Assembly (NCBI GenBank): GCA_021732995.1
Contig: JAKFWA010000118.1
Coordinates: 1 to 64,000 of the forward strand
DNA length: 64,000 nt
Direction: 5' to 3'
DNA from: Planctomycetaceae bacterium
Lineage (GTDB): Bacteria; Planctomycetota; Planctomycetia; Planctomycetales; Planctomycetaceae
The notes beneath the pieces are model-generated. The model worked only from the letters and a program-made list of their open reading frames with translations, searched no databases and was not told the origin of the DNA. Below, piece by piece: positions 1-64,000 of this stretch. The stretch's first letter is position 1; each line of letters starts with the position of its first letter. The position numbers and the translations under genes are program-made.

Positions 1-70
1 CTTTTCTTCGGGAGTGCTGCGCGGCGTGTGTCGCGGCCTCATTTGGTAACTCATTCGGCAAGGATGCCCG

Positions 71-760
71 ATGTTCCTTCGCAAATACAACACCGCACTT
101 TCCGGCGGGACTTTAATTCGCATCCCCATGCCCAAAGCTGGGGCGGCTGACTATGCGACGTCTTCGGATTGGACTCCGGCTGCCGGTGACGTGAAGGTCA
201 TTATCGATGGCACGTTGCTGGGTAACATCGGCACGCTGCCGACCTACAGCAACGGACTGTGGAACTTCACCCTCACCGGTGCGGAACTGACCGGCAAATG
301 CATTCACATCGTGATCATCGACAGCGCCACCAAGGCCGTCGACGACAACACGATTATCATCGAGACCTTCGGCCACGCGTCCGCGATGCACCTCGTCGAC
401 TACACCGACGCCAACGGCTTCGGTCTGTCCTCTTTGATCGATATCTATTACGCGGACATCCAGTTCACTCGCGATGAAGCCAACGCGACCGATGAGTACA
501 CGGTGAGCTGGTATAAGAACGGAGTGCGGGTGACGTCCGGCATCACGTCGCCAACTCTACGCGCAATTAAGCGCAGCGACGGCACTGACCTCTTCGCTGC
601 TGCAGCGATGACGCAGATCGGCACGACGCAGCATTACAAGCTCGACAAGACCACAACGAGCCGCCAGACGGTTGGTGAAGCTGTCACCCTGGAAGCCGTG
701 GCCACGATTGACAGTGCGTCGCGGACGTGGACTCGAAGCACCGGGCGTGATTCCACCTAA
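71..760 (+). CDS. Phage virion-type protein, copy 1 of a tandem pair
   Basis: A 229-residue protein with no signal peptide or membrane segment and an even beta-rich composition. It begins MFLRKYNTALSGG and contains the stretch IDSATKAVDD followed by IIETFGHASA. The next gene is a paralogue of exactly the same length with the same landmarks, so this is an ancient tandem duplication. Its place at the head of a run of closely packed plus-strand genes that includes a LamG protein suggests a tail, baseplate or fibre component, but that is inference from context. An AAGG lies before the ATG. Nothing in the sequence gives a biochemical role. Confidence 0.72.
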   Translation: MFLRKYNTALSGGTLIRIPMPKAGAADYATSSDWTPAAGDVKVIIDGTLLGNIGTLPTYSNGLWNFTLTGAELTGKCIHIVIIDSATKAVDDNTIIIETFGHASAMHLVDYTDANGFGLSSLIDIYYADIQFTRDEANATDEYTVSWYKNGVRVTSGITSPTLRAIKRSDGTDLFAAAAMTQIGTTQHYKLDKTTTSRQTVGEAVTLEAVATIDSASRTWTRSTGRDST

Positions 761-772
761 TTGGAGACCGCG

Positions 773-1462
773 ATGCCATTCTTGCGCAAATACGTTTCAG
801 CGACCGGGCTGGTCCACGTGCCCATTCGGAAGGCGGGTTCACGGGATTTCGCGACGGATTCGGATTGGACGCCAGCTGCGGGCGACGTGAAGGTTTCCAA
901 TGGTGCCATCAACGTCTCGAACATTCTGTACCTGCCGACCTACGACGACGGCTTGTGGGTGTTCGACCTCAATGGCTCGACATATTGGCCTTCCGGCGCA
1001 GCACAGGTCATTGTGATCGACTCGGCCACCAAGGCCGTCGAGGACACGTGCTTTCTCGTTGAGAGCTTCGGGCACAACTCCGCGAACCACAAAGTTGACT
1101 ACGGCGACGGTGTCGCGTTCGGAATCAGCAGGCTCGCGAGCATCTACAGCGCGGACATCAAATTCGTTCGGGACCAAGCCAACACCCAGGATGAATACAT
1201 CGTCGCCTGGTCCAAGAATGGCCTGCGCGTCACCAGCGGTATCACTTCGCCCGTGCTGAGGATCACGAACCGTAGCGCGGGCACCGAACTTCGAGCGGGC
1301 AGCATGACGCAGATCGCGTCGACCGGGCTCTATAAGTGGGACGAAGGCACATACCGGGCATCTCTGGGCGAAGCCCTGATCATCACCGCTGAAGCCACGA
1401 TTGATGGTGCCACTCGACAGTATTCGCGATTGATCACACGCGATTCGGTGCAATCGGTGTAA
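773..1462 (+). CDS. Phage virion-type protein, copy 2 of a tandem pair
   Basis: A 229-residue paralogue of the preceding gene. It keeps the MPFLRKY start, the SDWTPAAGDVKV block, IDSATKAVED, the ESFGHNSA block and the C-terminal TIDGATRQYSR segment. An in-frame TTG at 761 would add four residues, but the ATG at 773 aligns with the start of copy 1 and has GGAG at 763-766 at good spacing, so I use 773. It begins 12 bases after the stop of copy 1, clearly in the same transcript. Likely a structural protein of the same particle; function not known. Confidence 0.75.
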   Translation: MPFLRKYVSATGLVHVPIRKAGSRDFATDSDWTPAAGDVKVSNGAINVSNILYLPTYDDGLWVFDLNGSTYWPSGAAQVIVIDSATKAVEDTCFLVESFGHNSANHKVDYGDGVAFGISRLASIYSADIKFVRDQANTQDEYIVAWSKNGLRVTSGITSPVLRITNRSAGTELRAGSMTQIASTGLYKWDEGTYRASLGEALIITAEATIDGATRQYSRLITRDSVQSV

Positions 1463-1471
1463 GGAACCACG

Positions 1472-3463
1472 ATGTCACGACGACGACTCACGCCGCTGCT
1501 GCTGCCCCGTGCTGACGATGATCCAGTTGCCTGGTCTCCAACGTCGCTGCTGCGCGGCATCGCGGCTTGCTACCGATTTGAGAACGCCGCCGAACTCGGC
1601 CACGACGATCTCCAACTCATCCCGTTGAGCGTTGTCGGTTCGTCTGGATCTGTCACTCAGGCCACCGGCAAACACGATTACGGTGTCACGTGCTCCGGTA
1701 AGTACCTGCGCGGCGACGGCGCCAACAACGTCGATCCCGCCCTGGGTATTACCTTCTGCGGTTGGTTTAAGACCGACAACACAACAGACGCTGGGGCGAA
1801 TCGCGTTTTGGTGTCCCTCGTCGAACCGGGAGTGAGCCACACGTCGGCAAACCCAGACTGCTCGCTGATGATCAACAGCACGGGCGGCAGCTACGGCGCC
1901 GGGCATGTGCCCGTGATCGAGTTCTATGACAGCGGAGACACCTATCGCAGCCTGACAGCGACGGCCCTCGCCGATCCGACACAGTGGCATTTCTTCGTCG
2001 TGAAATTCGCTAACGGTGCCCAGTCGATGCAAATCGACAATGGCACTCCGGTGACTTCGACTTACACGATCGACACTGTGTTGAACGCCGGTCAAAGTCT
2101 GAAGCGCGTCACGATCGGCGCAGCGAATGGGTCTGTCACGGCTGACAGCGTGCTGATCTACAACCGGATCTTGACCAATGATGAGATCGCGGCCCTCTGG
2201 GCCGGTGGCAACGGGCGAGCCTATGGCTTCGGCTGGCAAGCCACGCTGAGCCGCGTCACGGCAGCAGCAGATTCAGCCAGTCCGATCACCCCGGCGGTTC
2301 TCTCTCGAGTCACGGCTGCCGCAACTTCCGCGACCGTTCTCAGCCCGGCCACGTTAAGTCGAGTCACGGCAGCTGCAGGTTCCGCGCTAGCAGTCACTCC
2401 CGCGACATTGTCGCGCTGCACGGCCGCTGCGGACTCCGCGATCGCCGTGACGCCGGCGACGTTGTCACGCGTCACAGCGGCAGCGGACTCAGCGCGCGCT
2501 GTCACACCGGCCATTCTATCACGAGTCACCGCGGCGGCGGATTCCGACACGTTGTTTGTCACCGATCCAGCGACGCTCTCCCGTGTCACAGCAGCTGCGG
2601 ATTCCGCACCGGCTGTTACGCCGGCGACGTTGTCGCGCGTGACGGCAGCCGCAGACTCCGCGCCGGTCGTCACTCCCGCGCTGCTGTCACGTGTCACGGC
2701 AGCTGCCGATTCCGCTCTGCTGGGCGTCGCCAGTCCGGCAATACTGTCGCGCGTGACGGCCGCTGCGACTTCCAACCGAACCGCGCGCTACGCACCAGGC
2801 ACGTCACGACCGGAACCCGACTTCTACTTCGTGTTCCCGAAAGCGATCGCGTCGCAGCTTGGTTCGGGGAAGATGGCGTTTCTCGAAGAGACGCATGCCC
2901 GCATCACGGCCACGCTTCAGAATGAGCACAGCGACAACCTCAGCGCTTCGGACTTCGACATGATTCTGTTGACGTTGCACAGCACCAAGTCCGGAACTTT
3001 TCTCAGGAAAACAATCCCCGCCACGGACCTGATCACGCTCGACGATGGCGACTTCGCCTGGCTGCTGCAGCCGCGCGACACCGACCTGATCGACGAATCG
3101 AAGACCGCTCCGGAAACCCATGTCGCGACGTTCGAGTTCGCACACTCAGCCGATCAGGTTCACGACCTGGTCGATGCGTTCGCAGTCACGGCCGAATCGA
3201 ACGTCATCACCGTGACGCATCCGCTGCACGGGTTGGCGCTGAAGGAGCACGTGTGGTTCAACGTCGAAGAGGAAGTCGGCGGGTTATCACTGACGGGCTT
3301 GTTCGTCGTGCAGGAAGTCGTCGACGAGAACACCTACCGCACCGTCGCGCATCGTGATGCGGACTCAACAGCAGCTGGTGGCGGTTTGGTTGTCGCGTAC
3401 CTGCGCGCGTATTCGAACAAATGGGTGCTCAGTCACACGGTGACTAAGGCCGACCAGATCTAA
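1472..3463 (+). CDS. LamG-like virion protein with ten tandem LSRVTAAADS repeats
   Basis: 663 residues in three parts. Residues about 20-250 resemble a concanavalin/LamG fold: an ACYRFENAAE start, then GITFCGWFKTD, QWHFFVVKF and SVLIYNRILTNDEIAALWAGG, which is the usual end of such domains. Residues about 257-436 are ten imperfect repeats of 17-20 residues with the core LSRVTAAADSA followed by VTPA. Residues 437-663 form a third domain without recognisable motifs. AAGGA overlaps the upstream stop and precedes the ATG. A lectin-like head joined by a repeat stalk to another domain fits a tail fibre or receptor-binding protein; that role is inference. The repeat block is recent-looking, as units stay alike at the DNA level. 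Confidence 0.75.
   Translation: MSRRRLTPLLLPRADDDPVAWSPTSLLRGIAACYRFENAAELGHDDLQLIPLSVVGSSGSVTQATGKHDYGVTCSGKYLRGDGANNVDPALGITFCGWFKTDNTTDAGANRVLVSLVEPGVSHTSANPDCSLMINSTGGSYGAGHVPVIEFYDSGDTYRSLTATALADPTQWHFFVVKFANGAQSMQIDNGTPVTSTYTIDTVLNAGQSLKRVTIGAANGSVTADSVLIYNRILTNDEIAALWAGGNGRAYGFGWQATLSRVTAAADSASPITPAVLSRVTAAATSATVLSPATLSRVTAAAGSALAVTPATLSRCTAAADSAIAVTPATLSRVTAAADSARAVTPAILSRVTAAADSDTLFVTDPATLSRVTAAADSAPAVTPATLSRVTAAADSAPVVTPALLSRVTAAADSALLGVASPAILSRVTAAATSNRTARYAPGTSRPEPDFYFVFPKAIASQLGSGKMAFLEETHARITATLQNEHSDNLSASDFDMILLTLHSTKSGTFLRKTIPATDLITLDDGDFAWLLQPRDTDLIDESKTAPETHVATFEFAHSADQVHDLVDAFAVTAESNVITVTHPLHGLALKEHVWFNVEEEVGGLSLTGLFVVQEVVDENTYRTVAHRDADSTAAGGGLVVAYLRAYSNKWVLSHTVTKADQI
2240..2780 (+). 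repeat. Ten in-frame tandem repeats (51-60 bp units) within the LamG gene
   Basis: Ten consecutive units encode the core LSRVTAAADSA followed by a variable VTPA-like linker. Most units are 54 bp; two units with longer linkers (DTLFVTDPA and LLGVASPA) are 60 bp. All unit lengths are multiples of three, so selection keeps the reading frame. The opposite strand is also open through this block, but only because of the repeat composition. Confidence 0.9.
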
Positions 3464-3472
3464 GGAGGGATT

Positions 3473-4375
3473 ATGGCCGTCACGAAGATCCAGCGCAAAG
3501 ACCACGGCCGTGGCCGCGACTCTGCCGACTCTCAAGAACTCGAACAGCGTTGGCAGGTCTGGGTTGACGATCCCGTTAACGCCGCCGCTCAAGTGCTGCA
3601 GTACGCCGGCTTACCTAAGAAAGGCGACGCCTACTCGGTTTCTCTGCCATCGTTCCGTTGCATCGATCGCGACGTGCAAAGCATCAGCCAGACGCCCAAG
3701 GTGCTGATGCTCGTGTGTAAGTTCAGCACGAAGTACGACGCGGCCAAGATGGAAGCGAAGGAGCTGAAGCCGCTCGATCGGCGACCGGTTATCTCCTGGT
3801 CCAGCCAGACGCTGACGGTTCCGTTCGTCAAAGACCTGGTCACCGACGAGGCGTTGACAAACTCGGCGAAGGATCCGATCAGCGGACAAACGCGCGAAGT
3901 TTCGATCATCTGTTACGACGCGACCGTGAACACCGACGTTCAGCCGGATTGGTTGCTGGACTTGCTCGACACCATCAACGATTCCGACGTCGCCATTCGC
4001 GGCCGGTTGTGGCCGACTGAGACGCTGCTGCTGCGTTCCGCCAGTTGCAGCGACCAGCTCTCTGAACTCGATCAGCTCTACTTCAAAGTCAGCGTGAAGA
4101 TCCTGGCCAACCCGTTGGGCTGGAAGTCGAAGATCCTCGACGCCGGCTTGTACCAGCTCATCGGCGCGGGCCTGACGGGGACGTCTGGCACTCGCGAGCG
4201 CTGCAAGATCGGCGAGCACGACGTGACGCAGCCCGTTCCACTCGACGGCGAAGGTGTGATGGTTCCCTTTGCCGATCTGCTGGCGGATCCGGTCAACAAC
4301 GTGAAATGGATCGAGAAGTACAAGAACAAGACGGCGGACTTCACCGCGATCGGTTTGCCACCGTTGCCCCTGTAG
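3473..4375 (+). CDS. Phage-region protein of unknown function, 300 aa
   Basis: A soluble-looking 300-residue protein with a basic N-terminus (MAVTKIQRKDHGRGRDS) and no recognised domain. A near-perfect ribosome binding site, AAGGAGGG at 3463-3470, precedes the ATG by two bases and starts immediately after the previous stop, so it is co-transcribed and strongly translated. Strong initiation in a late-gene cluster suggests a structural or assembly protein made in quantity. No motif supports anything more specific. Confidence 0.72.
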   Translation: MAVTKIQRKDHGRGRDSADSQELEQRWQVWVDDPVNAAAQVLQYAGLPKKGDAYSVSLPSFRCIDRDVQSISQTPKVLMLVCKFSTKYDAAKMEAKELKPLDRRPVISWSSQTLTVPFVKDLVTDEALTNSAKDPISGQTREVSIICYDATVNTDVQPDWLLDLLDTINDSDVAIRGRLWPTETLLLRSASCSDQLSELDQLYFKVSVKILANPLGWKSKILDAGLYQLIGAGLTGTSGTRERCKIGEHDVTQPVPLDGEGVMVPFADLLADPVNNVKWIEKYKNKTADFTAIGLPPLPL

Positions 4376-4384
4376 GAGCTCGTC

Positions 4385-5266
4385 ATGCCGCTCATTGTCA
4401 CCAGCGAAGCGGGGGCCACAGCACTCGACGACATGCTGGGTCAGTTCAACCAGGCTGGCCAGCGCCTCGATGTGCCCGCGCTACCCGGTAGCGCACCACT
4501 CGACCAGATCGGGCAGTTGGCCGTCGTCCGGATCCGGACTCCGTGGGCGATCGCTCGAAAAACCGATGACGCCGGCAGCTCCGCGACGGCGCTCGGCGAA
4601 CGCCTGCAGCCCGGCACCGATGTTGCGGACCATCCGCTGAAGAATCCGGATTATCAGCTCAGCATTATCAGCGCGACGTCGACAACGATCACTGTCAGTG
4701 ACGATGCCGAGGACCTGGTCTATGCCGGTGCGCGCGTCGCCCTGGTTGGTACCAACCGCGACGACTGGTACCAGGTCGACCAGGTGAGCACCGCCAGCGG
4801 CTCGACAACGATCACGCTCAAAGGCCAGCTCCCAACAAACGCCAGCGGCAAAACGCTGGTGATTCCGCGCGCCATGGGCCGCGTCGGTACCGCGAACCTG
4901 GTCACCGTCGTGACTCGCTCGCGTCACGATGTGACGGTGGCCATCAACGCGGGCGGGGAATACGTGCTGCTGTCACGGCCGCGTTGCTGGGTCATTCTTG
5001 ATGAGAACCTCGGGCCGGCGACGATCGTCACTGGCGGCGGCAAACGTGCCATCCGACCGGCGAAAGCCAAGGCAACGGTATTGATCGAAAGCGACGCCGC
5101 GGGCGAACCCGATGACCTGGTTATCACCGACGAGCAACTGACCATCGTCAACTATGACGAGTCGCTAAACCTGCTTGCCGAAACCGTAATGGAAACCGAG
5201 CTGTCGGGCTTGAACTGGATCCCGATCTCTCCGAGCTGCAACGTCTCGCTGCTGAGGGATATCTAA
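4385..5266 (+). CDS. Phage-region protein of unknown function, 293 aa
   Basis: 293 residues, no signal peptide or transmembrane helix, rich in beta-branched residues in the middle (TSTTITVSDDAEDLVY, then TASGSTTITLKGQLP), which looks like beta-sandwich. GGAG directly after the upstream stop serves as ribosome binding site. The stop codon overlaps the start of the next gene by one base (TAATG), so the two are probably translationally coupled. Position within the plus-strand run suggests a virion or tail protein; function not known. Confidence 0.7.
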   Translation: MPLIVTSEAGATALDDMLGQFNQAGQRLDVPALPGSAPLDQIGQLAVVRIRTPWAIARKTDDAGSSATALGERLQPGTDVADHPLKNPDYQLSIISATSTTITVSDDAEDLVYAGARVALVGTNRDDWYQVDQVSTASGSTTITLKGQLPTNASGKTLVIPRAMGRVGTANLVTVVTRSRHDVTVAINAGGEYVLLSRPRCWVILDENLGPATIVTGGGKRAIRPAKAKATVLIESDAAGEPDDLVITDEQLTIVNYDESLNLLAETVMETELSGLNWIPISPSCNVSLLRDI

Positions 5267-7026
5267 TGGCACGCCCGCGCACCAAGTGCTGCCCCTTTCC
5301 GACTGAGCCTGGCACCGGCTGCACGCAGACAGTGACGCCAGCGGGACAGCATCCAAGTTTGACGTCGAGTCGCTCGCTGCGCATGGGCAACAGTCCCGCG
5401 ACTGAGACGCTCGCGTTCGGTTGTGCGGCTCAGCCAGCTCTGACCGTGGGAGCGTTCGGCCGGCATCGGTTTGAGTTTCCGGTTCAGGCAACCGGCGGAC
5501 CGTGGCGGGCTTACTTCGTCGTGTGGTTCGACGCTCCGACAAACCTCGACCCATCGGTTATTGGTTCGCTCTCGCGCATCAATTGGGGCACTCAGTTGAA
5601 GGTCCGCCTGGCGGAAGGGTGGACCGACGCGGACGATGCGCAATTGCTGACCGGCATCGTGCTTGAGCAGGCCGCGACGAAGTATTTCACCGCACCGAAC
5701 TCGTCGAACCCGACGCTTTACGGCTTCAACCCGTGCTGCTGGCAGCTCCTGCAGACGACGGCGCAGGATGAACACTGCGCTGGCAGCGAGGTCGGTTGGA
5801 CGCTCGGCGTGCATCGCGCCGACAGCGCTCACCGTTCAACACCGGACGTCGAGCATGTCGCCTCGAACCCGCACCGGCTGGTCGGGGACTGGTTCGGGAC
5901 GCTCGACGTCGACGGCATTCCGAACGACGACATCCGGCCGGCGCTGGATCTCTACGACACAACGCCAGTCGATCGCGTTGGCGCGGTGTTCTGCCTCTCC
6001 GGATCGACGGCGGGAGACTTCCGCATCGTCGCCCAGCTGGGGCCGCTCTGCGGTACCGTCAGTGCTCACGGCAGCTACCGCACGGCCGGACCAATTAACG
6101 CTCCGTCAGTGCCGGGAACACTGATCGTCGACGAACCGCTCGACACAGGAGTGACCGGCGGCATGGGCACTGTCGGCGGCTTGTACATGAACGACGACGG
6201 CGCCACGTCGCTCTACGGTGGAGGCGTCGGAGGATGGTCCACGCGTGACGGTCAGACGCTGTACGAGACGATCGGGGGCGGTCTGGGAGAATACCTCTCG
6301 GGAGCGGCCTGGATTCCATACAACCTGCCGTCACCGCCACCTTACAACGAGTCGTTCCAGCTGACCGCCGAAGTCACCTGGCGACGCATCAACGATCAGG
6401 ACCGCCGCTATCGCTTCGACGAGCGGCCGGGCGGACTGCCACCGACCGACCGGCTGCACTCACAGGAATGCGGCCTGATGATCGCGCCCTTCGGAAAGGT
6501 CACCTTGGGGCACCAGCTGGCCATCTTCGAAGAGGGCCAGCTGACATCGAGCGGCCTGGTGCGAGTCAGTCAGGCGCTCACCGACCGGGGCAGCCTGGCA
6601 ACGGATTACAATCTGCACCCGCGTGCTCCCTACGGCTGGCCCTGCCCTTGCGATGAGTTGCCCGACCCGTCGTTCTGCGACGGACCGACCGGCCCGTCCC
6701 TCACCGGCACGTATGCGACCAACCCCAGCGTGTCGCGCATCCTCAGCTGCCTCGGCGGAGCGATCGAAGACGGCACGAGGCTGGCGATGATCGTGAAGCG
6801 GATTCCAGACAGCCAGTTTCTGAGTGGCGGCTGCATCGGCGACGACTGGCTGGCGTTCCGTTACACGGTCGAAGTCTGGGTCAACGGCCGCAGCCTGAAC
6901 GCCGCGCCGTGGTTCCCCAGCTTTCAGACTCTTGGCTACACGTGGTCAACGGCGACTATCCACATCGGACTCGTCGCGCATTGGGGCGGCGCGTGGTCGA
7001 ATCTGAAAGTCTGGCACAACCCATGA
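5266..7026 (+). CDS. Large Cys-rich phage-region protein, possibly lectin-like
   Basis: 586 residues, coupled to the previous gene by a one-base stop/start overlap. It is unusually rich in Cys for a phage structural protein (TKCCPFPTEPGTGC near the start, FNPCCWQLL, WPCPCDELPDPSFCDGP) and in Gly/Pro. The C-terminal portion ends with VGLVAHWGGAWSNLKVWHN, a phrase like the last strands of LamG/concanavalin domains, so a carbohydrate-binding tail protein is possible. No signal peptide. The following small gene starts inside its stop codon (ATGA). Confidence 0.68.
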   Translation: MARPRTKCCPFPTEPGTGCTQTVTPAGQHPSLTSSRSLRMGNSPATETLAFGCAAQPALTVGAFGRHRFEFPVQATGGPWRAYFVVWFDAPTNLDPSVIGSLSRINWGTQLKVRLAEGWTDADDAQLLTGIVLEQAATKYFTAPNSSNPTLYGFNPCCWQLLQTTAQDEHCAGSEVGWTLGVHRADSAHRSTPDVEHVASNPHRLVGDWFGTLDVDGIPNDDIRPALDLYDTTPVDRVGAVFCLSGSTAGDFRIVAQLGPLCGTVSAHGSYRTAGPINAPSVPGTLIVDEPLDTGVTGGMGTVGGLYMNDDGATSLYGGGVGGWSTRDGQTLYETIGGGLGEYLSGAAWIPYNLPSPPPYNESFQLTAEVTWRRINDQDRRYRFDERPGGLPPTDRLHSQECGLMIAPFGKVTLGHQLAIFEEGQLTSSGLVRVSQALTDRGSLATDYNLHPRAPYGWPCPCDELPDPSFCDGPTGPSLTGTYATNPSVSRILSCLGGAIEDGTRLAMIVKRIPDSQFLSGGCIGDDWLAFRYTVEVWVNGRSLNAAPWFPSFQTLGYTWSTATIHIGLVAHWGGAWSNLKVWHNP

Positions 7027-7421
7027 AGCCCGCCCCGTCCGATTCCGTTCCCGTCACTCTCCCCCTTCGCAAGGGGGAGCTGGAGGGGGTGACTGACGAC
7101 GCCTGCCACCTGGTCGGAGGCCTCTGCCACGCGACGGGCCTGCCACCCGGCCGTTGCCCGATGCACTCGCGCGTCGGGCGCATCGACACGCTGCACGCCT
7201 CAATCGAACGCCGCGTCGAGCTGCGGCACTCGAACCAGAACCGCTGCCGGCATCGAGCGACTGAACCGCACCGCGAAGAACCGTGCGGCTGTCCATCGAT
7301 CGTCATGCTCCCCATATATCGGTGCGAGCTGCTCAACTGCGAATGCGCCGACCTGCGCCAGCCGCGCGAGTCCTCGGCGTTCTGTGCAAGCTGCACGCAT
7401 CGGGCGCCGGACTCGGTTTGA
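7023..7421 (+). CDS. Small Cys-rich phage-region protein
   Basis: 132 residues beginning at an ATGA overlap with the upstream stop, the usual sign of coupled translation. At least ten cysteines occur in CxC and CxxC-like groups (EEPCGCPSI, RCELLNCECADL, FCASCTHR), suggesting a metal- or disulfide-stabilised fold. The stretch LPLRKGELEGV is encoded by a GC-rich palindrome that looks like an inserted intergenic repeat (7056-7091). Its last 89 bases overlap the 3' end of the convergent minus-strand gene. The gene is plausible rather than certain; function unknown. Confidence 0.5.
   Translation: MKPAPSDSVPVTLPLRKGELEGVTDDACHLVGGLCHATGLPPGRCPMHSRVGRIDTLHASIERRVELRHSNQNRCRHRATEPHREEPCGCPSIVMLPIYRCELLNCECADLRQPRESSAFCASCTHRAPDSV
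7056..7091. repeat. REP-like GC palindrome inside a coding region
   Basis: The sequence TCCCCCTTCGCAAGGGGGA is a tight hairpin followed by a second G-run (CTGGAGGGGGT). A similar design with C-runs, a TTTGC/TTCGC loop and two G-runs occurs between genes at 58236-58278 and in a degraded form at 49978-50040. Confidence 0.6.
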
Positions 7422-7695
7422 TGCGGTTCAACGGACGAGCGTTGACGGTGGGCTGCGTAACCGCCTCCAGGAGAAAGATCTCCCCAGTGATATCGCGAAA
7501 GGCGGTCTGTCGATCGTTCAGAGGTTCCACGTCCATGCCGTCGGACCCATCCAGACACCACCATTCATTTCCGACGATGGTTTCGCCCGTTTCGCGAACC
7601 AATTCGTCGCTGCGGAACAGGAGCCGAATCCGTGCGGGATTACTCGCACTGACAACCATGCCGTGCGGTACAAACTGAGGATGATCAAACTTCAC
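7333..7695 (-). CDS. Small unknown protein at the convergence point
   Basis: 120 residues from a GTG start at 7695, which has GGGAG six bases upstream. An in-frame ATG further up (7743) lacks such a site. The middle part reads like an ordinary soluble protein (IRLLFRSDELVRETG, then EWWCLDGSDGMDVEPLND and FRDITGEIFLLEAV). The Arg/Pro/Ala-rich tail overlaps the convergent Cys-rich gene and may be less constrained. It is the last minus-strand gene before the virion genes; function unknown. Confidence 0.55.
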   Translation of the reverse strand: MKFDHPQFVPHGMVVSASNPARIRLLFRSDELVRETGETIVGNEWWCLDGSDGMDVEPLNDRQTAFRDITGEIFLLEAVTQPTVNARPLNRIKPSPAPDACSLHRTPRTRAAGAGRRIRS

Positions 7696-7806
7696 AAGCG
7701 GCTCCCTCGAATAGCGGTTCCAATTGCAACGCTTCTGGTGCAAAACGCCCGCCGCATGGCCGCACTATCGCGCGGCTGGAAACCTTCTGCAGGGGCGGGA
7801 GTTTTC

Positions 7807-8244
7807 TTAAGCAAACTCCGCACCGGAATCGATTTCATCGGCTTGCAGCGCACTCACTCGTCTTTCGACGATCAGGGCGACTTCCAACGGCCCAAACGGG
7901 ATTTGTTGACTCGCCGTAGTCCGCCACCCGACCATGCCTTCGGGTCCCGCAGCCATGTAGATTGTTAGAACGTGGTGCAGCGAAGACTTCTCTCCGATGC
8001 CTGCATTGGCACATTCCATCGCGTGCTGTGGGTCAGCAGTCGCGTATAGCAGAACGCTCGAATCCGCGAGGCCATCACCGCGTTTGACCAGCACGTAGGT
8101 ATTACCGAAGCGGAGCACGCAATGGCGACCTTCAGCGGCTCGCTGAACCAGCCAGGCACTCCCGTTGAGAGTCCGAATCAGGCTTTGAAAGAGCTCTTCA
8201 GCGACGCGCGGTTCAAGCTCTAATTTTGGGGTTGGCTCGGTCAT
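7807..8244 (-). CDS. Member of a local small-protein family, divergent copy
   Basis: 145 residues, ATG with GGGAG eight bases upstream. It shares the architecture of the two genes upstream (8335-8739 and 9149-9613): an N-terminal helical segment, a central strand pair of the form G-x-x-Y/F-V-x-L-K-R followed by a serine/glutamine-rich turn and a strand, then an Ala-rich helix and a W-x-T-T/S-A-x-x-x-P segment near the end. It lacks the C-terminal EIAAEIxRRL present in the other two. Function unknown; the three form an accessory patch between virion and replication genes. Confidence 0.6.
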   Translation of the reverse strand: MTEPTPKLELEPRVAEELFQSLIRTLNGSAWLVQRAAEGRHCVLRFGNTYVLVKRGDGLADSSVLLYATADPQHAMECANAGIGEKSSLHHVLTIYMAAGPEGMVGWRTTASQQIPFGPLEVALIVERRVSALQADEIDSGAEFA

Positions 8245-8334
8245 TGCGCCATCTCCCGTGGGCTAGACAAATTTCTGGGGCAGCTGAAGCGGTTCCGGAT
8301 GATCAACGCTCGGTCTGAGCGCGGCCCCTTGCCG

Positions 8335-8739
8335 CTACCAGCGGAACATCAACCGGCGACTGATTTCGGCGGCGATCTCGCTGCTCGTGACAGGGCTGTT
8401 GGCGATCGCAGTGGTGTGCCATTCGCACTGGCCTTCGGTGGGCAAGGGAATCACCAGCCACCGGGCGAGCGCTGCAGAGGTGCTGCCGTAATCCAATGCC
8501 AGCCGCAATGCGCCGGCTTCGTCGTGCGCGATGCAGATCGAGCCCGTCACCTCGCTCTGCTGAATGGAGTTGTAACGCTTCAGCACGACGAACTTGTTGC
8601 CCACCTGGATGATGTGATACGGCCCTGCAGGCCCCTGCTCATCCACCTGGATCAGACGTCCCACCTGGCACAGTTCATGTGCCAGATCCAGGTACGCCTG
8701 GGCGATGAGTGTTACCGGTGATTGCGCTGACTCAAGCAT
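8335..8739 (-). CDS. Member of a local small-protein family
   Basis: 134 residues, clearly homologous to the protein at 9149-9613. Shared blocks are AxAYLDLAxxLxQVGxL, GPAxPYHIxxVGxxFVVLK, GxICI, an Ala/Leu-rich helix, W-x-x-T-x-x-x-N-x-P, and SSEIAAEIxRRL at the C-terminus. No signal peptide or membrane segment. The start has only a weak ribosome binding site. The alternating strand/helix pattern with a conserved basic end suggests a small alpha/beta domain; function unknown. Confidence 0.65.
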   Translation of the reverse strand: MLESAQSPVTLIAQAYLDLAHELCQVGRLIQVDEQGPAGPYHIIQVGNKFVVLKRYNSIQQSEVTGSICIAHDEAGALRLALDYGSTSAALARWLVIPLPTEGQCEWHTTAIANSPVTSSEIAAEISRRLMFRW

Positions 8740-9148
8740 CGTTTGGCCCCGATACGAATCGATTGGCGGACACCAAGGACAACCGACTTCCCGCGCTCAG
8801 GCAGTACACCCGTGCCTGCACACGATGTCACTCGCTAAAGCGCCCGAGAGCAAAGTGGACCGTGACCACGGAGATTCGCCGAGCGCGGGAAGGTCAGCTG
8901 CCATCCACTTCGAGTGGATAACCGCAAGCAAGCACATCGACGCTTCAACCCGGCTTCATAAACCCGCAGCTACAGGTCCCGCTTCGTCGTTACAACCGGC
9001 AAATTGTGTCATTCGGTGGCGTGTTTGCGACTGTCTGAAACTGCTTGGAGTTAATGTTTCAGTCTGCAGCGACAAGCTATCGGGACTTGCTGATGCGTCG
9101 TGCCAAGATGATTTCGATCAGCATGTGCGATCAATCTACAGACGCCAG
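8740..9148. other. Intergenic stretch without a supported gene
   Basis: About 410 bases between two paralogous small genes. A plus-strand open frame crosses it, but it overlaps both flanking genes, lacks a ribosome binding site and has no protein-like character. I see no RNA gene or strong terminator. Confidence 0.5.
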
Positions 9149-9613
9149 CTAGTCGGCAGTACTTGCTTCGTGGATGACCGCGAGACCGCAACTGCTCGAT
9201 TCCTGAGTTCGAGGGGCCAGCCGGCGATGGATCTCGGCGGCGATCTCTTTACTTGAAGCCGGTGTATTCGTCAGAAAGGTTGACTGCCACATCCACTGAT
9301 TTTCGTCACACCGGACCGGCCTGACCATACATCTCGACGTCAAGGTGCGGGCATTGCCCCGTCCCAACGCCATGCCTAACGCGTCGTCCTGGCCGAGCGT
9401 GATACAGATGGCGCCAGTCTGCTCCGGTGTCTGTGTCCGCGATGCGAATTGCTTGAGGACAACGAATTGACCGCCCACCAGGAAGATGTGGTAAGGAGCC
9501 GCTGGTCCGCAGTCATCGCGCCGCAGCAGTTGGCCTACCTGTGCCAACTGGGCCGCCAGATCTAAATAGGCACTTGCGATTTCATTAACACCGAGTTGAA
9601 CTGGATCGTTCAT
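9149..9613 (-). CDS. Member of a local small-protein family
   Basis: 154 residues, paralogue of the next gene downstream (8335-8739) with the same block order: ASAYLDLAAQLAQVGQLL, GPAAPYHIFLVGGQFVVLK, TGAICITLGQDDALGMAL, WQSTFLTNTPASSKEIAAEI and HRRL. A 20-residue tail (TQESSSCGLAVIHEAS) is extra. AGGA sits just before the ATG. Tandem presence of two close and one distant copy points to duplication within the element. Function unknown. Confidence 0.65.
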   Translation of the reverse strand: MNDPVQLGVNEIASAYLDLAAQLAQVGQLLRRDDCGPAAPYHIFLVGGQFVVLKQFASRTQTPEQTGAICITLGQDDALGMALGRGNARTLTSRCMVRPVRCDENQWMWQSTFLTNTPASSKEIAAEIHRRLAPRTQESSSCGLAVIHEASTAD

Positions 9614-9756
9614 TTCCTGGCCCTGTTGCAGTAGATAACTAGCTGTCCTGACTGCATTTAGAGTAGCTCAGGTCCAAAGCGGCGGCGTGAAAATGGCGGC
9701 AAATCACCGTGGGCGAATTTGCTGGGCGTAGATCGGTGGCGGGCCACTCGTCGCAC

Positions 9757-11508
9757 TCACAGTCGCACCGCCTTCAGCTTCCGCATGAAGTCCGGCAGCG
9801 GCTTCTTCTTCTCGCTGGCCAGCAGCCCCGCGATCAGCTTTTCCTTCGTCGGGTGCTCGCTCTCTTTGAGATGCGTGCCCCACTTGTTGTCCAAGGCCCA
9901 AAGGTCCTCAATGGACAGCAGCTCCAGGAACTCCTGCGTCGGGGCCCACTGCGTCTCGAACTTGATGTCGAACATCGCGGCCACTTGTTCGATCGCCTCG
10001 GGCGTGAGGTCCGAGTCCCATTGCTCGATAGAACCTTTGCCCCAGAACTCCGCGAGCGCGGCATTCACGGCCTTGAGAAAGGCGTCCTTGTTCAGCGACA
10101 GAGCCATCCGCCAGGCGCCGGAGTCCTTATCCAGCTTCTTCGCTCCGTGCTCCGCGAGCAGATTGAGCCAAATGTCTTCGCGATCCTCGCCGCCCCAGCC
10201 GCTGGTCATGGTGAACCACATCAGCAGCTTCAACGCGGTCGTCTCGTCGACACCGTTGTCGGCGATGTGTTTCCCGATGCGCTGCTGCAGCACAAGGATC
10301 TTGTGACGGTAGAGATCCTTGGCCCTCTGTGCCGCGCGTTCCTCGGCCAGCTCGGCTTCCGTCTTCCGGGGTTTCTTGCTGAGTGAGTTCGAGAGCGATT
10401 TGTCGAACGTCGCCTTACGTCGCTTCACGCCGGCGTCGTGATACTGCTGCCACAGTGTCGTGTTGAACGCACGGACTTCGTCGCCGACCTTCTGCAGGTC
10501 GAGCGCCGGATCCGCGGCTTCCTTCTTGCTGAGGCCGACTTCGCTTTTGGCGTGCCGATAGTCGTAGCCCTTCAGGGGGCGGGAAATGTCTCGCGCGGTG
10601 TTGAGGCACCAGTATTCGAGATCGCTCACCGTCACCTTCGCGTCGCTGCGGTGCTTCATGCGCTCCGGCAGGCTTTTCGCCAGCGCGTCGAGCACGGCCG
10701 GGCGTTCGATCCACACCAGCAGCGGCCGACTGTGCGTGATGCTCAAGCCATACTTTTCCTGAGAAATCATGTCGAGCCATAGCTTCGGAAGTTCGAGGGC
10801 TCGGAGCCGATTCGACAGCGTCGCCGGCGTGATGCCCAGGTCAGTCGCCAAGTCGACTTGCTTTTCGTAAACACCGTCGTCGAGCAAATCACGACATGCC
10901 TGGATCTCTTCGAGCTCCGTCAGGTCCTCACGGCCTTTGTTGTCGAACAACGCCTTCCGGCGTGCCTCGCCGTCGGTGCATTCGACGACCTTGCAACGGA
11001 GAGACTTCCAGCCGAGTTTCTTCGCCGCCCGCAGACGTCGTTCGCCCGCGAGAATTTCAAAGCTACCGTTGCCGCGGTGCCGAACGATCAAGTCGGTGAG
11101 CTGTCCCTCGGCCTTCATCAGTGCCGCCAACTGATCGATCTTCGCTTCGTCGAAACGCTTCCTCGGCTGAAACTTCGACGGGTGCAACGCACCGATCAGA
11201 ATGTCGCGAACCTCTCCGGGCTTTTGCTCAAACGCCTTGATGAACTCTTCACGCTCCGGGTCGACATCGTTCTCGAGCTTGCGCGTCGTGGTCCTCTTAC
11301 GGCGTGCTGCGGGTTCAAGTTTGGTAGCGCTCGTCACGTTGAAACTCCATGTGTAATCAGGAAACGGGGGAAGTGAAAACTCGGGGTTGCCGCAGCTGCA
11401 GTACGCATCGACCCAGAAGCGAACCTCGTAACATCGCGTGCACTGCCGCAGCAGAGTTGGATCGTCGTCAGCTGGTGGCGGCTCGATGGCACGCTTGGCG
11501 TCACTCAT
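9757..11508 (-). CDS. ParB/Spo0J-domain DNA-binding protein
   Basis: 583 residues. Residues about 20-40 hold two Cys pairs (RQCTRCYE and YCSCGN), likely a zinc finger. Residues about 105-195 are a ParB N-terminal domain with FQPRKRFDEAKIDQLAALMK and the signature ILAGERRLRAAKKLG. A helix-turn-helix follows (VDLATDLGITPATLSNRL). The long C-terminal half is mostly helical and Lys/Glu-rich. No ParA partner is visible in the window. In phages such proteins act in partition, replication control or as late regulators; which applies cannot be told. The start overlaps the stop of the upstream gene (ATGA), placing it in the replication operon. Confidence 0.85.
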   Translation of the reverse strand: MSDAKRAIEPPPADDDPTLLRQCTRCYEVRFWVDAYCSCGNPEFSLPPFPDYTWSFNVTSATKLEPAARRKRTTTRKLENDVDPEREEFIKAFEQKPGEVRDILIGALHPSKFQPRKRFDEAKIDQLAALMKAEGQLTDLIVRHRGNGSFEILAGERRLRAAKKLGWKSLRCKVVECTDGEARRKALFDNKGREDLTELEEIQACRDLLDDGVYEKQVDLATDLGITPATLSNRLRALELPKLWLDMISQEKYGLSITHSRPLLVWIERPAVLDALAKSLPERMKHRSDAKVTVSDLEYWCLNTARDISRPLKGYDYRHAKSEVGLSKKEAADPALDLQKVGDEVRAFNTTLWQQYHDAGVKRRKATFDKSLSNSLSKKPRKTEAELAEERAAQRAKDLYRHKILVLQQRIGKHIADNGVDETTALKLLMWFTMTSGWGGEDREDIWLNLLAEHGAKKLDKDSGAWRMALSLNKDAFLKAVNAALAEFWGKGSIEQWDSDLTPEAIEQVAAMFDIKFETQWAPTQEFLELLSIEDLWALDNKWGTHLKESEHPTKEKLIAGLLASEKKKPLPDFMRKLKAVRL

Positions 11509-11744
11509 CGCCAGGCATCCGGATCGACGCGCTTCGCGACGCGGGCCGCGATCTGCAGTTGGGCGGAATGAATGGCGGTGCGGAACTCACGCAGCGCGTC
11601 GGGATGGTGGTCGTCGAGTGCTTGGAACGCGTTCCAAGCTTCTGCCAGCGCGTCAACGACGTAGCGTTCAGTCCGATCGAGCCGAACCGGCGCCAACGGA
11701 TCAATCCAGGCATCAAAGCTCCTCGGATCTCGGTTGGCGGTCAT
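11505..11744 (-). CDS. Small unknown protein in the replication operon
   Basis: 79 residues starting MTANRDPRSFDAWIDP and mainly helical (RYVVDALAEAWNAFQALDDHHPDALREFRTAIHS). It is locked between two ATGA overlaps: its start overlaps the stop of the initiator gene and its stop overlaps the start of the ParB-domain gene. That arrangement is strong evidence of a real, coupled gene and suggests fixed stoichiometry with its neighbours. Function unknown. Confidence 0.75.
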   Translation of the reverse strand: MTANRDPRSFDAWIDPLAPVRLDRTERYVVDALAEAWNAFQALDDHHPDALREFRTAIHSAQLQIAARVAKRVDPDAWR

Positions 11745-13000
11745 GATTGTGTCGCTTCTGCCGTGGTGGTTTGTTGGTCCAACGCACAGAAGGCGCGCAG
11801 CAGCTTCGTGCGGTACATCTTCAAGCGACGTCCGTCGGGATGCTCGCCATTCGGGCGAAGGAACGATTTCCGGTTTGAGTTGGATGCGTCGAACCCGAGC
11901 AGGTCCAGCAGCTCGCTGACGTCGGCGGCATCGATCAAGGCTCCATATTGCCGCTCTAACGCGTCCCGCTCCTCGGGCGTGAGTTCTGTTCTGGCTTCCT
12001 CGGCGGGCGTTTCCTGCGCCGGTTTCTTCGTGTTGGCGCGATCCCACCAGTCAGCACCACCCGCGACCGTGCTGGCGAAGATCCTTCGCCGCTCGATGGA
12101 TTGGGCGAAGTAAACGCGCGGCTTCTTGCTCTTGTCCTTCGCGGTCCGAATCAAACCGATCAACGCATCGCGGACGTCGGCAGCCAGGGTATCTCCCAGC
12201 TGCTCGACGATCCGGCTTGTGGTCCACCAACTGGTGAAGGTCTGCAGGAACAGTTCGTCGGTAACGCCACGCGTCCACAGTTCCGGCGGCGTCGGTGGCA
12301 ACGACTCGATCACTTCAGCCAGGTGAGAGCGGTGCAGCTCCGCAGCGGTCGGCGGGCGCTCGACGGAGGGATGATGATGATTTCTTTGGGGAGGTTTTCC
12401 ATAAGAGTCATCATCAGTCTGTCTATCATCATCAGGGTCAACACCAGTCACCACCGGTCTACAGTGGTCACCACCGGTCAACAGCGGTCTACGGCAGTCA
12501 ACAGCAGTCACCACCGGTCTACACCGGTCAACACCCTCGATCGAGACGGGCGCGAACAGCGGCCCTTCGTCCGTGTTGACCTGCAGGCTGAACCACCGTT
12601 GGATCCGGTTGATGCTCAGCACGTAGGTGCGAGTTCCCGTGCCCATCGCCGCCATCACGCCGCGATCGATCCATTTCTGCAACGCTTTCCTGACGGCCGT
12701 GTGGTCGCAGCTCAGTTTCTTGACGGCATCGATATTGAGCTGCAGCCACTCGGCCGCGTCCCGTAGCGAGATCTTCAGACTGCGTTGAACTTCGTGGCCA
12801 TCGTCTTCGTCGGGCGCGACGTCAGCCTTGGCTTCGCGGTGGAGAATCATCATTTGAATCACGGCGCGTTGAATGTCGGGCACGTTCTGGAGTTTCAGGG
12901 CCTGGTCGGCCTTGAGCGCCGCGCGGACGTCCTTCCATAGGTCGAGCTCTCCTGGCTCTGGTTCCATTCCGGTCCATCCTTCGTTCTTCATGGCAGTCAC
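11741..13000 (-). CDS. Winged-helix replication initiator carrying the origin iterons
   Basis: 419 residues from a GTG at 13000 (ATG at 12991 also possible; neither has a clear ribosome binding site). The N-terminal part (about residues 60-150) reads as a winged helix: SLRDAAEWLQLNIDAVKKL, then AVRKALQKWIDRGVMAAM and TRTYVLSINRIQRWF. Residues about 156-188 form a 10-residue repeat (VDRCRPVVTA, VDCRRPLLTG, GDHCRPVVTG) encoded by ten tandem 10-bp DNA repeats. The C-terminal part is helical. An initiator with DNA iterons in the middle of its gene is the arrangement of phage lambda O and many phage/plasmid initiators. I infer a replication-initiation role; homology was not tested. Confidence 0.7.
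   Translation of the reverse strand: MTAMKNEGWTGMEPEPGELDLWKDVRAALKADQALKLQNVPDIQRAVIQMMILHREAKADVAPDEDDGHEVQRSLKISLRDAAEWLQLNIDAVKKLSCDHTAVRKALQKWIDRGVMAAMGTGTRTYVLSINRIQRWFSLQVNTDEGPLFAPVSIEGVDRCRPVVTAVDCRRPLLTGGDHCRPVVTGVDPDDDRQTDDDSYGKPPQRNHHHPSVERPPTAAELHRSHLAEVIESLPPTPPELWTRGVTDELFLQTFTSWWTTSRIVEQLGDTLAADVRDALIGLIRTAKDKSKKPRVYFAQSIERRRIFASTVAGGADWWDRANTKKPAQETPAEEARTELTPEERDALERQYGALIDAADVSELLDLLGFDASNSNRKSFLRPNGEHPDGRRLKMYRTKLLRAFCALDQQTTTAEATQS
12437..12536. repeat. Ten tandem 10-bp iterons, candidate phage replication origin
   Basis: Ten uninterrupted units begin at 12437, 12447 and so on to 12527. Consensus is GTCAACACCG; every unit starts GTC, followed by A/C/T, then AC or CC. The 10-bp period matches about one DNA helical turn, so bound proteins would line up on one face. 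The block lies inside the initiator gene. On its left (about 12371-12436) is a less GC-rich stretch with two CATCATCAG motifs that could serve as the melting region. Confidence 0.8.
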
Positions 13001-13026
13001 TCATTGCTGCTGTTGGTGGGGCTGGC

Positions 13027-13290
13027 CTATTGCTTGCGCCAGTCCCACGCGTGGTTGAATCCGTCGCGGCCTTTAGGGGCCGGTTCGATAGTTGGGGCGG
13101 CGGTCGCCGGTTGCTTAGCGCGCCGCTTGCGTTCCAGTTCCGCGATCTCGTCGACGCAAAGCTGGCAATAGTGCAGGCCGGGTATGAACGGGACGTCCTG
13201 GCAACGCGCGCAGAGTCGATCCTTCAACACCACGCGGTCGTGATGGTCACGCCAGCGCCGCGCTGGCCGCGTCGATTTCTGTCTGTCCAT
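13027..13290 (-). CDS. Small zinc-ribbon protein
   Basis: 87 residues from the ATG at 13290, which has AAGGAA upstream; an earlier in-frame ATG at 13326 lies inside the neighbouring gene and lacks a site. The core is a treble-clef-like zinc motif, LCARCQDVPFIPGLHYCQLC (CxxC-13-CxxC), followed by a charged helix and a Pro/Ala tail. Small zinc proteins of this sort are frequent in phage early regions as DNA- or protein-binding accessory factors. Its 5' end overlaps the 3' end of the upstream gene by 44 bases. Confidence 0.65.
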   Translation of the reverse strand: MDRQKSTRPARRWRDHHDRVVLKDRLCARCQDVPFIPGLHYCQLCVDEIAELERKRRAKQPATAAPTIEPAPKGRDGFNHAWDWRKQ

Positions 13291-13618
13291 CGGGGTTCCT
13301 TTCGTGTTGATGGTTTGAATCAACACCGGCGCTAATCCGCGCGAGCTGTTCTCGCGTGAAGCCAGTGATGCGGGTGGCGTCGGGAAAGACAGCGTCGGGA
13401 AAGAGCCGTCCAGGCAAGCGGCCGTTCATCGCGCTGCGAACAGCCAGGTCGACGATGGATGACCAGGGCAGAGTCGCTGACTTCTGATGGCCATAGACTC
13501 GCAACTCCAGGCCGTCATCCTTCAGCACGACGACCAGATCGTCGTCAACGCGCCGCGTGATCGGTTTCTTCAGCGGATACGGCCGCTGCCGACGTTTCTT
13601 CTTTGCTTGTGTTGTCAT
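13247..13618 (-). CDS. Small unknown phage early protein
   Basis: 123 residues with a strongly basic N-terminus (TTQAKKKRRQRPYPLKK) and a soluble core (RRVDDDLVVVLKDDGLELRVYGHQKS, then WSSIVDLAVRSAMNG). GAGGG precedes the ATG by about five bases. The basic arm suggests nucleic-acid binding, but there is no known motif. It overlaps the following zinc-ribbon gene. Confidence 0.6.
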   Translation of the reverse strand: MTTQAKKKRRQRPYPLKKPITRRVDDDLVVVLKDDGLELRVYGHQKSATLPWSSIVDLAVRSAMNGRLPGRLFPDAVFPDATRITGFTREQLARISAGVDSNHQHERNPDGQTEIDAASAALA

Positions 13619-13626
13619 GGTGCCCT

Positions 13627-14184
13627 CTAAAACAAAACGCGGCCGGCAGGCCGCGACTTCGGACGTTCTTTCAACTGCGTGGCTGAACTACTCGCTCCTG
13701 CCACTGGTCGAGAGCTGGCCGCCATGTCATCAGTTCGGGTGGCGATTCCGTCGGTATCTGCAGATCCTCCATGCAGCACTGCAGAGCCGTGGTCAGCTCG
13801 ATCTCCACTTGCCCCAGCACGCTGAGGCGATGCACCAGCGTCAGCACGACAGCCAGCGAGTTGATTGTCAGTTGCTGGTCCAAGAACGAATCGCCTTGAG
13901 GGATGAGCGTCGCCAAAGATGAATCTCCACCAGGAACCAAACTTCTGCAGCTCGGGTAAGAACTGCGTCTCAATAGCCAGCTTCATTTCACGAGACCGCG
14001 GCCTGCGCTTCGCCAGCCGCACGCGACTCAAAGTGGCTGAGGACACCACGCGATGACCGTTTTGAAACAAGTCAAAGACCGGTTCGCCCCTGCATGTGGC
14101 GCCGCAATGCACTATGTCTACCCAACCGATAACGCTCGCGTTGACGGTCTGTATCGAACTGCGAAGGAAGGCCGTCGCTTTCAT
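13627..14184 (-). CDS. Unknown early protein; 3' half overlapped by another frame
   Basis: Open frame of 185 codons with an excellent ribosome binding site (AAGGAG, eight bases before the ATG at 14184), right after csrA. The first about 85 residues look protein-like (FLRSSIQTVNASVIGWVD, then IETQFLPELQKFGSWWRF). The last about 90 are Ala/Gly/Ser/Arg-rich and look like out-of-frame translation of the open frame at 13671-13916. Either two genes overlap here, or the true product crosses frames near 13916 (one-base shift). Function unknown. Confidence 0.5.
   Translation of the reverse strand: MKATAFLRSSIQTVNASVIGWVDIVHCGATCRGEPVFDLFQNGHRVVSSATLSRVRLAKRRPRSREMKLAIETQFLPELQKFGSWWRFIFGDAHPSRRFVLGPATDNQLAGCRADAGASPQRAGASGDRADHGSAVLHGGSADTDGIATRTDDMAASSRPVAGASSSATQLKERPKSRPAGRVLF
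13671..13916 (-). CDS. Small unknown protein or shifted C-terminus of the preceding gene
   Basis: 81 residues from a TTG at 13916 that has GGTGGAG nine bases upstream. The product looks real: LIPQGDSFLDQQLTINSLAV, then LTLVHRLSVLGQVEIELTTA, then LQCCMEDLQIP. It lies one frame over inside the 3' half of the 13627-14184 frame. It could be an independently initiated gene or the real C-terminal half of that protein reached by a frameshift or a sequencing error. The open frame extends upstream to 13973. Confidence 0.5.
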   Translation of the reverse strand: MATLIPQGDSFLDQQLTINSLAVVLTLVHRLSVLGQVEIELTTALQCCMEDLQIPTESPPELMTWRPALDQWQERVVQPRS

Positions 14185-14196
14185 GGCCAGCGCTCC

Positions 14197-14418
14197 TTAG
14201 ATCAAGGTGGCGCCGGGAACGGTGTCACGCAGATCGACGATCCGCTCGCGTTCCTCTTCGCGCTTGATAGCTTCGTAGACTTCACGTCGGTGAACGTCGA
14301 CTTCCCTCGGCGCTTCGATGCCGAGTCGAACTTTGTCACCGCGAATATCGACGACTGTGATCACCACGTTGTCGCCGATCATGATCTTCTCATCCCTCTG
14401 CCTGCTCAGTACCAACAT
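14197..14418 (-). CDS. csrA: Carbon storage regulator CsrA, element-encoded
   Basis: 73 residues starting MLVLSRQRDEKIMIGDNVVI, the signature opening of CsrA, followed by VDIRGDKVRLGIEAPREVDV and HRREVYEAIKREEE, which supply the conserved RNA-binding strand (LGIEAP..V.VHR). Length fits the family (about 60-75). GGGAGG precedes the ATG. CsrA binds GGA motifs in mRNA leaders and blocks or activates translation. Here it sits in a phage early operon between the metallopeptidase and small unknown genes, so it may control phage mRNAs or redirect host translation; that is inference. Confidence 0.93.
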   Translation of the reverse strand: MLVLSRQRDEKIMIGDNVVITVVDIRGDKVRLGIEAPREVDVHRREVYEAIKREEERERIVDLRDTVPGATLI

Positions 14419-14502
14419 TGAAGAGCCTCCCAGCTCTGGCACTTGAAGCCACGCGACTCCATGTCGACGCGGCCCGTGACGTTTGCCAGGCGTCACTCGT
14501 GA

Positions 14503-14518
14503 ATCCGATATGTGTCGG
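14503..14518 (-). repeat. Leader repeat CCGACACATATCGGAT, copy upstream of csrA
   Basis: On the minus strand this 16-mer begins with a short dyad CCGA-CACATA-TCGG. The identical 16-mer occurs at 15130-15145, just ahead of the metallopeptidase start. This copy lies between the metallopeptidase stop and csrA. Confidence 0.5.
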
Positions 14519-14525
14519 TGGCCGA

Positions 14526-15113
14526 CTACTTGTTCCGGCGCCGCTTACCTTCGAAGGGCAACGTCTCTTCAAAGTCAAAGTCCTCAGCGCAGAACAACCG
14601 CTTCTGCGTGAAGGTTTCCGAAGTCGCCACTTGCTTCACGCTGAGCGCTTCGACTGCATTGATCCCGTGGCGCTGAACGATGCTCAGGAAGCCGCCGAAC
14701 TCCCAATCGTGATACCTGGTGAGCAGCTTCGGACGATCAACGTCGTCGCGCTTGCCCACGCCTTCGCCATCGAGTTCGACTTCGATGTGCGTCAACTCAT
14801 GGTCCAGCATCGCGAGCCGCAGGCCGTTGTTGTGGTTGCCCCACCATTCCCAATTGATGGTGATGATCGCATCAGGAACGCCGAGAGCGCGATGCTTTGT
14901 GCTCGTGATCTGAATCGTTGCCGCGCACGTATGACCGCGCACCGCCAGGACAGGACCATCGGTCCAAGTCCCGTCTTTCCGCTTCTTCCGCTCAGCCTTC
15001 AACAAACCAACCGTGACGTCGTTGTTGCACAGCTCCTGATGAAACCGCGACTTCGCCTCGTCGAGCATTTCTTCGACATCGGCGTCTTCGAGCTTGGTGA
15101 TAATCCTTCCCAT
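14526..15113 (-). CDS. Putative phage metallopeptidase (HExxH)
   Basis: 195 residues from the ATG at 15113, preceded by GGAGGG at ideal spacing; an upstream in-frame extension to 15212 lacks a site. The motif LAMLDHELTHIEVE is an HExxH zinc-protease signature in the correct helical context, and a later HDWEFGGF may supply the third ligand region. The middle segment (TCAATIQITSTKHRALGV) is typical of the putative phage metallopeptidase family found in early operons of many phages. Substrate unknown; proteolysis of a host or phage regulator is possible. It overlaps nothing and is followed by csrA. Confidence 0.78.
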   Translation of the reverse strand: MGRIITKLEDADVEEMLDEAKSRFHQELCNNDVTVGLLKAERKKRKDGTWTDGPVLAVRGHTCAATIQITSTKHRALGVPDAIITINWEWWGNHNNGLRLAMLDHELTHIEVELDGEGVGKRDDVDRPKLLTRYHDWEFGGFLSIVQRHGINAVEALSVKQVATSETFTQKRLFCAEDFDFEETLPFEGKRRRNK

Positions 15114-15129
15114 GCTGCCCTCCGTGTGC

Positions 15130-15145
15130 ATCCGATATGTGTCGG
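15130..15145 (-). repeat. Leader repeat CCGACACATATCGGAT, copy upstream of the metallopeptidase
   Basis: Identical to the copy at 14503-14518. It is followed within ten bases by CACACGGAGGGC, which holds the ribosome binding site of the metallopeptidase and a GGA core of the type CsrA binds. Confidence 0.5.
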
Positions 15146-15148
15146 CGG

Positions 15149-15361
15149 TTACCTGACGGCGTCCCGCATCATCGAGCGGACCTGGTCGGGTAGGTCGTCC
15201 CAGGCGGAACACAGCAGCGTCAGCGCGGCTTCCTTGTTGGATTGGTCCAGCGACAACGCTGCACCGTCGAGAAACGCCAAAAGCTCAGTCATCGCCTGAC
15301 GGCCGGTCTCGGAGCGCCCGAGCTGCTGCACTGCCGACCTGATTGAATTCGTCCCGCTCAT
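15149..15361 (-). CDS. Small helical unknown protein
   Basis: 70 residues, entirely helix-compatible (SIRSAVQQLGRSETGRQAMT, then ELLAFLDGAALSLDQSNKEA). AAGG lies about nine bases before the ATG. It is part of the tightly packed minus-strand early operon between a zinc-ribbon gene and the metallopeptidase. Function unknown. Confidence 0.6.
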   Translation of the reverse strand: MSGTNSIRSAVQQLGRSETGRQAMTELLAFLDGAALSLDQSNKEAALTLLCSAWDDLPDQVRSMMRDAVR

Positions 15362-15373
15362 CGTTGTTGCCTT

Positions 15374-15703
15374 TCAATTGGCGACAGTGAGTTCAACGTC
15401 CAACGACAAACGCTCCGCCAGGTTCTGCACGACGTCGCGGTTCCGAAGCGCATTCCGCTCGGCCCTCCACGCCTCGTCTTGCAAAGCGCAGAGCCTCAAC
15501 AGCTCGGTGCGTTCGTTGACCACCGACCAATCTGGATGTCGCTTCCGAGCGCAACTGAGACAGCGCCACTTCCTCTCCATGCGGACGACGTCCATCGAAT
15601 GCCCGTAGTACCGGTTGTTGCAGTCGCAACATCGTCCGGCCCGTTCTGGTACCAGCACGCTCTTCAAGCGTCGGTCGAGTTCTTCAAGCTCGGTGTTTCT
15701 CAT
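15374..15703 (-). CDS. Small zinc-ribbon protein
   Basis: 109 residues, GAAGG before the ATG. Two Cys pairs spaced by about 25 residues (RCCDCNNRYYGH and RCLSCARKRH) form a probable zinc ribbon, flanked by charged helices. This is one of three small Cys-pair proteins in the early operon. A nucleic-acid-binding or scaffold role is possible; no precise family recognised. Confidence 0.65.
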   Translation of the reverse strand: MRNTELEELDRRLKSVLVPERAGRCCDCNNRYYGHSMDVVRMERKWRCLSCARKRHPDWSVVNERTELLRLCALQDEAWRAERNALRNRDVVQNLAERLSLDVELTVAN

Positions 15704-15715
15704 CGTGGGGCCTTC

Positions 15716-15937
15716 TCAGTTGGGAAAGTCGCGCCGGTTCGCCAGCGCGTACTTGGTCTGCGCATTGGTGACCTCGGCGCGAACGCGAAGCGCGCATCGA
15801 AGGCAACGGCATTCACCATCTGCCTTCCGCCGATCAAGCTGCTCACAAAGCACGTTGTTGATGACGACCGCTTTTGAGAGATGCGCCCGCCAGAACGTCA
15901 GCAGGATTCTTTGGCCGTGGCTCATCGCGGGTGTCAT
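15716..15937 (-). CDS. Small Cys-containing unknown protein
   Basis: 73 residues, GGGAG upstream of the ATG. Contains NNVLCEQLDRRKADGECRCLRC, with a CxCxxC cluster, and a basic helical tail (ALRVRAEVTNAQTKYAL). Resembles its neighbours in being short, charged and Cys-containing. Function unknown. Confidence 0.58.
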   Translation of the reverse strand: MTPAMSHGQRILLTFWRAHLSKAVVINNVLCEQLDRRKADGECRCLRCALRVRAEVTNAQTKYALANRRDFPN

Positions 15938-15997
15938 TTCAATCTCCCACCAACGCCGGGGGAGCCCGGCCCGAGACAGGCTCCCCCGGCACTAACT

Positions 15998-17365
15998 TCA
16001 GTTGCGGCCGATCACGGACTCGATCAAAGCGTCGAAGCCCGGAGGCAACGGATGATTCAGGATGGCTTGCTTCACGTGCTCCGGAGGCTCGTAGATCTTG
16101 CCGTAGCTCCGGGACGTCACTTTGTTGGCATCAGAGAACTGATGGTTCAGCACAAACTCACCAGGACGACTGTCGTGATTGTTGGCATACCACCACGCGC
16201 AAAAGCGTCGCAGCGAATACCGATCGAACAGACGATAGGTGCGACCAAGCGCATCAGGCTCGCCGCGTTCTGTCAGGCCAGCCAGATCCGCGAGGCGATT
16301 CCATTCATACTCGAAGAGCGGTGAGCTCGCGTTGTAAAACACCGACTCCTGTTGCTCTTGCCGCAGTCGCTGCAGCACGGCTTTCGTTGCGGCGTTTAGA
16401 GGAAACACGGTCGGATGCAGACGTTTGCGGGACGTCTTCTTGGCGCGGTACTTGAGCACCTCGAACTCCGGCAATGCAGTCCAGTCCAATGGCTGCCAAT
16501 CACTCGGCCGCAGCCCGTAATTGACCTCGAACACCACCAACCCAAGCCACCACTCGCCGGGCTTCACATGCATCCCAAGTGGCCATTCTGCGTGTTCCGC
16601 CGCGACCTTAGCGAACTCCAAGACCTGCTCCGGAGTTGGCACCCAGTTCTCGTTGAGCGGTTCATCCAAGGATCGCCAGTACGGCACTTGAAAGATCTCG
16701 TTCATGCCGGCCCGGTTGCCGGTCTCACGAGGTCCTGCAAGCCGGAAGTGTGGCCTGACCTGACGCCAGAGCTTGTTTAACGTCGCGGGCGAATAATCCG
16801 CTTCCAGCCGCTCCTGCATCGACAGCAGGTCGCTATCGACGACCCAGCCGATCGGCGGGTTCTGCACTACCTCTTCACCCACCGGACGCCATTGCAGGCG
16901 ATCGAGGCTGTCTCGATACCAGACCTTCCGGCAACTGAAGACGTTGGCTTCCCAAAAATTTAGCGCATGCCGGTCATCGGCCAGGGTTCGCTTCGCGAGC
17001 TTGCGTTTCTTGCGAGTCTCCAGACAGTGAGCGTTGTAGAACTCGCGGAGCGTCATTTCGCCGATAGGCGTGCACGTGAGGTCACGATAAGGCGCCGGAT
17101 TGCTGATCCGGCGCTCTAACCCCGCCATCTGCCCGACACTCTCGGCGAGGAGTGAGATCTGCTGAGTCAGTTGATCAATTCGACCTTCGATATGCGGGTC
17201 AGGAACCGGCACCAATTTTGACGGTTCCGGACCGCAATCCTCGTCGCCCGGTGCGACGTAGACCTTAGGCGTCCAGGAGGGAGAGAAAGGCGGCTGATCA
17301 TCGTGACGTGGTAACGAACTCATGAGCATCCCGATTGCTAGGAAGAACAAACTCCATGCTGTCAT
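15998..17365 (-). CDS. int: Tyrosine recombinase (phage integrase)
   Basis: 455 residues. The catalytic domain occupies about residues 265-450: box I arginine in FEVNYGLRPSDWQPLDW, the beta-hairpin lysine region KYRAKKTSRKRLHP, box II arginine in RYSLRRFCAWWYANN, and a candidate nucleophile tyrosine in SRSYGKIYEP. The middle (ETRKKRKLAKRTLADDRHAL) is a core-binding domain. The start chosen has GGAG six bases upstream; alternatives are 17380 and 17323. Odd feature: with the chosen start the protein opens with a hydrophobic stretch (WSLFFLAIGMLM), unusual for an integrase, and a start at 17323 would remove it. It presumably catalyses integration at the tRNA-Asp gene 1.2 kb away. Confidence 0.82.
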   Translation of the reverse strand: MTAWSLFFLAIGMLMSSLPRHDDQPPFSPSWTPKVYVAPGDEDCGPEPSKLVPVPDPHIEGRIDQLTQQISLLAESVGQMAGLERRISNPAPYRDLTCTPIGEMTLREFYNAHCLETRKKRKLAKRTLADDRHALNFWEANVFSCRKVWYRDSLDRLQWRPVGEEVVQNPPIGWVVDSDLLSMQERLEADYSPATLNKLWRQVRPHFRLAGPRETGNRAGMNEIFQVPYWRSLDEPLNENWVPTPEQVLEFAKVAAEHAEWPLGMHVKPGEWWLGLVVFEVNYGLRPSDWQPLDWTALPEFEVLKYRAKKTSRKRLHPTVFPLNAATKAVLQRLRQEQQESVFYNASSPLFEYEWNRLADLAGLTERGEPDALGRTYRLFDRYSLRRFCAWWYANNHDSRPGEFVLNHQFSDANKVTSRSYGKIYEPPEHVKQAILNHPLPPGFDALIESVIGRN

Positions 17366-17604
17366 CGTGACGTGCTCCATTGCGTTCCAAGCTGGCCTTC
17401 ATGCTCAGCTCAACATGTCCGTGCGCCTCATGTTTGGACACTGGACAGAAAGTTCAAATTGAAAACAGATGCGCCAGCCCAACTAACAAGTTGAGGAGGC
17501 CGAGCGCTGCATTCAGTAGCAGTAATTCAGTCAGCGATGGGTCGCGTTCGTACATGTCCGGCCCCATCCATGAAGTGCTCGACCGCGTCAAATCTGATTT
17601 GATC

Positions 17605-17668
17605 AAAAAACAAAAAAAGCCCGCCGATCACCAAGTCAGGTTCAATGACTTTTGGCAATCAGCGGGCT
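17605..17668 (-). terminator. Strong intrinsic terminator between repressor and integrase
   Basis: On the minus strand a long stem (AGCCCGC, GAT, CCA and AGTCA segments pairing with TGACT, TGG, ATC and GCGGGCT) ends in TTTTTTTGTTTTTT. It would stop transcripts from the repressor gene before the integrase. Confidence 0.85.
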
Positions 17669-17696
17669 GTCAACGCGTACCGTCAATGAACCTGAC
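17635..17696. promoter_or_regulatory. Pair of GTCAGGTTCA-TGAC dyads, candidate operators
   Basis: GTCAGGTTCAATGAC at 17635-17649 recurs inverted at 17682-17696 with one central mismatch. Each copy is a small dyad with TGAC/GTCA arms. The first also forms the tip of the terminator stem. Two sites next to a repressor gene suggest operators. Confidence 0.45.
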
Positions 17697-17711
17697 GGCG
17701 CGGAATGTATC

Positions 17712-17748
17712 TTTAAGCAACCACACGTCAACCGTTTGGTTGCTTAAA
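17712..17748. promoter_or_regulatory. Perfect 12-bp dyad, candidate operator or recombinase site
   Basis: TTTAAGCAACCA at 17712-17723 and its exact complement TGGTTGCTTAAA at 17737-17748 are separated by 13 bases. The dyad lies just beyond the repressor stop, toward the integrase. There is no T-run suited to termination on the plus strand, so a protein-binding site is more likely. Confidence 0.5.
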
Positions 17749-17763
17749 AATTCAAATGGTCGT

Positions 17764-18042
17764 TTATGGCTGTTGCAGGAGCTCGGCTGCAGGAACGTGG
17801 AAGATGGCGGCGATGTCGTCTATCCAATCCATGCCGCTGGCCTCACTGGCCTTGCCTGATTCTAGGAGAGCGATCTTCGTCCGGATGGATCCTGAGTCGA
17901 CTCGACGTCGCTCGGCGATCTGTTCGGCGAGCCAGTGCTGAGTCTGCTTCGCGTCGATCCGCAGTCTCTTGCAGTGAAAGCCGACCAGTTGAGACGCGTT
18001 CGCCGAAGCGGGCGGTGCGGTAAGTGTGCTCATGCGTGGCAT
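17764..18042 (-). CDS. Xre/Cro-CI family repressor-like protein
   Basis: 92 residues. Residues about 20-85 fit a helix-turn-helix 3 domain: LVGFHCKRLRIDAKQTQHWL, then AEQIAERRRV, then IRTKIALLESGKAS and WIDDIAAIFHVPAAELL, the last being the usual closing helix of this family. An alternative ATG at 18033 is possible. It is followed by a strong terminator and palindromic sites and lies near the integrase, the usual place of a lysogeny regulator. Only the DNA-binding domain is present, as in Cro-type proteins. Confidence 0.72.
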   Translation of the reverse strand: MPRMSTLTAPPASANASQLVGFHCKRLRIDAKQTQHWLAEQIAERRRVDSGSIRTKIALLESGKASEASGMDWIDDIAAIFHVPAAELLQQP

Positions 18043-18065
18043 GTTACTTCGCCTTCTGTTCTTCG

Positions 18066-18440
18066 TCAGCCATTTCGTACTTCTGAACCTTCGCCCTGCT
18101 CACCAAGCTCCTTCTTCTTTCGTGCGATGAGCACTTCGAGGTCGCGGTCAGTGGTGTCGTTGGGAAATGGAATTTGCAGTCGTATGGCTTCAGCGACCAG
18201 GTCTGGATTGGCCCGCGTTGAATGGCGCAGTGCGGTCAATCGAACTCGCTCAAGAGGATCGAGATTTACGGCCTCGGGAGAGTCCAAGACATTGCGATGA
18301 GGTGTGGCCGAATCTGCCGCAGCGCTCACGGACTGGAGGTACGCCGGCACAACTTCGCCGGGCTTAGGTTTGCGAGCGGCCTCTTCGCGTTCGCGTTGTT
18401 CGCGCTCCGCTTGGCGAGCGGCGTCATCCTGATCGGCCAT
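18066..18440 (-). CDS. Small charged unknown protein at the element edge
   Basis: 124 residues. The N-terminus is an Arg/Glu-rich helix (AERQ-type run DDAARQAEREQREREEAARK), and the remainder is soluble (PEAVNLDPLERVRLTALRHS, then RDLEVLIARKKKELG). It is the gene closest to the tRNA-Asp and begins 29 bases beyond the tRNA terminator hairpin. Function unknown. Confidence 0.62.
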   Translation of the reverse strand: MADQDDAARQAEREQREREEAARKPKPGEVVPAYLQSVSAAADSATPHRNVLDSPEAVNLDPLERVRLTALRHSTRANPDLVAEAIRLQIPFPNDTTDRDLEVLIARKKKELGEQGEGSEVRNG

Positions 18441-18460
18441 CGTGGTCGCCCCCGATCTAC

Positions 18461-18505
18461 AAAAACGACTGAAGAGCGCCGAACACTGTGTCCGGCGCTC
18501 TTCAG
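18461..18505 (-). terminator. Terminator downstream of tRNA-Asp
   Basis: Minus-strand stem CTGAAGAGCGCCG / CGGCGCTCTTCAG (18469-18505) closing on ACAC/GTGT, followed by TCGTTTTTG. If the element joins at the tRNA 3' end, this terminator lies on the element side. Confidence 0.85.
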
Positions 18506-18540
18506 GATTCGCTTGGCCCTAATTTCTAGGGCTTTCAAAC

Positions 18541-18613
18541 GAGCTCGACGGGGCTCGAACCCGCAACCTCCGGATCGACAGTCCGGCGCTCTAACCAATT
18601 GAGCTACGAGCCC
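18541..18613 (-). tRNA. tRNA-Asp (anticodon GTC)
   Basis: Full cloverleaf on the minus strand: acceptor GGGCTCG pairs with CGAGCTC (one G-T pair), D arm AGCTCAATTGGTTAGAGC, anticodon stem CCGGA/TCCGG with loop CTGTCGA (GTC, Asp), T arm GGGTTCGAGCCCC with one mismatch position. No encoded CCA. Its 3' end faces the integrase and phage genes, so it is the probable attachment site of the element. Confidence 0.95.
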
Positions 18614-18654
18614 TTAAGTTCAGCCACTCAGTCGCGGCTGGCTTAGGCGGGCGA

Positions 18655-18682
18655 ATTCTAGCTAGGGTCGAATGAGCGTCAA
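18655..18682 (-). promoter_or_regulatory. Sigma-70-type promoter of tRNA-Asp
   Basis: Minus strand: -35 TTGACG (18677-18682), 16-base spacer, -10 TAGAAT (18655-18660), about 41 bases before the tRNA 5' end. Confidence 0.75.
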
Positions 18683-18872
18683 TAGTGTCGGCAGACACGA
18701 CTCGGGCCGTTGAGAGAAAATTGACATCCTGAGACTCTCAAGCGGTCGGCTCTGCACATTCTGACAACGCGGCACTCCAAACGGTGCACAGATTTTGGGA
18801 AAAACTGAATTCAACGGCTTTGTGTCGCGCCCCCGCTGGAAACGGGACCGTCAGACTACAGCCGATTCGAGA

Positions 18873-19964
18873 TTACGGGTTCACCAGGAAGTGGCAGATG
18901 TCGCCGTCCTGCATGACGTAGGTTTTGCCTTCGACTCGCAGCTTGCCGGCGGATCGAATGTCTTTTTCCGTTTTGAACGCCTCAAGGTCTTCCAGCGAAT
19001 AGATTTCCGCTCGGATGAAACCTTTCTCGAAGTCGGTATGGATCACACCCGCCGCTTGAGGAGCTAAAGCTCCGACCGGGACTGTCCAGGCACGGATTTC
19101 GATTTCGCCTGCTGTGAAGAAGCTCTGCACTCCTAGCACGCGATAAGCCTCGCGAGCGAGAACGGCCAGAGCCGGTTCGGCCAAGCCGGATGACGCCAGC
19201 ATTTCGGCTCGGTCGGCTTCGTCAAGTTCTGCGATTTCCGCTTCCAGTTTGGCACAGACCGGGACAACGCCCGCGCCGACCTTTTGGGCGTACTCGCGAA
19301 CCTGCTGCACCAACGGGTGCTTACCTTCCAGATCGGTTTCGTCGACGTTGGCGACGTACAGCACCTTCTTCGCAGTCATCAGCCCGAAACTGTTGACGAT
19401 CTTTTGTTCATCTGCGTCGAACTCCAGCTTGCGCAGCGGTTGATCGGCTTGCAGTTGAGCCAGGCATTTCTTGATGACTTCAACACGCGCCTTCGCTTCC
19501 TTGTCGTTGCCGCGCGCGGATCGCTCAGCCTTGCCGAGCGACGAATCCAGCGTTTGCAGGTCGGCCAGCATGAGTTCGATTTCGATCGTTTCGATGTCCG
19601 AAACCGGGTTCACTTTGCCAGCGACGTGAATCACGTCCGGATCGTCGAAGCACCGCACGACCTGCAGAATCGCGTCCACTTCGCGGATGTGGCTCAGGAA
19701 CTTGTTGCCCAAGCCCTGCCCTTCGCTGGCTCCCTTCACGATGCCTGCGATGTCCACCAGCTTCAACGCGGCGGGCACAATGCGGTTCGTCTTCACCAGC
19801 TTGTGGATCCGATCCAGGCGGCTGTCCGGGACACTGACGACGCCTTCATTCGGCTCGATGGTGCAGAACGGATAGTTCGCACTCTGGGCCTGCTTGGAAC
19901 TCGTCAGAGCATTGAACAACGTGCTTTTGCCGACGTTCGGCAAACCAACAATTCCGGCTTCCAT
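18873..19964 (-). CDS. ychF: Ribosome-binding ATPase YchF (Obg family)
   Basis: 363 residues, the normal length for YchF/OLA1. G1 motif [18 protein letters not shown] opens the protein, followed by [13 protein letters not shown] (G2 region), [20 protein letters not shown] (G3), and VANVDETD in place of the NKxD of true GTPases, which marks the ATP-preferring YchF group. The C-terminal TGS-like domain includes [14 protein letters not shown] and [15 protein letters not shown]. It is a near-universal housekeeping gene on the host side of the tRNA. Single gene, no evident operon. Confidence 0.97.
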
Positions 19965-20087
19965 AATGCCGCTACTACCTTCGTGAAGACCGCTTTACCA
20001 ATAGCCTCGCCCGTCACGCGACGAACGAAGGGGGCGTCTGATATCAGACCTGCCTCAAATTGGCACGCCCAAGGCCGGTTTGAAGTC

Positions 20088-20675
20088 TCAAATCTCGGGA
20101 TTCCAAGGCACCAGCTGAGCACTTTCGTCGCGCAGGTTGATCCATTCAATCCTCGGCAACCTCGGCAGCAATTGCGGAAAATGCTCGTCGACGGCGTCCG
20201 CGGCGTCGCTGGACGGCACGGCGACCGATTTCGCCAGAATCAACCTTTGAGCCGGCCAGCACACCGTCAGCCAGCCGGCGATGGAATCCGTTGTGACGGT
20301 CCAGTCGCGGGGCAATTCGGCACCGCGTTCGCGTTCAAAGAATTCCAGCCAGGGTCGAGGTTCCAGAATCGGCACCTGATCTGATTGCCACCCGGCTTCT
20401 GCATGCGTTCTGGTACGAACCACATCAGCATTGGGTAACAACTGCGAGAGCAGCCGTGCGGTCAGACTGAGCGAATCAATCGCCAGCCAGTGGCTGCGTT
20501 CTGGCCCCAGAGCGTGTAGCTGGTCCCACTCGCGCACCACATCCGCCGCCGGACCGCCACCGGCAACCAGCAGCACTCGTTCGCCTTCCAGACAGTGAAG
20601 AAGCCGCTGCAGTCGCTCCCCCAGGTCGGGCAGCGACAGCAAACTTCCTCCGACTTTGATCACCGTCACCGACAT
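20088..20675 (-). CDS. Amino-acid-kinase family protein, MfnE-like
   Basis: 195 residues from ATG 20675 (a GTG at 20690 is less likely). Opens with VTVIKVGGSLLSLPDLGERL, the phosphate-binding strand-loop of the aspartate/glutamate/uridylate kinase superfamily, then VLLVAGGGPAADVVREWDQL and TVTTDSIAGWLTVCWPAQRL. It is shorter than aspartokinase or NAGK and matches the small kinases of the tetrahydromethanopterin C1 gene set in planctomycetes and methylotrophs, whose archaeal relative MfnE phosphorylates 5-(aminomethyl)-3-furanmethanol phosphate in methanofuran synthesis. The superfamily is clear; the MfnE role is inference. Confidence 0.7.
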   Translation of the reverse strand: MSVTVIKVGGSLLSLPDLGERLQRLLHCLEGERVLLVAGGGPAADVVREWDQLHALGPERSHWLAIDSLSLTARLLSQLLPNADVVRTRTHAEAGWQSDQVPILEPRPWLEFFERERGAELPRDWTVTTDSIAGWLTVCWPAQRLILAKSVAVPSSDAADAVDEHFPQLLPRLPRIEWINLRDESAQLVPWNPEI

Positions 20676-20770
20676 GGCAGTTTGACTCACAGACGCGACA
20701 AATCCGGTTGAGCAGCTCAGAATCGCACCCTCATCCAGCGGCTCGATTCACTCTCTTAATGGACCTCGCG

Positions 20771-21907
20771 ATGAAGATCACCCGACTTGATGTCATTCCT
20801 CTGACCGGCGACACCGTGGACGGTGGCTGGCCTCAAGGGCACGAGCCCGAAGAAAACCTGCACACGCTCGTCGAGGTTCACACGGACGAAGGTCTCAGCG
20901 GTGTTGGAAGCTGCTTCACGTCCGGCAAACTCATTGAAGGCGCGTCGCAGTTGCTGTGGCCTCTGCTGAAGGGAGAGTCTGGCATCGAGCCCGAGCGAGT
21001 CAGCGAGAAGCTGCGGCAGTCGTCGTTCTGGCAAGGTCGCGGCGGTTCGGTCGAGCACGCGATCTCGGGCATCGACATCGCTCTGTGGGACATTATGGGC
21101 CAAGCCTGCAACCAACCTGTCTCGCGGCTGCTGGGCGGCAATTACCGCACGCGCATCAAGCCGTACGGGTCGATTCTGTTCGAAGAACCAGATGCCTTGC
21201 GGGCCAAGCTGGAAGCCACCGTCAGTCGCGGCTTCAAGTCCATCAAAATGGGCTGGCGTCCGTTCGGACGGCGCGATCGCAAGTTTGATGAACTGCTCAT
21301 CAAGACCGCCCGTCAAACCGTCGGTGAAAAAGTCGAGCTGATGGTCGATGCAGGCGGCAGCGAACAGTTTTGGCCGCACGGTCTGAACTGGGCTCGCGAA
21401 ACGGCCAAGATGCTGTCGCACTACGACATCACGTGGTTTGAAGAAGCCCTGCCGCCCGACGACATCGAGGGCTACATCGAACTCACAAAGCAGTCGCCTG
21501 TCCCAATCGCGACGGGGGAAGTGCTGACGCGCCGGCAGTCGTTCATTCCGTGGATTGAACGCCGCGCCGTGGACATCATCCAGCCGGATAGCACCAAGAA
21601 CGGTGGCTTGAGCGAATCACGTCGCATCGCCTGGATGGCGTTCGACCACAACGTGCAGATGGTCACTCACGGCTGGAACACGGCCATCGGTGTTGCCGCC
21701 GACCTGCAGCTCGCTGCCGCCATGCCCGTTGCCAGATATGTTGAATACCTCACCCCATGTGCGTACATCGAAGAACTGATCGAGGAAAAATTCGTCATCG
21801 ACTCCGAAGGCTATCTTGAGATCCCCCAACGCCCCGGTATCGGAGTCCATCTCGACCGCGACAAGATGAAGATTTTTGGTAAGGAGAGGATCACGTTTCG
21901 CCTGTGA
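20771..21907 (+). CDS. Mandelate racemase/muconate lactonizing-type dehydratase (enolase superfamily)
   Basis: 378 residues from MKITRLDVIPLTGDT; in-frame starts at 20708 and 20759 lack support. Enolase-superfamily landmarks occur in order: N-terminal capping domain with GGSVEHAISGIDIALWDIMG, the GFKSIKMGW lysine strand, metal ligands in ELMVDAGG, WFEEALPP and IATGEVL, and a late VTHGWNT histidine. The pattern (histidine base, D-E-E ligands) suggests a sugar-acid dehydratase of the galactonate/rhamnonate type. Planctomycetes carry many such enzymes for degrading algal sugars; substrate cannot be read here. Confidence 0.82.
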   Translation: MKITRLDVIPLTGDTVDGGWPQGHEPEENLHTLVEVHTDEGLSGVGSCFTSGKLIEGASQLLWPLLKGESGIEPERVSEKLRQSSFWQGRGGSVEHAISGIDIALWDIMGQACNQPVSRLLGGNYRTRIKPYGSILFEEPDALRAKLEATVSRGFKSIKMGWRPFGRRDRKFDELLIKTARQTVGEKVELMVDAGGSEQFWPHGLNWARETAKMLSHYDITWFEEALPPDDIEGYIELTKQSPVPIATGEVLTRRQSFIPWIERRAVDIIQPDSTKNGGLSESRRIAWMAFDHNVQMVTHGWNTAIGVAADLQLAAAMPVARYVEYLTPCAYIEELIEEKFVIDSEGYLEIPQRPGIGVHLDRDKMKIFGKERITFRL

Positions 21908-21931
21908 CGATGTTCTTCGATCAAGATTTTC

Positions 21932-22029
21932 AGCCACGGATTGAACACAGATGAAACGCGGATAAGGAAGGCTTTAAAAGTCATTCAATTGACCTTTATC
22001 CGTGTTCCATCTGTGTTTCATCCGTGGCT
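21932..22029. repeat. 98-bp inverted-repeat element between convergent genes
   Basis: The left end AGCCACGGATTGAACACAGATG and the right end CATCTGTGTTTCATCCGTGGCT (written in parts) are near-perfect complements; inner arms (GCGGATAAGG and CCTTTATCCG) also pair. The whole block is a hairpin with arms of about 36 bp that fills the gap between two convergent genes. It may terminate both. Confidence 0.75.
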
Positions 22030-22031
22030 CT

Positions 22032-24440
22032 TCAGTCTGATGCTTTGCGTACTTTCCGCTGGCGAGGTTCTGGTACTTTGGCCGCGATCTCGTCCAGTTC
22101 TTTGGCGAGTTGTGTCGCTGAGTCGCGGACGTTTTCGTGGACGTGCTTGATGAGCAGGTTTAAACGCTCGCGATTTTTCTGCGTCGGAAAGAGTCGTACT
22201 GCAGCGACAGCCCATCGTTGCTCCCGTTCGTCGGACGACTCGGCAAGGCTTTGCACATACGGCTGATCGCGGTCGGCCTTGAATGCGTCAGTCATGATCG
22301 CAATCTGAGTCCCCACGTCGGACGGATGACCACTGATCCGGTCGATGATTTCTTCACCGGCACGTTGTGGGCGGTTGGCCTTCGCCAGGTCCCTCTGGAG
22401 CCGCTCCAGCTCGTGCTTCATGTTGGTCTGGCGCTGACCTTTGAGCTGATCCATTCGCTCGCTGGTCTTTGCCACGAGTTGTTCCAGAACTTGCTGACGT
22501 TTGTCGCTCGGAATCTTAGGAATCAACTCGTGCCAACCGTGGTCGAAGTGTGGCTCCTTGCGACCGACCAGCCAGGCGTCGACATACATCTGCGCCGTCG
22601 TGTTGGGCTCGATACGCAGCAAGTACCTCCACTGCTCAGCGGTGGGTTCATGACTGTCGCCAGCATTCGCCCCTCGGCGGATGGCATCTCGGAAAAATGG
22701 CCAGACTTGAACAGCCAAGCTGTTCGGCAAATGAGGATCGTCGAGGAACACAAACTCCAGTTCGCTCGATCCGCCATGACGACGCAACTGGCGACAGATC
22801 TCTTCGGCATGTTGCAATAGATCCCTGGAATGTTCGGCGCGCCAACGCTTCGCAACCGGGTCATCCAGCTTGCTGAGCTGTTGCAGTCGCTCACTGGCTT
22901 CATAGTTCTGGACAAACGGCACATGACGAGGTGCATCCGACGCATAGATGCCCGAGTTCGACAACCGCGCCGCCAGGTTTCCACCGAGGTAGGACGACCA
23001 AAAGTCCGAGATCTCATAGTAAGTATGATAGCGCGCCAGCTCGGGAATCAGACGATCTTCCAGGACGTTGTCATCGTACGGCATTTCCGCATCGAGCCGT
23101 CGATCAAGTCGATGAACCAGATGTGCCAAAGCGAAGTCGCTGGGCTGCAATTGCAGGCGTTTTGGTTTCCAACCTGGCCGCGTTCCGAACTGAGGCACTC
23201 CGAACCGCGAACGATTCCAGTGATCTCCGACTTGCGCCCAACCAAGGCTTCGCAGTCGCGCGACGGCAGCATCGGCCACCGTGTGGGCATCGACCAGTTT
23301 CGCCAGTTGTTCGACAGCTCGGCCGGCAGGACTGTCCGTCGCGTACGAACTCTGCTCGTTAGCCTGCGCTGCGATCGTCTGAAACTTCTGCCAGGCCTCA
23401 GCGGCAGATTTCACGTCGTCGAGCGCGTATTCACGAGCTGCCATCCGATCCAGCAAACCCAGCAGTTGCGGCTCGTGTTCGGCAAGATCCAACAGCATGT
23501 TGCGGAGCGCCGGTCCGTAGCTGGCGACGGTCGTTTCCCAGTCCGGTCCGACTTCGTAGTCTCGCAGCCGGGCATGGTCGATAATCCGTCGAAACACTGC
23601 CTCGCGTTTCTTAAACTGCACATCGAGCGACAGCGTCGCCGGATACCAACTGCGTCCCTGAAACGTGCCACCACCACCACTTGATCCGCGGTTGCGTCCC
23701 ACATCCGTTCCATCCAGCTCGGTGCGAAAAAACACCCGCAGCTTGTCGCTCTCACCAGAACCCGGTCTCGGACTGACATGCAACGGATGCTGCGACCAGG
23801 TTGAGGGCTCATAACCGTCTTCGTTCCGGTCGAGCGGTGCAGACTCCCAGGCGGGCAATGCCTGCAACGCTCCAATGGTCGTATGAATTGGCGATTGGCC
23901 GAGGTACACGCCGTTCGCCAGAATGTCGACGTGATCGGTTTGATCTCCGAGATCAATGATGACCGGGCACTGGTCGATGTCTCCTTCGGCTTTGATGTCC
24001 CGTGTAGCGGCGAACAATCCTACCTCGCCGCCGAACAGCAAGGTCACATGCCAGGCCACCAGCCACATGATCGCTGCCACCGTTCGCCACCAGCACAGCA
24101 GCATGGCCACACCAACGGCGGCAGCATGTGCGGCAAGAATCAGGAGCACGCGATCGCGTTGCTGATCCGTCGGCTCCCAGCCGTTCTGAAGTAGCTGCAC
24201 CGCTTCCGACGTCGCGAGCAACGCCATGCCACCCAATGCACCGAGCAAGAGCGATTCGGCCCAACGCGCGGTCCGACTCGGCCTCGGGGCGGGGTGAGGC
24301 AAGAAGCTCTCAATCGGTCGGCCACCACCGGCGAACCAGCGATACGACCACCGAAACGCTGCCCAGAGCAACAACGGAACTCCAATGTAGGAGCCAATGA
24401 TCATGGCGTATGACAGCACCAGTTGAGCGGTCGCGTTCAT
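22032..24440 (-). CDS. Large membrane protein of an ABC-transporter operon
   Basis: 802 residues from the ATG at 24440, which overlaps the stop of the permease gene (ATGA); the open frame upstream of it is a shadow. Four N-terminal membrane helices: YAMIIGSYIGVPLLLWAAF, the SLLLGALGGMALLATSEAV region, LLILAAHAAAVGVAMLLCWW and AAIMWLVAWHVTLLF. A PEGA-like segment follows (HVDILANGVYLGQSPIHTT). The remainder is soluble, helical and HEAT-like, with Trp-containing motifs and a basic C-terminus (PEPRQRKVRKASD). Coupled translation with permease and ATPase suggests it is a transporter partner or regulator; the family is not recognised. Confidence 0.75.
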   Translation of the reverse strand: MNATAQLVLSYAMIIGSYIGVPLLLWAAFRWSYRWFAGGGRPIESFLPHPAPRPSRTARWAESLLLGALGGMALLATSEAVQLLQNGWEPTDQQRDRVLLILAAHAAAVGVAMLLCWWRTVAAIMWLVAWHVTLLFGGEVGLFAATRDIKAEGDIDQCPVIIDLGDQTDHVDILANGVYLGQSPIHTTIGALQALPAWESAPLDRNEDGYEPSTWSQHPLHVSPRPGSGESDKLRVFFRTELDGTDVGRNRGSSGGGGTFQGRSWYPATLSLDVQFKKREAVFRRIIDHARLRDYEVGPDWETTVASYGPALRNMLLDLAEHEPQLLGLLDRMAAREYALDDVKSAAEAWQKFQTIAAQANEQSSYATDSPAGRAVEQLAKLVDAHTVADAAVARLRSLGWAQVGDHWNRSRFGVPQFGTRPGWKPKRLQLQPSDFALAHLVHRLDRRLDAEMPYDDNVLEDRLIPELARYHTYYEISDFWSSYLGGNLAARLSNSGIYASDAPRHVPFVQNYEASERLQQLSKLDDPVAKRWRAEHSRDLLQHAEEICRQLRRHGGSSELEFVFLDDPHLPNSLAVQVWPFFRDAIRRGANAGDSHEPTAEQWRYLLRIEPNTTAQMYVDAWLVGRKEPHFDHGWHELIPKIPSDKRQQVLEQLVAKTSERMDQLKGQRQTNMKHELERLQRDLAKANRPQRAGEEIIDRISGHPSDVGTQIAIMTDAFKADRDQPYVQSLAESSDEREQRWAVAAVRLFPTQKNRERLNLLIKHVHENVRDSATQLAKELDEIAAKVPEPRQRKVRKASD

Positions 24441-25099
24441 ATGCGCACCTCCATTCGACTTTGCAGCCGGAAAGTTCCCCAGAACGCAATGAGCCCAACG
24501 ACAATCCAGCACGCCATCGCCGTTGGCACCAGCCAACTCGGCCCGATTCGGTCCCACTGAGTAAACGGCATCAGCAAGGCCACTATCACGAACAGTCGAG
24601 CCAACCAGCGACCGCCTCGCAGCCCTCGGAACGGTTGAGCTTCCCGTACCCAGGCGTAGTTCAGCACCGCCATCCAAACCATCTCTGCAATGAGAATGAA
24701 GACGGGTGAAGACCTCTCCAACGGAGCCAGTACAAAGAAGCGTTGATTGTCCAGGAGATTGCTTTGGATCCACACCCGAGCCGGTGACCAGATCAACGCC
24801 GCCACCGGAATCCAGGCTGCCAGGATCGCCAGCCATGTGGCCACGACGACATGTCGCCACAGCGTCTGCCGCGAGAATCCCTGACAATACAAATGGGCCA
24901 TGCTGCTGCTACGCGGTCGGCCCAGACACAGATGCAGCGCATAGCCATGCAAGAGGATCAAGATCCACAGCGTCGTGTCGCGCATCCAGAAGATCGGCCC
25001 CGGATACAGCGCCACAAACAGCGCGAAGATCGGGACGGCGATCGAAGTCACCGGTAGCGTTTGCCATAACAACCACCGCAAGAGTGCCGGCTTCATCAT
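24437..25099 (-). CDS. ABC-2-type permease-like membrane protein
   Basis: 220 residues with about six hydrophobic helices, among them TLPVTSIAVPIFALFVALYP, TTLWILILLHGYALHLCL, VVVATWLAILAAWIPVAALI and WLVPTAMACWIVVGLIAFWG. GAGGA precedes the ATG pair at the start. It lies between the ATPase gene and the 802-residue partner, as permeases of YtrA-controlled ABC systems do. Sequence motifs for the transported compound are absent. Confidence 0.7.
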   Translation of the reverse strand: MMKPALLRWLLWQTLPVTSIAVPIFALFVALYPGPIFWMRDTTLWILILLHGYALHLCLGRPRSSSMAHLYCQGFSRQTLWRHVVVATWLAILAAWIPVAALIWSPARVWIQSNLLDNQRFFVLAPLERSSPVFILIAEMVWMAVLNYAWVREAQPFRGLRGGRWLARLFVIVALLMPFTQWDRIGPSWLVPTAMACWIVVGLIAFWGTFRLQSRMEVRI

Positions 25100-25135
25100 G
25101 CTTCCTCACTTCAATCACCACGACTCGTTGTTTGA

Positions 25136-25251
25136 TGTGGCCGGTCTCCGACCGAGCCACCAGGTGCGACCGTAGGTCTCCCGAATAAGACGACACGCGA
25201 CGCTGGAGACCTCCGGTCGCCGGGTGTGGCTCGGTCTGGAGACCGGCCACA
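25136..25251. repeat. 116-bp miniature inverted-repeat element inside the ABC operon
   Basis: Left arm TGTGGCCGGTCTCC-GACCGAGCCAC pairs with right arm GTGGCTCGGTC-TGGAGACCGGCCACA. Inside, GCGACCGTAGGTCTCC pairs with GGAGACCTCCGGTCGC. Only about 17 bases at the centre remain unpaired. It fills the gap between the ATPase stop (25267) and the permease start (25099). No coding capacity. Confidence 0.8.
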
Positions 25252-25266
25252 ACGCAATACCGTTAG

Positions 25267-26160
25267 TCACGACGCCTCCGCATATTCGGTGCAGGCGAAG
25301 TACAACATCTCCAGGCCAACCGGACGGACGACCGCTCGTTCGGAGAGACAACCTTGCAACCGCCGATCGACATCGCCGCCGGGTGTTCTCACCCACGTAA
25401 CTCGCGACGAGGTCGCACGCTTCGAGCCCAGCACACGCATCCCATCGCCCCATTGCAGCGGCACTTGATCGGCGGGTAGTTCAATCTCACGCACCTCTTC
25501 TCGAAGTGTTTCCAACGACGCCTGCAAGGTGATCTGCCCGTGCTGAATCAACACCAGTTCGTCCGCGATACGTTCCACATCAGCGATCACATGTGATGCG
25601 ACCACGACCGCTGTATTGCGTTCGTTCGCCAGTTCTCTGAGCCGGTCATAAAGCTCTCGGCGCACGGCCGGATCTAGTCCGTCGGCCGGCTCATCGAGCA
25701 ACAACACATCCGGCCGACTGGCAATCGACAGCGCCAATTCTGCCCACCGTTGCTGCCCTTTGCTGAATGTCCAAAAGCGACGATTCAGCGGCAGCCCGCG
25801 CTGTTTCACAAGCTCTTCAGCCAGCGCTCGATCGAACTGCGGATAAGCCGCCGCATGCAGATCCATCAGTTGGCGAATCGTGACCCACTTCGGTGGACTG
25901 CAGCCTTCCAGTACACAGCACACACGATTTGTCACGCTGTCCGGCAATGAATCGCTGCGAGTTCCCAGCAGCGTCGAACTGCCACTGGTCGGAATGAGCA
26001 GCCCGCGCACCAACTTGAACAACGTCGTCTTGCCGGAGCCATTCGGTCCCAACAGTGCCACCACATTACCTGCTGAAGCTTGCCAGCTGATGTCACGCAA
26101 GACGGCCGTTTTACCAAACATGCGGCCGAGTTCGTGAGTTTCGATGCAAAGGTCGCTCAT
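25267..26160 (-). CDS. ABC transporter ATP-binding protein
   Basis: 297 residues. Walker A in LLGPNGSGKTTLFKLVRGLL, signature-like FSKGQQRWAELALSIA, Walker B DVLLLDEPADGLDP, switch histidine in AVVVASHVIADV. The C-terminal about 80 residues are typical of the accessory part of CcmA/YtrB-like ATPases. Its start overlaps the stop of the GntR gene (ATGA), so regulator and transporter are one operon. Exporter of an unknown compound, possibly linked to cell-envelope stress as for YtrA systems. Confidence 0.93.
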   Translation of the reverse strand: MSDLCIETHELGRMFGKTAVLRDISWQASAGNVVALLGPNGSGKTTLFKLVRGLLIPTSGSSTLLGTRSDSLPDSVTNRVCCVLEGCSPPKWVTIRQLMDLHAAAYPQFDRALAEELVKQRGLPLNRRFWTFSKGQQRWAELALSIASRPDVLLLDEPADGLDPAVRRELYDRLRELANERNTAVVVASHVIADVERIADELVLIQHGQITLQASLETLREEVREIELPADQVPLQWGDGMRVLGSKRATSSRVTWVRTPGGDVDRRLQGCLSERAVVRPVGLEMLYFACTEYAEAS

Positions 26161-26543
26161 AACCCGCGCTCCATTTCATCAGCCACAGTTCGCACAATGT
26201 CAGCGACTTCCGATGGACTGGCCCCGAAGCCGCAGCCTTCAGCAATCAGTCTGCGAGCCAACTCCGAGAGCTCTTTTCGCCGCGAAACCAGCGTTCGCGT
26301 GTGTTGCGGCTCCGTGACAAAAGCTCCACGCCCATGCTGCAAGACAATGAATCCCGCATGCGACAGTTCGTCGTACGCCTTCACGACGGTCCGCATGTTG
26401 ATCTTCAGCTCGGATGCCAACACACGAACGCTCGGCAGTTGCTCGCCCGCCGCCAAACCACCGCTGGCGATCTGATACTTGATCGCCTCGACAATCTGAC
26501 GGTACAGCGGTTCGCCGCTATGTGGATCTAATCGCAAGAGCAT
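26157..26543 (-). CDS. GntR-family regulator, YtrA subfamily
   Basis: 128 residues from ATG 26543 with GAAGGA upstream; a longer open frame to 26630 runs through the operator and is not used. Winged helix: LRLDPHSGEPLYRQIVEAIK, then GEQLPSVRVLASELKINMRT and VKAYDELSHAGFIVLQHGRG. The short two-helix C-terminus (RRLIAEGCGFGASPSEVADI) is the YtrA-type effector/dimer segment. It represses its own ABC operon in known systems; a perfect dyad lies 14 bases upstream of its start. Confidence 0.92.
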   Translation of the reverse strand: MLLRLDPHSGEPLYRQIVEAIKYQIASGGLAAGEQLPSVRVLASELKINMRTVVKAYDELSHAGFIVLQHGRGAFVTEPQHTRTLVSRRKELSELARRLIAEGCGFGASPSEVADIVRTVADEMERGL

Positions 26544-26557
26544 GTCACCTGTTCCTT

Positions 26558-26580
26558 CTGTTGTATAACTCATACAACAG
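26558..26580. promoter_or_regulatory. Operator of the GntR/ABC operon
   Basis: Perfect dyad CTGTTGTAT-AACTC-ATACAACAG. The TTGTAT/ATACAA arms fit operators reported for YtrA-type GntR regulators. Located immediately upstream of the regulator start, so autoregulation is likely. Confidence 0.8.
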
Positions 26581-26620
26581 TTGGCGTGCAACAGTAGCTT
26601 TCGCCTTTCTTTGCTGCCGG

Positions 26621-26729
26621 TCGTTCCCAAGCTCTGCTTCCATCACCAGAGCTGGAAACAACCTCAGCGGATACCAAGCAGGAAGCGAAGCTTCCGCAGA
26701 CCCGTCCCCAAGCGGAGCTTGGGAACGAG
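26621..26729. repeat. Inverted-repeat element, CGTTCCCAAGCTC family
   Basis: CGTTCCCAAGCTCTGCTT (26622-26639) pairs with AAGCGGAGCTTGGGAACG (26710-26727); a smaller GAAGC/GCTTC hairpin lies inside. It lies directly beside a second, unrelated palindromic element (26736-26791). Confidence 0.7.
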
Positions 26730-26735
26730 ACAAAA

Positions 26736-26791
26736 GTAGGGCGGGCAATTCTGTCGACCAGCGTTTCGGCGGTCAGGATTGTCCGCCCTAC
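26736..26791. repeat. Dispersed palindrome family GTAGG-CGGACAAT, copy A
   Basis: 56 bp with ends GTAGGGCGGGCAATTCTGTC and GGTCAGGATTGTCCGCCCTAC. Related copies are at 38480-38528 and 51479-51543. Confidence 0.8.
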
Positions 26792-26873
26792 AGACCTGGC
26801 CACTGCGGCGTTATTCTGCTGGCTGATTGACAGTCACAGCTTGAGAACCTGAACGTCACCCACGGAGCCTCTG

Positions 26874-27755
26874 ATGGCGATCGATATCGCGGTTATTCCA
26901 GTCGCCGGGCACGGCACGCGACTCTTGCCAGCTACCAAATCTCAACCGAAGGAAATGCTTCCGGTCGGCCGCAAACCGGTCGTGCAGTACATCGTCGAGG
27001 AACTGACGAACTCACAGATCCGCCGCATCCTGTTCATTACCGGCGCGAGCAAGACGTCCATCGAGAACCACTTCGACATCGACGAACGGCTCATCAACTA
27101 CCTGCGTGAGTCGGGGCGTGAAGAAGAACTCGCGGAACTCGACTTCGAACGCAAGGACGTCGAATATTTTTATACGCGACAACGACGGCAACTGGGTCTG
27201 GGTCATGCCGTGCTGTGCGCGAAGTCGCTCGTCGGCCAGCAGCCCTTCGTAGTCGCGCTGGGCGATTCGATCATTGGCATCAACGCGAAGTCGGACATCG
27301 TGCAGCGCATGGTCGAACAATTTGAGACCGCCAAGGCTGATGTCGTTGTCGCCTTCGAAGAGGTGCCGCGCAACGAGGTCGTGCGTTACGGCATCGCCGC
27401 CCCGCGCGGCCCGATCGGCGATATTTTTGAATTGCAGGACGTGATTGAGAAGCCTTCGGAGAGCGAAGCACCGAGCAATCTGGCCGTCGCCGCCCGCTAT
27501 GTCTTCAGCCCGGCCATCTTCGACGAACTGGCGACGACCAAGCCCGGCAAGGGTGGTGAGATCCAGCTTACGGACGCCATGCGTTCGCTGCTGAAGAAGG
27601 GAGCCAAAGGCATCGGCCTGCGATTGCCCGCCAGCGAACCGCGTTTCGACATCGGCAACTACGAAAGCTACTACCAGGCATTCGTCGACTTCGCCCTCGC
27701 CGACCCTGATCACGGCCCCGCCTTGCGGGAACACCTGAAGCGAACGCTCAAGTAG
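26874..27755 (+). CDS. galU: UTP-glucose-1-phosphate uridylyltransferase
   Basis: 293 residues, the normal GalU length. Nucleotide-binding start IPVAGHGTRLLPATKSQPKE, then MLPVGRKPVVQYIVEELTNS, VALGDSIIGI and PGKGGEIQLTDAMRSLLKKG, which are GalU hallmarks. GGAG precedes the ATG at good spacing. The enzyme makes UDP-glucose from UTP and glucose-1-phosphate for envelope sugars and polysaccharides. Single gene followed by tRNA-Phe. Confidence 0.96.
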   Translation: MAIDIAVIPVAGHGTRLLPATKSQPKEMLPVGRKPVVQYIVEELTNSQIRRILFITGASKTSIENHFDIDERLINYLRESGREEELAELDFERKDVEYFYTRQRRQLGLGHAVLCAKSLVGQQPFVVALGDSIIGINAKSDIVQRMVEQFETAKADVVVAFEEVPRNEVVRYGIAAPRGPIGDIFELQDVIEKPSESEAPSNLAVAARYVFSPAIFDELATTKPGKGGEIQLTDAMRSLLKKGAKGIGLRLPASEPRFDIGNYESYYQAFVDFALADPDHGPALREHLKRTLK

Positions 27756-27896
27756 GCCGCGTAAGAACTGTCGCAAACTCTGTCCCTAACAGTATTTCCG
27801 CTAGTACCGACAAGACCGTTTGTGACGCTGCGAGGGATCGTTCAGACCTCTCGCGAAAACGAACCAGCGAGGCCCGAAACAATTCGTTGGGGCAAG

Positions 27897-27925
27897 TTGC
27901 ATCCCCCGAAATCCCTGCCTATAGT
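27897..27925 (+). promoter_or_regulatory. Sigma-70-type promoter of tRNA-Phe
   Basis: -35 TTGCAT (27897-27902), 17-base spacer, -10 TATAGT (27920-27925), about 17 bases before the tRNA. Confidence 0.7.
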
Positions 27926-27941
27926 CCGCCCCGCTTGCAAA

Positions 27942-28014
27942 GGACAGGTAGCTCAGTTGGTAGAGCACAGGACTGAAAATCCTGGTGTCGCCGGTTCGAT
28001 CCCGGCCCTGTCCA
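27942..28014 (+). tRNA. tRNA-Phe (anticodon GAA)
   Basis: Acceptor GGACAGG/CCTGTCC with discriminator A, D arm AGCTCAGTTGGTAGAGC, anticodon stem AGGA/TCCT with loop CTGAAAA (GAA, Phe), T arm CCGGTTCGATCCCGG. No encoded CCA. Confidence 0.96.
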
Positions 28015-28023
28015 CTCGGTTGT

Positions 28024-28050
28024 GAGGCGTCACGGTCAACGTGACGCCTC
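28024..28050 (+). terminator. Hairpin downstream of tRNA-Phe
   Basis: Perfect 11-bp stem GAGGCGTCACG / CGTGACGCCTC with a 5-base loop, ten bases after the tRNA. There is no T-run, so it may be a processing or Rho-assisted end rather than a classical terminator. Confidence 0.5.
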
Positions 28051-28141
28051 CAACGAGTTCTCCTCGGTGCCGCTCGAGTTGAGACCATCCAAGCCGCGTC
28101 CCGACAATCGTCAGCCTGGCGCAATGCGGACCAACTGACTT

Positions 28142-28651
28142 TCATCCCTCGCTGCTGATGTCGTTCCATTTCCGCTCAATGGAACTGCGAACATCCGCCG
28201 TGAGTTCCAAACGCATCTCCACTTCATCCAGTCCCGCGGCAATCCCGTCGGTCGTTCGTCCCTGAACCGCGAAGCCGAAGCGTAGAAAAAAGGGATCTAT
28301 AAGTTGGCTTGTTCCGAGCCGTACAGCATTCACGCCAGCCTCTTGGATGATGCGATTCAGACGCGCGAAAAGCAGGAACTCGCCGAGGTGTTTACCGTGG
28401 TGACTCGAATCAACCATTCCCCAGCACAAGTCAGCGGTATCGCTTCCGGGTCGAACGCCGAAACCACCGCATCCGATAATGGTCCCGCTCGTCACCAGGA
28501 CGAAGTAAGGACAGCCGGACCAATCGACGAATTCTAAGAAGCCGCTCAATTCATGATCGCGAAAGTACCGCGGCACGTTGCTCTCAAAGACGGCAATACA
28601 TGCGTCGCGATCGGCGGGCAGATACTCGCGGAACTCCAAGCCCGTCAACAT
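28142..28651 (-). CDS. GNAT-family N-acetyltransferase
   Basis: 169 residues from ATG 28651 (a GTG at 28660 is also possible). GNAT landmarks: REYLPADRDACIAVFESNVP at the start, YFVLVTSGTIIGCGGFGVRP as the central strands, then the acetyl-CoA-binding region WGMVDSSHHGKHLGEFLLFA and RLGTSQLIDPFFLRFGF at the end. Small-molecule or protein acetyltransferase; substrate unknown. No operon partner. Confidence 0.8.
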   Translation of the reverse strand: MLTGLEFREYLPADRDACIAVFESNVPRYFRDHELSGFLEFVDWSGCPYFVLVTSGTIIGCGGFGVRPGSDTADLCWGMVDSSHHGKHLGEFLLFARLNRIIQEAGVNAVRLGTSQLIDPFFLRFGFAVQGRTTDGIAAGLDEVEMRLELTADVRSSIERKWNDISSEG

Positions 28652-28884
28652 CTCGATCACACCCTCAGCACCGTGAAGACTCGCTCGTCAGCAGATGACA
28701 TCAACACACAGACAGTCTGCTGGAGCATGTGGTTCGACTACCCATCCCGCCCGATTGGCAACTCACGCCTTTCGTCATCTTCCAGCGACGAGACCGTTGC
28801 CATCAAGACGTACTGAGCGGCGGGTATGAGCGATACTCCAGCAGGCTTATCCAGACCAAGGCGAGACGCCTTGGCCACGGCATA

Positions 28885-29640
28885 CTACTTCCGAGTCAGC
28901 AGGTCGTAGTGCACGCGGCCGACGTGCCACATGTAGTTGGGACCATAGCCAGCTTTCGGCCCCCACTCGTTTTCGGTCGACGCTTTCAAGTGCTTGATCG
29001 CGGACTCTTTGCGGCCTTCGATGGCGTCGTTCAGGCCGATGTAAAGATTCGCATAGAATAACCGCTTCTCACGCTCGGACTTGCTGATCTCGGCAGCGTC
29101 GATCTGCTTCAAGATTTCCGCGCCCGTCATCTCACCCGAGAACAGCTTATAGACGGCCGGGAACGGTTCACGGTCATCCTTGCGATACTTCAACAGACCT
29201 TCGCGAGCCTTCTTCGCTCCATACGCCTTGTGCTGTGAGAAGTAACGCCAGATGCCGTTTTCTCGATCGACATCGTCGAAGGTGTTGTAGATCTCGAACT
29301 GCTTGGCTGCGTCTTCAAACTTATTGGCATAGAAGCGGGCGATCCCGCGCCGCCAGTGGGAAGTGTCCTGGCTGTTGTCTAGTTCGACCATCTTCTCATA
29401 GTCGGCGACCGACTTTTCGAAGTCGCCATTGAAGAAGTAGGCATCGCCTCGGCGCGAATACAGATCGACCTTCTTCGGATCGGCCGCAATCTGTTCGGAC
29501 AGCTTGGCAAGATCTGCCTTGAACTTCGCCGACAACTGCTCGCGAGTTTCAGCCGACAGCGGATGATCGTCGGCCGCATGGCCGACTCCGCAGACCAGCA
29601 ACACCACAAAACTCATCAGACTGCGAGCAAGAACTGTCAC
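28885..29640 (-). CDS. Exported TPR-repeat protein
   Basis: 251 residues from a GTG start with a perfect GGAGG eight bases upstream. Signal peptide MTVLARSLMSFVVLLVCGVG followed by cleavage after HAA. TPR-like helices follow: VDLYSRRGDAYFFNGDFEKS, VADYEKMVELDNSQDTSHWR, RRGIARFYANKFEDAAKQFE, and a C-terminal YANLYIGLNDAIEGRKESAI unit. It resembles NlpI-type lipoprotein TPR proteins but has no lipobox. Probably a periplasmic adaptor; role unknown. Confidence 0.82.
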   Translation of the reverse strand: MTVLARSLMSFVVLLVCGVGHAADDHPLSAETREQLSAKFKADLAKLSEQIAADPKKVDLYSRRGDAYFFNGDFEKSVADYEKMVELDNSQDTSHWRRGIARFYANKFEDAAKQFEIYNTFDDVDRENGIWRYFSQHKAYGAKKAREGLLKYRKDDREPFPAVYKLFSGEMTGAEILKQIDAAEISKSEREKRLFYANLYIGLNDAIEGRKESAIKHLKASTENEWGPKAGYGPNYMWHVGRVHYDLLTRK

Positions 29641-29852
29641 GATGGAATCCTCCGTTCAAGCAATTTGATGCAAAGCGTCATCCCATCAAACTCTCCCTCG
29701 CCCAAGTAACGGCAATAGCGTTCGGCACGGGATTCGCGCAACCCCGGAATCGTTCTGGGAGGGTCTCAGGATGGCAGGACGCAAAACGAAAGTAAATGCG
29801 GAGCAGGAGTCAGATCCGTTGCAGGAGTCGCGGCTGATCTCCGCGATCCGCC

Positions 29853-31346
29853 TTATCGCAGCAACTTCATCATCTCGGTGAGCTTCGCGTCAGCAGCGGT
29901 CCAGGCAGCGCGGTCTTGAGGTTCGAAGCGGCCGAGTTCAGACGAAGCTTTGACCACTTTACGGATCTCGGACAGCGAACCAATCTCACCTGCTGTGCGT
30001 GCTTGAATCAACACGTTGCCAAGGGCAGTGCCCTCAGTTGGTCCGGTCACAACCGGGCAACCGCAGGCGTTGGACGTGAACTGATTCAAGATGTCGTTCT
30101 TCGCTCCACCGCCGACGATATGCACGACTTCAACCTTCTCGCCGCTGAGTTCTTCCAGCCAGCGCAGCACTCGACCGTACTTCAGGGCCAGGCTTTCCAG
30201 GCAGCAGCGAATGAACTGGCCGTCAGTTTCCGGGACCGGTTGATTGGTATCGCGGCACCAACTGGCAATCGCCTGCGGCATGTCCTCAGGGGCCATGAAC
30301 CGCGTGTCGTCGGGATCTACGATGGATCGGAACGCCGGGGATGCGGACGCCATTTGCGTGAGTTGTGAGTAGTCGAAGTTGCGACCTGCTCGATCAAACG
30401 AGCCCTTGCATTGCTGCACGAGCCACAGGCCCATGATGTTCTTCAGCAGACGATAGGTGCCATCGACGCCGCCTTCGTTGGTGACGTTCAACTGCAGAGC
30501 ACGTTCGGTCAGCACGGCGTTAGGAACTTCCAGTCCCATCAGAGACCACGTGCCCGAACTGATGTAAGCCCACTTGGCCGTGCCTGTCAGATCGGTGGGA
30601 ACGGCCACAACCGCCGCGCCGGTGTCGTGAGTGGCAGGGGCAACGACATCGATCCGATTGAGATTGGTCAGCCGCGCGATCTCGGGGCGCAAGGTGCCGA
30701 GCTTGGTTCCTGGATCAACCACAGTCGGGAACATGCGCGTGGGAATCCCGAGTTTCGACAGCAGCCCCGTTGCCCAATCGCGGCGAGTCGCGTCGAAGCA
30801 CTGCGATGTCGTGGCGTTGGTGAACTCCACCACTTTGCTGCCGCACAACAGCCAGTTGAGGAAGTCAGGAATCATCAGGAACGTCGCGGCTTGATCCAGC
30901 AGCGGCTTGTTCTTTTGAGTCATCGAGACCAACTGATAGAGCGTGTTGATTTCCATGAACTGCAAGCCGGTCTGCGCGAAGATTTCAGCGCGGGGCACGC
31001 GCGTGAAGGTGTGATTCATCAGACCGCTGGTGCGTGGATCGCGGTAACAGTACGGCAGGCCGATCATCTCCTCGGTTTCGGAGAGCAGCACATAGTCCAC
31101 GCCCCAGGTATCGACACCGACCGACTTGATCGATTCCCCGTATTGAGCCGCCGCCTTTGTGAGTCCGGTCTGAATCTCGCGCCACAGGTTCACCAAGTCC
31201 CAGCGCAGTGTGCCGCCGACAGAGACAGGCCCGTTACGGAAGCGATGCAGTTCGACCAGTTCCACTCGCGTCCCGTCAAACAGGCCAGCGACAACGCGAC
31301 CACTCTCCGCTCCCAGATCCACCGCCAGATAACACTGCTTGCTCAT
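29853..31346 (-). CDS. rhaB: Rhamnulokinase (FGGY carbohydrate kinase)
   Basis: 497 residues. FGGY kinase with the rhamnulokinase N-terminus [20 protein letters not shown] and the strand [22 protein letters not shown]-site residues occur in [13 protein letters not shown] and the adenosine motif [20 protein letters not shown]. It phosphorylates L-rhamnulose. No isomerase or aldolase is adjacent, so the pathway is dispersed, common in planctomycetes that degrade rhamnose-rich algal polysaccharides. The nearby enolase-superfamily enzyme may act on sugar acids but is 9 kb away. Confidence 0.92.
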
Positions 31347-31441
31347 GTTCGTTTCCCGATCGACTCAAAGAGGCAACTTGGCAACTGCTGTGGGAGTCTG
31401 AGAATTCCTCGCGTTTCGGCCAAGCGATCAGGACCGGTCGT

Positions 31442-31487
31442 TAAAAAGAAATCACCTCGACCGGCCAAAGCCAATCGAGGTGATTTC
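31442..31487 (-). terminator. Terminator after the cytochrome c-WD40 gene
   Basis: Minus-strand stem GAAATCACCTCGA / TCGAGGTGATTTC (13 bp, 31448-31487) followed by TTTTT, 52 bases past the stop. Confidence 0.9.
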
Positions 31488-31538
31488 AGTCTTGGAGTTT
31501 GGTTCGCCGCAGGAACTGGGCGAACCGAACCAATTGAA

Positions 31539-34409
31539 TTACTTCGCGGCACTCGCTTGAGCGGTGTCGGCGGCTGGAGGATCGAACGTGCGGATGACTT
31601 GGCCATTCGTGCCGTTCCAGACGCGGATCACGCCGTCTTCACCACCCGCGATGACGACCTTCTCATCGCGAGATGCATCAGACGCGTACATGTAGCCGGT
31701 TGAACCCGCGAAGTTGCGGAAGTTCGAGCCGTTGTTGGCGGTGATGAATCGCACGGTGGCATCGCCGCCGCAACTGACGGTGTTACCGCCCACGCCCATG
31801 TAGTGGATCGAGGTCACTTGCTTCTGATAGCCCTGCACGGTGCGAATTTGCTCGCCAGTGTTGGCGTTCCAGACCTTCACGGCGTTGTCAGCACCGGCGC
31901 TGACAAGCTCGCTGCCGTCAGCCTTCCAGGACACGCCCAACACATGATGCGTGTGACCTTCAAACGACTTGATGAACTGGCCGGTCGTCACGTCATGAAT
32001 CTTGACGAACTTGTCCGCGGCGCCAGTCAGGATCTTCTTGCCGTCGCGTGAGAACTCGATGTCAAACACGGTATCGCTGTGAGCGTCCGGCAGCTTCTTG
32101 ATGATCTCACGCTTCTCGAGATCCCACACATACAGCTCGCCGCTACGGGATGGTTCGCCACCACCGGTGACCAGCGTCTTGCCGTCCGGGCTGAAGGCCA
32201 GTGACAGCACGCGGAAGATGAACGGCGACTTCGACAGGTCCAGCGGATTGTCGGCTGCTGCCGCGCCCAGTGAGGCGACCAGCTTCCAGTCAGGATTGGC
32301 GTCCCACACGATGGCTTGCTGATCGTCGCTGGCACTGATGAGTTGCTTATTGTCGACAAAAGCCAACACGCGAACCGGTGCGGCTGAACCGATCAACGTA
32401 TCGACGATCTGGCCGAGTTCACCGTCCCAAATGTGGATCGTGTTGTCTTCGCCAGCCGTCGCCAGGCGCTTGCCATCGGCAGAGAATGACACCGCAACAA
32501 CCGGCTTGTCAGCGGCCTTGGATGCTTCCTGAGCCTTCTTGAAATTCTCTTCCTTGGCCTTCTGCTCGCCTTGAGCGGCAACGTGCACCGCCTTCGTCTG
32601 AGTCAGTTCTTCCTGAGCTTTCTTCTCGGTCTCAGTGGCCAGTTCGAGGCCGCGAACGGCGGACTTCTGAGCCTCTTCGAACTTCTTAAGTTCGTCGGTC
32701 TGCTTCTGCAGTTCCTTCTGAGCGTTCTCGTTCGCGGTCTGCAGATCCTTGTTGTCCTTGGCACCATCGGCGGCGGCCTTAGCTGCATCCGCCTTGGTCT
32801 TGGCTTCGTCGAACTTCTTCTTGGCTTCGCCAATTTCCTTCTCGGCCTTGTCCTTGGCTTCCATCGCCTTCTTTAAGGCTTCGGTGCGTTCCTTGACGTT
32901 CGCTTCAGCGGCCTTCTCAGCAGCGTTGGCGAGGTTCACCATCTGCTTGGAAAGTTCGAACTCTTCGTTGGACAGAGTCTCAGCACGCTTGGTCGGCAGG
33001 TGGCCACGCAATTCGGCGACCATCTGCTGGTTCTCGACCTTCCACAGCTTGGCGCTGTTGTTTGCACTGCCCGACGCGATGGCCTTTCCATCGGGACGAC
33101 AGGCAACGGAAGTGACCGGAGCGCCGTGACCCATGGTCTTCACCGCGCCGCCAGTGTTGATGTCCCACACCCGGACGGTGCCGTCAGTTGAACCCGAGAC
33201 GACTTGAGGACCAACTGGCAGCATCTGGCAGAGCGTCGTTACCGGACCGCCGTGACCAGGGATTTCTTTGACGACCATTTCGGGCTTGCCCGCTTCGCCA
33301 GCGGCCACGTTCCACACGCGGATCTTGGCATCTTCATGGCCGGTCACAATCTGCTTGCCATCACCGCTCAAGCACAGCGACTTGATCGGCGACGGTGTTT
33401 CAAACTGGCGCACGATCTGGCCGTTATCGAGTTGCCAGATGCGGACGGTCTTGTCGTCCGATCCCGTCACAACTTGAGCTGCGTCGGCAGAGAACGCGAC
33501 GCCGTTCACCGCAGCGGTATGACCTTCGAGCTTCTTGACCTGCTGACCATTGGCCAGTGACTGAACCAGGACGACGTTCTGCTTGGTTGCGAACGCGGCC
33601 AGAGCTTTCGGCTGATGAATTGCGGCGGTGGTTGGGACAGCTCCCAAAGCCATCTTCGCGGTCTGCACGTTGGCAGGTTGTTCCCACAGCTTCACGACTC
33701 GGAAGCCGCCCGAAGCGACCATGCGGCCGCTGGGATGCACAGCGAGCGAATGCACGAAATCACGTTCGGCGGCACCGTTCGGATACATCGGCTGACCGTT
33801 GAACTGCACTGCGTTCAACGCTGGGTCGATCAAGCGAGTTTCGTCGCCAGTCGCCAGATTGAAGACATGGACCTGATTCGCGCGGCTGGCGAAAGCACGC
33901 TCGCCCCACGGGGCCATGGCGAGCGCGTAGCTCGACTTCATGCCCTTGGGGATCGGCTGCCAGTTGACCTGACCGCCCGTGGAATCTCCGGAGACCTTCG
34001 CACCTTCGATGATCCACTGGCGCAGTAGGCCGAGTTCTTTCGGACTGAAGGCTTTGGCTTCAACCTTGTTCGGCAGAGGCGGCATGTGCGGCGCCTTCTT
34101 CCGGGCCGCAACCAGATACAGCAGGCTTTCGTCCGGCTTGCCGGGGACGATGGCAGGGCCGCGCTTGCCGCCCTTCAGCATGTTGTCCACGGATTCCAGG
34201 TTGAGCTTGCTTTCGGGCGTACCGACGTTGTGACACGCGACACAGTTGAAGTCGAAGATGTCGCGAATGTCTGTTTCGTAGCTCACCGGACGGCCCAGAT
34301 TGACGGCCATCGGTTCGATGCCCTTGTCGGCCGGCTTTTCTTGAGCCCAGACACTGGTCGAAAGAGCCAAGCTGGCAACACATGCCAGCAGTGCGTTTGG
34401 TCGTTTCAT
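31539..34409 (-). CDS. Exported cytochrome c-WD40 protein with inserted coiled coil
   Basis: 956 residues from ATG 34409 (GAGG seven bases upstream). Signal peptide MKRPNALLACVASLALSTSV ending in WAQ. Planctomycete cytochrome C domain with heme motif C56-VA-C59-H60 and the typical SKLNLESVDNMLKGG. WD40 blades follow (for example VNGVAFSADAAQVVTGSDDK, then TVRIWQLDNGQ). About residues 470-636 are an Ala/Lys/Glu-rich coiled coil placed between blades; further blades complete the propeller. Probably a periplasmic electron-transfer or scaffold protein. It is the last gene of a set with the PPC and DUF1549/DUF1553 genes, all on the same strand. Confidence 0.9.
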   Translation of the reverse strand: MKRPNALLACVASLALSTSVWAQEKPADKGIEPMAVNLGRPVSYETDIRDIFDFNCVACHNVGTPESKLNLESVDNMLKGGKRGPAIVPGKPDESLLYLVAARKKAPHMPPLPNKVEAKAFSPKELGLLRQWIIEGAKVSGDSTGGQVNWQPIPKGMKSSYALAMAPWGERAFASRANQVHVFNLATGDETRLIDPALNAVQFNGQPMYPNGAAERDFVHSLAVHPSGRMVASGGFRVVKLWEQPANVQTAKMALGAVPTTAAIHQPKALAAFATKQNVVLVQSLANGQQVKKLEGHTAAVNGVAFSADAAQVVTGSDDKTVRIWQLDNGQIVRQFETPSPIKSLCLSGDGKQIVTGHEDAKIRVWNVAAGEAGKPEMVVKEIPGHGGPVTTLCQMLPVGPQVVSGSTDGTVRVWDINTGGAVKTMGHGAPVTSVACRPDGKAIASGSANNSAKLWKVENQQMVAELRGHLPTKRAETLSNEEFELSKQMVNLANAAEKAAEANVKERTEALKKAMEAKDKAEKEIGEAKKKFDEAKTKADAAKAAADGAKDNKDLQTANENAQKELQKQTDELKKFEEAQKSAVRGLELATETEKKAQEELTQTKAVHVAAQGEQKAKEENFKKAQEASKAADKPVVAVSFSADGKRLATAGEDNTIHIWDGELGQIVDTLIGSAAPVRVLAFVDNKQLISASDDQQAIVWDANPDWKLVASLGAAAADNPLDLSKSPFIFRVLSLAFSPDGKTLVTGGGEPSRSGELYVWDLEKREIIKKLPDAHSDTVFDIEFSRDGKKILTGAADKFVKIHDVTTGQFIKSFEGHTHHVLGVSWKADGSELVSAGADNAVKVWNANTGEQIRTVQGYQKQVTSIHYMGVGGNTVSCGGDATVRFITANNGSNFRNFAGSTGYMYASDASRDEKVVIAGGEDGVIRVWNGTNGQVIRTFDPPAADTAQASAAK

Positions 34410-34483
34410 CGGTGACCTCAAAAAGAAACAAGTAAGACGGCGTCGGCAAAAGTCGCCATGCCAAGTCTGGTAGAACAGAAGGT

Positions 34484-37400
34484 TTACTGCACGTTAATAG
34501 TGATGGGCTGATCAGAAGCGGCGGGGCCGTCCCAATCGGCTTCACCTCGCACGACAAGATTCGCGACGGCACCATTCGCCGCGTCGCCCGCAGCGGTGAC
34601 AAAGATCGAGGCTTCGTTCTTGTCCGCCGGAATCGTGACGGCTTCGGCACCAATCCCGACGACGCCCGGAATCGCGGGGATGGTCAGCTTCACTGGGCCG
34701 GTGTAACCGTTGATACGACTGACTGTCAGCTTCACTTCGACCTTATCGCCCTTCTTGACGTTGCCGCCATTCTGGACGTTGGCAGCCAGAGTGAAGGGTG
34801 CCTTCTTGACAGTGATGACGATCGGAGTCGATGGCGGGAAGACCTGAGGATTCCCGTTGTTCAGCGACTTCGAGTACGTGTCGGCGGCTTTGAGTTCGTT
34901 GTCAGCTGCAGTCTTGCGATCGGTCGCGGCTTTCTGAGCGGCGTCCGCTTTGACCTTGGCGTCGTCGGCGACCTTCTTGGCTTCGTTCGCCTTGGTCACT
35001 TCCTGAGTCGCCTTGTCGGAGTTCCCTTGAGCGGCAGTTGTGGCATCGGTTGCAGCCTTCACGGCAACGGCTGCTTCCTCGGCTTTCTTCTTGGCAGCGG
35101 CGGCGGCTTCGGTCGCTTGCTTGAAGGCGGCGTCCGCAGTGGCTGCAGCTTGAGTCGCGTCTTGAGCTTTCTTCGCCAGATCCTGATTGGCAGCGTCCTT
35201 GGCTGCTTCTTCCTTGGCCTTGTTAGCGGCTTCAACAGCTTGCTTGTTCTTCGTGTCGGCGTCGGCAGCTACCTTCGCAGCAGCAACAGAGTCCTGGTCG
35301 GCTTTTTGAGCGGCAGCCTGAGACTCTTGCAGCTTCTTCTTGGCAGCTTCCAGATCGGCTTGAGCCTTCTTCATCACTTCCGTCATCGCAGCCACTGCCT
35401 TGGTCGCGGCGTCGGCATCGGCGGCCGCCTTCTTGGCTGCTTCCATAGCCGTCGTAACACCGGCGGTGGCGGCTTCGACTTCGGCCTTGGCACGATTCAA
35501 TCGCACCGGGTTCTTGGCGTACGGAACTTGAGCCGTCGCTTGCACGTACATCGTGTAAGTGCCTTCAGCGACGTTGTTGGGTACGAAGACTCGCAGCAAA
35601 GCGGAGTCTTTGCCTTTCTCAATGTTCACATTGGTGACTTGCAGATTCTGCGGCATGCCCTGGAAGGCCAGCGTCACCTGATTGTCGAAACCGTTGCGCT
35701 TGGCGAGTTTCACCGGCACGACGATCTGGCGACCGTGATTGGCGACTTCGCGGAAGACGTCCGTGGTGATCTGAATCGGGGCGGCTTCGTCCATCACCGA
35801 CAGCATGAAGTTTTGAGCGAGCCGAGCTTGAGCTGAGTTCTGAGCGGCGCCGTTAAACACGATCGTACCCGATCGTGCTTCGTGAGCGACGTTGCGAGCG
35901 GCGGCATCGCGCGCCTGCTTGGCGGCGGCAAGTGTCTGCTGCGCCTTGGCGACTGCGGCGCCGCCGGCCTGCTTCTCGTCCGTTGCTTTCTTGTTGGCCG
36001 CGACGGCTTGCTCGTGCGTCTGCACAGCCTTCACTTTGACCGCATCGGACTGCTTGGCCACGTTGGTCAAGTTGTTGAAGTTGTTGGTCGCCTGCTGTTG
36101 TTCGTTCTTGGCGGTGGCCAGCGCCTGATTCGCGTCGGCGAGCTTCTTGTCCGCGGCAGCTAACGCGTCCTTCAGAGCCTGATCGTCTTTCTTCTGATCC
36201 AGTGCCTGCTGAGCCTTCGTCTTCTCTTCGGTGCTGGCTTTCACCAGAGCGTCTGCATCGGTGACCTTCTTGTCGGTCGCGACCTTGGCGTCTTCCGCCG
36301 TCTTGGCTGCCGCAGCGTCGGCGTTGAACTTGTCTTCGGCCTGCTTGCGAGCCGCTTCCGCCTGCTTCAGCGGATCAACCGTCTTCTGCAGTGCCATGTC
36401 GAGCTTCGGTACCTGGGCGACAGCCGCAACGAGTGCCGCATCGGCGTCGGTTACTGCTTTCACCGCAACGGCAGAATCGATGCGAGCCGTACCCACAATG
36501 CGAATGGGTTGTGTGATGGGTTTGGCGTCTTCTGCGGCGGAGAAGATCAGCGTGGCTGCGTTTTGGCCGGGACCAATGCTGGCGCCCTTGACGGTGACTC
36601 CGGCGGGCAAACCGTCGGCTGCGATGTCGATCACGCCGGCGAAGCCGTGCTGACGCAGAGCTGCGACCGTGACCGAAAGATTCTCACCACGACGCAGTCC
36701 CAGATCCCACATCTGATAGCCAGCCGCTGCCTGACTGCCCGCTGCCGCTGGTTGGAACGGAACAGCCACCAGACGGAACTCGGGGTTCTCATCGCGAATG
36801 GCAAGGTGATATTGCAGGTTCGCCGCGCCGCGGGCTTCGAAGTAACGGTCTCGCAGGGAGACTCGATAGGTTCCATCCGCCGGAGCGACGAAGCGATAAG
36901 CGACGTCGTCGCTGTTGGTGTCAAACAGCTTCGCATCGACGGCATTCACCACAGAGTCGTCCTGAGAAGCCAGCCGCTGCAGGGTCTCTTCACCCTTCTC
37001 GTTTTTGTTGACCTTGTCGATCGCCAGGAACGGATCCGCGAGACTACCCAGTCGTTCGCCGAAGACTTCAAACCACAGCACCTGCTGAGCCTTGGCTTCG
37101 AACTCGAAGACATCAATGTCGCTCTTCTGCTGGAACGCGCCGACGATTTCGGTCGGCACCTGAATCTTCTGCGGTGCCTTCTGTTCGTTGTTGGGTTCAG
37201 TCTCAGCGACAACTGGCTTCGGAGCGAAACCGATTGAGATCGGATTCGCGGCTCCGGTCGGACCGCGGAAGACATAGCTCGCGCCGTCCGTGCTGACCTG
37301 GCGGTCCTGACGCGACGAGCTGAAGTCCAGTTTGTCGGGAGTGTTCGGCAGAGCGATCTGAACGGTCAACTGGTCCAATTTGTGACCATCAATGACCACA

Positions 37401-38221
37401 TTGGAAGGCTGTCCGCCGGGCAAATTGCGGCCAAAGAGCGTGTAGTTCGCGGTCGATCCCGGCACGCCAACTGGTGGCACGACGTAGTCCACATGCGGGC
37501 CAGCATGCACTTTCAGGCGGTAGCTGTAGTCCGCTCCGTTGCCGTAAACAGCATCGACAACTCGCAGGATGTACTCGCCGTCCGCCGGAAAGGTGACGTC
37601 CAGAATCGGGTCGACCTTCTTGGCCAGCGAGGACGCGCGACCCAGCAGTTTGCCTGCTGCGTTGGTGATTCGCAGTTCGCCCTGGAACTTGGAATCGATC
37701 GCCAGTGCTTCGCATTCAATGAGCACGCGCTGACCGGCTTTGCCCGTCAGCTTGTAGAGGTCGATATCCGCACCGCCTGCGGACTGACCGTTAACGACCG
37801 AGCCGATCTGGATCGGTGTGGCCGTCTCCTTCGTGGCGTTCGGTTCGACTTCCTTAACTTCGGGCAGTTGTCCGATGGAGAAGATGCGCGGGTTGCTGGT
37901 GCCGTAGAGTCCGTGCACGCGGGCTTCATAAGGCCCCGTCGGGACGTCGCCCGCGACGGTCACTGTGAAGACGTTGGTCGCGCCGTCTTTCTTCTTCGCC
38001 TGGATGCCCGGATGGCTGAAGAGCATGCCGTCCAGTTCGTCCAGATCCGTGCCGCCGGTCAGAGTGATCTCAACGGCTTCGCCTGTTTTGCCACCTGCCG
38101 GGAAGATCGACTGCAAGCGAGTCTGAGGCAGTTGGGCTGAGGCCGTGGCAGTCAGGGAACTCGCGGCGACAGCGCCAATGAACAATCGAACGGCCCAATG
38201 GCCAAGCGAGAATCGAGGCAT
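34484..38221 (-). CDS. Exported PPC-domain protein with two coiled-coil blocks
   Basis: 1245 residues from ATG 38221 (GGGAG upstream). Signal peptide MPRFSLGHWAVRLFIGAVAA ending near ASAQ. N-terminal beta domain LQSIFPAGGKTGEAVEITLT, then two pre-peptidase C-terminal (PPC) domains containing PNATKETATPIQIGSVVNGQ and PNNEQKAPQKIQVPTEIVGA with ADIDLYKLTGKAGQRVLIEC and SDIDVFEFEAKAQQVLWFEV. Two very Ala/Lys/Glu-rich coiled-coil blocks lie at about residues 594-780 and 907-1127, between immunoglobulin-like segments. Large periplasmic or surface protein of the same set as its neighbours; exact role unknown. Confidence 0.88.
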   Translation of the reverse strand: MPRFSLGHWAVRLFIGAVAASSLTATASAQLPQTRLQSIFPAGGKTGEAVEITLTGGTDLDELDGMLFSHPGIQAKKKDGATNVFTVTVAGDVPTGPYEARVHGLYGTSNPRIFSIGQLPEVKEVEPNATKETATPIQIGSVVNGQSAGGADIDLYKLTGKAGQRVLIECEALAIDSKFQGELRITNAAGKLLGRASSLAKKVDPILDVTFPADGEYILRVVDAVYGNGADYSYRLKVHAGPHVDYVVPPVGVPGSTANYTLFGRNLPGGQPSNVVIDGHKLDQLTVQIALPNTPDKLDFSSSRQDRQVSTDGASYVFRGPTGAANPISIGFAPKPVVAETEPNNEQKAPQKIQVPTEIVGAFQQKSDIDVFEFEAKAQQVLWFEVFGERLGSLADPFLAIDKVNKNEKGEETLQRLASQDDSVVNAVDAKLFDTNSDDVAYRFVAPADGTYRVSLRDRYFEARGAANLQYHLAIRDENPEFRLVAVPFQPAAAGSQAAAGYQMWDLGLRRGENLSVTVAALRQHGFAGVIDIAADGLPAGVTVKGASIGPGQNAATLIFSAAEDAKPITQPIRIVGTARIDSAVAVKAVTDADAALVAAVAQVPKLDMALQKTVDPLKQAEAARKQAEDKFNADAAAAKTAEDAKVATDKKVTDADALVKASTEEKTKAQQALDQKKDDQALKDALAAADKKLADANQALATAKNEQQQATNNFNNLTNVAKQSDAVKVKAVQTHEQAVAANKKATDEKQAGGAAVAKAQQTLAAAKQARDAAARNVAHEARSGTIVFNGAAQNSAQARLAQNFMLSVMDEAAPIQITTDVFREVANHGRQIVVPVKLAKRNGFDNQVTLAFQGMPQNLQVTNVNIEKGKDSALLRVFVPNNVAEGTYTMYVQATAQVPYAKNPVRLNRAKAEVEAATAGVTTAMEAAKKAAADADAATKAVAAMTEVMKKAQADLEAAKKKLQESQAAAQKADQDSVAAAKVAADADTKNKQAVEAANKAKEEAAKDAANQDLAKKAQDATQAAATADAAFKQATEAAAAAKKKAEEAAVAVKAATDATTAAQGNSDKATQEVTKANEAKKVADDAKVKADAAQKAATDRKTAADNELKAADTYSKSLNNGNPQVFPPSTPIVITVKKAPFTLAANVQNGGNVKKGDKVEVKLTVSRINGYTGPVKLTIPAIPGVVGIGAEAVTIPADKNEASIFVTAAGDAANGAVANLVVRGEADWDGPAASDQPITINVQ

Positions 38222-38553
38222 AGAGAAACTCCCGAGGAGGGCACGCGACAGGCAGGCAAGCAGAGATGGTGAGGCAGGCAAAAGCAATCAGCCATGCAGG
38301 AAACTGAGGTGAAACGCCGAGATTGAGACGGTCTCTCGCTCGCGTGTTTCATCAGCGTTTCATCCATGGCTGATCAGTGACGCAATGTAAGCCAGGCAGC
38401 GTGCTGCGCAGGCAGTGTCCTCTCTTGCTCCGCAACAGAGGACGATTGGTAAGTGAGTTGAGCGGCGCCTGCAGATTTTGTAGGCCGGACAATTCTGTCC
38501 GACTGCCGGACAGGATTGTCCGGCCTACTTCTCATTCCAGGCAGCGTGCTCTA
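38222..38553. other. Spacer holding a dispersed palindrome and a repeat fragment
   Basis: 332 bases between two co-oriented genes. It holds copy B of the GTAGG family (38480-38528) and, at about 38345-38370, GTTTCATCCATGGCTG, which resembles one arm of the 21932-22029 element. No gene is supported. Confidence 0.55.
38480..38528. repeat. Dispersed palindrome family GTAGG-CGGACAAT, copy B
   Basis: 49 bp, the most symmetrical copy: GTAGGCCGGACAATTCTGTC at one end, GACAGGATTGTCCGGCCTAC at the other. Confidence 0.85.
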
Positions 38554-41058
38554 CTAGTGGTTAAACAGGAACTCCTTGGTATTGATGAGCGCCCACACAA
38601 TGTCTTCGTAGGCGGTCTTGGGATTCTGTTCGTGCTTGGCGAGGTGAGTGGTTGCAACCTTCAACTCGTCGGCATTCGGTTCGCGGGCATAGACCCAGCG
38701 ATAGAGTTCACGAATCTTGGCTTCCGGAGTCTTCTCTTTGTCGTTGGACAACAAGGCAGCTCGGCCAGCACCATTCGAAATCTTGTTCTGGACTTCGGCG
38801 CTGTTGAGCAGATGCAGGCTCTGAGCCAGGTTGGCTTCCTGCGAGCGTTCGCATTCGCAGGCAGTGTCGCCCTGAGGCTGTCCGAAGACCTTCAGGAAGT
38901 ACGGGCCGACGGACGGATCCGGCAGTTGCACAGCCTTGGTACCGGCGGGCTGGCCGTTGAAGCCTTCACCCGTTGCGGTCACCTGATGGAAGGCGTCGTA
39001 CAGCACTTCCGCCGTCAGACGCTTCGGGTAGTAGCGGGAGAAGTTCTGCTTGTCCTTGAGGTTGTAATCGTTCGGCAAGGCGCTGAGCTGATAGGTCCTC
39101 GAAGTGCAGATCGTGCGGACGAGCCACTTCAGGTTGAAGCCGTTGCTGACGAAGTTCTGCGATAGAGCGTTCAGCAGCTCGGGGTTCGATGGTGGGTTCG
39201 TTTCACGCATGTCGTCTTCAGGTTCGACAATGCCACGATCGAAGAAGTGCTTCCAGTAGCGGTTCACGACGGCCTTGGCGAAGAACGGATTGTCCGGACG
39301 CGACAGCCAGTCAGCCAACTGCACGCGAGGGTCGCGGTCAGCGGGAATTTCTAGAGCGGCACTGCCGAGACCGGCGGGCTTCTTGTTCTGCTTGGTCTTG
39401 GGATTCAGCGATTGAGCCACCATCTCGTTGTGGAAGATGCGGCGGTCACGCTGCTGAGGCTGGGCACCCGGAATGGTCTTCTGACCAACGGTGCTGAAGA
39501 ACGCTGCGAAGCCGTAGTAGTCGTCCTGGCTCCACTTCTCGAACGGATGGTGGTGGCAGCGGGCACACTGGATTCGCAGCCCGAGGAACAACTGAGCGGT
39601 GTCTTCCACCTGCTCGTTGATCTCGTTGACTTCGCGGTACCAGACCACCGCCGGGTTGATGCTCTGCTCACCGGCCGCCGTCACGACTTCGCGGACGATC
39701 TGGTCATACGGCTTGTTCTCGTTGAGGTTGTCCCAGATCCAGCGGTAGAAGGTGTAAGTGCCGACGGTGTCGTCAGGCTGGCGCTTCTTGTTTCGCAGGA
39801 CGAGGTTCCACTTGTTCGCGAAGTAGTCCGCGTAAGCTTCGGAATCCAGCAGCCGGTCGACCAGCTTTTCGCGTTTGTCAGCGGAAGCATCGGCGATGAA
39901 GTCGCGGACCTGCTGTTCGGTCGGAATCGTGCCGGTGATGTCGATGTGGACACGACGCAGGTATGTCGCATCGTCAGCAAGCTCTGACGGCGGAATGCCG
40001 AGCAGATGCAGCTTGCTGAAGACGGCCTGGTCGATGAAGTTCGACGGAGCTGGCGTCTTGGAAGTATCGGCACCCAGCGGAATCGTGGCGCGGAAGGTCG
40101 AAACCTGACCTTGATAACGGGCCATGATCGCCACTTCACCGGACAGATCGAGTGTCTTCACCATACCGCTGGTGGTGGACTCGGCCATTTCGGTGTCGTT
40201 GGCTTCGTACAGAGCCATGCGGGTGACGTCTTCCGTCGAACCGTCGCTGTACTTCGCCATCACAGTGATCTGTTGATTCGTGCCACGGTCCATCAGACGC
40301 TGCTTTGGCAGACATTCAATGCCCACCACCGCCGGGTCGGAATCAGAACCGTAAGGCATGCCCTGGCTAATCCACTGGGCGATCATGCGGTATTCGTAGC
40401 TGCCGACTTCCATGCGCTTGCCGCCACCGTGGGGCGACTTGCCGACGGCCTTCATCAGCAGCAGGCTGTCCGCCGGAGCTGACGGGAACAGGCGGCGACC
40501 GCGCGTTTCCCGGACGAGGTATTCGTAGTCTTCCTCAGGCACGAAGCCGAGCAGCGAGAGCTTGAAACCGTTCTGGCCGGACGCCTTGCCGTGGCAGCCA
40601 CCACCGTTGCAGCCGAGCTTCGTGAAGATCGGCACAATCTGGTTGGTGAAGTTGATCGGGTGCGGCGTGGCGACTCCTTCGACATGGACGGGAGTCAAAA
40701 TCTCCTTGTCGCCGACCACCGCTTTGACGGTGCAGTCACCATCCTTGAGCGGCGTGATCATGCCGTCCTTCGCGACTTCGACGATGCCTTCCGGCTGTAC
40801 CGAATACTTCGCCAGCGGAGTTTGGTCTCGAAGTTGTCCAGACGAGTAGACCCCCGTGACAACCAATTGCTGACGAGCGTCACGGCCACGGATGGTGACC
40901 TTCCCGCCTGCGAACTCAGGTTCAATCTTCAGCGCATTCAGGACGCCTGGATCGCCCAGTCCCTTGGGTTTGGCCGGCTCAGCCGCGGCGTTGAGGGACA
41001 AGAACCCGCAGACCAGGCCTGCGAGCGATAGCGACCATAGCGATTCCATACGCTTCAT
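38554..41058 (-). CDS. BIG2-DUF1549-DUF1553 exported protein
   Basis: 834 residues from ATG 41058 (GGGAG upstream). Signal peptide SLWSLSLAGLVCGFLSLNAA ending near AEP. A bacterial Ig-like 2 domain (about 40-150) is followed by a heme-like CNGGGCH site (FTKLGCNGGGCHGKASGQNG), then DUF1549 (IDQAVFSKLHLLGIPPSELA, and VHIDITGTIPTEQQVRDFIA), a CARCHHHPFEKWSQDDYYGF cytochrome-type CxxCH motif, and DUF1553 (PFFAKAVVNRYWKHFFDRGI, REPNADELKVATTHLAKHEQ). This architecture is characteristic of planctomycetes and often abundant per genome. Function undetermined; redox activity outside the cytoplasm is likely. Confidence 0.93.
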   Translation of the reverse strand: MKRMESLWSLSLAGLVCGFLSLNAAAEPAKPKGLGDPGVLNALKIEPEFAGGKVTIRGRDARQQLVVTGVYSSGQLRDQTPLAKYSVQPEGIVEVAKDGMITPLKDGDCTVKAVVGDKEILTPVHVEGVATPHPINFTNQIVPIFTKLGCNGGGCHGKASGQNGFKLSLLGFVPEEDYEYLVRETRGRRLFPSAPADSLLLMKAVGKSPHGGGKRMEVGSYEYRMIAQWISQGMPYGSDSDPAVVGIECLPKQRLMDRGTNQQITVMAKYSDGSTEDVTRMALYEANDTEMAESTTSGMVKTLDLSGEVAIMARYQGQVSTFRATIPLGADTSKTPAPSNFIDQAVFSKLHLLGIPPSELADDATYLRRVHIDITGTIPTEQQVRDFIADASADKREKLVDRLLDSEAYADYFANKWNLVLRNKKRQPDDTVGTYTFYRWIWDNLNENKPYDQIVREVVTAAGEQSINPAVVWYREVNEINEQVEDTAQLFLGLRIQCARCHHHPFEKWSQDDYYGFAAFFSTVGQKTIPGAQPQQRDRRIFHNEMVAQSLNPKTKQNKKPAGLGSAALEIPADRDPRVQLADWLSRPDNPFFAKAVVNRYWKHFFDRGIVEPEDDMRETNPPSNPELLNALSQNFVSNGFNLKWLVRTICTSRTYQLSALPNDYNLKDKQNFSRYYPKRLTAEVLYDAFHQVTATGEGFNGQPAGTKAVQLPDPSVGPYFLKVFGQPQGDTACECERSQEANLAQSLHLLNSAEVQNKISNGAGRAALLSNDKEKTPEAKIRELYRWVYAREPNADELKVATTHLAKHEQNPKTAYEDIVWALINTKEFLFNH

Positions 41059-41693
41059 CTGGGCGGCTCCCAACGAGGAAGGATGTTTCGAACACGGCAA
41101 AGCTAGAAGCAATCAATAATTGCGGCGAGCAACGACCGTTCTGATTTCAACGATAGCTGACAACTTAAGCAGGCAAGGCGTCAATCAGTGTCTGACGCAT
41201 GAATTCGGAGGAGAGGCGGGAACGTGAGGACTTAATGGAAGGCGAACTGAGGTTAGGGGGTGCGGAGACCCGTTGGCAACATATCAGTGACCACTTGATT
41301 GTCAAGACGCGGTTCCCGCCAGCCCGACCGAGACCTCACCACTCGCGCCAATCTGGTCGGTCATGCCGCGCTGTTTGTCGGTCTCCTGGCCGAGCCGCAA
41401 CCGCTGACCGAAGGTCTCCAGTTCCACTCGTGTTCTTCTTCGGAAGACCTGCGGTCGTACTTTGTGGGATCCACCTTTTGCGGCTACTGGTCGCCAGCGC
41501 TCGTTGCAGCCGGTCTGCTATCGAGCCACAGCCCCGGCCGCGAATCCCGATCAATTGATGCATGGCGGCCACACGCAACGTTGCGTGTGGTGATTAGGAA
41601 TCACTCGGCGGGATGAGTGTTCGTGCTTCTGAAATTTAATAAGTCGTTGATAGTGAATCGTTTATGAAATTGTGGCGATAATTGCTTGCGCTG
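41059..41693. other. Intergenic stretch without a supported gene
   Basis: About 635 bases between divergent units. Short open frames on both strands lack ribosome binding sites and family features. It must hold the promoter of the DUF1549 set (minus strand) but I see no confident -35/-10 pair. Confidence 0.5.
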
Positions 41694-41709
41694 TGGCACG
41701 CAGCCTGCC
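41694..41709 (+). promoter_or_regulatory. Sigma-54-type promoter of the Ser/Lys-repeat gene
   Basis: TGGCACG-CAGC-CTGC: exact -24 element TGGCACG, GG to GC spacing of ten bases, and a one-base departure in the -12 element (CTGC for TTGC). It lies 70 bases before the ATG at 41779. Confidence 0.55.
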
Positions 41710-41778
41710 TTTAGGTCTCTCATCAGCCGACGACGGCTGGACTTCACAAGTATCTGACAACTTCTGAGAGACTCATCC

Positions 41779-42216
41779 ATGGCCGACAACACCGCCCGTC
41801 CTGCTCGTTTCCAAATCACCCGTCTCGAAGACCGCATCGTCCCCAGTGCTCTGTGGTGGTGTGCCGGTGGTGACGATGACAACGGTTCCGACAACGGCAG
41901 CTCCAAGAAGGGCGGCAGCTCCAAGAAGAACGGTAGCTCCAAGAAGAGCAAGAGTTGCAAGAACGGGAGCTCGAAGAAACACGGTAGCTCCAAGAAGAAT
42001 GGCAGCTCCAAGAAGAACAAGAGCTGCAAGAACGGCAGCTCGAAGAAACACGGAAGCTCCAAGAAGAATGGTAGCTCGAAGAAGAGCAAGAGCTGCAAGA
42101 ACGGCAGCTCGAAGAAGCACGGCAGCTCCAAGAAACACGGGAGCTCGAAGAAGCACAATTCAAAGAAGCATGGCAGCTCGAAGAAGAAGGTCGTCTGCGG
42201 AAAAGGTAAGAAGTAA
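41779..42216 (+). CDS. LEDR-leader Ser/Lys/Cys tandem-repeat protein, candidate export substrate
   Basis: 145 residues. The N-terminus ends in FQITRLEDRIVPSALWWC, an LEDR-type motif seen at the start of many planctomycete exported proteins. After a DDDNGSDNG linker the rest is almost only Ser, Lys, Gly, Asn, His and Cys: three units of NGSSKK-S/N-KSCK followed by NGSSKKHGSSKK, then HGSSKK variants and a VVCGKGKK end. Very basic, with five cysteines and no globular character. A strong terminator follows. It lies upstream of a PqqD/M50/HlyD exporter, so it may be that system's cargo; Lys/Ser repeats resemble silaffin-type or polyanion-binding peptides only by composition. Function unknown. Confidence 0.75.
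   Translation: MADNTARPARFQITRLEDRIVPSALWWCAGGDDDNGSDNGSSKKGGSSKKNGSSKKSKSCKNGSSKKHGSSKKNGSSKKNKSCKNGSSKKHGSSKKNGSSKKSKSCKNGSSKKHGSSKKHGSSKKHNSKKHGSSKKKVVCGKGKK
41893..42189 (+). repeat. In-frame tandem repeats of the Ser/Lys protein
   Basis: The DNA repeats (AGCTCCAAGAAG core, about 69-bp higher-order unit) encode NGSSKK, HGSSKK and KSCK blocks. The complementary strand is open in several frames only because of this composition. Confidence 0.85.
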
Positions 42217-42248
42217 GTATCTGACGTTGGCCATCTGATGAAGTACTC

Positions 42249-42290
42249 AAGGCGAGCTGAGGTAACGACCTCGGCTCGCCTTTTTTTCTT
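42249..42290 (+). terminator. Terminator after the Ser/Lys-repeat gene
   Basis: Stem AAGGCGAGCTGAGGT / ACCTCGGCTCGCCTT with a 4-base loop followed by T7-C-TT. It separates the candidate substrate from the downstream genes, allowing different expression levels. Confidence 0.92.
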
Positions 42291-42544
42291 TTACACCCTT
42301 GGCACGCCCTCACTACTACTCATCTGCAGACTCCATGCGTGAGTTTCCGATCGTGCCGAGAGTATCGAACGTAAGAGTTACGCTACTTCTGTCATCGTAC
42401 GAGTTGTCGCCCGAAGGTACGATTCCACATCGCAGGAGTTTTGTGGCCTAGAGTAGGAATGGATTTTCCTGGCCAGACGCAGCAGCGGGTACGGTTCAAA
42501 GCCCGCTGTCAGCTACGTCGAAGGCCGTCTCGAGGAGTGCTGCT

Positions 42545-43021
42545 ATGCCTGCCATACAACGCAAGAACAAAGCCAAGAAGCAGGCGAAGCCTCAGAAGAA
42601 GTCAAAAGCTAAGTGCCCCCATTGCGGTGACGGCCCGCAAACATTTCGGTACATGAAGAGCATCTACCGCTTCGATATCAACAAGGCTCGGGAGATCATC
42701 AGTGATGGTCGTGAGTCGGTCGAACTCGAACCAGACGATGTGCGCTTCAGCGTTGATACCAGTCGCATTTACGAAGAGCATCTACCGCACGTTGATACAA
42801 AGTATCCCGGCATCATCGCGCATATCTGGTATCCAACGCCAGAAGGCGAAGTGCTGCATGGCCACGTTCTTGTCGACGGCCACCATCGAGCAGCTCGGTG
42901 TTTGCAGTTAGGGATTCCATTCTTTGTGCATCTGCTGTCCGAGCAGGAAAGTCGCGACGTCCTGCTGCAAGGGCCTGACATCGACACAATTCTAGAGCAG
43001 ATCGGCAAGCCTGCGTCTTAG
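42545..43021 (+). CDS. Zinc-ribbon and DGHHR-motif (ParB/Srx-like) protein
   Basis: 158 residues, GAGGAG eight bases before the ATG. A Lys-rich start (IQRKNKAKKQAKPQKKSKAK) leads to CPHCG, half of a zinc motif. The core SIYRFDINKAREIISDGRES, then VELEPDDVRFSV and VLVDGHHRAARCLQLGIPFF, resembles the ParB/sulfiredoxin-like fold, where a DGHHR motif marks the nucleotide-binding site. The fold assignment is tentative. The next gene starts nine bases after its stop, so the two are co-expressed. A modifying or regulatory role toward the exporter or its cargo is possible. Confidence 0.65.
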   Translation: MPAIQRKNKAKKQAKPQKKSKAKCPHCGDGPQTFRYMKSIYRFDINKAREIISDGRESVELEPDDVRFSVDTSRIYEEHLPHVDTKYPGIIAHIWYPTPEGEVLHGHVLVDGHHRAARCLQLGIPFFVHLLSEQESRDVLLQGPDIDTILEQIGKPAS

Positions 43022-43029
43022 AGGCCATT

Positions 43030-45465
43030 GTGTCTACCAGCACCGATACATTGCCGAGGCTCCGAGGCGACGCTGTTGTCCAACAAGTGTCGGACGAGGT
43101 GTTTGTTGTCAAACTTCCGGCCGAGCGGGAGTACTTCAGCGTTGGGCCGAGTGAAGCATTTCTGCTCCAGCAACTCGACGGCACAACAACAAATCGCTCG
43201 GTGCGGAAGGCTTTCGCCGGCAAGTTTCATGAGGAGCTTTCGCGTCAGGATATCAATGATTTCCTGGAACTGGCTGCCGCGCGCAAGCTGCTAGAACGCC
43301 CCAAAGATGCCGTAGAAGACATAAAGCCGGAACCAGATTCCCGATTTGAAGAGAACGACGACGAGCTGGAGTCCACTCGTCACCAGAGCGTTCTCTACTT
43401 TCGCAAGCAACTGTTCGATCCTAACCAGTTCTTTGGTTGGATTGAGCCCAAGCTCAGTTGGATCTGGAGTCGGTCGTTTATCGTTCTATCAAGTCTTGGA
43501 ATGCTGGCGTCGCTGCTGATTCTCATCAGCAATGCGCAGGATCTGGTCGCTTCATTCTCAGACGCCTGGCGCTGGGAAACCGTTGCGCTGGCGATGCTGA
43601 CCATTCTCATCACGACGGTCTTGCACGAGTGTGCTCATGGGCTCACCTGCAAGCATTTTGGCGGCGCAGTTCATGACACCGGTGTGTTGTTTGTACTGTT
43701 TATGCCCTGTCTCTATTGCAATGTTTCAGACGCGTGGCTGATTCCCCAGAAGTCGCGACGCTTATGGATCACCGCTGCTGGCGGCTATTGCGATCTGTGT
43801 TTGTGGGCGATGGCGGTTTGTATCTGGCGTATCACGGTCCCCAATTGTCTGATTAACTATCTGAGCTTTGTTGTGCTGTCTGTGTGTGGTACACGCGGAT
43901 TGATCAATTTCAATCCGCTGCTACGGCTGGACGGGTATTATCTTTTGAGCGACGGATTGGGCATTCCAAACCTGCGTCAACGCGGGCGTGAAGCCCTGAT
44001 GGGCAAGCTCAGATGGCTGCTGTGGGGAGCTGAAAAGCCCAAAGCCGAAGCTCACGGTCGTTTGCTGTTCACGTACGGGCTGATGACCTGGGTCTTCTCG
44101 ATCGGGTTCTTGAACGTCGTGCTGCTCAAGATGATGAAGTATGCAAGCAATCAGTTCGGCATCTTGGGTATATCGTTTACCGGCCTCTTGCTGGTCGTGG
44201 CCGTAAGGCGCGTTTTCACGGGATTCTTCAGGAGCGAGTTCATGACCATGATCAAGACCCGACACAAGCGAACGGTCGCCTGGGTGGGCGGTATTGCCGC
44301 AACCCTGGCTATGCTCTTCATAATACCGATCAAGTATTATGCAACGGGCGACTTCGTCGTTCGCCCCGGCGACTGGCATGAGGTGCATTCTCCGGTGACC
44401 GGATTCATCTCGCGAATCCTGGTAGACGAGGGGAGTCACGTGAAGGCTGGTGATCCAATCGTTCAGCTCACTTCTACGGATCTGGAAAGTCAGATTACGA
44501 CGAAAGAGGCGGAGCTGCGCGGGGTCGATGCCACGCTCGCGAAACTGAGATCAGGTACGCGTCCTGAGCAGCTCACTGCCGCCGAGGAAAAGGTCACGAG
44601 GTTGAAGAACTGGGTGAACCTCGGCCAGCAGGAAGTTGAGCGCGCGAGAAATGCGCATACGCAGGAAATCCGCGCAGTCACTCAGCGGATCGAACGGTCG
44701 AAGACTCAATGGGAGTTTGCCAAACAAAGCTATTCTGATTCAGAGCGATTGTATCAATTGAAGGCGCTCGCAGGTGCGCAGTTGAGATCGGAACAGGTGC
44801 AGCTTGCGTCGTTGGCCAGCCAGATCGAAGAAGCGGAAGCTGACCGTCGTGTGAAAGAGGCTCACGGTATTCGCAGCATTGAAGGTGAGTTGGCTCGGCG
44901 GGAACAGGAACTCGCCGATGCCGAAAGCCAGTTGGAGTTGTTGCGTGCGGGTACTCGTCCTGAAGAGATTGCGGCGGAAGCGGCTCGTCAGGACCAGTTG
45001 CAACAGCAATACAAACACTTGAAGTCACAACGCGAGAAACTGATTGTGACAGCTCCCGTGAGCGGTGTGGTTGCGACACCACGACTCAAAGAAAAGCTCG
45101 GTCAGTTGGCAACGCCCGGGTTGCCAATCTGCGTTATCGAGAACGGAGCGACCTCCAGAGCGGAGATCTCAGTTCCAGAAGACGACATGTCGGGTGTCAC
45201 GCCCGGGCAGTCGGTCGTACTCAAAGCGCGTGCGTTGCCCTTCGAGACGTTCAACGCCTCTGTCGATCGGATTGCGCCCACGGCGACGGTCCTCGCGGCA
45301 AAACAACGCAACGTGCTTGTCGTCCACTGTGACTTGAGCAACCAGGACGGTCGGTTGTGCTCAGGCATGACGGGCTTCGGGCGGGTCTTCCTCGGATATC
45401 GCTCACTCGGCAGCGTGCTGGTTTCCAAAGCACTCGGCTACCTGCGAACGGAATTCTGGTGGTAG
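43030..45465 (+). CDS. PqqD-like / M50 metalloprotease / HlyD fusion exporter
   Basis: 811 residues from a GTG with GAGG five bases upstream. Residues about 15-95 are PqqD-like (DEVFVVKLPAEREYFSVGPS, then EAFLLQQLDGTTTNRSVRKA), the fold that binds leader peptides in RiPP systems. Residues about 140-440 form a membrane site-2-protease domain with HECAHGLTCKHFGG (HExxH) and NFNPLLRLDGYYLL (second ligand motif) among about seven helices. Residues about 450-800 are a HlyD-type adaptor: lipoyl half GDWHEVHSPVTGFISRILVD, long coiled coil, second half APVSGVVATPRLKEKLGQLA. One polypeptide thus combines peptide recognition, proteolysis and periplasmic bridging. Its 3' end overlaps the convergent TolC gene by 28 bases. 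Confidence 0.88.
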   Translation: MSTSTDTLPRLRGDAVVQQVSDEVFVVKLPAEREYFSVGPSEAFLLQQLDGTTTNRSVRKAFAGKFHEELSRQDINDFLELAAARKLLERPKDAVEDIKPEPDSRFEENDDELESTRHQSVLYFRKQLFDPNQFFGWIEPKLSWIWSRSFIVLSSLGMLASLLILISNAQDLVASFSDAWRWETVALAMLTILITTVLHECAHGLTCKHFGGAVHDTGVLFVLFMPCLYCNVSDAWLIPQKSRRLWITAAGGYCDLCLWAMAVCIWRITVPNCLINYLSFVVLSVCGTRGLINFNPLLRLDGYYLLSDGLGIPNLRQRGREALMGKLRWLLWGAEKPKAEAHGRLLFTYGLMTWVFSIGFLNVVLLKMMKYASNQFGILGISFTGLLLVVAVRRVFTGFFRSEFMTMIKTRHKRTVAWVGGIAATLAMLFIIPIKYYATGDFVVRPGDWHEVHSPVTGFISRILVDEGSHVKAGDPIVQLTSTDLESQITTKEAELRGVDATLAKLRSGTRPEQLTAAEEKVTRLKNWVNLGQQEVERARNAHTQEIRAVTQRIERSKTQWEFAKQSYSDSERLYQLKALAGAQLRSEQVQLASLASQIEEAEADRRVKEAHGIRSIEGELARREQELADAESQLELLRAGTRPEEIAAEAARQDQLQQQYKHLKSQREKLIVTAPVSGVVATPRLKEKLGQLATPGLPICVIENGATSRAEISVPEDDMSGVTPGQSVVLKARALPFETFNASVDRIAPTATVLAAKQRNVLVVHCDLSNQDGRLCSGMTGFGRVFLGYRSLGSVLVSKALGYLRTEFWW

Positions 45466-47330
45466 CTGGCGCTTTGAACCGGCCCGGGTTGTCCGACCGC
45501 ATAGCCAGGGGATGGCAACGCATCTGGGCCAGCAGTGGTCTCAACTTGACCTGCTTGGGGCGGTTGAGAACCCGCGACCGAGATCTGATAGACATCCAGC
45601 AATGTGCCTTGCGCCTCATCGATGCGAGTCAACAGGATGTTGTAGTCGGCCAGGTTGCGGCTGCTTGCTGTCACAGCGTTGATCCAGGCCTGCATGGAGT
45701 TCTGGTAGTCGTACAATGCGATCAGCAGCCAGTCGTCACCGCGGTTGGCTGCGGGCGGTGCTGAGTAGCGGATTCGCGAGAGCCGCAGCCACTCTTGCGC
45801 ATGTTGCACTTGTCGAGCGGAACTCTCGTAGCTTTCCCATGTGGCCCGCAGTTCTGCCGCGAGGGACAGGAAATCAAAGGTGACCTGCTCCTCGAACCCG
45901 CGGATCAGGGCCAGTTCCCGCATCAATTGCAGTTCTGCTGCCTGCAGGTCGGCCTTGGCTCGCCGGTTTCCCAATGGCATCGAGAACTCGACGCCCAACG
46001 TCCAGTCCGTGTACTGGAATGCCGACATCTGATCGAGCGAATCGTCAAGGCGAGAGTCCAGTCCGTTCGTGCGATAGAGGGCTCGCAGGTCTAGTTGAGG
46101 CAGCACTCCGTTTTGGGCAACTACAAGCTTCCAGTCTTGCTCATCACGCCGCGCTCGCCGTCTGTTGAGATCTGGCCTTCTTTGATGAGCTGTTTGAACT
46201 AATTGTTCGATGTTCGGTTCAATTCGCGCGCCGTAGGGCATATCGACCGGCACCAGGACCGCACCATCCGAAGCCGGTAGTCCCATTAACTGCCGCATGT
46301 TGAACTCGGCTTGTCTGACCGAGAGTTCCGCTTGTGCTCGTTGTCGTCTTAATGCTTCCAGGCTAGAGCTGGCTCGAGCGACATCCGCGTAGATCGAGCG
46401 CTGTGACTGGTAACGTAGTTCTTCGATCCGGACAGTTTCCTCGACCAGAGGGAGCAATCCGTCAATGGCTTGCCAAGCAAATAGGGCCGCGTGCAGTCTC
46501 CAGTAGGCTTCCATCACGCTGCGCACCTGTGCCTGAGCTGCCTGTTGCACGTCCCATTCGGTCTGTCCTGCCCGCGCACCGGCAATTCGAATGGGAGCTG
46601 TGTTGACCTTCCATCCGGCGGCCCGGTAGAGCGGTTGGCGAACGTCTAAGACCAACGCGGATGAGTACGCTGGGTTGTAAGTGCTGGATGAGCCCTGCGG
46701 AAAAAAGAGGTAGCCCAGTGATGGTTCGTAGGCCAGGCGAGTTGTCGTGCCCCACTCCCAGAGCTTGTCTAGCCGCGTTCCGAAGTTGCCTTCGTCCCGA
46801 CGTGTGTTCGTTGAAATACCAGGGCCGAAGAAGGCGTCTGGCGGCTGATTGATCTGGCTGCCCTCGTAGTTTGCCGAGAGGCGCGGATCGAATCTGGCCT
46901 CCTCCTTCTGGATTTCTGAGCGAGCAATCGCGGTGTCGAGTGTTGTGACGGGCTCGATGCGTACAGAGCCGCTCAACGTCCGGATGAGATCGGACTTTCG
47001 CAGTGAGAGCCACAAGGCTTCCTGAAGCGCCAAGGGTCGCCGAGGACTTGTTGCCAACACAAGCGTTGGAGCTGCCGATGGTATTTGATGCGGTGGCGGT
47101 CTGGTTTCTGTAACTGCCTGAGCCGCAGATGTTTGCAGGATCGTTGACTTGGCGTTCTCGAGGTCAGCAATGGGGGCGGATGCAGCTACCGGCTCCGCAC
47201 CTTCGCCAATGTTTTCGGGCGTTTTCGAGTACTTCGCCGAGTCCAAGCCCCAAGCGCAGCCGGAGCAGGTCAGCAGCAACGCAAAGCGCGCAGCGAGACC
47301 AGACACCGGGAGTGGTCGTCTGTTTGACAT
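45438..47330 (-). CDS. TolC-type outer-membrane efflux protein (lipoprotein)
   Basis: 630 residues. Start LPVSGLAARFALLLTCSGCA has a lipobox-like LTCSGC, so it is probably lipid-anchored. Two outer-membrane efflux repeats follow a long variable region (residues about 30-130): TALRQPLY-type segment LVLDVRQPLYRAAGWKVNTA, WRLHAALFAWQAIDGLLPLV with a long helix, and the second half DWTLGVEFSMPLGNRRAKAD, typical of TolC. It faces the PqqD/M50/HlyD gene tail-to-tail and is the natural outer-membrane partner of that adaptor. Weak ribosome binding site. No ABC ATPase is adjacent. Confidence 0.88.
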   Translation of the reverse strand: MSNRRPLPVSGLAARFALLLTCSGCAWGLDSAKYSKTPENIGEGAEPVAASAPIADLENAKSTILQTSAAQAVTETRPPPHQIPSAAPTLVLATSPRRPLALQEALWLSLRKSDLIRTLSGSVRIEPVTTLDTAIARSEIQKEEARFDPRLSANYEGSQINQPPDAFFGPGISTNTRRDEGNFGTRLDKLWEWGTTTRLAYEPSLGYLFFPQGSSSTYNPAYSSALVLDVRQPLYRAAGWKVNTAPIRIAGARAGQTEWDVQQAAQAQVRSVMEAYWRLHAALFAWQAIDGLLPLVEETVRIEELRYQSQRSIYADVARASSSLEALRRQRAQAELSVRQAEFNMRQLMGLPASDGAVLVPVDMPYGARIEPNIEQLVQTAHQRRPDLNRRRARRDEQDWKLVVAQNGVLPQLDLRALYRTNGLDSRLDDSLDQMSAFQYTDWTLGVEFSMPLGNRRAKADLQAAELQLMRELALIRGFEEQVTFDFLSLAAELRATWESYESSARQVQHAQEWLRLSRIRYSAPPAANRGDDWLLIALYDYQNSMQAWINAVTASSRNLADYNILLTRIDEAQGTLLDVYQISVAGSQPPQAGQVETTAGPDALPSPGYAVGQPGPVQSASYHQNSVRR

Positions 47331-47634
47331 AGGGAGGCAAGGCTAGGCAGAGGGAGTGCCGCCCGTTGAAAGAGGCAGCGAAGGGAATCGGATGCTAGTT
47401 CTCCCCCCAACGAAGCAACAATGCCTCTTTTCTGTCACTCGGGTCGGCAGCGTCACGATTCTCTTTCGTACCAGTTGTCCAGCGTTCGCGAGTGTCTGGG
47501 TCCAGGCTATTCGGCCGAAGCGCCACGAGTGTTCCGTTCTCTGCCCAACACCCATCGCTCGGCTGCTCACAAGCACGGTTCCTGCCGCCGCAATAATTGG
47601 AATGGGGTGTCGCATGTTGATGACTGCAGAACGT
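47331..47634. other. Intergenic stretch without a supported gene
   Basis: 304 bases between two minus-strand genes. Open frames on both strands lack initiation signals; no terminator or RNA is evident. Confidence 0.5.
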
Positions 47635-48621
47635 CTATTTGCGGGCATTGTCAGACCTTCGCATTAGGTCCGCGTAGATCAGGCGATGGTCGGACAGCGT
47701 CGCCGGATTGACTGAGTAACTGGAGAAGCTCCAGTCGCGAGGGATGAGGATCCAGTCGATGACGATGGTCGGATCTGTTGAGTGGAAAGTGCAGTCATGC
47801 TCGTCGGATGGAAACAGCACCGGCCAGCGTTGGAAAAGACGTGAGGCGTCCAGAGTCTCGATCGCGTTATCTCCGTTTGCGTCCTTGGCAGACTCCGGAA
47901 ATCCGGATGGGCTGGAATTCAGGTCACCGGCGATAATCGTTGGCCGCGTTTTATCCTGGGCCATCTCCGAAAGCATCTTCGCGGAGTTGACGCGTACGGC
48001 CTCGAGACGATGTGAGAGATGAGCGCCGATGACTCGGACCTGCTGCCCGCCGACATTGATACTGCAATTAATACCACGCTTTTTGCCCGCGAGGATGGAC
48101 TCCCACGCGTATTCGGCGGGCAGGTCAACGACCTCGGCGGTGAGGATGGGGTGCTTGGACAGGACCGCATTTCCGAATCGCCAGGTCCATCCCAGGATTC
48201 GGAAATCGAGGTTGCGTTCTTCAGCGCGAAAGGGATAGCCAGCCAGTTTCGCGAGGGTCTCAGCCTGATTGACGGAGTAGCTCCAGCTGGATTCAAAATC
48301 GACTTCGTTCAGGACGACGACATCGGCATCGATCTCGCGCAGCAGTTCAGCAATCTGCTCCAGACGTCGCGAACGCTCCTCAGCCGAACCGCCATCCCAG
48401 TTGGATTCGGCGACGCCTCGGCCGTGGGCAATGTTGTAGCTCGCCACTCGCAGCGACCGAGTGGCTGGTGCGGCTCGGTTCTCGTCTTCCGCCGGTGAGT
48501 AGATGGCCACGCGAGACCAAGGGCTGACGACCCGACTATACACATACGGCAGCAAGAGCACGGCAAGACACAAGACGAGTATGCGCCGCGCCCACTTCTT
48601 CAGAGGACGATGAGTCTTCAT
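47635..48621 (-). CDS. Membrane-anchored endonuclease/exonuclease/phosphatase-family protein
   Basis: 328 residues from ATG 48621 with GGTGAG close upstream; the longer open frame is not used. N-terminal anchor RRILVLCLAVLLLPYVYSRV, then the EEP fold: SLRVASYNIAHGRGVAESNW (metal ligand N), IDADVVVLNEVDFESSWSYS (catalytic E), VRVIGAHLSHRLEAVRV (H), TIIAGDLNSSPSGFPESAKD (D-x-N), and the closing NPATLSDHRLIYADL (DH). Such proteins cleave phosphodiesters in nucleic acids, phospholipids or inositol phosphates outside the cytoplasmic membrane; substrate not readable. Confidence 0.88.
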   Translation of the reverse strand: MKTHRPLKKWARRILVLCLAVLLLPYVYSRVVSPWSRVAIYSPAEDENRAAPATRSLRVASYNIAHGRGVAESNWDGGSAEERSRRLEQIAELLREIDADVVVLNEVDFESSWSYSVNQAETLAKLAGYPFRAEERNLDFRILGWTWRFGNAVLSKHPILTAEVVDLPAEYAWESILAGKKRGINCSINVGGQQVRVIGAHLSHRLEAVRVNSAKMLSEMAQDKTRPTIIAGDLNSSPSGFPESAKDANGDNAIETLDASRLFQRWPVLFPSDEHDCTFHSTDPTIVIDWILIPRDWSFSSYSVNPATLSDHRLIYADLMRRSDNARK

Positions 48622-48768
48622 GTTCTCACCGTGCTGTGCTTGCATTCGGTTCGTTAGCCTCGGAACTCGTGTCGGTTTTCGATTCACCGGGCGCAGCCTA
48701 GCATGCCAGCGATTGAGAATCTCGATTGGCACTACTTGTCGAACATCACACCACATGAGGTAACCAGC

Positions 48769-49941
48769 ATGGCAACTTGGGCTCGTCACGTCGGGACGTT
48801 GGCGGTCGCGATGGCGACTGCGATTTCGGGGATTCCATCGGCTCTGGCCGAGGACAGCATCAAGACCCTGCGGGTTTACATCGGGACGTACACCGGTCCG
48901 AAGAGCGAGGGCATCTATCAGTTAGAACTGGATCTCGCGTCCGGAAAGCTCGAAGCCAAAGGCGTCACGAAGGGCGTCAAGAACCCTTCGTTCCTGGCGA
49001 TTCATCCCAACGAGAAGTTTTTGTACTCGGTGGCCGAGATCAGCGACTTCAACGGCAAGCCCGCTGGTGGCATTGCCGCCTTCTCGATCAATCCGCAGAA
49101 CGGTGAGTTGACCGCGTTGAACTCGGAGTCTTCCGTTGGGGCGGGGCCATGTCATGTGGTGGTGGATCGTTCGGGCAAGTGTGTGCTGGCTGCGAACTAT
49201 GGCGGCGGAAGCGTCTGCTGCCTGCCCATCGGCGAGGATGGCAAGCTCAGTGCTGCGACGTCGTTCATTCAGCATGAGGGTTCGAGTGTCGACAAGGGAC
49301 GTCAAACCAGCCCGCACGGACACTCCATTAACGTCGATCGCAACAACAAGTTCGCGGTTGCGGCGGATCTGGGACTCGACAAGTTGCTGGTTTACAAACT
49401 GGATGCAGCGCACGGAAAGCTGGCCGCGAACGATCCGGCGTTCACCTCGGTTTCGAGTGGTTCCGGTCCTCGCCACTTCGCGTTTCATCCGAGCGGCAAG
49501 TATGCCTACGTGATCAATGAGATGTCTCTGACCGTGACGGCCTTCAACTATGACGAAGCAGCGGGCAAGCTGACCGAGATCCAGACGATCTCCACGCTGC
49601 CAGACGGCGTGATGAAGCAAGGCAGCACCGCCGAAGTGCAGGTCCATCCCTCAGGCAAGTTCTTGTACGGATCGAATCGCGGTCACGACAGCATTGCGGT
49701 GTACGCGATTGACCAGCAGACCGGCAAATTGACTCGAGTTGAGAATGAACCCACTCAAGGCAAGACGCCGCGCAACTTCGGCATCGACCCCACCGGCAAG
49801 TACCTGCTGGCCGCCAATCAAACCACCGACAACATCGTGGTCTTCAAGATCAACGCCGAAACGGGAGCGCTGGATCCCACGGGGCATTCGATCAACGTGC
49901 CTTCGCCGGTGTGCGTGAAGTTTTTGCCGGTGAAGAAGTAG
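48769..49941 (+). CDS. Exported lactonase-family beta-propeller (YbhE/Pgl type)
   Basis: 390 residues from ATG 48769 with GAGG eight bases upstream. Signal peptide TWARHVGTLAVAMATAISGI ending SALAED. Seven-bladed propeller of the 6-phosphogluconolactonase YbhE family: RVYIGTYTGPKSEGIYQLEL, then NPSFLAIHPNEKFLYSVAEI, CHVVVDRSGKCVLAANYGGG, PHGHSINVDRNNKFAVAADL, SGPRHFAFHPSGKYAYVINE and TPRNFGIDPTGKYLLAANQT. The exported location makes a role in cytosolic 6-phosphogluconolactone hydrolysis unlikely; exported members are common in planctomycetes and probably act on other lactones. Confidence 0.92.
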   Translation: MATWARHVGTLAVAMATAISGIPSALAEDSIKTLRVYIGTYTGPKSEGIYQLELDLASGKLEAKGVTKGVKNPSFLAIHPNEKFLYSVAEISDFNGKPAGGIAAFSINPQNGELTALNSESSVGAGPCHVVVDRSGKCVLAANYGGGSVCCLPIGEDGKLSAATSFIQHEGSSVDKGRQTSPHGHSINVDRNNKFAVAADLGLDKLLVYKLDAAHGKLAANDPAFTSVSSGSGPRHFAFHPSGKYAYVINEMSLTVTAFNYDEAAGKLTEIQTISTLPDGVMKQGSTAEVQVHPSGKFLYGSNRGHDSIAVYAIDQQTGKLTRVENEPTQGKTPRNFGIDPTGKYLLAANQTTDNIVVFKINAETGALDPTGHSINVPSPVCVKFLPVKK

Positions 49942-49977
49942 GGATCATTTTTGACGGATAATTATCGCGGCTTTGCT

Positions 49978-50040
49978 TGCTCCCCTCCCCCGGCATTTGC
50001 GCAGCCCAGGAATCACTCCGGGGGGGGCAGGAGCAGGGCG
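49978..50040. repeat. Degraded REP-like C-run/G-run palindrome
   Basis: CTCCCCTCCCCCGG and CCGGGGGGGGCAGGAG flank about 24 bases. It resembles the intact palindrome at 58236-58278 and may be an interrupted copy. Confidence 0.5.
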
Positions 50041-50187
50041 CGAATAAGGCGACGCCCATTCCGCAGCTCTACCTACTAACTCCTGCCGAACACTATTGCC
50101 GCGAGCGAGGCTGGGGACGAAGTTTCAGGCTAAGCCAGACCCTCGAGCCATGACCATCTCAGCACGAAAGCGCCAACTGACGATTCT

Positions 50188-51333
50188 CTAGGCCTTACTC
50201 ATCAGCTCGCGGAATTTGCCGAAGAGGTAGTGGCTATCATGCGGACCGGCGGAGGCTTCCGGGTGATACTGCACCGCGAAGGCCGGGTATTCCTTATGTC
50301 GAATACCTTCAACCGTCTGGTCGTTGAGATTGATGTGCGTGACTTCCAGATTGGACGGCAGGGTTTCAGCCCGCAGCGCGAAGCCGTGATTCTGCGAGGT
50401 GATCTCGACGCGGCCATTGTCCTTGTTGAGCACCGGCTGGTTCGCACCGCGATGGCCGAACCGCAGTTTGTAGGTCTCACCGCCGCAGGCCAGACCCATC
50501 AACTGGTGACCGAGACAGATGCCGAACACAGGTGTGTGACCCAGCAAACCTTGAATGGTCTTGATGGCGTAGTTGAGCGGCTCAGGGTCGCCGGGGCCGT
50601 TCGACAGGAACACGCCGTCGGGCTTGAGCTCCTTGATCTGATCGGCGGACCAGTTGCCGGGCACGACAGTCACTTTGCAGCCGAGCTGTCGCAGGTGCCG
50701 CGGAATGTTCCACTTCATGCCGTAGTCGATCGCGACGACGTGCTTGTCCTCGCCGGGCGCGTCGGCCTGCAGGCCTTCGTAGCCGGGAGTGATCGGGCTG
50801 CGGACCAGCGAGTTGAGCGACTCAGACCAGACGCGGCTTTCCTTCGGCATCACTTCCTGCACGAGGTCAATACCGACCAGCGTCGGGCTCTTGCGAGCTT
50901 TCGAGACGAGTGAATCGTTATCCATGTCGACGGTCGAAATCAGGCCGGTCATCGCGCCCTGAGTTCGAATGCGGCGGACGAGAGCTCGCGTGTCGATGCC
51001 CTCCAGTCCAATCACACCCGCGTCGGCGAGGTACTTATCCAGCGTTTGGTTTGAGCGGTAGTTGCTTTCGTGTTCGCACAGTTCGCGAACGATAAAACCG
51101 CGAATCGCCGTGCCTTTGCTCTCAACATCTTCCGGGTTGATGCCGGAGTTGCCGATCAGCGGATACGTCATCGTGACGATCTGTCCGCAATAAGACGGAT
51201 CTGTCAGGATCTCTTGATAACCGGTGAGGCTCGTGTTGAAACAAACTTCCCCGTAGACCTCGCCTTCCGCTCCGAACGCTCGGCCTTCAAAGACGGTTCC
51301 ATCAACCAGTGCGAGTTTGGCTGGACGACTCAT
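50188..51333 (-). CDS. carA: Carbamoyl-phosphate synthase small subunit
   Basis: 381 residues. CarA N-domain KLALVDGTVFEGRAFGAEGE, then FNTSLTGYQEILTDPSYCGQ and IVTMTYPLIGNSGINPEDVE. Class I glutamine amidotransferase domain with nucleophile in VFGICLGHQLMGLACGGETY and the catalytic His/Glu in VQYHPEASAGP. It hydrolyses glutamine to supply ammonia to CarB for carbamoyl phosphate in pyrimidine and arginine synthesis. carB is not in the window. No pyrimidine leader was recognised. Confidence 0.97.
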   Translation of the reverse strand: MSRPAKLALVDGTVFEGRAFGAEGEVYGEVCFNTSLTGYQEILTDPSYCGQIVTMTYPLIGNSGINPEDVESKGTAIRGFIVRELCEHESNYRSNQTLDKYLADAGVIGLEGIDTRALVRRIRTQGAMTGLISTVDMDNDSLVSKARKSPTLVGIDLVQEVMPKESRVWSESLNSLVRSPITPGYEGLQADAPGEDKHVVAIDYGMKWNIPRHLRQLGCKVTVVPGNWSADQIKELKPDGVFLSNGPGDPEPLNYAIKTIQGLLGHTPVFGICLGHQLMGLACGGETYKLRFGHRGANQPVLNKDNGRVEITSQNHGFALRAETLPSNLEVTHINLNDQTVEGIRHKEYPAFAVQYHPEASAGPHDSHYLFGKFRELMSKA

Positions 51334-51478
51334 TCTGTGGACACACCCCTATTGCAGTTACGTGACGGGTTGGCGATTTTTAGCAGGGCTGCGACCCAAA
51401 GGCGAGCAGCCAGCGACCGCGCGAAAACAAAGCGATCCCAACTGCGGGAATCACTGTCTTTGAGCCCGATTAACTGAG

Positions 51479-51543
51479 GTAGGGCGGACAATCCGGTCCG
51501 CCTTGTCCACCACAGCAAAGACGGACAGGATTGTCCGTCCTAC
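51479..51543. repeat. Dispersed palindrome family GTAGG-CGGACAAT, copy C
   Basis: 65 bp: GTAGGGCGGACAATCCGGTC at the left end and GGACAGGATTGTCCGTCCTAC (shown in part) at the right, with a longer centre than the other copies. Confidence 0.82.
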
Positions 51544-51592
51544 TGCGAACACCAACACTACGACGGATTCGTCGCAACTATTTGGCCCCATT

Positions 51593-52018
51593 ATGCCTGA
51601 GTCCGCTGTCGCACTGCAGATTCGCGAGATCGAGATCCTCTGGGATGATCTCCAGATCACCTACGCGCGCAGCGGCGGTCCCGGCGGCCAGAACGTCAAC
51701 AAGGTCAACACCAAGGTGCAGCTCGGCTGGTCCCCGGCCAAATTGCCAGAAGGAATTCGCCAGCGTTTCCATGAACGCTTCGCCAGCCGCATCCAAACGG
51801 ACGGCGAGATCACGATCGTCGGTCAGGAGTTCCGCGACCAGAAGCGCAACCTGGAAGCCTGCGTTGAAAAGCTGCGTGAGATGATCGTCAGCGTGCTGAA
51901 CCCACCCAAACGCCGCCGCCCCACGAAGCCAACACGAGGCTCCGTGGAACGCCGCATCAAAGAGAAGAAGCAGCAGACCGAACGCAAACAACAACGCCGT
52001 GTTCGGGACGTTGAGTAG
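51593..52018 (+). CDS. arfB: Peptidyl-tRNA hydrolase ArfB (ribosome rescue)
   Basis: 141 residues from ATG 51593; an in-frame start at 51503 would lie in a repeat element. It holds the class-I release-factor catalytic motif in RSGGPGGQNVNKVNTKVQL (GGQ), and the basic, glutamine-rich C-terminal tail (RRIKEKKQQTERKQQRRVRD) that ArfB/YaeJ and ICT1 insert into the empty mRNA channel. It releases stalled peptides on ribosomes without a stop codon. Length fits the family. Followed by the convergent slyX gene. Confidence 0.94.
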   Translation: MPESAVALQIREIEILWDDLQITYARSGGPGGQNVNKVNTKVQLGWSPAKLPEGIRQRFHERFASRIQTDGEITIVGQEFRDQKRNLEACVEKLREMIVSVLNPPKRRRPTKPTRGSVERRIKEKKQQTERKQQRRVRDVE

Positions 52019-52044
52019 GACACCGCGGACTTAGCAGAATGGAA

Positions 52045-52266
52045 TCAGTAGTGCGGAGGCCGATCTTCTTCGGGGGTCGGAAACTGATCCGCTTGGGCTG
52101 CTGATTCAAAGCTGTCTTTGAATTTTCGCAGTTCGCGTTTGAGATCGTCGATCTCATTCTGCTGCGCGAGCACAACTTGATGAAGTTGCTCGAATTCGTG
52201 CTGCAGATGCATCAGCACCTCTTGCGCGGCGATCAACTGCTGTGCGAAATCCGAAACGCTGCTCAT
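52045..52266 (-). CDS. slyX: SlyX-family small coiled-coil protein
   Basis: 73 residues from ATG 52266 (TTG at 52278 is possible). A heptad-patterned helix, AAQEVLMHLQHEFEQLHQVV, then LAQQNEIDDLKRELRKFKDS, followed by PTPEEDRPPHY; the closing PPHY is a SlyX hallmark. Function of SlyX is not firmly known. It shares a strand with the exported protein upstream (18 bases apart). Confidence 0.85.
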   Translation of the reverse strand: MSSVSDFAQQLIAAQEVLMHLQHEFEQLHQVVLAQQNEIDDLKRELRKFKDSFESAAQADQFPTPEEDRPPHY

Positions 52267-52284
52267 AGATGACTTCAAATGCGA

Positions 52285-53385
52285 CTATTTCGTCTTCGAG
52301 CCACCGAGGATCGACGAGCGGCCAGTCGTGGCTGGTTTAGCGGCAGCTTCCGGCTTGAGTAGCGGCACGTCAATCAGCTTGGGTTTGGGATCGAAAATCA
52401 CCGGATCCGGCGTCGCTCCGGGAATCACGATGCCTTCGCCTGCCAACAGCGGCTTGCCATTCGGCCCAGCGATGGTTTTGGCGCCGAAGACGTCCACCAT
52501 TTGAGCAATTCTCGGATCAGTCTTAGAGTCGAAAGACCCGACCGTAACGACGGATTGATAGCGTTCGTGGAACACGAAGGCATCGTACTTCTTGCCTCTG
52601 TTCCGACCGTCAATCATGCCCTCACGCAGCATCTTGGCGACCTTCCAGGCGCGCGCGGCAGCCTCATCCAGCGAGCCTGTGGAAACCTCGAATTCGTCCA
52701 TGGCCTTCTTGATGCCGCCAGAGCCGACCGCTGTCTGAGACTTACCAGTAAAAGTAGCAATGACGAGGGTGAATTTGCCCTTGTTCTCCATGATGGAGTA
52801 CTCGGAGCCCGCGTTGAGTTTCAACAGCAGCGAATCACGCTTGCGGGACGCAACTTCTTCCGGAGCCAGCATGGGATTGATGGACAGAAATGCGCCGCTG
52901 AGCGGGTTCGGCTTGCCCGGCGTCGGCCTGAACGCTGCATCGTCCTTCCAGGATTTCGGCACGTAAGTCTTGATGAACTCCAGTGTCTTTTTGGCAACGC
53001 TGTCTTCGGTGCTGGAATAGTTTCCCGCGACAACGCAAATACCACCCTTTTGAGATCGATAGGAACGCCTGCTGGCCCGTCCCTGACGATCCGTGGTTTC
53101 AATGGGCGTCGTGACTTCGTCCATTGAGAAGGTGTAAGCCGGGATGCTGAGCTTGCGCAGTTCGTAAACCAGCTTGTCAGCAGCTTCCTCGTGCGTGAGG
53201 CCCGCTTTCTTGCGATCTGGTGGCGGCTCGTAGAGTGTTGCCACCATGATCATCCAGGGGCCGTGCTGTTTCGTCAGCTTGTATTTACGGCCAGGGGTCG
53301 CATCGATCTTGTCGGCCTGTACCGGTACCGGGACCAGCAACCCCAGGGCTAAAGCACAAAAGGCAATGAGAATTCGGCTTCTCAC
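52285..53385 (-). CDS. Exported planctomycete protein of unknown function
   Basis: 366 residues. Signal peptide MRSRILIAFCALALGLLVPV ending PVQADK. Two related segments, GPWMIMVATLYEPPPDRKKA and GKFTLVIATFTGKSQTAVGS, each start a strand-helix unit that recalls SPOR-type folds, each followed by a helix with an EAADK/EAAAR-like start. The C-terminus is Pro/Lys-rich (DPVIFDPKPKLIDVPLLKPE). No enzyme motif. Peptidoglycan binding would be a guess from fold similarity only. Confidence 0.78.
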   Translation of the reverse strand: MRSRILIAFCALALGLLVPVPVQADKIDATPGRKYKLTKQHGPWMIMVATLYEPPPDRKKAGLTHEEAADKLVYELRKLSIPAYTFSMDEVTTPIETTDRQGRASRRSYRSQKGGICVVAGNYSSTEDSVAKKTLEFIKTYVPKSWKDDAAFRPTPGKPNPLSGAFLSINPMLAPEEVASRKRDSLLLKLNAGSEYSIMENKGKFTLVIATFTGKSQTAVGSGGIKKAMDEFEVSTGSLDEAAARAWKVAKMLREGMIDGRNRGKKYDAFVFHERYQSVVTVGSFDSKTDPRIAQMVDVFGAKTIAGPNGKPLLAGEGIVIPGATPDPVIFDPKPKLIDVPLLKPEAAAKPATTGRSSILGGSKTK

Positions 53386-53574
53386 GGCAGACTCCGTTCG
53401 CAGTGGAAGGCGCTCGAAAGCGGTCGCTCAAGGCCACAAAACGCCTCAAGCGGCGCGGGATGCTAGTGGCGATGTTTCAATTGGGTCTAGACCGAGATCA
53501 GCGGCCCGGAATGCGTCCGTCCGGGCTGTCTGATCGCGAACGCTGGCGAGCACACGAACGGATGAAACAAAAAA

Positions 53575-53599
53575 GGCCGGGACATTCTGTGTCCCGGCC
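53575..53599 (-). terminator. Terminator after the DUF1571 gene
   Basis: Minus-strand stem GGCCGGGACA / TGTCCCGGCC with a 5-base loop followed by TTTTTTGTTTC (53565-53574). Confidence 0.92.
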
Positions 53600-53641
53600 A
53601 AGGAGCCGCGAGGCGAACCTCGCAGCGTGCCCATAGGTGAT

Positions 53642-54685
53642 TCAGCTACCTGGTGATTTGACGAAGTTGTAGTCCTTGTTCTCCGCGGAGAACGCCATTG
53701 GTCCGAGTTGCGCGTCCAGCTTGATGTTCTTGAACGCGTAGTACTCGACCAGAGTGGTCTCATCGAGCCGTGAAGGATCGGCACCGGAGACGCTTTCAGG
53801 CCACGTGAAGTTGCGTGCGTACGTCGGAATCATCAACTGCTTGTCGATGTAGATGACGCACTTGCGATAGTCCTTGTGTGCCTTGGAACTCGCATACGTC
53901 GTTGTGAATGCGAAGCAGGGGCGACCGTCGTACTGAGCGTCGTCGCGGGCTTCTGCCTGTACCTTGTTGCCGAGTGACAGGTCGTGCCGGCGAATCTCCA
54001 AAGCCAGCTTCGCGAGTTCACGAATGCCCGCCATGCGGATGTTGTAGCGGGATTCCTTCATCGCCAGCGGTGATTCCGGCTCCAGCTTCAACGGAGGCAG
54101 ACGACCACCAAACTTGGCGAGCTTCACGATCAGCCGAGGGTCTTCGCCGCTCAGCGGGAACAGAATCTCGCGACCGACTTCGCCGCCCTTTTCGATCTTG
54201 AAGTACACACTGTGAGGCTCATGCTTGAGCTTCAGGTGCATGGTTGTTTCTTCCTGCATCTCGCCTTCGATGCGTTCCTCTTTAACGAAGGTCGCCGTGT
54301 AGGCCGGGACGAGATCCAGTTTCGTGATCGCGTTTTGAAGCATTGCGATCTGCAGCATCAGGGCGACTTCACCCTCCAGCTTCAGCGACGTGTCTTCGGG
54401 GGTTGGGGGAGCGTCTGGTGCACGCTTATCCGCAAGGACAATTTCTGTCGCGCTGGCACCAATTGGCGGGGAGTCCACGGACATGTAGCCGATCAGCGCG
54501 GTCAAGGCGACAACAGCAGCCGAACCAGAGTTCTTCGTCAGCAGCTTGCTCCACGGAATCGATGCCCACAGTTTGCTTCGTGTCCGGACGCGGAAGTGCC
54601 CGGGCCGCGAGCGCAGTTCACGCAGCCGGCGCTGCGGAAGCCACCGCAAACATTTCGATGCCATATTCCTAAAGGGGCGAAGCAT
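53642..54685 (-). CDS. DUF1571-family membrane-anchored protein
   Basis: 347 residues. Basic N-terminus with many Arg, then one hydrophobic anchor GSAAVVALTALIGYMSVDSP. The remainder matches the DUF1571 pattern known from planctomycetes: LDLVPAYTATFVKEERIEGE, then QEETTMHLKLKHEPHSVYFK, SRYNIRMAGIRELAKLALEI, and YIDKQLMIPTYARNFTWPES. The fold is probably related to LolA/LppX outer-membrane lipoprotein sorting domains. Start could also be 54664. Followed by its own terminator. Confidence 0.88.
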   Translation of the reverse strand: MLRPFRNMASKCLRWLPQRRLRELRSRPGHFRVRTRSKLWASIPWSKLLTKNSGSAAVVALTALIGYMSVDSPPIGASATEIVLADKRAPDAPPTPEDTSLKLEGEVALMLQIAMLQNAITKLDLVPAYTATFVKEERIEGEMQEETTMHLKLKHEPHSVYFKIEKGGEVGREILFPLSGEDPRLIVKLAKFGGRLPPLKLEPESPLAMKESRYNIRMAGIRELAKLALEIRRHDLSLGNKVQAEARDDAQYDGRPCFAFTTTYASSKAHKDYRKCVIYIDKQLMIPTYARNFTWPESVSGADPSRLDETTLVEYYAFKNIKLDAQLGPMAFSAENKDYNFVKSPGS

Positions 54686-55563
54686 TGAGGGACCCTAACG
54701 CTGATTTGCCTGCGATCCCGGTTCGACGACGCTGGTCCCGGCAATCCATGATGGTTGCGAGTCGGGATCAGAAATGAGCGTTGAAGTGAGTGGGCGTCTT
54801 GCCCCAGGCCAGTGCGTCGAACGGACTCCTCTATGTTTTCGACAATTGCATTACGTTTTTCGGAGCGTTTCTTGCTAGGTCGGCAGGTCGGGGGGTGAAG
54901 CGCCACAGGCTGCCTGCCTATCTCGGCACGCGTCCTTTCGGTGCAGAATCTCCGAGACCTTTCCTAAACCGCAAACTTCACGAATTCTGCGGAGCTTCAC
55001 CTTGGCCCGGTGATGAGAGATCCGCCGCAAGATGTCCGGTAACCGCCTCCCTGAAGCGGAGCGACGGAGCCCGGAAAACACTGAACGAGATCGAATCAGG
55101 CGTTTCTAAATAGTTATTTCCTAAAGCTTTCGCATAGATCGCAAGCGGCGTACAGACGAGCTTGCTGGTCTTGCTCCGGCTTTCCTATTATCCCCGCGAA
55201 CTGTCAGTCACGGTGGATTTGACAGACTTTGACGGTAGAGCAACGTTGCGCAACGGGGCTCGGTTTCTGCCAAGGGGATTTTGACGAGACCGTTTCATCC
55301 GGCCCTAACTCGACCGTTCGACAGGATGATTTGCCGCAGATTCTGAAATCGCGGCTCACGGTTCAAAGTCTGGTCTATCCTAAGCAGCAACCGCGTCGTG
55401 CTGAGTCGCGTGCTTGCAGCTTTCGAGCCAAAAGCATCCGAAACGGCTGATACCCACCGAACCCCTGGTTTGAACCCGTAGTTCGAGCTGGTGTGTCGTA
55501 ATTAGTCGTGTGCCGATTTGTTTCGGTGCAACAGCGACTTGCCAGACAAGAGGAGACAATCGG
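54686..55563. other. Long intergenic region upstream of clpC
   Basis: About 880 bases between divergent genes. A plus-strand open frame (54790-55113) has no ribosome binding site or family features. Near 55219 TTGACA occurs without a convincing -10. I found no CtsR- or CIRCE-like dyad. A regulatory leader or small RNA for clpC could lie here but is not demonstrated. Confidence 0.45.
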
Positions 55564-58071
55564 ATGTACGAGCGATTCACCGATCGAGCCCGCAAGGTCA
55601 TGCAATTGGCCAATCAAGAGGCTCAGCGGTTCAACCATGAATACATCGGGACCGAACACGTCCTGTTGGGGTTGGTAAAAGAAGGTTCGGGAGTCGCCGC
55701 CAACGTACTGAAAAACCTGGACGTTGACCTGCGACGGATTCGAGCCGAAGTGGAAAAGATTGTTCAATCGGGGCCAGACATGGTCACGATGGGCAAACTC
55801 CCTCAAACACCGCGTGCGAAGAAAGTCATCGAGTACGCGATGGAAGAGGCTCGCAACCTGAATCACAACTATGTGGGCACGGAGCACCTGCTGCTCGGCC
55901 TGCTGCGGGAATCTGAGGGCGTAGCCGCTCAGGTCCTCATGAACTTGGGATTGAAACTGGAAGATGTCCGCGAAGAGGTGTTGAACCTGCTCGGACACGG
56001 CACCGAGGGTGGTGAAGGTGGTGAACGGGCTGCCGCATCGGCTCCGGGTGCCAAGGGTGCTTCGAAGAGCAAGACGCCCGCTCTCGATAGCTTTGGTCGC
56101 GATCTGACCGAGCTGGCACGCCAGAGCAAACTCGACCCGGTCATCGGTCGTGAGACTGAGATCGAACGAGTGATTCAGATCCTCAGCCGTCGCCGCAAGA
56201 ATAATCCTGTACTCTTGGGCGAGGCTGGTGTCGGAAAAACCGCAATCGTCGAGGGCTTTGCCCAGATGGTTGTCGAAGGCAACGTGCCGGAACTGCTGCG
56301 CGATAAACGAATCGTTGTGCTGGACCTCGCCATGATGGTCGCCGGCACGAAGTATCGCGGTCAGTTCGAGGAACGCATTAAGGCTGTGATGAACGAAGTT
56401 CGTCGTGCCAAGAACACCATTCTCTTCATCGACGAACTGCATACGCTCGTTGGTGCTGGTGGTGCGGAAGGCGCGATCGACGCTTCGAACGTCTTGAAGC
56501 CGGCACTCAGCCGTGGCGAACTGCAATGTATCGGTGCGACGACTCTCGACGAGTACCGCAAATACATTGAGAAGGACGGCGCTCTCGAACGTCGCTTCCA
56601 GACCGTCATGGTTGATCCGCCAAGCTCTGAACAGACCCTGCTCATCCTGCAAGGTTTGCGTGGCGCTTACGAGCAACACCACAAGGTTCAAATCACTGAT
56701 GACGCCCTGAAGGGCGCTGTGGAACTTTCGCAGCGTTACATCACTGGGCGTTGTCTACCGGACAAGGCGATCGACGTCATCGACGAAGCAGGCGCCCGTA
56801 TGCGTCTGAAGTCGATGGTTCGTCCGCCGGATCTGAAGGAACTCGAAGAAGAAGCTGAGAAGCTCAATCAGCAGAAGGAAGAAGCTGTCGCCAATCAGGA
56901 CTTTGAGAAGGCGGCCGCTCTGCGTGATTCAGCCGACAAGCTGAAGAAGAAGAAGGAGCAACTCACCCGCGAGTGGCGTGAGAAGTCCAAAGAGAACGAA
57001 GGCGTCGTGGACGCGGAAGTCATTGCCGAAGTCATCGCCAAGATGACCGGTATTCCGCTGACGCGGCTGTCCAGCGAGGACGCAGTTCGTCTGCTTCAGA
57101 TGGAAGAAGAACTTCACAAGCGAGTTATCAGCCAGGACGAAGCGATCAAGCAGGTCTGCAAGGCCGTGCGTCGTAGCCGCAGCGGGTTGAAGGACCCGAA
57201 GCGTCCGACGGGCTGCTTCCTGTTCGCTGGTCCAACCGGTGTCGGTAAGACGCTGCTGGCCAAGACGCTTGCTGAGTTCATGTTTGGTGATCAGGAAGCC
57301 CTGATTCAGATCGACATGTCCGAGTACATGGAGAAGCACAACGTCAGTCGTCTGATCGGTGCGCCTCCGGGATATGTTGGCTTCGAAGAGGGTGGTCAGC
57401 TCACCGAGAAGATTCGCCGTCGTCCGTACGCGGTCGTGCTGCTCGACGAAATCGAGAAGGCTCACCCGGACGTCTTCAACATGATGCTGCAGATCATGGA
57501 AGAAGGTCACCTGACCGACAGCTTCGGTCGCAAGGTGGACTTCAAGAACACGATCCTGATCATGACGACCAACGCGGGTGCTCAGGCGATTTCTCACGGA
57601 GCAACATTCGGCTTCGCCAAGAAGTCCGAGGAAGCTTCCTACGGCAACATGAAGAAGGAAGTCATGGCGGTCTTGCAGGGTGAGTTCCGACCGGAATTCA
57701 TCGGCCGTCTGGACGAAGTCGTCGTCTTCAAGAAGCTGACCGACGAGAACATGAAGTCCATCGTCGAGATCGAACTCAAGAAGGTGCGCGAACGGCTCGG
57801 CGAACGCGGCCTGACGCTCGAACTCACCGACGAAGCCAAGGCCTTCATCATCAAGCAGGGTGGTGACCTCGATTACGGTGCTCGTCCGCTGCGTCGCGCG
57901 GTCGAGAACAGCATCGAAGATCCACTCGCCGAAGAGTTGCTCAAGGGCGTCTTCGAAGGCAAGAACCACATCCTGGTTCGCGTCAAGAAGGTCGGCGAGC
58001 AAGAGCAGTTGGAGTTCGAAGGTGTCAACAAAGAAGAAGGTGCCCCACTCGCGCTGGCCGCAGCCGAGTAA
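55564..58071 (+). CDS. clpC: ClpC AAA+ unfoldase
   Basis: 835 residues from [20 protein letters not shown] with GAGGAG upstream; an in-frame ATG at 55510 is not used. Two Clp N repeats (1-145), Walker A of the first AAA domain [13 protein letters not shown] (about residue 219), Walker [23 protein letters not shown]-like middle segment (about 426-470; [19 protein letters not shown]), second AAA domain [14 protein letters not shown] (about 556) with [15 protein letters not shown]. It unfolds substrates for ClpP. The middle segment identifies ClpC rather than ClpA/ClpB. A terminator follows. Confidence 0.97.
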
Positions 58072-58142
58072 CGCACTTAACAGTCATAGCTCCGCTGCCG
58101 TCATCTCCAGATGAAGGGCGGAGCCTGAATGAAGTTTACGAA

Positions 58143-58180
58143 GAAGCCGGAGACAGCAATGTCCCCGGCTTCTTTCTTTT
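58143..58180 (+). terminator. Terminator of clpC
   Basis: Stem GAAGCCGGAGACA / TGTCCCCGGCTTC with one A-C mismatch and loop GCAA, followed by TTTCTTTT, 72 bases after the stop. Confidence 0.9.
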
Positions 58181-58235
58181 GGCGGGCCGTTGTTGCATAC
58201 CGGGTGTTGCACTGGTCCCACCCACGACCGTTATT

Positions 58236-58278
58236 GCTCCCCTCGCCCCGTTTGCGGGGAGAGGGGCAGGTGAGGGGC
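58236..58278. repeat. REP-like C-run/G-run palindrome
   Basis: CTCCCCTCGCCCCGTTTGCGGGGAGAGGGG followed by CAGGTGAGGGG (written in parts): a hairpin with two alternative G-run partners, of a type frequent between genes in this lineage. Confidence 0.75.
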
Positions 58279-58365
58279 GATCGCTCCCCTTCGCTTGCTA
58301 CTTCAGCTCGACCCGTCCTTGCGGCGTCTCTTTCCGGACGCGCGGCCGAATCTCCAAGAGCTGTC

Positions 58366-60285
58366 TTACTGCAGCGCTGTGAGCCGCCGCGACTTGGCAT
58401 CGAAGACATAGAACCGGCGTTCGGGGAACGCTTGGCTGGCGATCTTCAGCGTGTCCTCTTCAGATGTCTTTGCATCCGCCGGCAGGCGTGCGATCAACAG
58501 CGGTCTCTGCAGGCTCGGATGGTTGCTCACGTAATCAATGTGTCGATCCGCCGAGTCATGTCGCACAAAGACGATTGCCGGTTGGTCATGGGGAATGGCG
58601 GCAATGGTCTCCCGGAATTCAAATAGCTTGAACCGTGAGAAGGCGAGTTCGTGCATTCCCGCCTCAACGCGCGACATGGACCAGATCGGAGCCAGCGCGA
58701 CCTGGTTCACCACCACCGACATCGCCAACAGAGCCATCAACCAACTGGACATCAGCGGCCGATTGCGCTCTTCAAAGTAAGGCAGCATGCTGCTCGCACC
58801 TTGAGCCACAATCAGGCACCACAGCGGCCCGGACTCGAAGACATAGTGCCAGTGCATAATCCCCGAGAACCAGTACGGCACGTGGACGGCATGCAGACTG
58901 ATGATCGCTGCCGGGATCAACCACCAGCGCCGCTCGCGGTCGTGAAGCTGTCCGCCGAGGAACGCACCCAAACCTAACGTGATGGCTACGGGCCCGAGCG
59001 TCCATAACCAACTGGCCAGCAGCCGGACACCCACATTCCACGCGGCAAGTTTCGGCGTCAGGTTCTCGGCCCAGCGGTCGTAGTGGTCCAGTACGCGATC
59101 AGTCAGATGCTGTTCTGCTCGCGTAACGTTGTTGAACCCATACTGATGACGCGGCGTGAACAGCTCGGTGTAGAGCGAGTAAGGCGACTTCGTCAGTCGC
59201 CCTGTAATTAAAATGTTCTGCCACCCGAGAATGGCGAAGGCGAGAATCAACGGCACCGCGAAACCGCCCACCACCGCGACTGCAGCGCGCTGCTTCTGTC
59301 GTCCGCGCCTCCACAACCAGATGCCCAGGACGATTCCAAAGGGCAGACCAATTCCCGCAGCCGTCATCGGTCGGCACAGCATGCCAAAGGCGAGCCCGGT
59401 TCCCGCCAGCAGGCTCCACCAGAGAGTGGATCTTGGACGAGTCGTCGCTTCTTCGTCACTTTCCAACAGCCTCAGCAGTCGCAAACAAGTCCAGAGAAAC
59501 AGGCTAAGTCCCACCAACGTGGGCTGATGAGCCAGCAGCAAATTGCCAAACAAATCAATGCCCGGTGACAAAGCCGTCAGTAGCCCGGCGAGCAGGCCAA
59601 CTCCATTGCAACTCAGTTCGCGACCCGCGAGCGCGATCAACATCGCCGCGAACGCTGTCGCCAGCCAGTGTCCGAGGTAGGGATTGCCTCGCGCCACGAA
59701 CGGCGCCATCCAGACTCCAGTTCCGGGGAAATAACGGCTCGCAAAGTGTCCTTCGTTGAGCACATGCATCTGATCGAACATTCGAGCCGCAGTCGGATGA
59801 CTGTCGAAGGACCAGCGCCCCGCGCGAAAAGTCTCTGCCTGAAACTGGTAGCTGAACTCATCATGAAACGCTGGCGGCAACTGCCCCACTGGCGGTCCAT
59901 CTTCCGTGAATCGCAAGTTGCCCACTCGCGAGCAGCAAGCGAACGCCACACAGCCAACGATGCTCACCAGTACCGCTGCACGCAGCGTTCCCGCAGGTCC
60001 TTGAGCCGTCGCCGCAGACTCGGCCAGCCAGGCTTTCACCGTCCGAAAAAAGCCCGATCGCAACGAAATGATCGGCTGCCGAATCCACCAGCACATCGGC
60101 AATGCGATCAGCCACAGCACATACGGCGAGGAATCGATGTTGATGTCAAACAGCCATTCGTGCCCTTCGCCCAACCGCATCCATTCGCCGTAAACGACGA
60201 ACCCGATCGCCCCCAGCAATCCTACCAGCCAGCCAATGGTCAGCCACTTGGACGATCCAGCAACAGAGGAACCAGCACTACTCAT
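58366..60285 (-). CDS. GT-C family glycosyltransferase-like membrane protein
   Basis: 639 residues from ATG 60285; the upstream extension has no ribosome binding site. About eleven membrane helices, such as WLVGLLGAIGFVVYGEWMR, LGHWLATAFAAMLIALAGRE and WSLLAGTGLAFGMLCRPMTA. An early loop after the second or third helix has FHDEFSYQFQAETFRAGRWS, with acidic residues placed as in the dolichyl-phosphate-mannose/ArnT (GT39/83) catalytic loop. A soluble C-terminal domain ends FPERRFYVFDAKSRRLTALQ. Probably transfers sugars from polyprenyl phosphates to an external acceptor. Confidence 0.75.
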   Translation of the reverse strand: MSSAGSSVAGSSKWLTIGWLVGLLGAIGFVVYGEWMRLGEGHEWLFDINIDSSPYVLWLIALPMCWWIRQPIISLRSGFFRTVKAWLAESAATAQGPAGTLRAAVLVSIVGCVAFACCSRVGNLRFTEDGPPVGQLPPAFHDEFSYQFQAETFRAGRWSFDSHPTAARMFDQMHVLNEGHFASRYFPGTGVWMAPFVARGNPYLGHWLATAFAAMLIALAGRELSCNGVGLLAGLLTALSPGIDLFGNLLLAHQPTLVGLSLFLWTCLRLLRLLESDEEATTRPRSTLWWSLLAGTGLAFGMLCRPMTAAGIGLPFGIVLGIWLWRRGRQKQRAAVAVVGGFAVPLILAFAILGWQNILITGRLTKSPYSLYTELFTPRHQYGFNNVTRAEQHLTDRVLDHYDRWAENLTPKLAAWNVGVRLLASWLWTLGPVAITLGLGAFLGGQLHDRERRWWLIPAAIISLHAVHVPYWFSGIMHWHYVFESGPLWCLIVAQGASSMLPYFEERNRPLMSSWLMALLAMSVVVNQVALAPIWSMSRVEAGMHELAFSRFKLFEFRETIAAIPHDQPAIVFVRHDSADRHIDYVSNHPSLQRPLLIARLPADAKTSEEDTLKIASQAFPERRFYVFDAKSRRLTALQ

Positions 60286-60508
60286 CAAGCCCCCAGGAGC
60301 GATGCAATTCAGCGATGAAGCCATCCGACAGCCAGCAAAATCAGAAGCTGAACTGTATTCGCTCGCAAGCGGCGTGCGATATCGCAGGTCCGATGCCTGC
60401 ATGCAGACGAACTCGATCAGTTTTGACGCTTGTTTTACGTCCTCGCGGTGACGCAACAGCTTGCGTTGATGCACGGATTCGCGACGTCAAATCGCAGGCA
60501 AACCAGAG

Positions 60509-60537
60509 TTGTCGCTCTTTTCGTCCCGGACTAAACT
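60509..60537 (+). promoter_or_regulatory. Sigma-70-type promoter of tRNA-Gln
   Basis: -35 TTGTCG (60509-60514), 17-base spacer, -10 TAAACT (60532-60537), 38 bases before the tRNA. Confidence 0.55.
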
Positions 60538-60574
60538 CCCGCCGCGTCAAGGACTTTCGAGTCCCTCGCGTGGA

Positions 60575-60648
60575 TTACCCGATGGTGTAATCGGCAACAC
60601 AGCAGATTTTGGTTCTGCTATTCCAGGTTCGAGTCCTGGTCGGGTAAT
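60575..60648 (+). tRNA. tRNA-Gln (anticodon TTG)
   Basis: Acceptor TTACCCG pairs with CGGGTAA, D arm GGTGTAATCGGCAACAC, anticodon stem GCAGA/TCTGC with loop TTTTGGT (TTG, Gln), T arm CCAGGTTCGAGTCCTGG. No encoded CCA. The weak first pairs are expected for Gln tRNAs. Confidence 0.93.
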
Positions 60649-60745
60649 TTGAAAATCGCTGCAATTTAGCCGTCTTCGTAGATCACCGGACGGCAGGTCT
60701 TGCTCGCCGATCTTTGGGGCAATGCTCTCGCCAGGTAGGGCCGCG

Positions 60746-61147
60746 ATGTCCACCTCAACGACGCTCAAAAGGCTGGTTCTAGCAGCGGTTGTCTGCGTTG
60801 CGATCGAACTGCCCGCCCAGGCAAGATGGGTGCACGTGGAAGTGGGTCCGAACAAGGCCATTGTATATTTCGGGTACAACACCAAGGGATTCGGAGTCCG
60901 CGGACAAATCGTCGAACCTGTTGGGGGGACGACTTCTCGGGGGATGTCCTACTCCGCCATCAACTATGGCGCAGGTTCTTTCATCGTATGGCTTCCGTTC
61001 TGGGGTGCAGTCTCGATTTTGATCGCAGTTCCCGTCTTCGAAGTCGCCACCGCGTTGTTGGTCGCCTCCCGGTTCTGGGGCCGTCGCAGGCACGAAGTCG
61101 TTGATGCCCGCTCCCTGGAGTTCGTACCGTCGCAGGACGGCTATTGA
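60746..61147 (+). CDS. Small membrane/exported unknown protein
   Basis: 133 residues from ATG 60746, preceded by AGGTAGGG; ATG 60722 is an alternative. Signal-like start TTLKRLVLAAVVCVAIELPA ending AQA, then a short beta segment and a strong helix SFIVWLPFWGAVSILIAVPV extending through FEVATALLVASRFWG, and a basic cytoplasmic-type tail (RRRHEVVDARS). No family recognised. Stands alone between tRNA-Gln and the next gene. Confidence 0.65.
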   Translation: MSTSTTLKRLVLAAVVCVAIELPAQARWVHVEVGPNKAIVYFGYNTKGFGVRGQIVEPVGGTTSRGMSYSAINYGAGSFIVWLPFWGAVSILIAVPVFEVATALLVASRFWGRRRHEVVDARSLEFVPSQDGY

Positions 61148-61404
61148 GCAGCGCCTGCGTTGACCGGACTTACCAGCCGGGAATAGACCTGCATCGTCCC
61201 GAACGATGCTCTGTCTTGCCCCGCCCTGGCTTGAGCGATCAGACAGGCAAACCCGGCTGGCGACTGCGCAGTACCTCAGCTCTTTCTCGGCAGCTTGCGG
61301 AGCCTGTTTGACTTCGGAAATTTGCACCGATAAAAACGCGTCAGGCGAATTCATCAAGTTTGCCTAAAGCAACGAGATTGACCTATTGAGAAGGGACGAA
61401 GGAA

Positions 61405-62253
61405 ATGCGACTCATGGCTCGCAGGTTTGGAATTGCTGGCTTGGCTGCTGCGTTAATCGGCGGCGCGCTCACAAGCACCCAGGCGGGAATCATCCCGTGG
61501 GCCTATGACGCGATCTTTGGCCCGAACTATTACGGTGGATACCCCGCCGCGTACTCGGCGAACTACGGCCCCAGCCCGATGTCTTACAGCGTTGGCTATT
61601 CGCCCTGTGGACCGGGTGGCTGTGGCGTGCCCTACGCACCTTCGAACTGCAATACCTGTGCTCCGTGCAGTACCGGCACCTGCGCTCCTCGCGTTTCGTA
61701 CTGTGCACCGTGCGAAGTTGCGAGCAGTTCAACGTGTACGCCACAGACAACCTGGAAGTCTCAGCAGCCAACACCTGCAACGCCTAAGGCCGAGGTGGGA
61801 ACCAAGGTTCGAATCAACAACAACGGCGGCGTCAGCGATTCCGAGTTGGACGATCCTCTGGGCAACCGACGGTACCCTCCGAAAGAGGAAACGCTGAAGA
61901 GACCAAACTTGGATGGAGCAACAACCGTCGAGCCGCGATCTGATTCAACTTCAACTGGGGAATCGACGGGGTTTGGTCCCACGAATTCCAACAATAAGAC
62001 GTTCGAGCCTCCTAAGAACTCGACAGATAAGAATAAGGCTTTGCCGCTTAACTCGGATGTTGAGGGCCAAGCCAGCCGTCGTCCGCTGAATCTGGACAAC
62101 AAGTCGACGTGGAGCCTCTCTTCCAACCTTCCGGAGCGGCGAGCAGTTGCCACTCAGGCGCGCTTCGGAGAAGCGAAGATTGCCCGTCGTCCGAGCAACG
62201 TAAAGGCAGATCCGGCAACCGTCGCCAGCGGCAGTGCCGTTGTGCGAAAGTAG
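61405..62253 (+). CDS. Exported Tyr/Gly/Cys/Pro-rich planctomycete protein
   Basis: 282 residues. Signal peptide [20 protein letters not shown] ending TQA. The mature start is Tyr/Gly/Pro-rich ([20 protein letters not shown]) and then Cys-rich ([20 protein letters not shown], then [18 protein letters not shown]), a style common in planctomycete envelope proteins. The C-terminal half is polar and disordered (Ser/Thr/Asn/Lys). Twelve or so cysteines suggest disulfide cross-linking in the cell envelope. An ATG at 61414 is an alternative start. A terminator follows. Confidence 0.8.
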
Positions 62254-62278
62254 CTTTTCGCGAGTCATTCGATGCACC

Positions 62279-62323
62279 ACAAGACGGTGCGAGTTCACTC
62301 TGGGCTCGCACCGTCTTGTTTTT
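62279..62323 (+). terminator. Terminator after the Tyr/Cys-rich protein gene
   Basis: Perfect 15-bp stem ACAAGACGGTGCGAG / CTCGCACCGTCTTGT with an 11-base loop, running into TTTTT. Confidence 0.93.
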
Positions 62324-62350
62324 GATGACCGGATGCGTGAGGAATCTGCG

Positions 62351-64000
62351 ATGCAGAACGCTGAGATCGCCGCGATGTTTGAAGAGCTGGCCGACTTGCT
62401 GGAGTTGCAGGGCGCGAACGTCTTCCGCCTGCGAGCTTACCGCAATGCCGCTCGCACCATCGAAAGCATGACGGCATCGATCGCGGATATCGTCGCATCG
62501 GAACCTGGGGCGCTTACCGAACTGCCGGGTATCGGCAAAGACCTTGCCGAGAAACTGGTCACGATCATCTCTTCGGGGCAATTGCCGCAACTCGAAGAGC
62601 TGCGTGCACAGATACCTGCGGGTGTCGTGCAGATGCTGCGCATTCCAGGCATCGGTCCCAAGCGAGTCGCGACGCTGTTTGCGGAACTGAAGGTCGAGAC
62701 GCTGGACCAGTTGCGCGAGGCCGCGTTGCGCGGCGATGTGGCGAAGCTCAAAGGTTTCGGTGCCAAGACCGCTCAGACGATCCTCGACGGCCTTGATATC
62801 GCCGCCCAGTCGGTGGTGCGGTACTACCTTGCCGACATGAAGCCCGCCGTGGACGCGATTGTGGAGTCCCTCGCCGCGCTGCCGACGGTGACTCAAGTCA
62901 GCCCGGCTGGCAGCTTCCGACGTCGCAGGGACACGGTCGGCGATCTGGATGTGCTCGCGACCTCGACGAATTCAGCCGCAGCAATGGACGCGCTGGCGGC
63001 GCATCCACTTGTCGAAAAGGTGCTGGCGCGCGGTGACACCAAGCAGCGAGTGCGTCTCAGGAACGGCATCGAGATGGATCTGCGCGTGGTTCCTGACGAG
63101 TCTTACGGCGCGGCGATGCAGTACTTCACCGGTTCCAAGGAGCACAACATCGTCGTGCGGCGTCGTGCGCAGGAACGTGGCTTGAAGCTCAATGAATACG
63201 GCGTCTATCGCGATGAGGAATACGTCGCCGGCCGCACGGAAGAAGACGTCTACGCGACGGTGGACTTGCCCTGGATTCCGCCGGAGCTGCGTGAGAATCG
63301 CGGCGAGTTCGAACTCGCCGAAGCTGGCAAGCTGCCAAAGCTGCTCGAACTGTCGGACATGCAGGGCGACCTGCACATGCACACGACAGCTACCGATGGC
63401 ACCGCCTCAATTCGCGAAATGGCTGAAGCCGCCAAACAGCGCGGGTTGAAGTACATCGCCATCACGGATCACTCCAAACGCGTGACGATGGCCAACGGCC
63501 TTGATGCCGATCGATTACGGGCTCACTGGCGTGAGATCGTCAAAGTCCGCGAACAAATCAGCGGAATCGAAATCCTCTGCGGCATCGAATGCGACATCCT
63601 CGAAGATGCCACGCTTGACCTGCCGGATGATGTCTTAGCAGAAGCGGACTGGGTTATCGCCGTGCTGCATTACGGTCTGAAGCAACCGCGCGAGCAGATC
63701 AGCAAGCGGCTGCTGTGTGCGATCCAGAATCCGCATGTTGATGTGATTGGGCACCCATCCGGCCGCATTCTCGCACGACGTCCCGGCGCGGACGTCAACT
63801 TCGAAGAGACGTTCAAGGCCGCCGCTGACCACGGTGTGATGATGGAGATCAACGCTCATCGCAGTCGGCTGGATCTGGATGAAGTGCAGGCTGCCGCTGC
63901 GAAGGCGCGCGGCATTCCGATCGTCATCAGCACCGACGCGCACAGCGTGCACGGTTTCGACGAGATGCAGTTCGGCGTGTTCCAGGCTCGTCGCGCCGGT
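62351..64000 (+). CDS. polX: PolX family DNA polymerase with PHP domain (3' end outside window)
   Basis: 550 residues seen, cut by the window end. GAGGAA precedes the ATG. Helix-hairpin-helix units ([20 protein letters not shown] and [20 protein letters not shown]) are followed by the nucleotidyltransferase palm [19 protein letters not shown] (GS and DxD ligands) and, from about residue 335, a PHP domain: [20 protein letters not shown], then [43 protein letters not shown] and [11 protein letters not shown], giving the usual metal ligands. Bacterial PolX fills short gaps in base-excision repair and has 3'-5' exonuclease activity from PHP. Usual length is about 570-580, so little is missing. 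Confidence 0.95.

Follow-up and report, generated by a model that had tools for sequence, protein, structure and literature searches.

A candidate cassette for maturing and exporting a small, strongly basic repeat protein in a Planctomycetaceae bacterium

In the window, which is the whole stretch of 64,000 nucleotides of Planctomycetaceae bacterium DNA that was analysed, four genes and a promoter motif at 41694-47330 probably work together as a cassette dedicated to maturing and exporting a small, strongly basic repeat protein. The gene content, the translation of the repeat, the conservation of the leader and the co-inheritance of the genes are shown by the data, and the mechanism is inferred. 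The proposal that a PqqD-M50-HlyD fusion has the repeat protein as its cargo, which came from a sequence-only reading of the same DNA, is well supported by comparison, both by co-occurrence in related genomes and by the evidence for translation. The features of the cassette are as follows.

41694..41709, + strand: sigma-54-like -24/-12 promoter element, TGGCACGCAGCCTGCC, 85 nt upstream of the repeat-gene ATG
41779..42216, + strand: repeat cargo protein, 145 aa, with LEDRIVP, K/S/G-rich, with KSCK inserts
41779..41844, + strand: predicted leader MADNTARPARFQITRLEDRIVP, motif kept in relatives, cut after Pro22 predicted from daptides
41845..42213, + strand: predicted exported core, a short W/C/acidic stretch and then 13 GSSKK-type units
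42249..42289, + strand: intrinsic terminator at the end of the cargo transcript (-28.5 kcal/mol, z -6.9)
42545..43021, + strand: DGHHR protein, 158 aa, with CPHC and VDGHHR
43030..45465, + strand: fusion, 811 aa, GTG start, RRE/PqqD-like domain plus M50 site-2 protease plus HlyD-type membrane fusion protein
43069..43293, + strand: RRE/PqqD-like domain (fusion residues about 14-88), NF041824 match from residue 14
43390..44322, + strand: membrane part with the M50 site-2 protease (fusion residues about 121-431), with HExxH and NxNPxxxxDG
43624-43638, + strand: HExxH of the fusion, residues 199-203
44326..45405, + strand: HlyD/EmrA-type periplasmic adaptor of the fusion, residues about 433-792 (HlyD_D23, E 7e-18)
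45438..47330, - strand: TolC-family outer-membrane factor (OEP, E 8e-31), convergent with the fusion

A recheck of the coordinates found the four genes and the sigma-54-like motif where the first reading had placed them. The 3' ends of the TolC and fusion genes overlap by 28 bp, and the TolC-family protein, which the first reading called a lipoprotein, has a hydrophobic N-terminus.

The repeat protein has a net charge of +35, and profile searches with it matched no Pfam or NCBIfam family. Its 13 GSSKK units vary at synonymous sites only (pS 0.53, pN 0.00), so the gene is translated, and the codon evidence rules against non-translation, which had been named as grounds for giving up the proposal. 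The leader across relatives gave pS 0.63 versus pN 0.21 (L087, with a leader identical to that of L085, was omitted). A Sec-type hydrophobic stretch was absent from the cargo, with a maximum 15-residue Kyte-Doolittle mean of 0.42.

The promoter element starts at 41694 and reads TGGCACG-N4-CTGC, of the -24/-12 type; with self-made scoring weights, 0.3% of 1,960 random 200-nt background windows matched its score. Sigma-54-like sites at a background fraction of ≤0.03 were found for 8 of 16 cargo genes (combined p 5e-9), and the remaining 8 had no convincing sigma-54 site, while the DGHHR genes, used as a promoter contrast (n = 21), gave p 0.95. There is one RpoN in the genome. The strong intrinsic terminator lies directly 3' of the repeat gene, which is therefore probably a separate transcript. 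Of 18 cargo genes inspected here and in relatives, 13 are followed by a terminator-like stem, a count in which L077 was missed by the search motif.

Comparison of cargo proteins from relatives showed that the leader pattern [TEV][RK]LE[DE]R[IV][VAT]P is nearly constant and that the repeat behind it varies, with GSSKK changing to GGSNKC, GKGHS, GGSHK or GGKS. The cores are 44 to 226 residues long, and the C-terminal residue is K, C, W, P, S or H, never Thr. A second LEDRIVP repeat protein is encoded in the same genome, unlinked, at the end of contig C9, and Gemmataceae have several LEDR proteins per genome. The same leader also opens long proteins that lack repeats, in genomes devoid of this exporter ortholog, and so we rejected the idea that it is a private address for this exporter. 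The leader pattern was matched in 45 of 297 genomes and a backward-read control pattern in 16 of 297, so some of the 30 exporter-less leader matches are due to chance. No repeat tail was present in 22 genomes that have the leader pattern but lack the exporter (one locus each); these belong to the 24 of 30 genomes that were examined (the other two being G275 and G222), with G005, G033, G110, G152, G264 and G289 omitted.

Pfam analysis of the window fusion gave HlyD at residues 450-780 (E 7e-18), as well as a PqqD-like match at 29-88 (E 0.012) and an M50-like match (E 0.008), both below cut-off. The model NF041824 matched residues 14-401 on model positions 6-374 of 379 (E 1e-59), with 202.6 bits against a curated cut-off of 300 bits. 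All 25 fusion orthologs matched NF041824 at E≤1e-5, and 21 of them also matched the epipeptide protease model LiaK/YydH at this threshold. HlyD_D23 was found in 25/25 orthologs, the M50 Pfam model in 25/25 at E≤0.1, and the PqqD Pfam model in 14/25 at E≤0.1 (best 1.5e-5). H199, E200, H203, N293, N295, P296, D301 and G302 are invariant in the 25 orthologs. The RRE part is predicted to run beta-beta-beta-helix-helix-helix, eight hydrophobic 19-mers lie at residues 145 to 432, and the best VIA row for the adaptor part was EmrA 4tko (Z 19.2, rmsd 12.6, 318 aligned), where the rows covered residues 427-798.

Paralogous fusions are present in 57 of 59 relatives (E≤1e-36), with weak matches only in G002 and G004. 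We looked for an LE[DE]R[IV][VA]P repeat protein in 18 neighbourhoods of paralogous fusions (L102-L104 and L107-L121; L105 and L106 were excluded, as neither is the neighbourhood of a fusion) and saw none, so the paralogs were rejected as carriers of the same cargo. The neighbourhood at L116 holds the start of a giant LEPRVVLT protein, and low-complexity frames of a different sort occur at L109, L111 and L120.

The DGHHR protein had been labelled a zinc protein, and the sole basis of this label was one CxxC. A plain zinc protein was rejected because the single CxxC is not kept in L091 and L092 and a ParB/sulfiredoxin-like fold fits better. The AF2 model (pLDDT 88) gave weak VIA matches with Z under 6, most of the 32 rows being ParB/Srx-type; the best rows were sulfiredoxin (Z 5.8, rmsd 4.5, 91 aligned), the free serine kinase SerK (Z 4.8, rmsd 3.8, 90 aligned) and ParB (Z 4.1, rmsd 3.3, 71 aligned). 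Foldseek alone with the same model found nothing below E 0.05, the DGHHR profile had no useful match among PDB sequences, and Pfam gave chance-level matches only, which leaves the VIA rows as the one consistent result. D111, G112, H114 and R115 are invariant across 32 DGHHR sequences, and DG[HN]HR fits the GxxR-type P motif as defined in the accessible part of PMC12704722. The protein may be a cargo-modifying or adaptor protein with a predicted ParB/sulfiredoxin-like fold. According to the accessible part of PMC5120207, SerK phosphorylates free serine only and not serine within peptides, so kinase activity of the DGHHR protein on the cargo is speculative.

Exporter orthologs (E≤1e-100) were found in 19 of 297 genomes of the class. 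Of these 19 genomes, 17 also carry the DGHHR gene, which is missing from all 278 others (Fisher p 9e-26, relatedness ignored); the gene is spread over 16 of the 155 genera of the class sample, although 11 of the 17 genomes belong to one family. The marker was also found in Limnoglobus roseus and Adhaeretor mobilis. Co-occurrence of repeat-type proteins with the fusion in relatives, whose absence was to count against the proposal, was confirmed: a Gly/Ser/Lys/His/Cys repeat protein is present in 23 of the 30 genomes carrying both DGHHR and exporter genes, and in 22 of these 23 it lies on a cassette contig. No cargo was found in the other 7 genomes, 6 of which have a contig break before a site used by cargo elsewhere; L081, with 10 kb on each flank, has neither cargo nor TolC. 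The DGHHR gene is absent from two exporter-bearing genomes, of which G265 has no linked cargo, and G194 has TolC and an adjoining LEDRIAP protein without the Ser/Lys repeat. A TolC homolog was found in 20 of 26 exporter loci, and the 6 loci without a match comprise three at a contig end (L071, L080, L098) and three where the contig runs on (L081, L089, L090). The starting set had 32 loci. Left out of the cassette counts were L093, which has DGHHR but no exporter and sits on a contig of 5.9 kb, and L094-L097 and L099, which are distant homologs from acidobacteria that likewise lack the exporter. The order of the genes differs among cassettes, with the cargo before DGHHR, between DGHHR and the exporter, after DGHHR or beyond TolC, which means that the linkage outlasts rearrangement. 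Identity among exporter orthologs is as low as 36%.

These data bear on several other explanations. The linkage could be a legacy of common descent in a handful of planctomycete lineages, without any functional bond, as the family bias of the DGHHR genomes and statistics that ignore phylogeny would allow, but we consider this very improbable given the differing gene orders, the wide divergence of the cores and the low exporter identity. It is also unlikely that the repeat protein stays in the cytoplasm as a polycation, binding for instance the nucleoid or RNA, and is a chance neighbour of an unrelated efflux or RiPP exporter. The high charge and the Lys/Ser repeats would suit nucleic-acid binding, and its own promoter and terminator set the repeat gene apart from the exporter transcript; however, there are 22 linked cases in many genera and several gene orders, and the conserved part is a leader shared with long non-repeat proteins, for which a nucleoid protein would have no need.

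Two further readings deserve more weight, though each of them is still doubtful. The cassette could be a true RiPP system on the lines of daptides or epipeptides, whose core peptide becomes bioactive through modification by the DGHHR protein and is cut and exported by the fusion. The combination of RRE, site-2 protease and precursor-like leader, the matches of orthologs to LiaK/YydH, and a core of Ser, Lys, Cys and His, which are often-modified residues, are in keeping with this, but the range of core lengths is closer to a structural polymer than to an antibiotic, and no known RiPP-modifying family was present among the 7 window proteins scanned. To about the same degree, the fusion could be a general exporter for all LEDR-leader proteins, with the repeat protein merely encoded nearby. 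The unlinked repeat protein on contig C9 and the several LEDR proteins per Gemmataceae genome agree with a general role, but the ortholog is confined to few genomes of the class and LEDR-type long proteins occur without it; such proteins would then need the paralogous fusions.

If the cassette is indeed dedicated to the repeat protein, the RpoN-type promoter would give a short transcript with the cargo alone, and the cargo leader (RFQITRLEDRIVP) would dock on the RRE/PqqD-like domain of the fusion. The site-2 protease would then cut behind the LEDRIVP motif, and the HlyD part and the neighbouring TolC, judged by their families, would take the core through the periplasm and the outer membrane. 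Before export the DGHHR protein may act on the Ser/Lys repeat, for example as a modifying enzyme or a holding factor. Reading of the leader by the PqqD part followed by protease cleavage was part of the first proposal, and it may hold by analogy, as homology to the daptide RRE-site-2 protease and a similar leader spacing point to it. If the cassette works in this way, RiPP-style leader reading would reach beyond small peptides to structural polymers that are secreted, and reading, cutting and conduit would be joined in one polypeptide. Export without an ABC ATPase, also part of the first proposal, is a possibility; a scan of 7 window proteins revealed no ABC gene in the cassette, nor was an inner-membrane translocase or energy-coupling gene seen there. 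An ATPase could act in trans. The genome encodes four SecA_DEAD proteins (1191, 652, 648 and 745 aa by open frame), all away from the cassette contig C19; the three short proteins are probably secondary SecA, which is a candidate in trans for inner-membrane passage and energy supply.

A wider reading, which we offer tentatively and hold to be rather unlikely as a whole, is that an ABC-less planctomycete secretion pathway uses LE[DE]R-type leaders as its address label; fusion RREs would read the leader, the site-2 protease would cut it off at the membrane, secondary SecA would push and the adaptor plus TolC would form the conduit. Paralogous fusions would serve giant surface proteins and this ortholog Ser/Lys-rich polymers, and the DGHHR protein would charge the serines (e.g., phosphate by paired lysines) to give a secreted zwitterionic silaffin-like matrix, an adhesive or mineral-binding material.

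Several known systems resemble parts of the cassette. In diatom silaffins, too, Ser and Lys occur in pairs within basic repeats, and the cargo resembles them in composition only, with no homology. The HlyD-type adaptor and the TolC-type outer-membrane factor belong to families of the type I secretion system, but no ABC exporter was seen in the cassette, and the cargo leader is N-terminal whereas type I substrates have a C-terminal signal. Planc_extracel (PF07595) is an N-terminal LEDR-type motif of planctomycete extracellular proteins, and giant proteins of the same genome have motifs of this type (LEDRRML, LEDRALL, LEPRQLL). Those giants have [ML]L where the cargo leader has [VA]P; PF07595 did not match the cargo N-terminus at E≤10, the cargo was absent from the own-genome list, and membership of the leader in PF07595 was therefore rejected. 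The DGHHR protein shares the GxxR-type P motif with ParB/sulfiredoxin proteins (SerK, SbnI, Srx, ParB) and, by prediction, may share their fold, but it has a CPHC knuckle and no convincing Pfam or PDB sequence match, and each of the 17 class genomes that carry it has this exporter too.

The daptide protease DapP/MpaP (NF041824) likewise joins an RRE/PqqD-like domain to an intramembrane HExxH protease, and daptides have short co-encoded precursors with a constant leader and a similar L-E-x-x-x-[AV]-P spacing. In the accessible parts of PMC10036551 and PMC12338566, daptide leaders carry ELExMEAP, with the spacing LExxx[AV]P, and are cut right after the motif. Unlike the daptide systems, the cassette has a C-terminal HlyD adaptor in its fusion and an adjoining TolC, its cargo leader reads RLE[DE]R[IV][VA]P in place of ELExMEAP, its core is a long Ser/Lys/Gly repeat without C-terminal Thr, and its fusion stays below the NF041824 family cut-off. 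The daptide aminotransferase, alcohol dehydrogenase, methyltransferase and DUF-RRE were all absent from the 7 window proteins scanned.

In the literature, where subscription journals were thinly covered, we found no LEDR leader or PqqD-M50-HlyD fusion tied to a planctomycete cargo. The nearest work, as far as its accessible text goes, is that of Kamneva et al. 2015 (PMC4452313), which described loci in planctomycetes and others with HlyD and M50 proteins, sometimes with OEP, and proposed an ABC-less type-I-like exporter for HlyD/M50 loci with secondary SecA_DEAD. This text names no substrate or leader, and PqqD has 0 occurrences in it. The cassette shares the HlyD and M50 domains with the loci so described, but it has no adjacent SecA gene and has a cargo and a DGHHR gene. 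Planctomycetes have many LEDR-type N-termini, and the HlyD-M50 exporters stand without a named substrate in the accessible text of that 2015 study; the cassette offers one such exporter together with a matching leader-tagged cargo, and with this pair the substrate question becomes testable.

Re-reading the window sequence confirmed the coordinates and lengths that the sequence-only reading had claimed for the cassette genes, which are arranged as follows.

41694, sigma-54-like element ahead of the repeat gene
41779-42216, + strand, repeat protein (145 aa)
42249-42289, terminator between the repeat gene and the DGHHR gene
42545-43021, + strand, DGHHR protein (158 aa)
43030-45465, + strand, PqqD-like/M50/HlyD fusion (811 aa)
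45438-47330, - strand, TolC-family gene, convergent with the fusion gene

The tail of the fusion gene overlaps that of the TolC gene, and the C-terminus of the fusion is YLRTEFWW (window 45430-45465), with R806, E808, F809, and W810 invariant in 25 orthologs. The three scanned neighbours outside the cassette belonged to other families (a PSCyt2/PSD1 protein, an exo/endonuclease-phosphatase, and a lactonase).

Translation of the repeat gene was checked, and the gene is real, because its 13 GSSKK units differ synonymously but never in amino acid (pS 0.53, pN 0.00). For the 16 distinct leaders from the own and related genomes, pS was 0.63 and pN 0.21. FxITRLEDRIVPS or a near variant formed the leader block in relatives whose repeats differ entirely, and a Sec signal was absent from the cargo by hydrophobicity. 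A terminator-like stem followed 13 of the 18 cargo genes examined, and a sigma-54 signal was present in half of the cargo genes and absent from the DGHHR genes; a cargo gene with its own promoter and terminator fits a product required in greater amount than its exporter. A second LEDRIVP repeat protein of the GSSKK type lies at the end of own-genome contig C9 (L105:9098-9360), unlinked to the exporter, and the contig end cuts inside its repeat.

To analyze co-occurrence, an alignment of seven DGHHR proteins was searched against genome contigs, which gave 32 DGHHR loci, 26 of them with the exporter (L068-L092, L098); these 26, the own genome, and G190, G207, and G101 made up 30 genomes with both the DGHHR gene and an exporter ortholog. 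Of these 30, 23 carried a Gly/Ser/Lys/His/Cys repeat protein, which supported the proposal that the repeat protein is a cargo paired with the PqqD-M50-HlyD exporter. The cargo was upstream of the DGHHR gene on the same strand in 17 genomes (at L082 only the 3' part, since the contig begins within the repeat), between DGHHR and exporter at L076, directly downstream of DGHHR at L089, beyond TolC at L068, L073 and L074 (3' part only, contig end cuts), and on a separate contig at L069 (G258). No cargo was found in the other seven (L075, L078, L080, L081, L083, L098, and G101); in six of them the contig ended short of at least one place where others carry the cargo, L081 being the sole case of clean absence within 10 kb, and in several assemblies contig breaks fell inside the repeat itself. 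The L076 cassette (genome G032) also has a second, divergent LEDRVAP protein that is not low-complexity (L076:10547-11236, - strand), whose frame and that of the repeat cargo overlap at the latter's upstream end.

Paralogous fusions, sharing about 30% identity chiefly across residues 10-500, were present in 57 of 59 relatives (E<=1e-36), with weak matches only in G002 and G004, and none of 18 paralog neighbourhoods (most 14 to 19 kb; 11 kb at L117) contained an LE[DE]R[IV][VA]P repeat protein. The class sample of 297 genomes included 19 with the exporter ortholog (E<=1e-100), the match covering only residues 95, 117, and 118 onward in G141, G187, and G209, respectively, and 17 with the DGHHR gene (E<=1e-10), all within those 19. 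The leader DNA pattern occurred in 45 of the 297 genomes, against 16 for the backward-read control, and in 15 of 19 exporter genomes versus 30 of 278 others (Fisher p 1e-10, optimistic, as are all census p values, because the species share kinship). None of the 24 exporter-less genomes inspected out of these 30 had a repeat tail; their hits were coincidental frames in some cases and N-termini of long non-repeat proteins in others. In Gemmataceae, G161 had nine pattern hits and G187 six (L170-L173, L175-L179), and of 10 inspected, eight were near the start of 390-2864 aa frames and two in short frames.

Two class genomes carry the exporter without a DGHHR gene. In G194 (L188:2089-5129; L206), the exporter ortholog, accompanied by TolC, adjoins a LEDRIAP protein other than a Ser/Lys repeat; in G265 the exporter has no linked cargo. 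These cases (n = 2) give no more than a hint that the leader is tied to the exporter, and the Ser/Lys repeat to the DGHHR protein. On a short contig of Gemmataceae SSF1 without the exporter, a second DGHHR gene lies immediately ahead of a 797-aa LEDRITP protein (L093:931-3831).

No convincing family match was found for the DGHHR protein. Its structure model was confident (pLDDT 88), and structure comparison (VIA) gave mostly ParB/sulfiredoxin-type matches (best Z 5.8), with SerK at Z 4.8 and 21% identity; DG[HN]HR, a GxxR-type motif, was retained in all 32 homologs. The protein may be a cargo kinase, another modifying enzyme, or a nucleotide-controlled chaperone, and the kinase idea is weakened because SerK is described as phosphorylating free serine only (PMC5120207). 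Distant acidobacterial DGNHR proteins (L094-L097, L099; 26-32% identity) have a CPRCPVIG motif and lack the exporter, and the neighbours of L094, judged by eye, resemble conjugation-type genes.

No ATPase gene was seen in the cassette. Four SecA_DEAD genes occur in the own genome; three are short, and length was the sole basis for classing them as secondary. SecA proteins of this type have been proposed as the power source of HlyD/M50 systems, and M50 membrane parts as a possible pore (Kamneva et al. 2015, PMC4452313). On C54 (L217:64-14002), a short SecA gene neighbours a HlyD-like gene and has a LEERVLM giant no more than 3 kb away. For the C21 copy (L214, L215), a giant carrying LETRQVL and one carrying LEQRLVL are up to 5 and 9 kb away, respectively, and around the C8 copy no LExR giant was flagged. 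All three motifs are of the N-terminal LExR type, and the placement of these SecA genes is no more than suggestive of a wider LExR pathway.

Fusion residues 14-401 matched the daptide RRE/site-2-protease model NF041824 at 1e-59, with a score under the model cut-off, and all 25 exporter orthologs matched this model. HExxH and the second M50 motif were invariant among orthologs, so the protease is probably active. An EmrA/HlyD-like adaptor makes up the remainder of the fusion (VIA against EmrA: Z 19.2, rmsd 12.6, 318 aligned), and the TolC gene adjoins the fusion gene. In daptides, as described in PMC10036551 and PMC12338566, an RRE is joined to a site-2 protease, the leader motif is ELExMEAP, and the peptidase removes the leader by a cut immediately past this motif. 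In the window leader R-L-E-D-R-I-V-P, the distances between L, E, and [VAT]-P equal those in the motif given there. From this likeness and the model match, we infer that the cargo leader would dock on the RRE domain of the fusion and be cut after Pro22; reading and cutting of the leader by the fusion are thus likely by analogy. The cassette is no daptide system; it may or may not be a type I system, and it is a candidate for export independent of an ABC ATPase. It would represent a new variant, in which RiPP-style leader handling is combined with a tripartite conduit that exports a repeat polymer.
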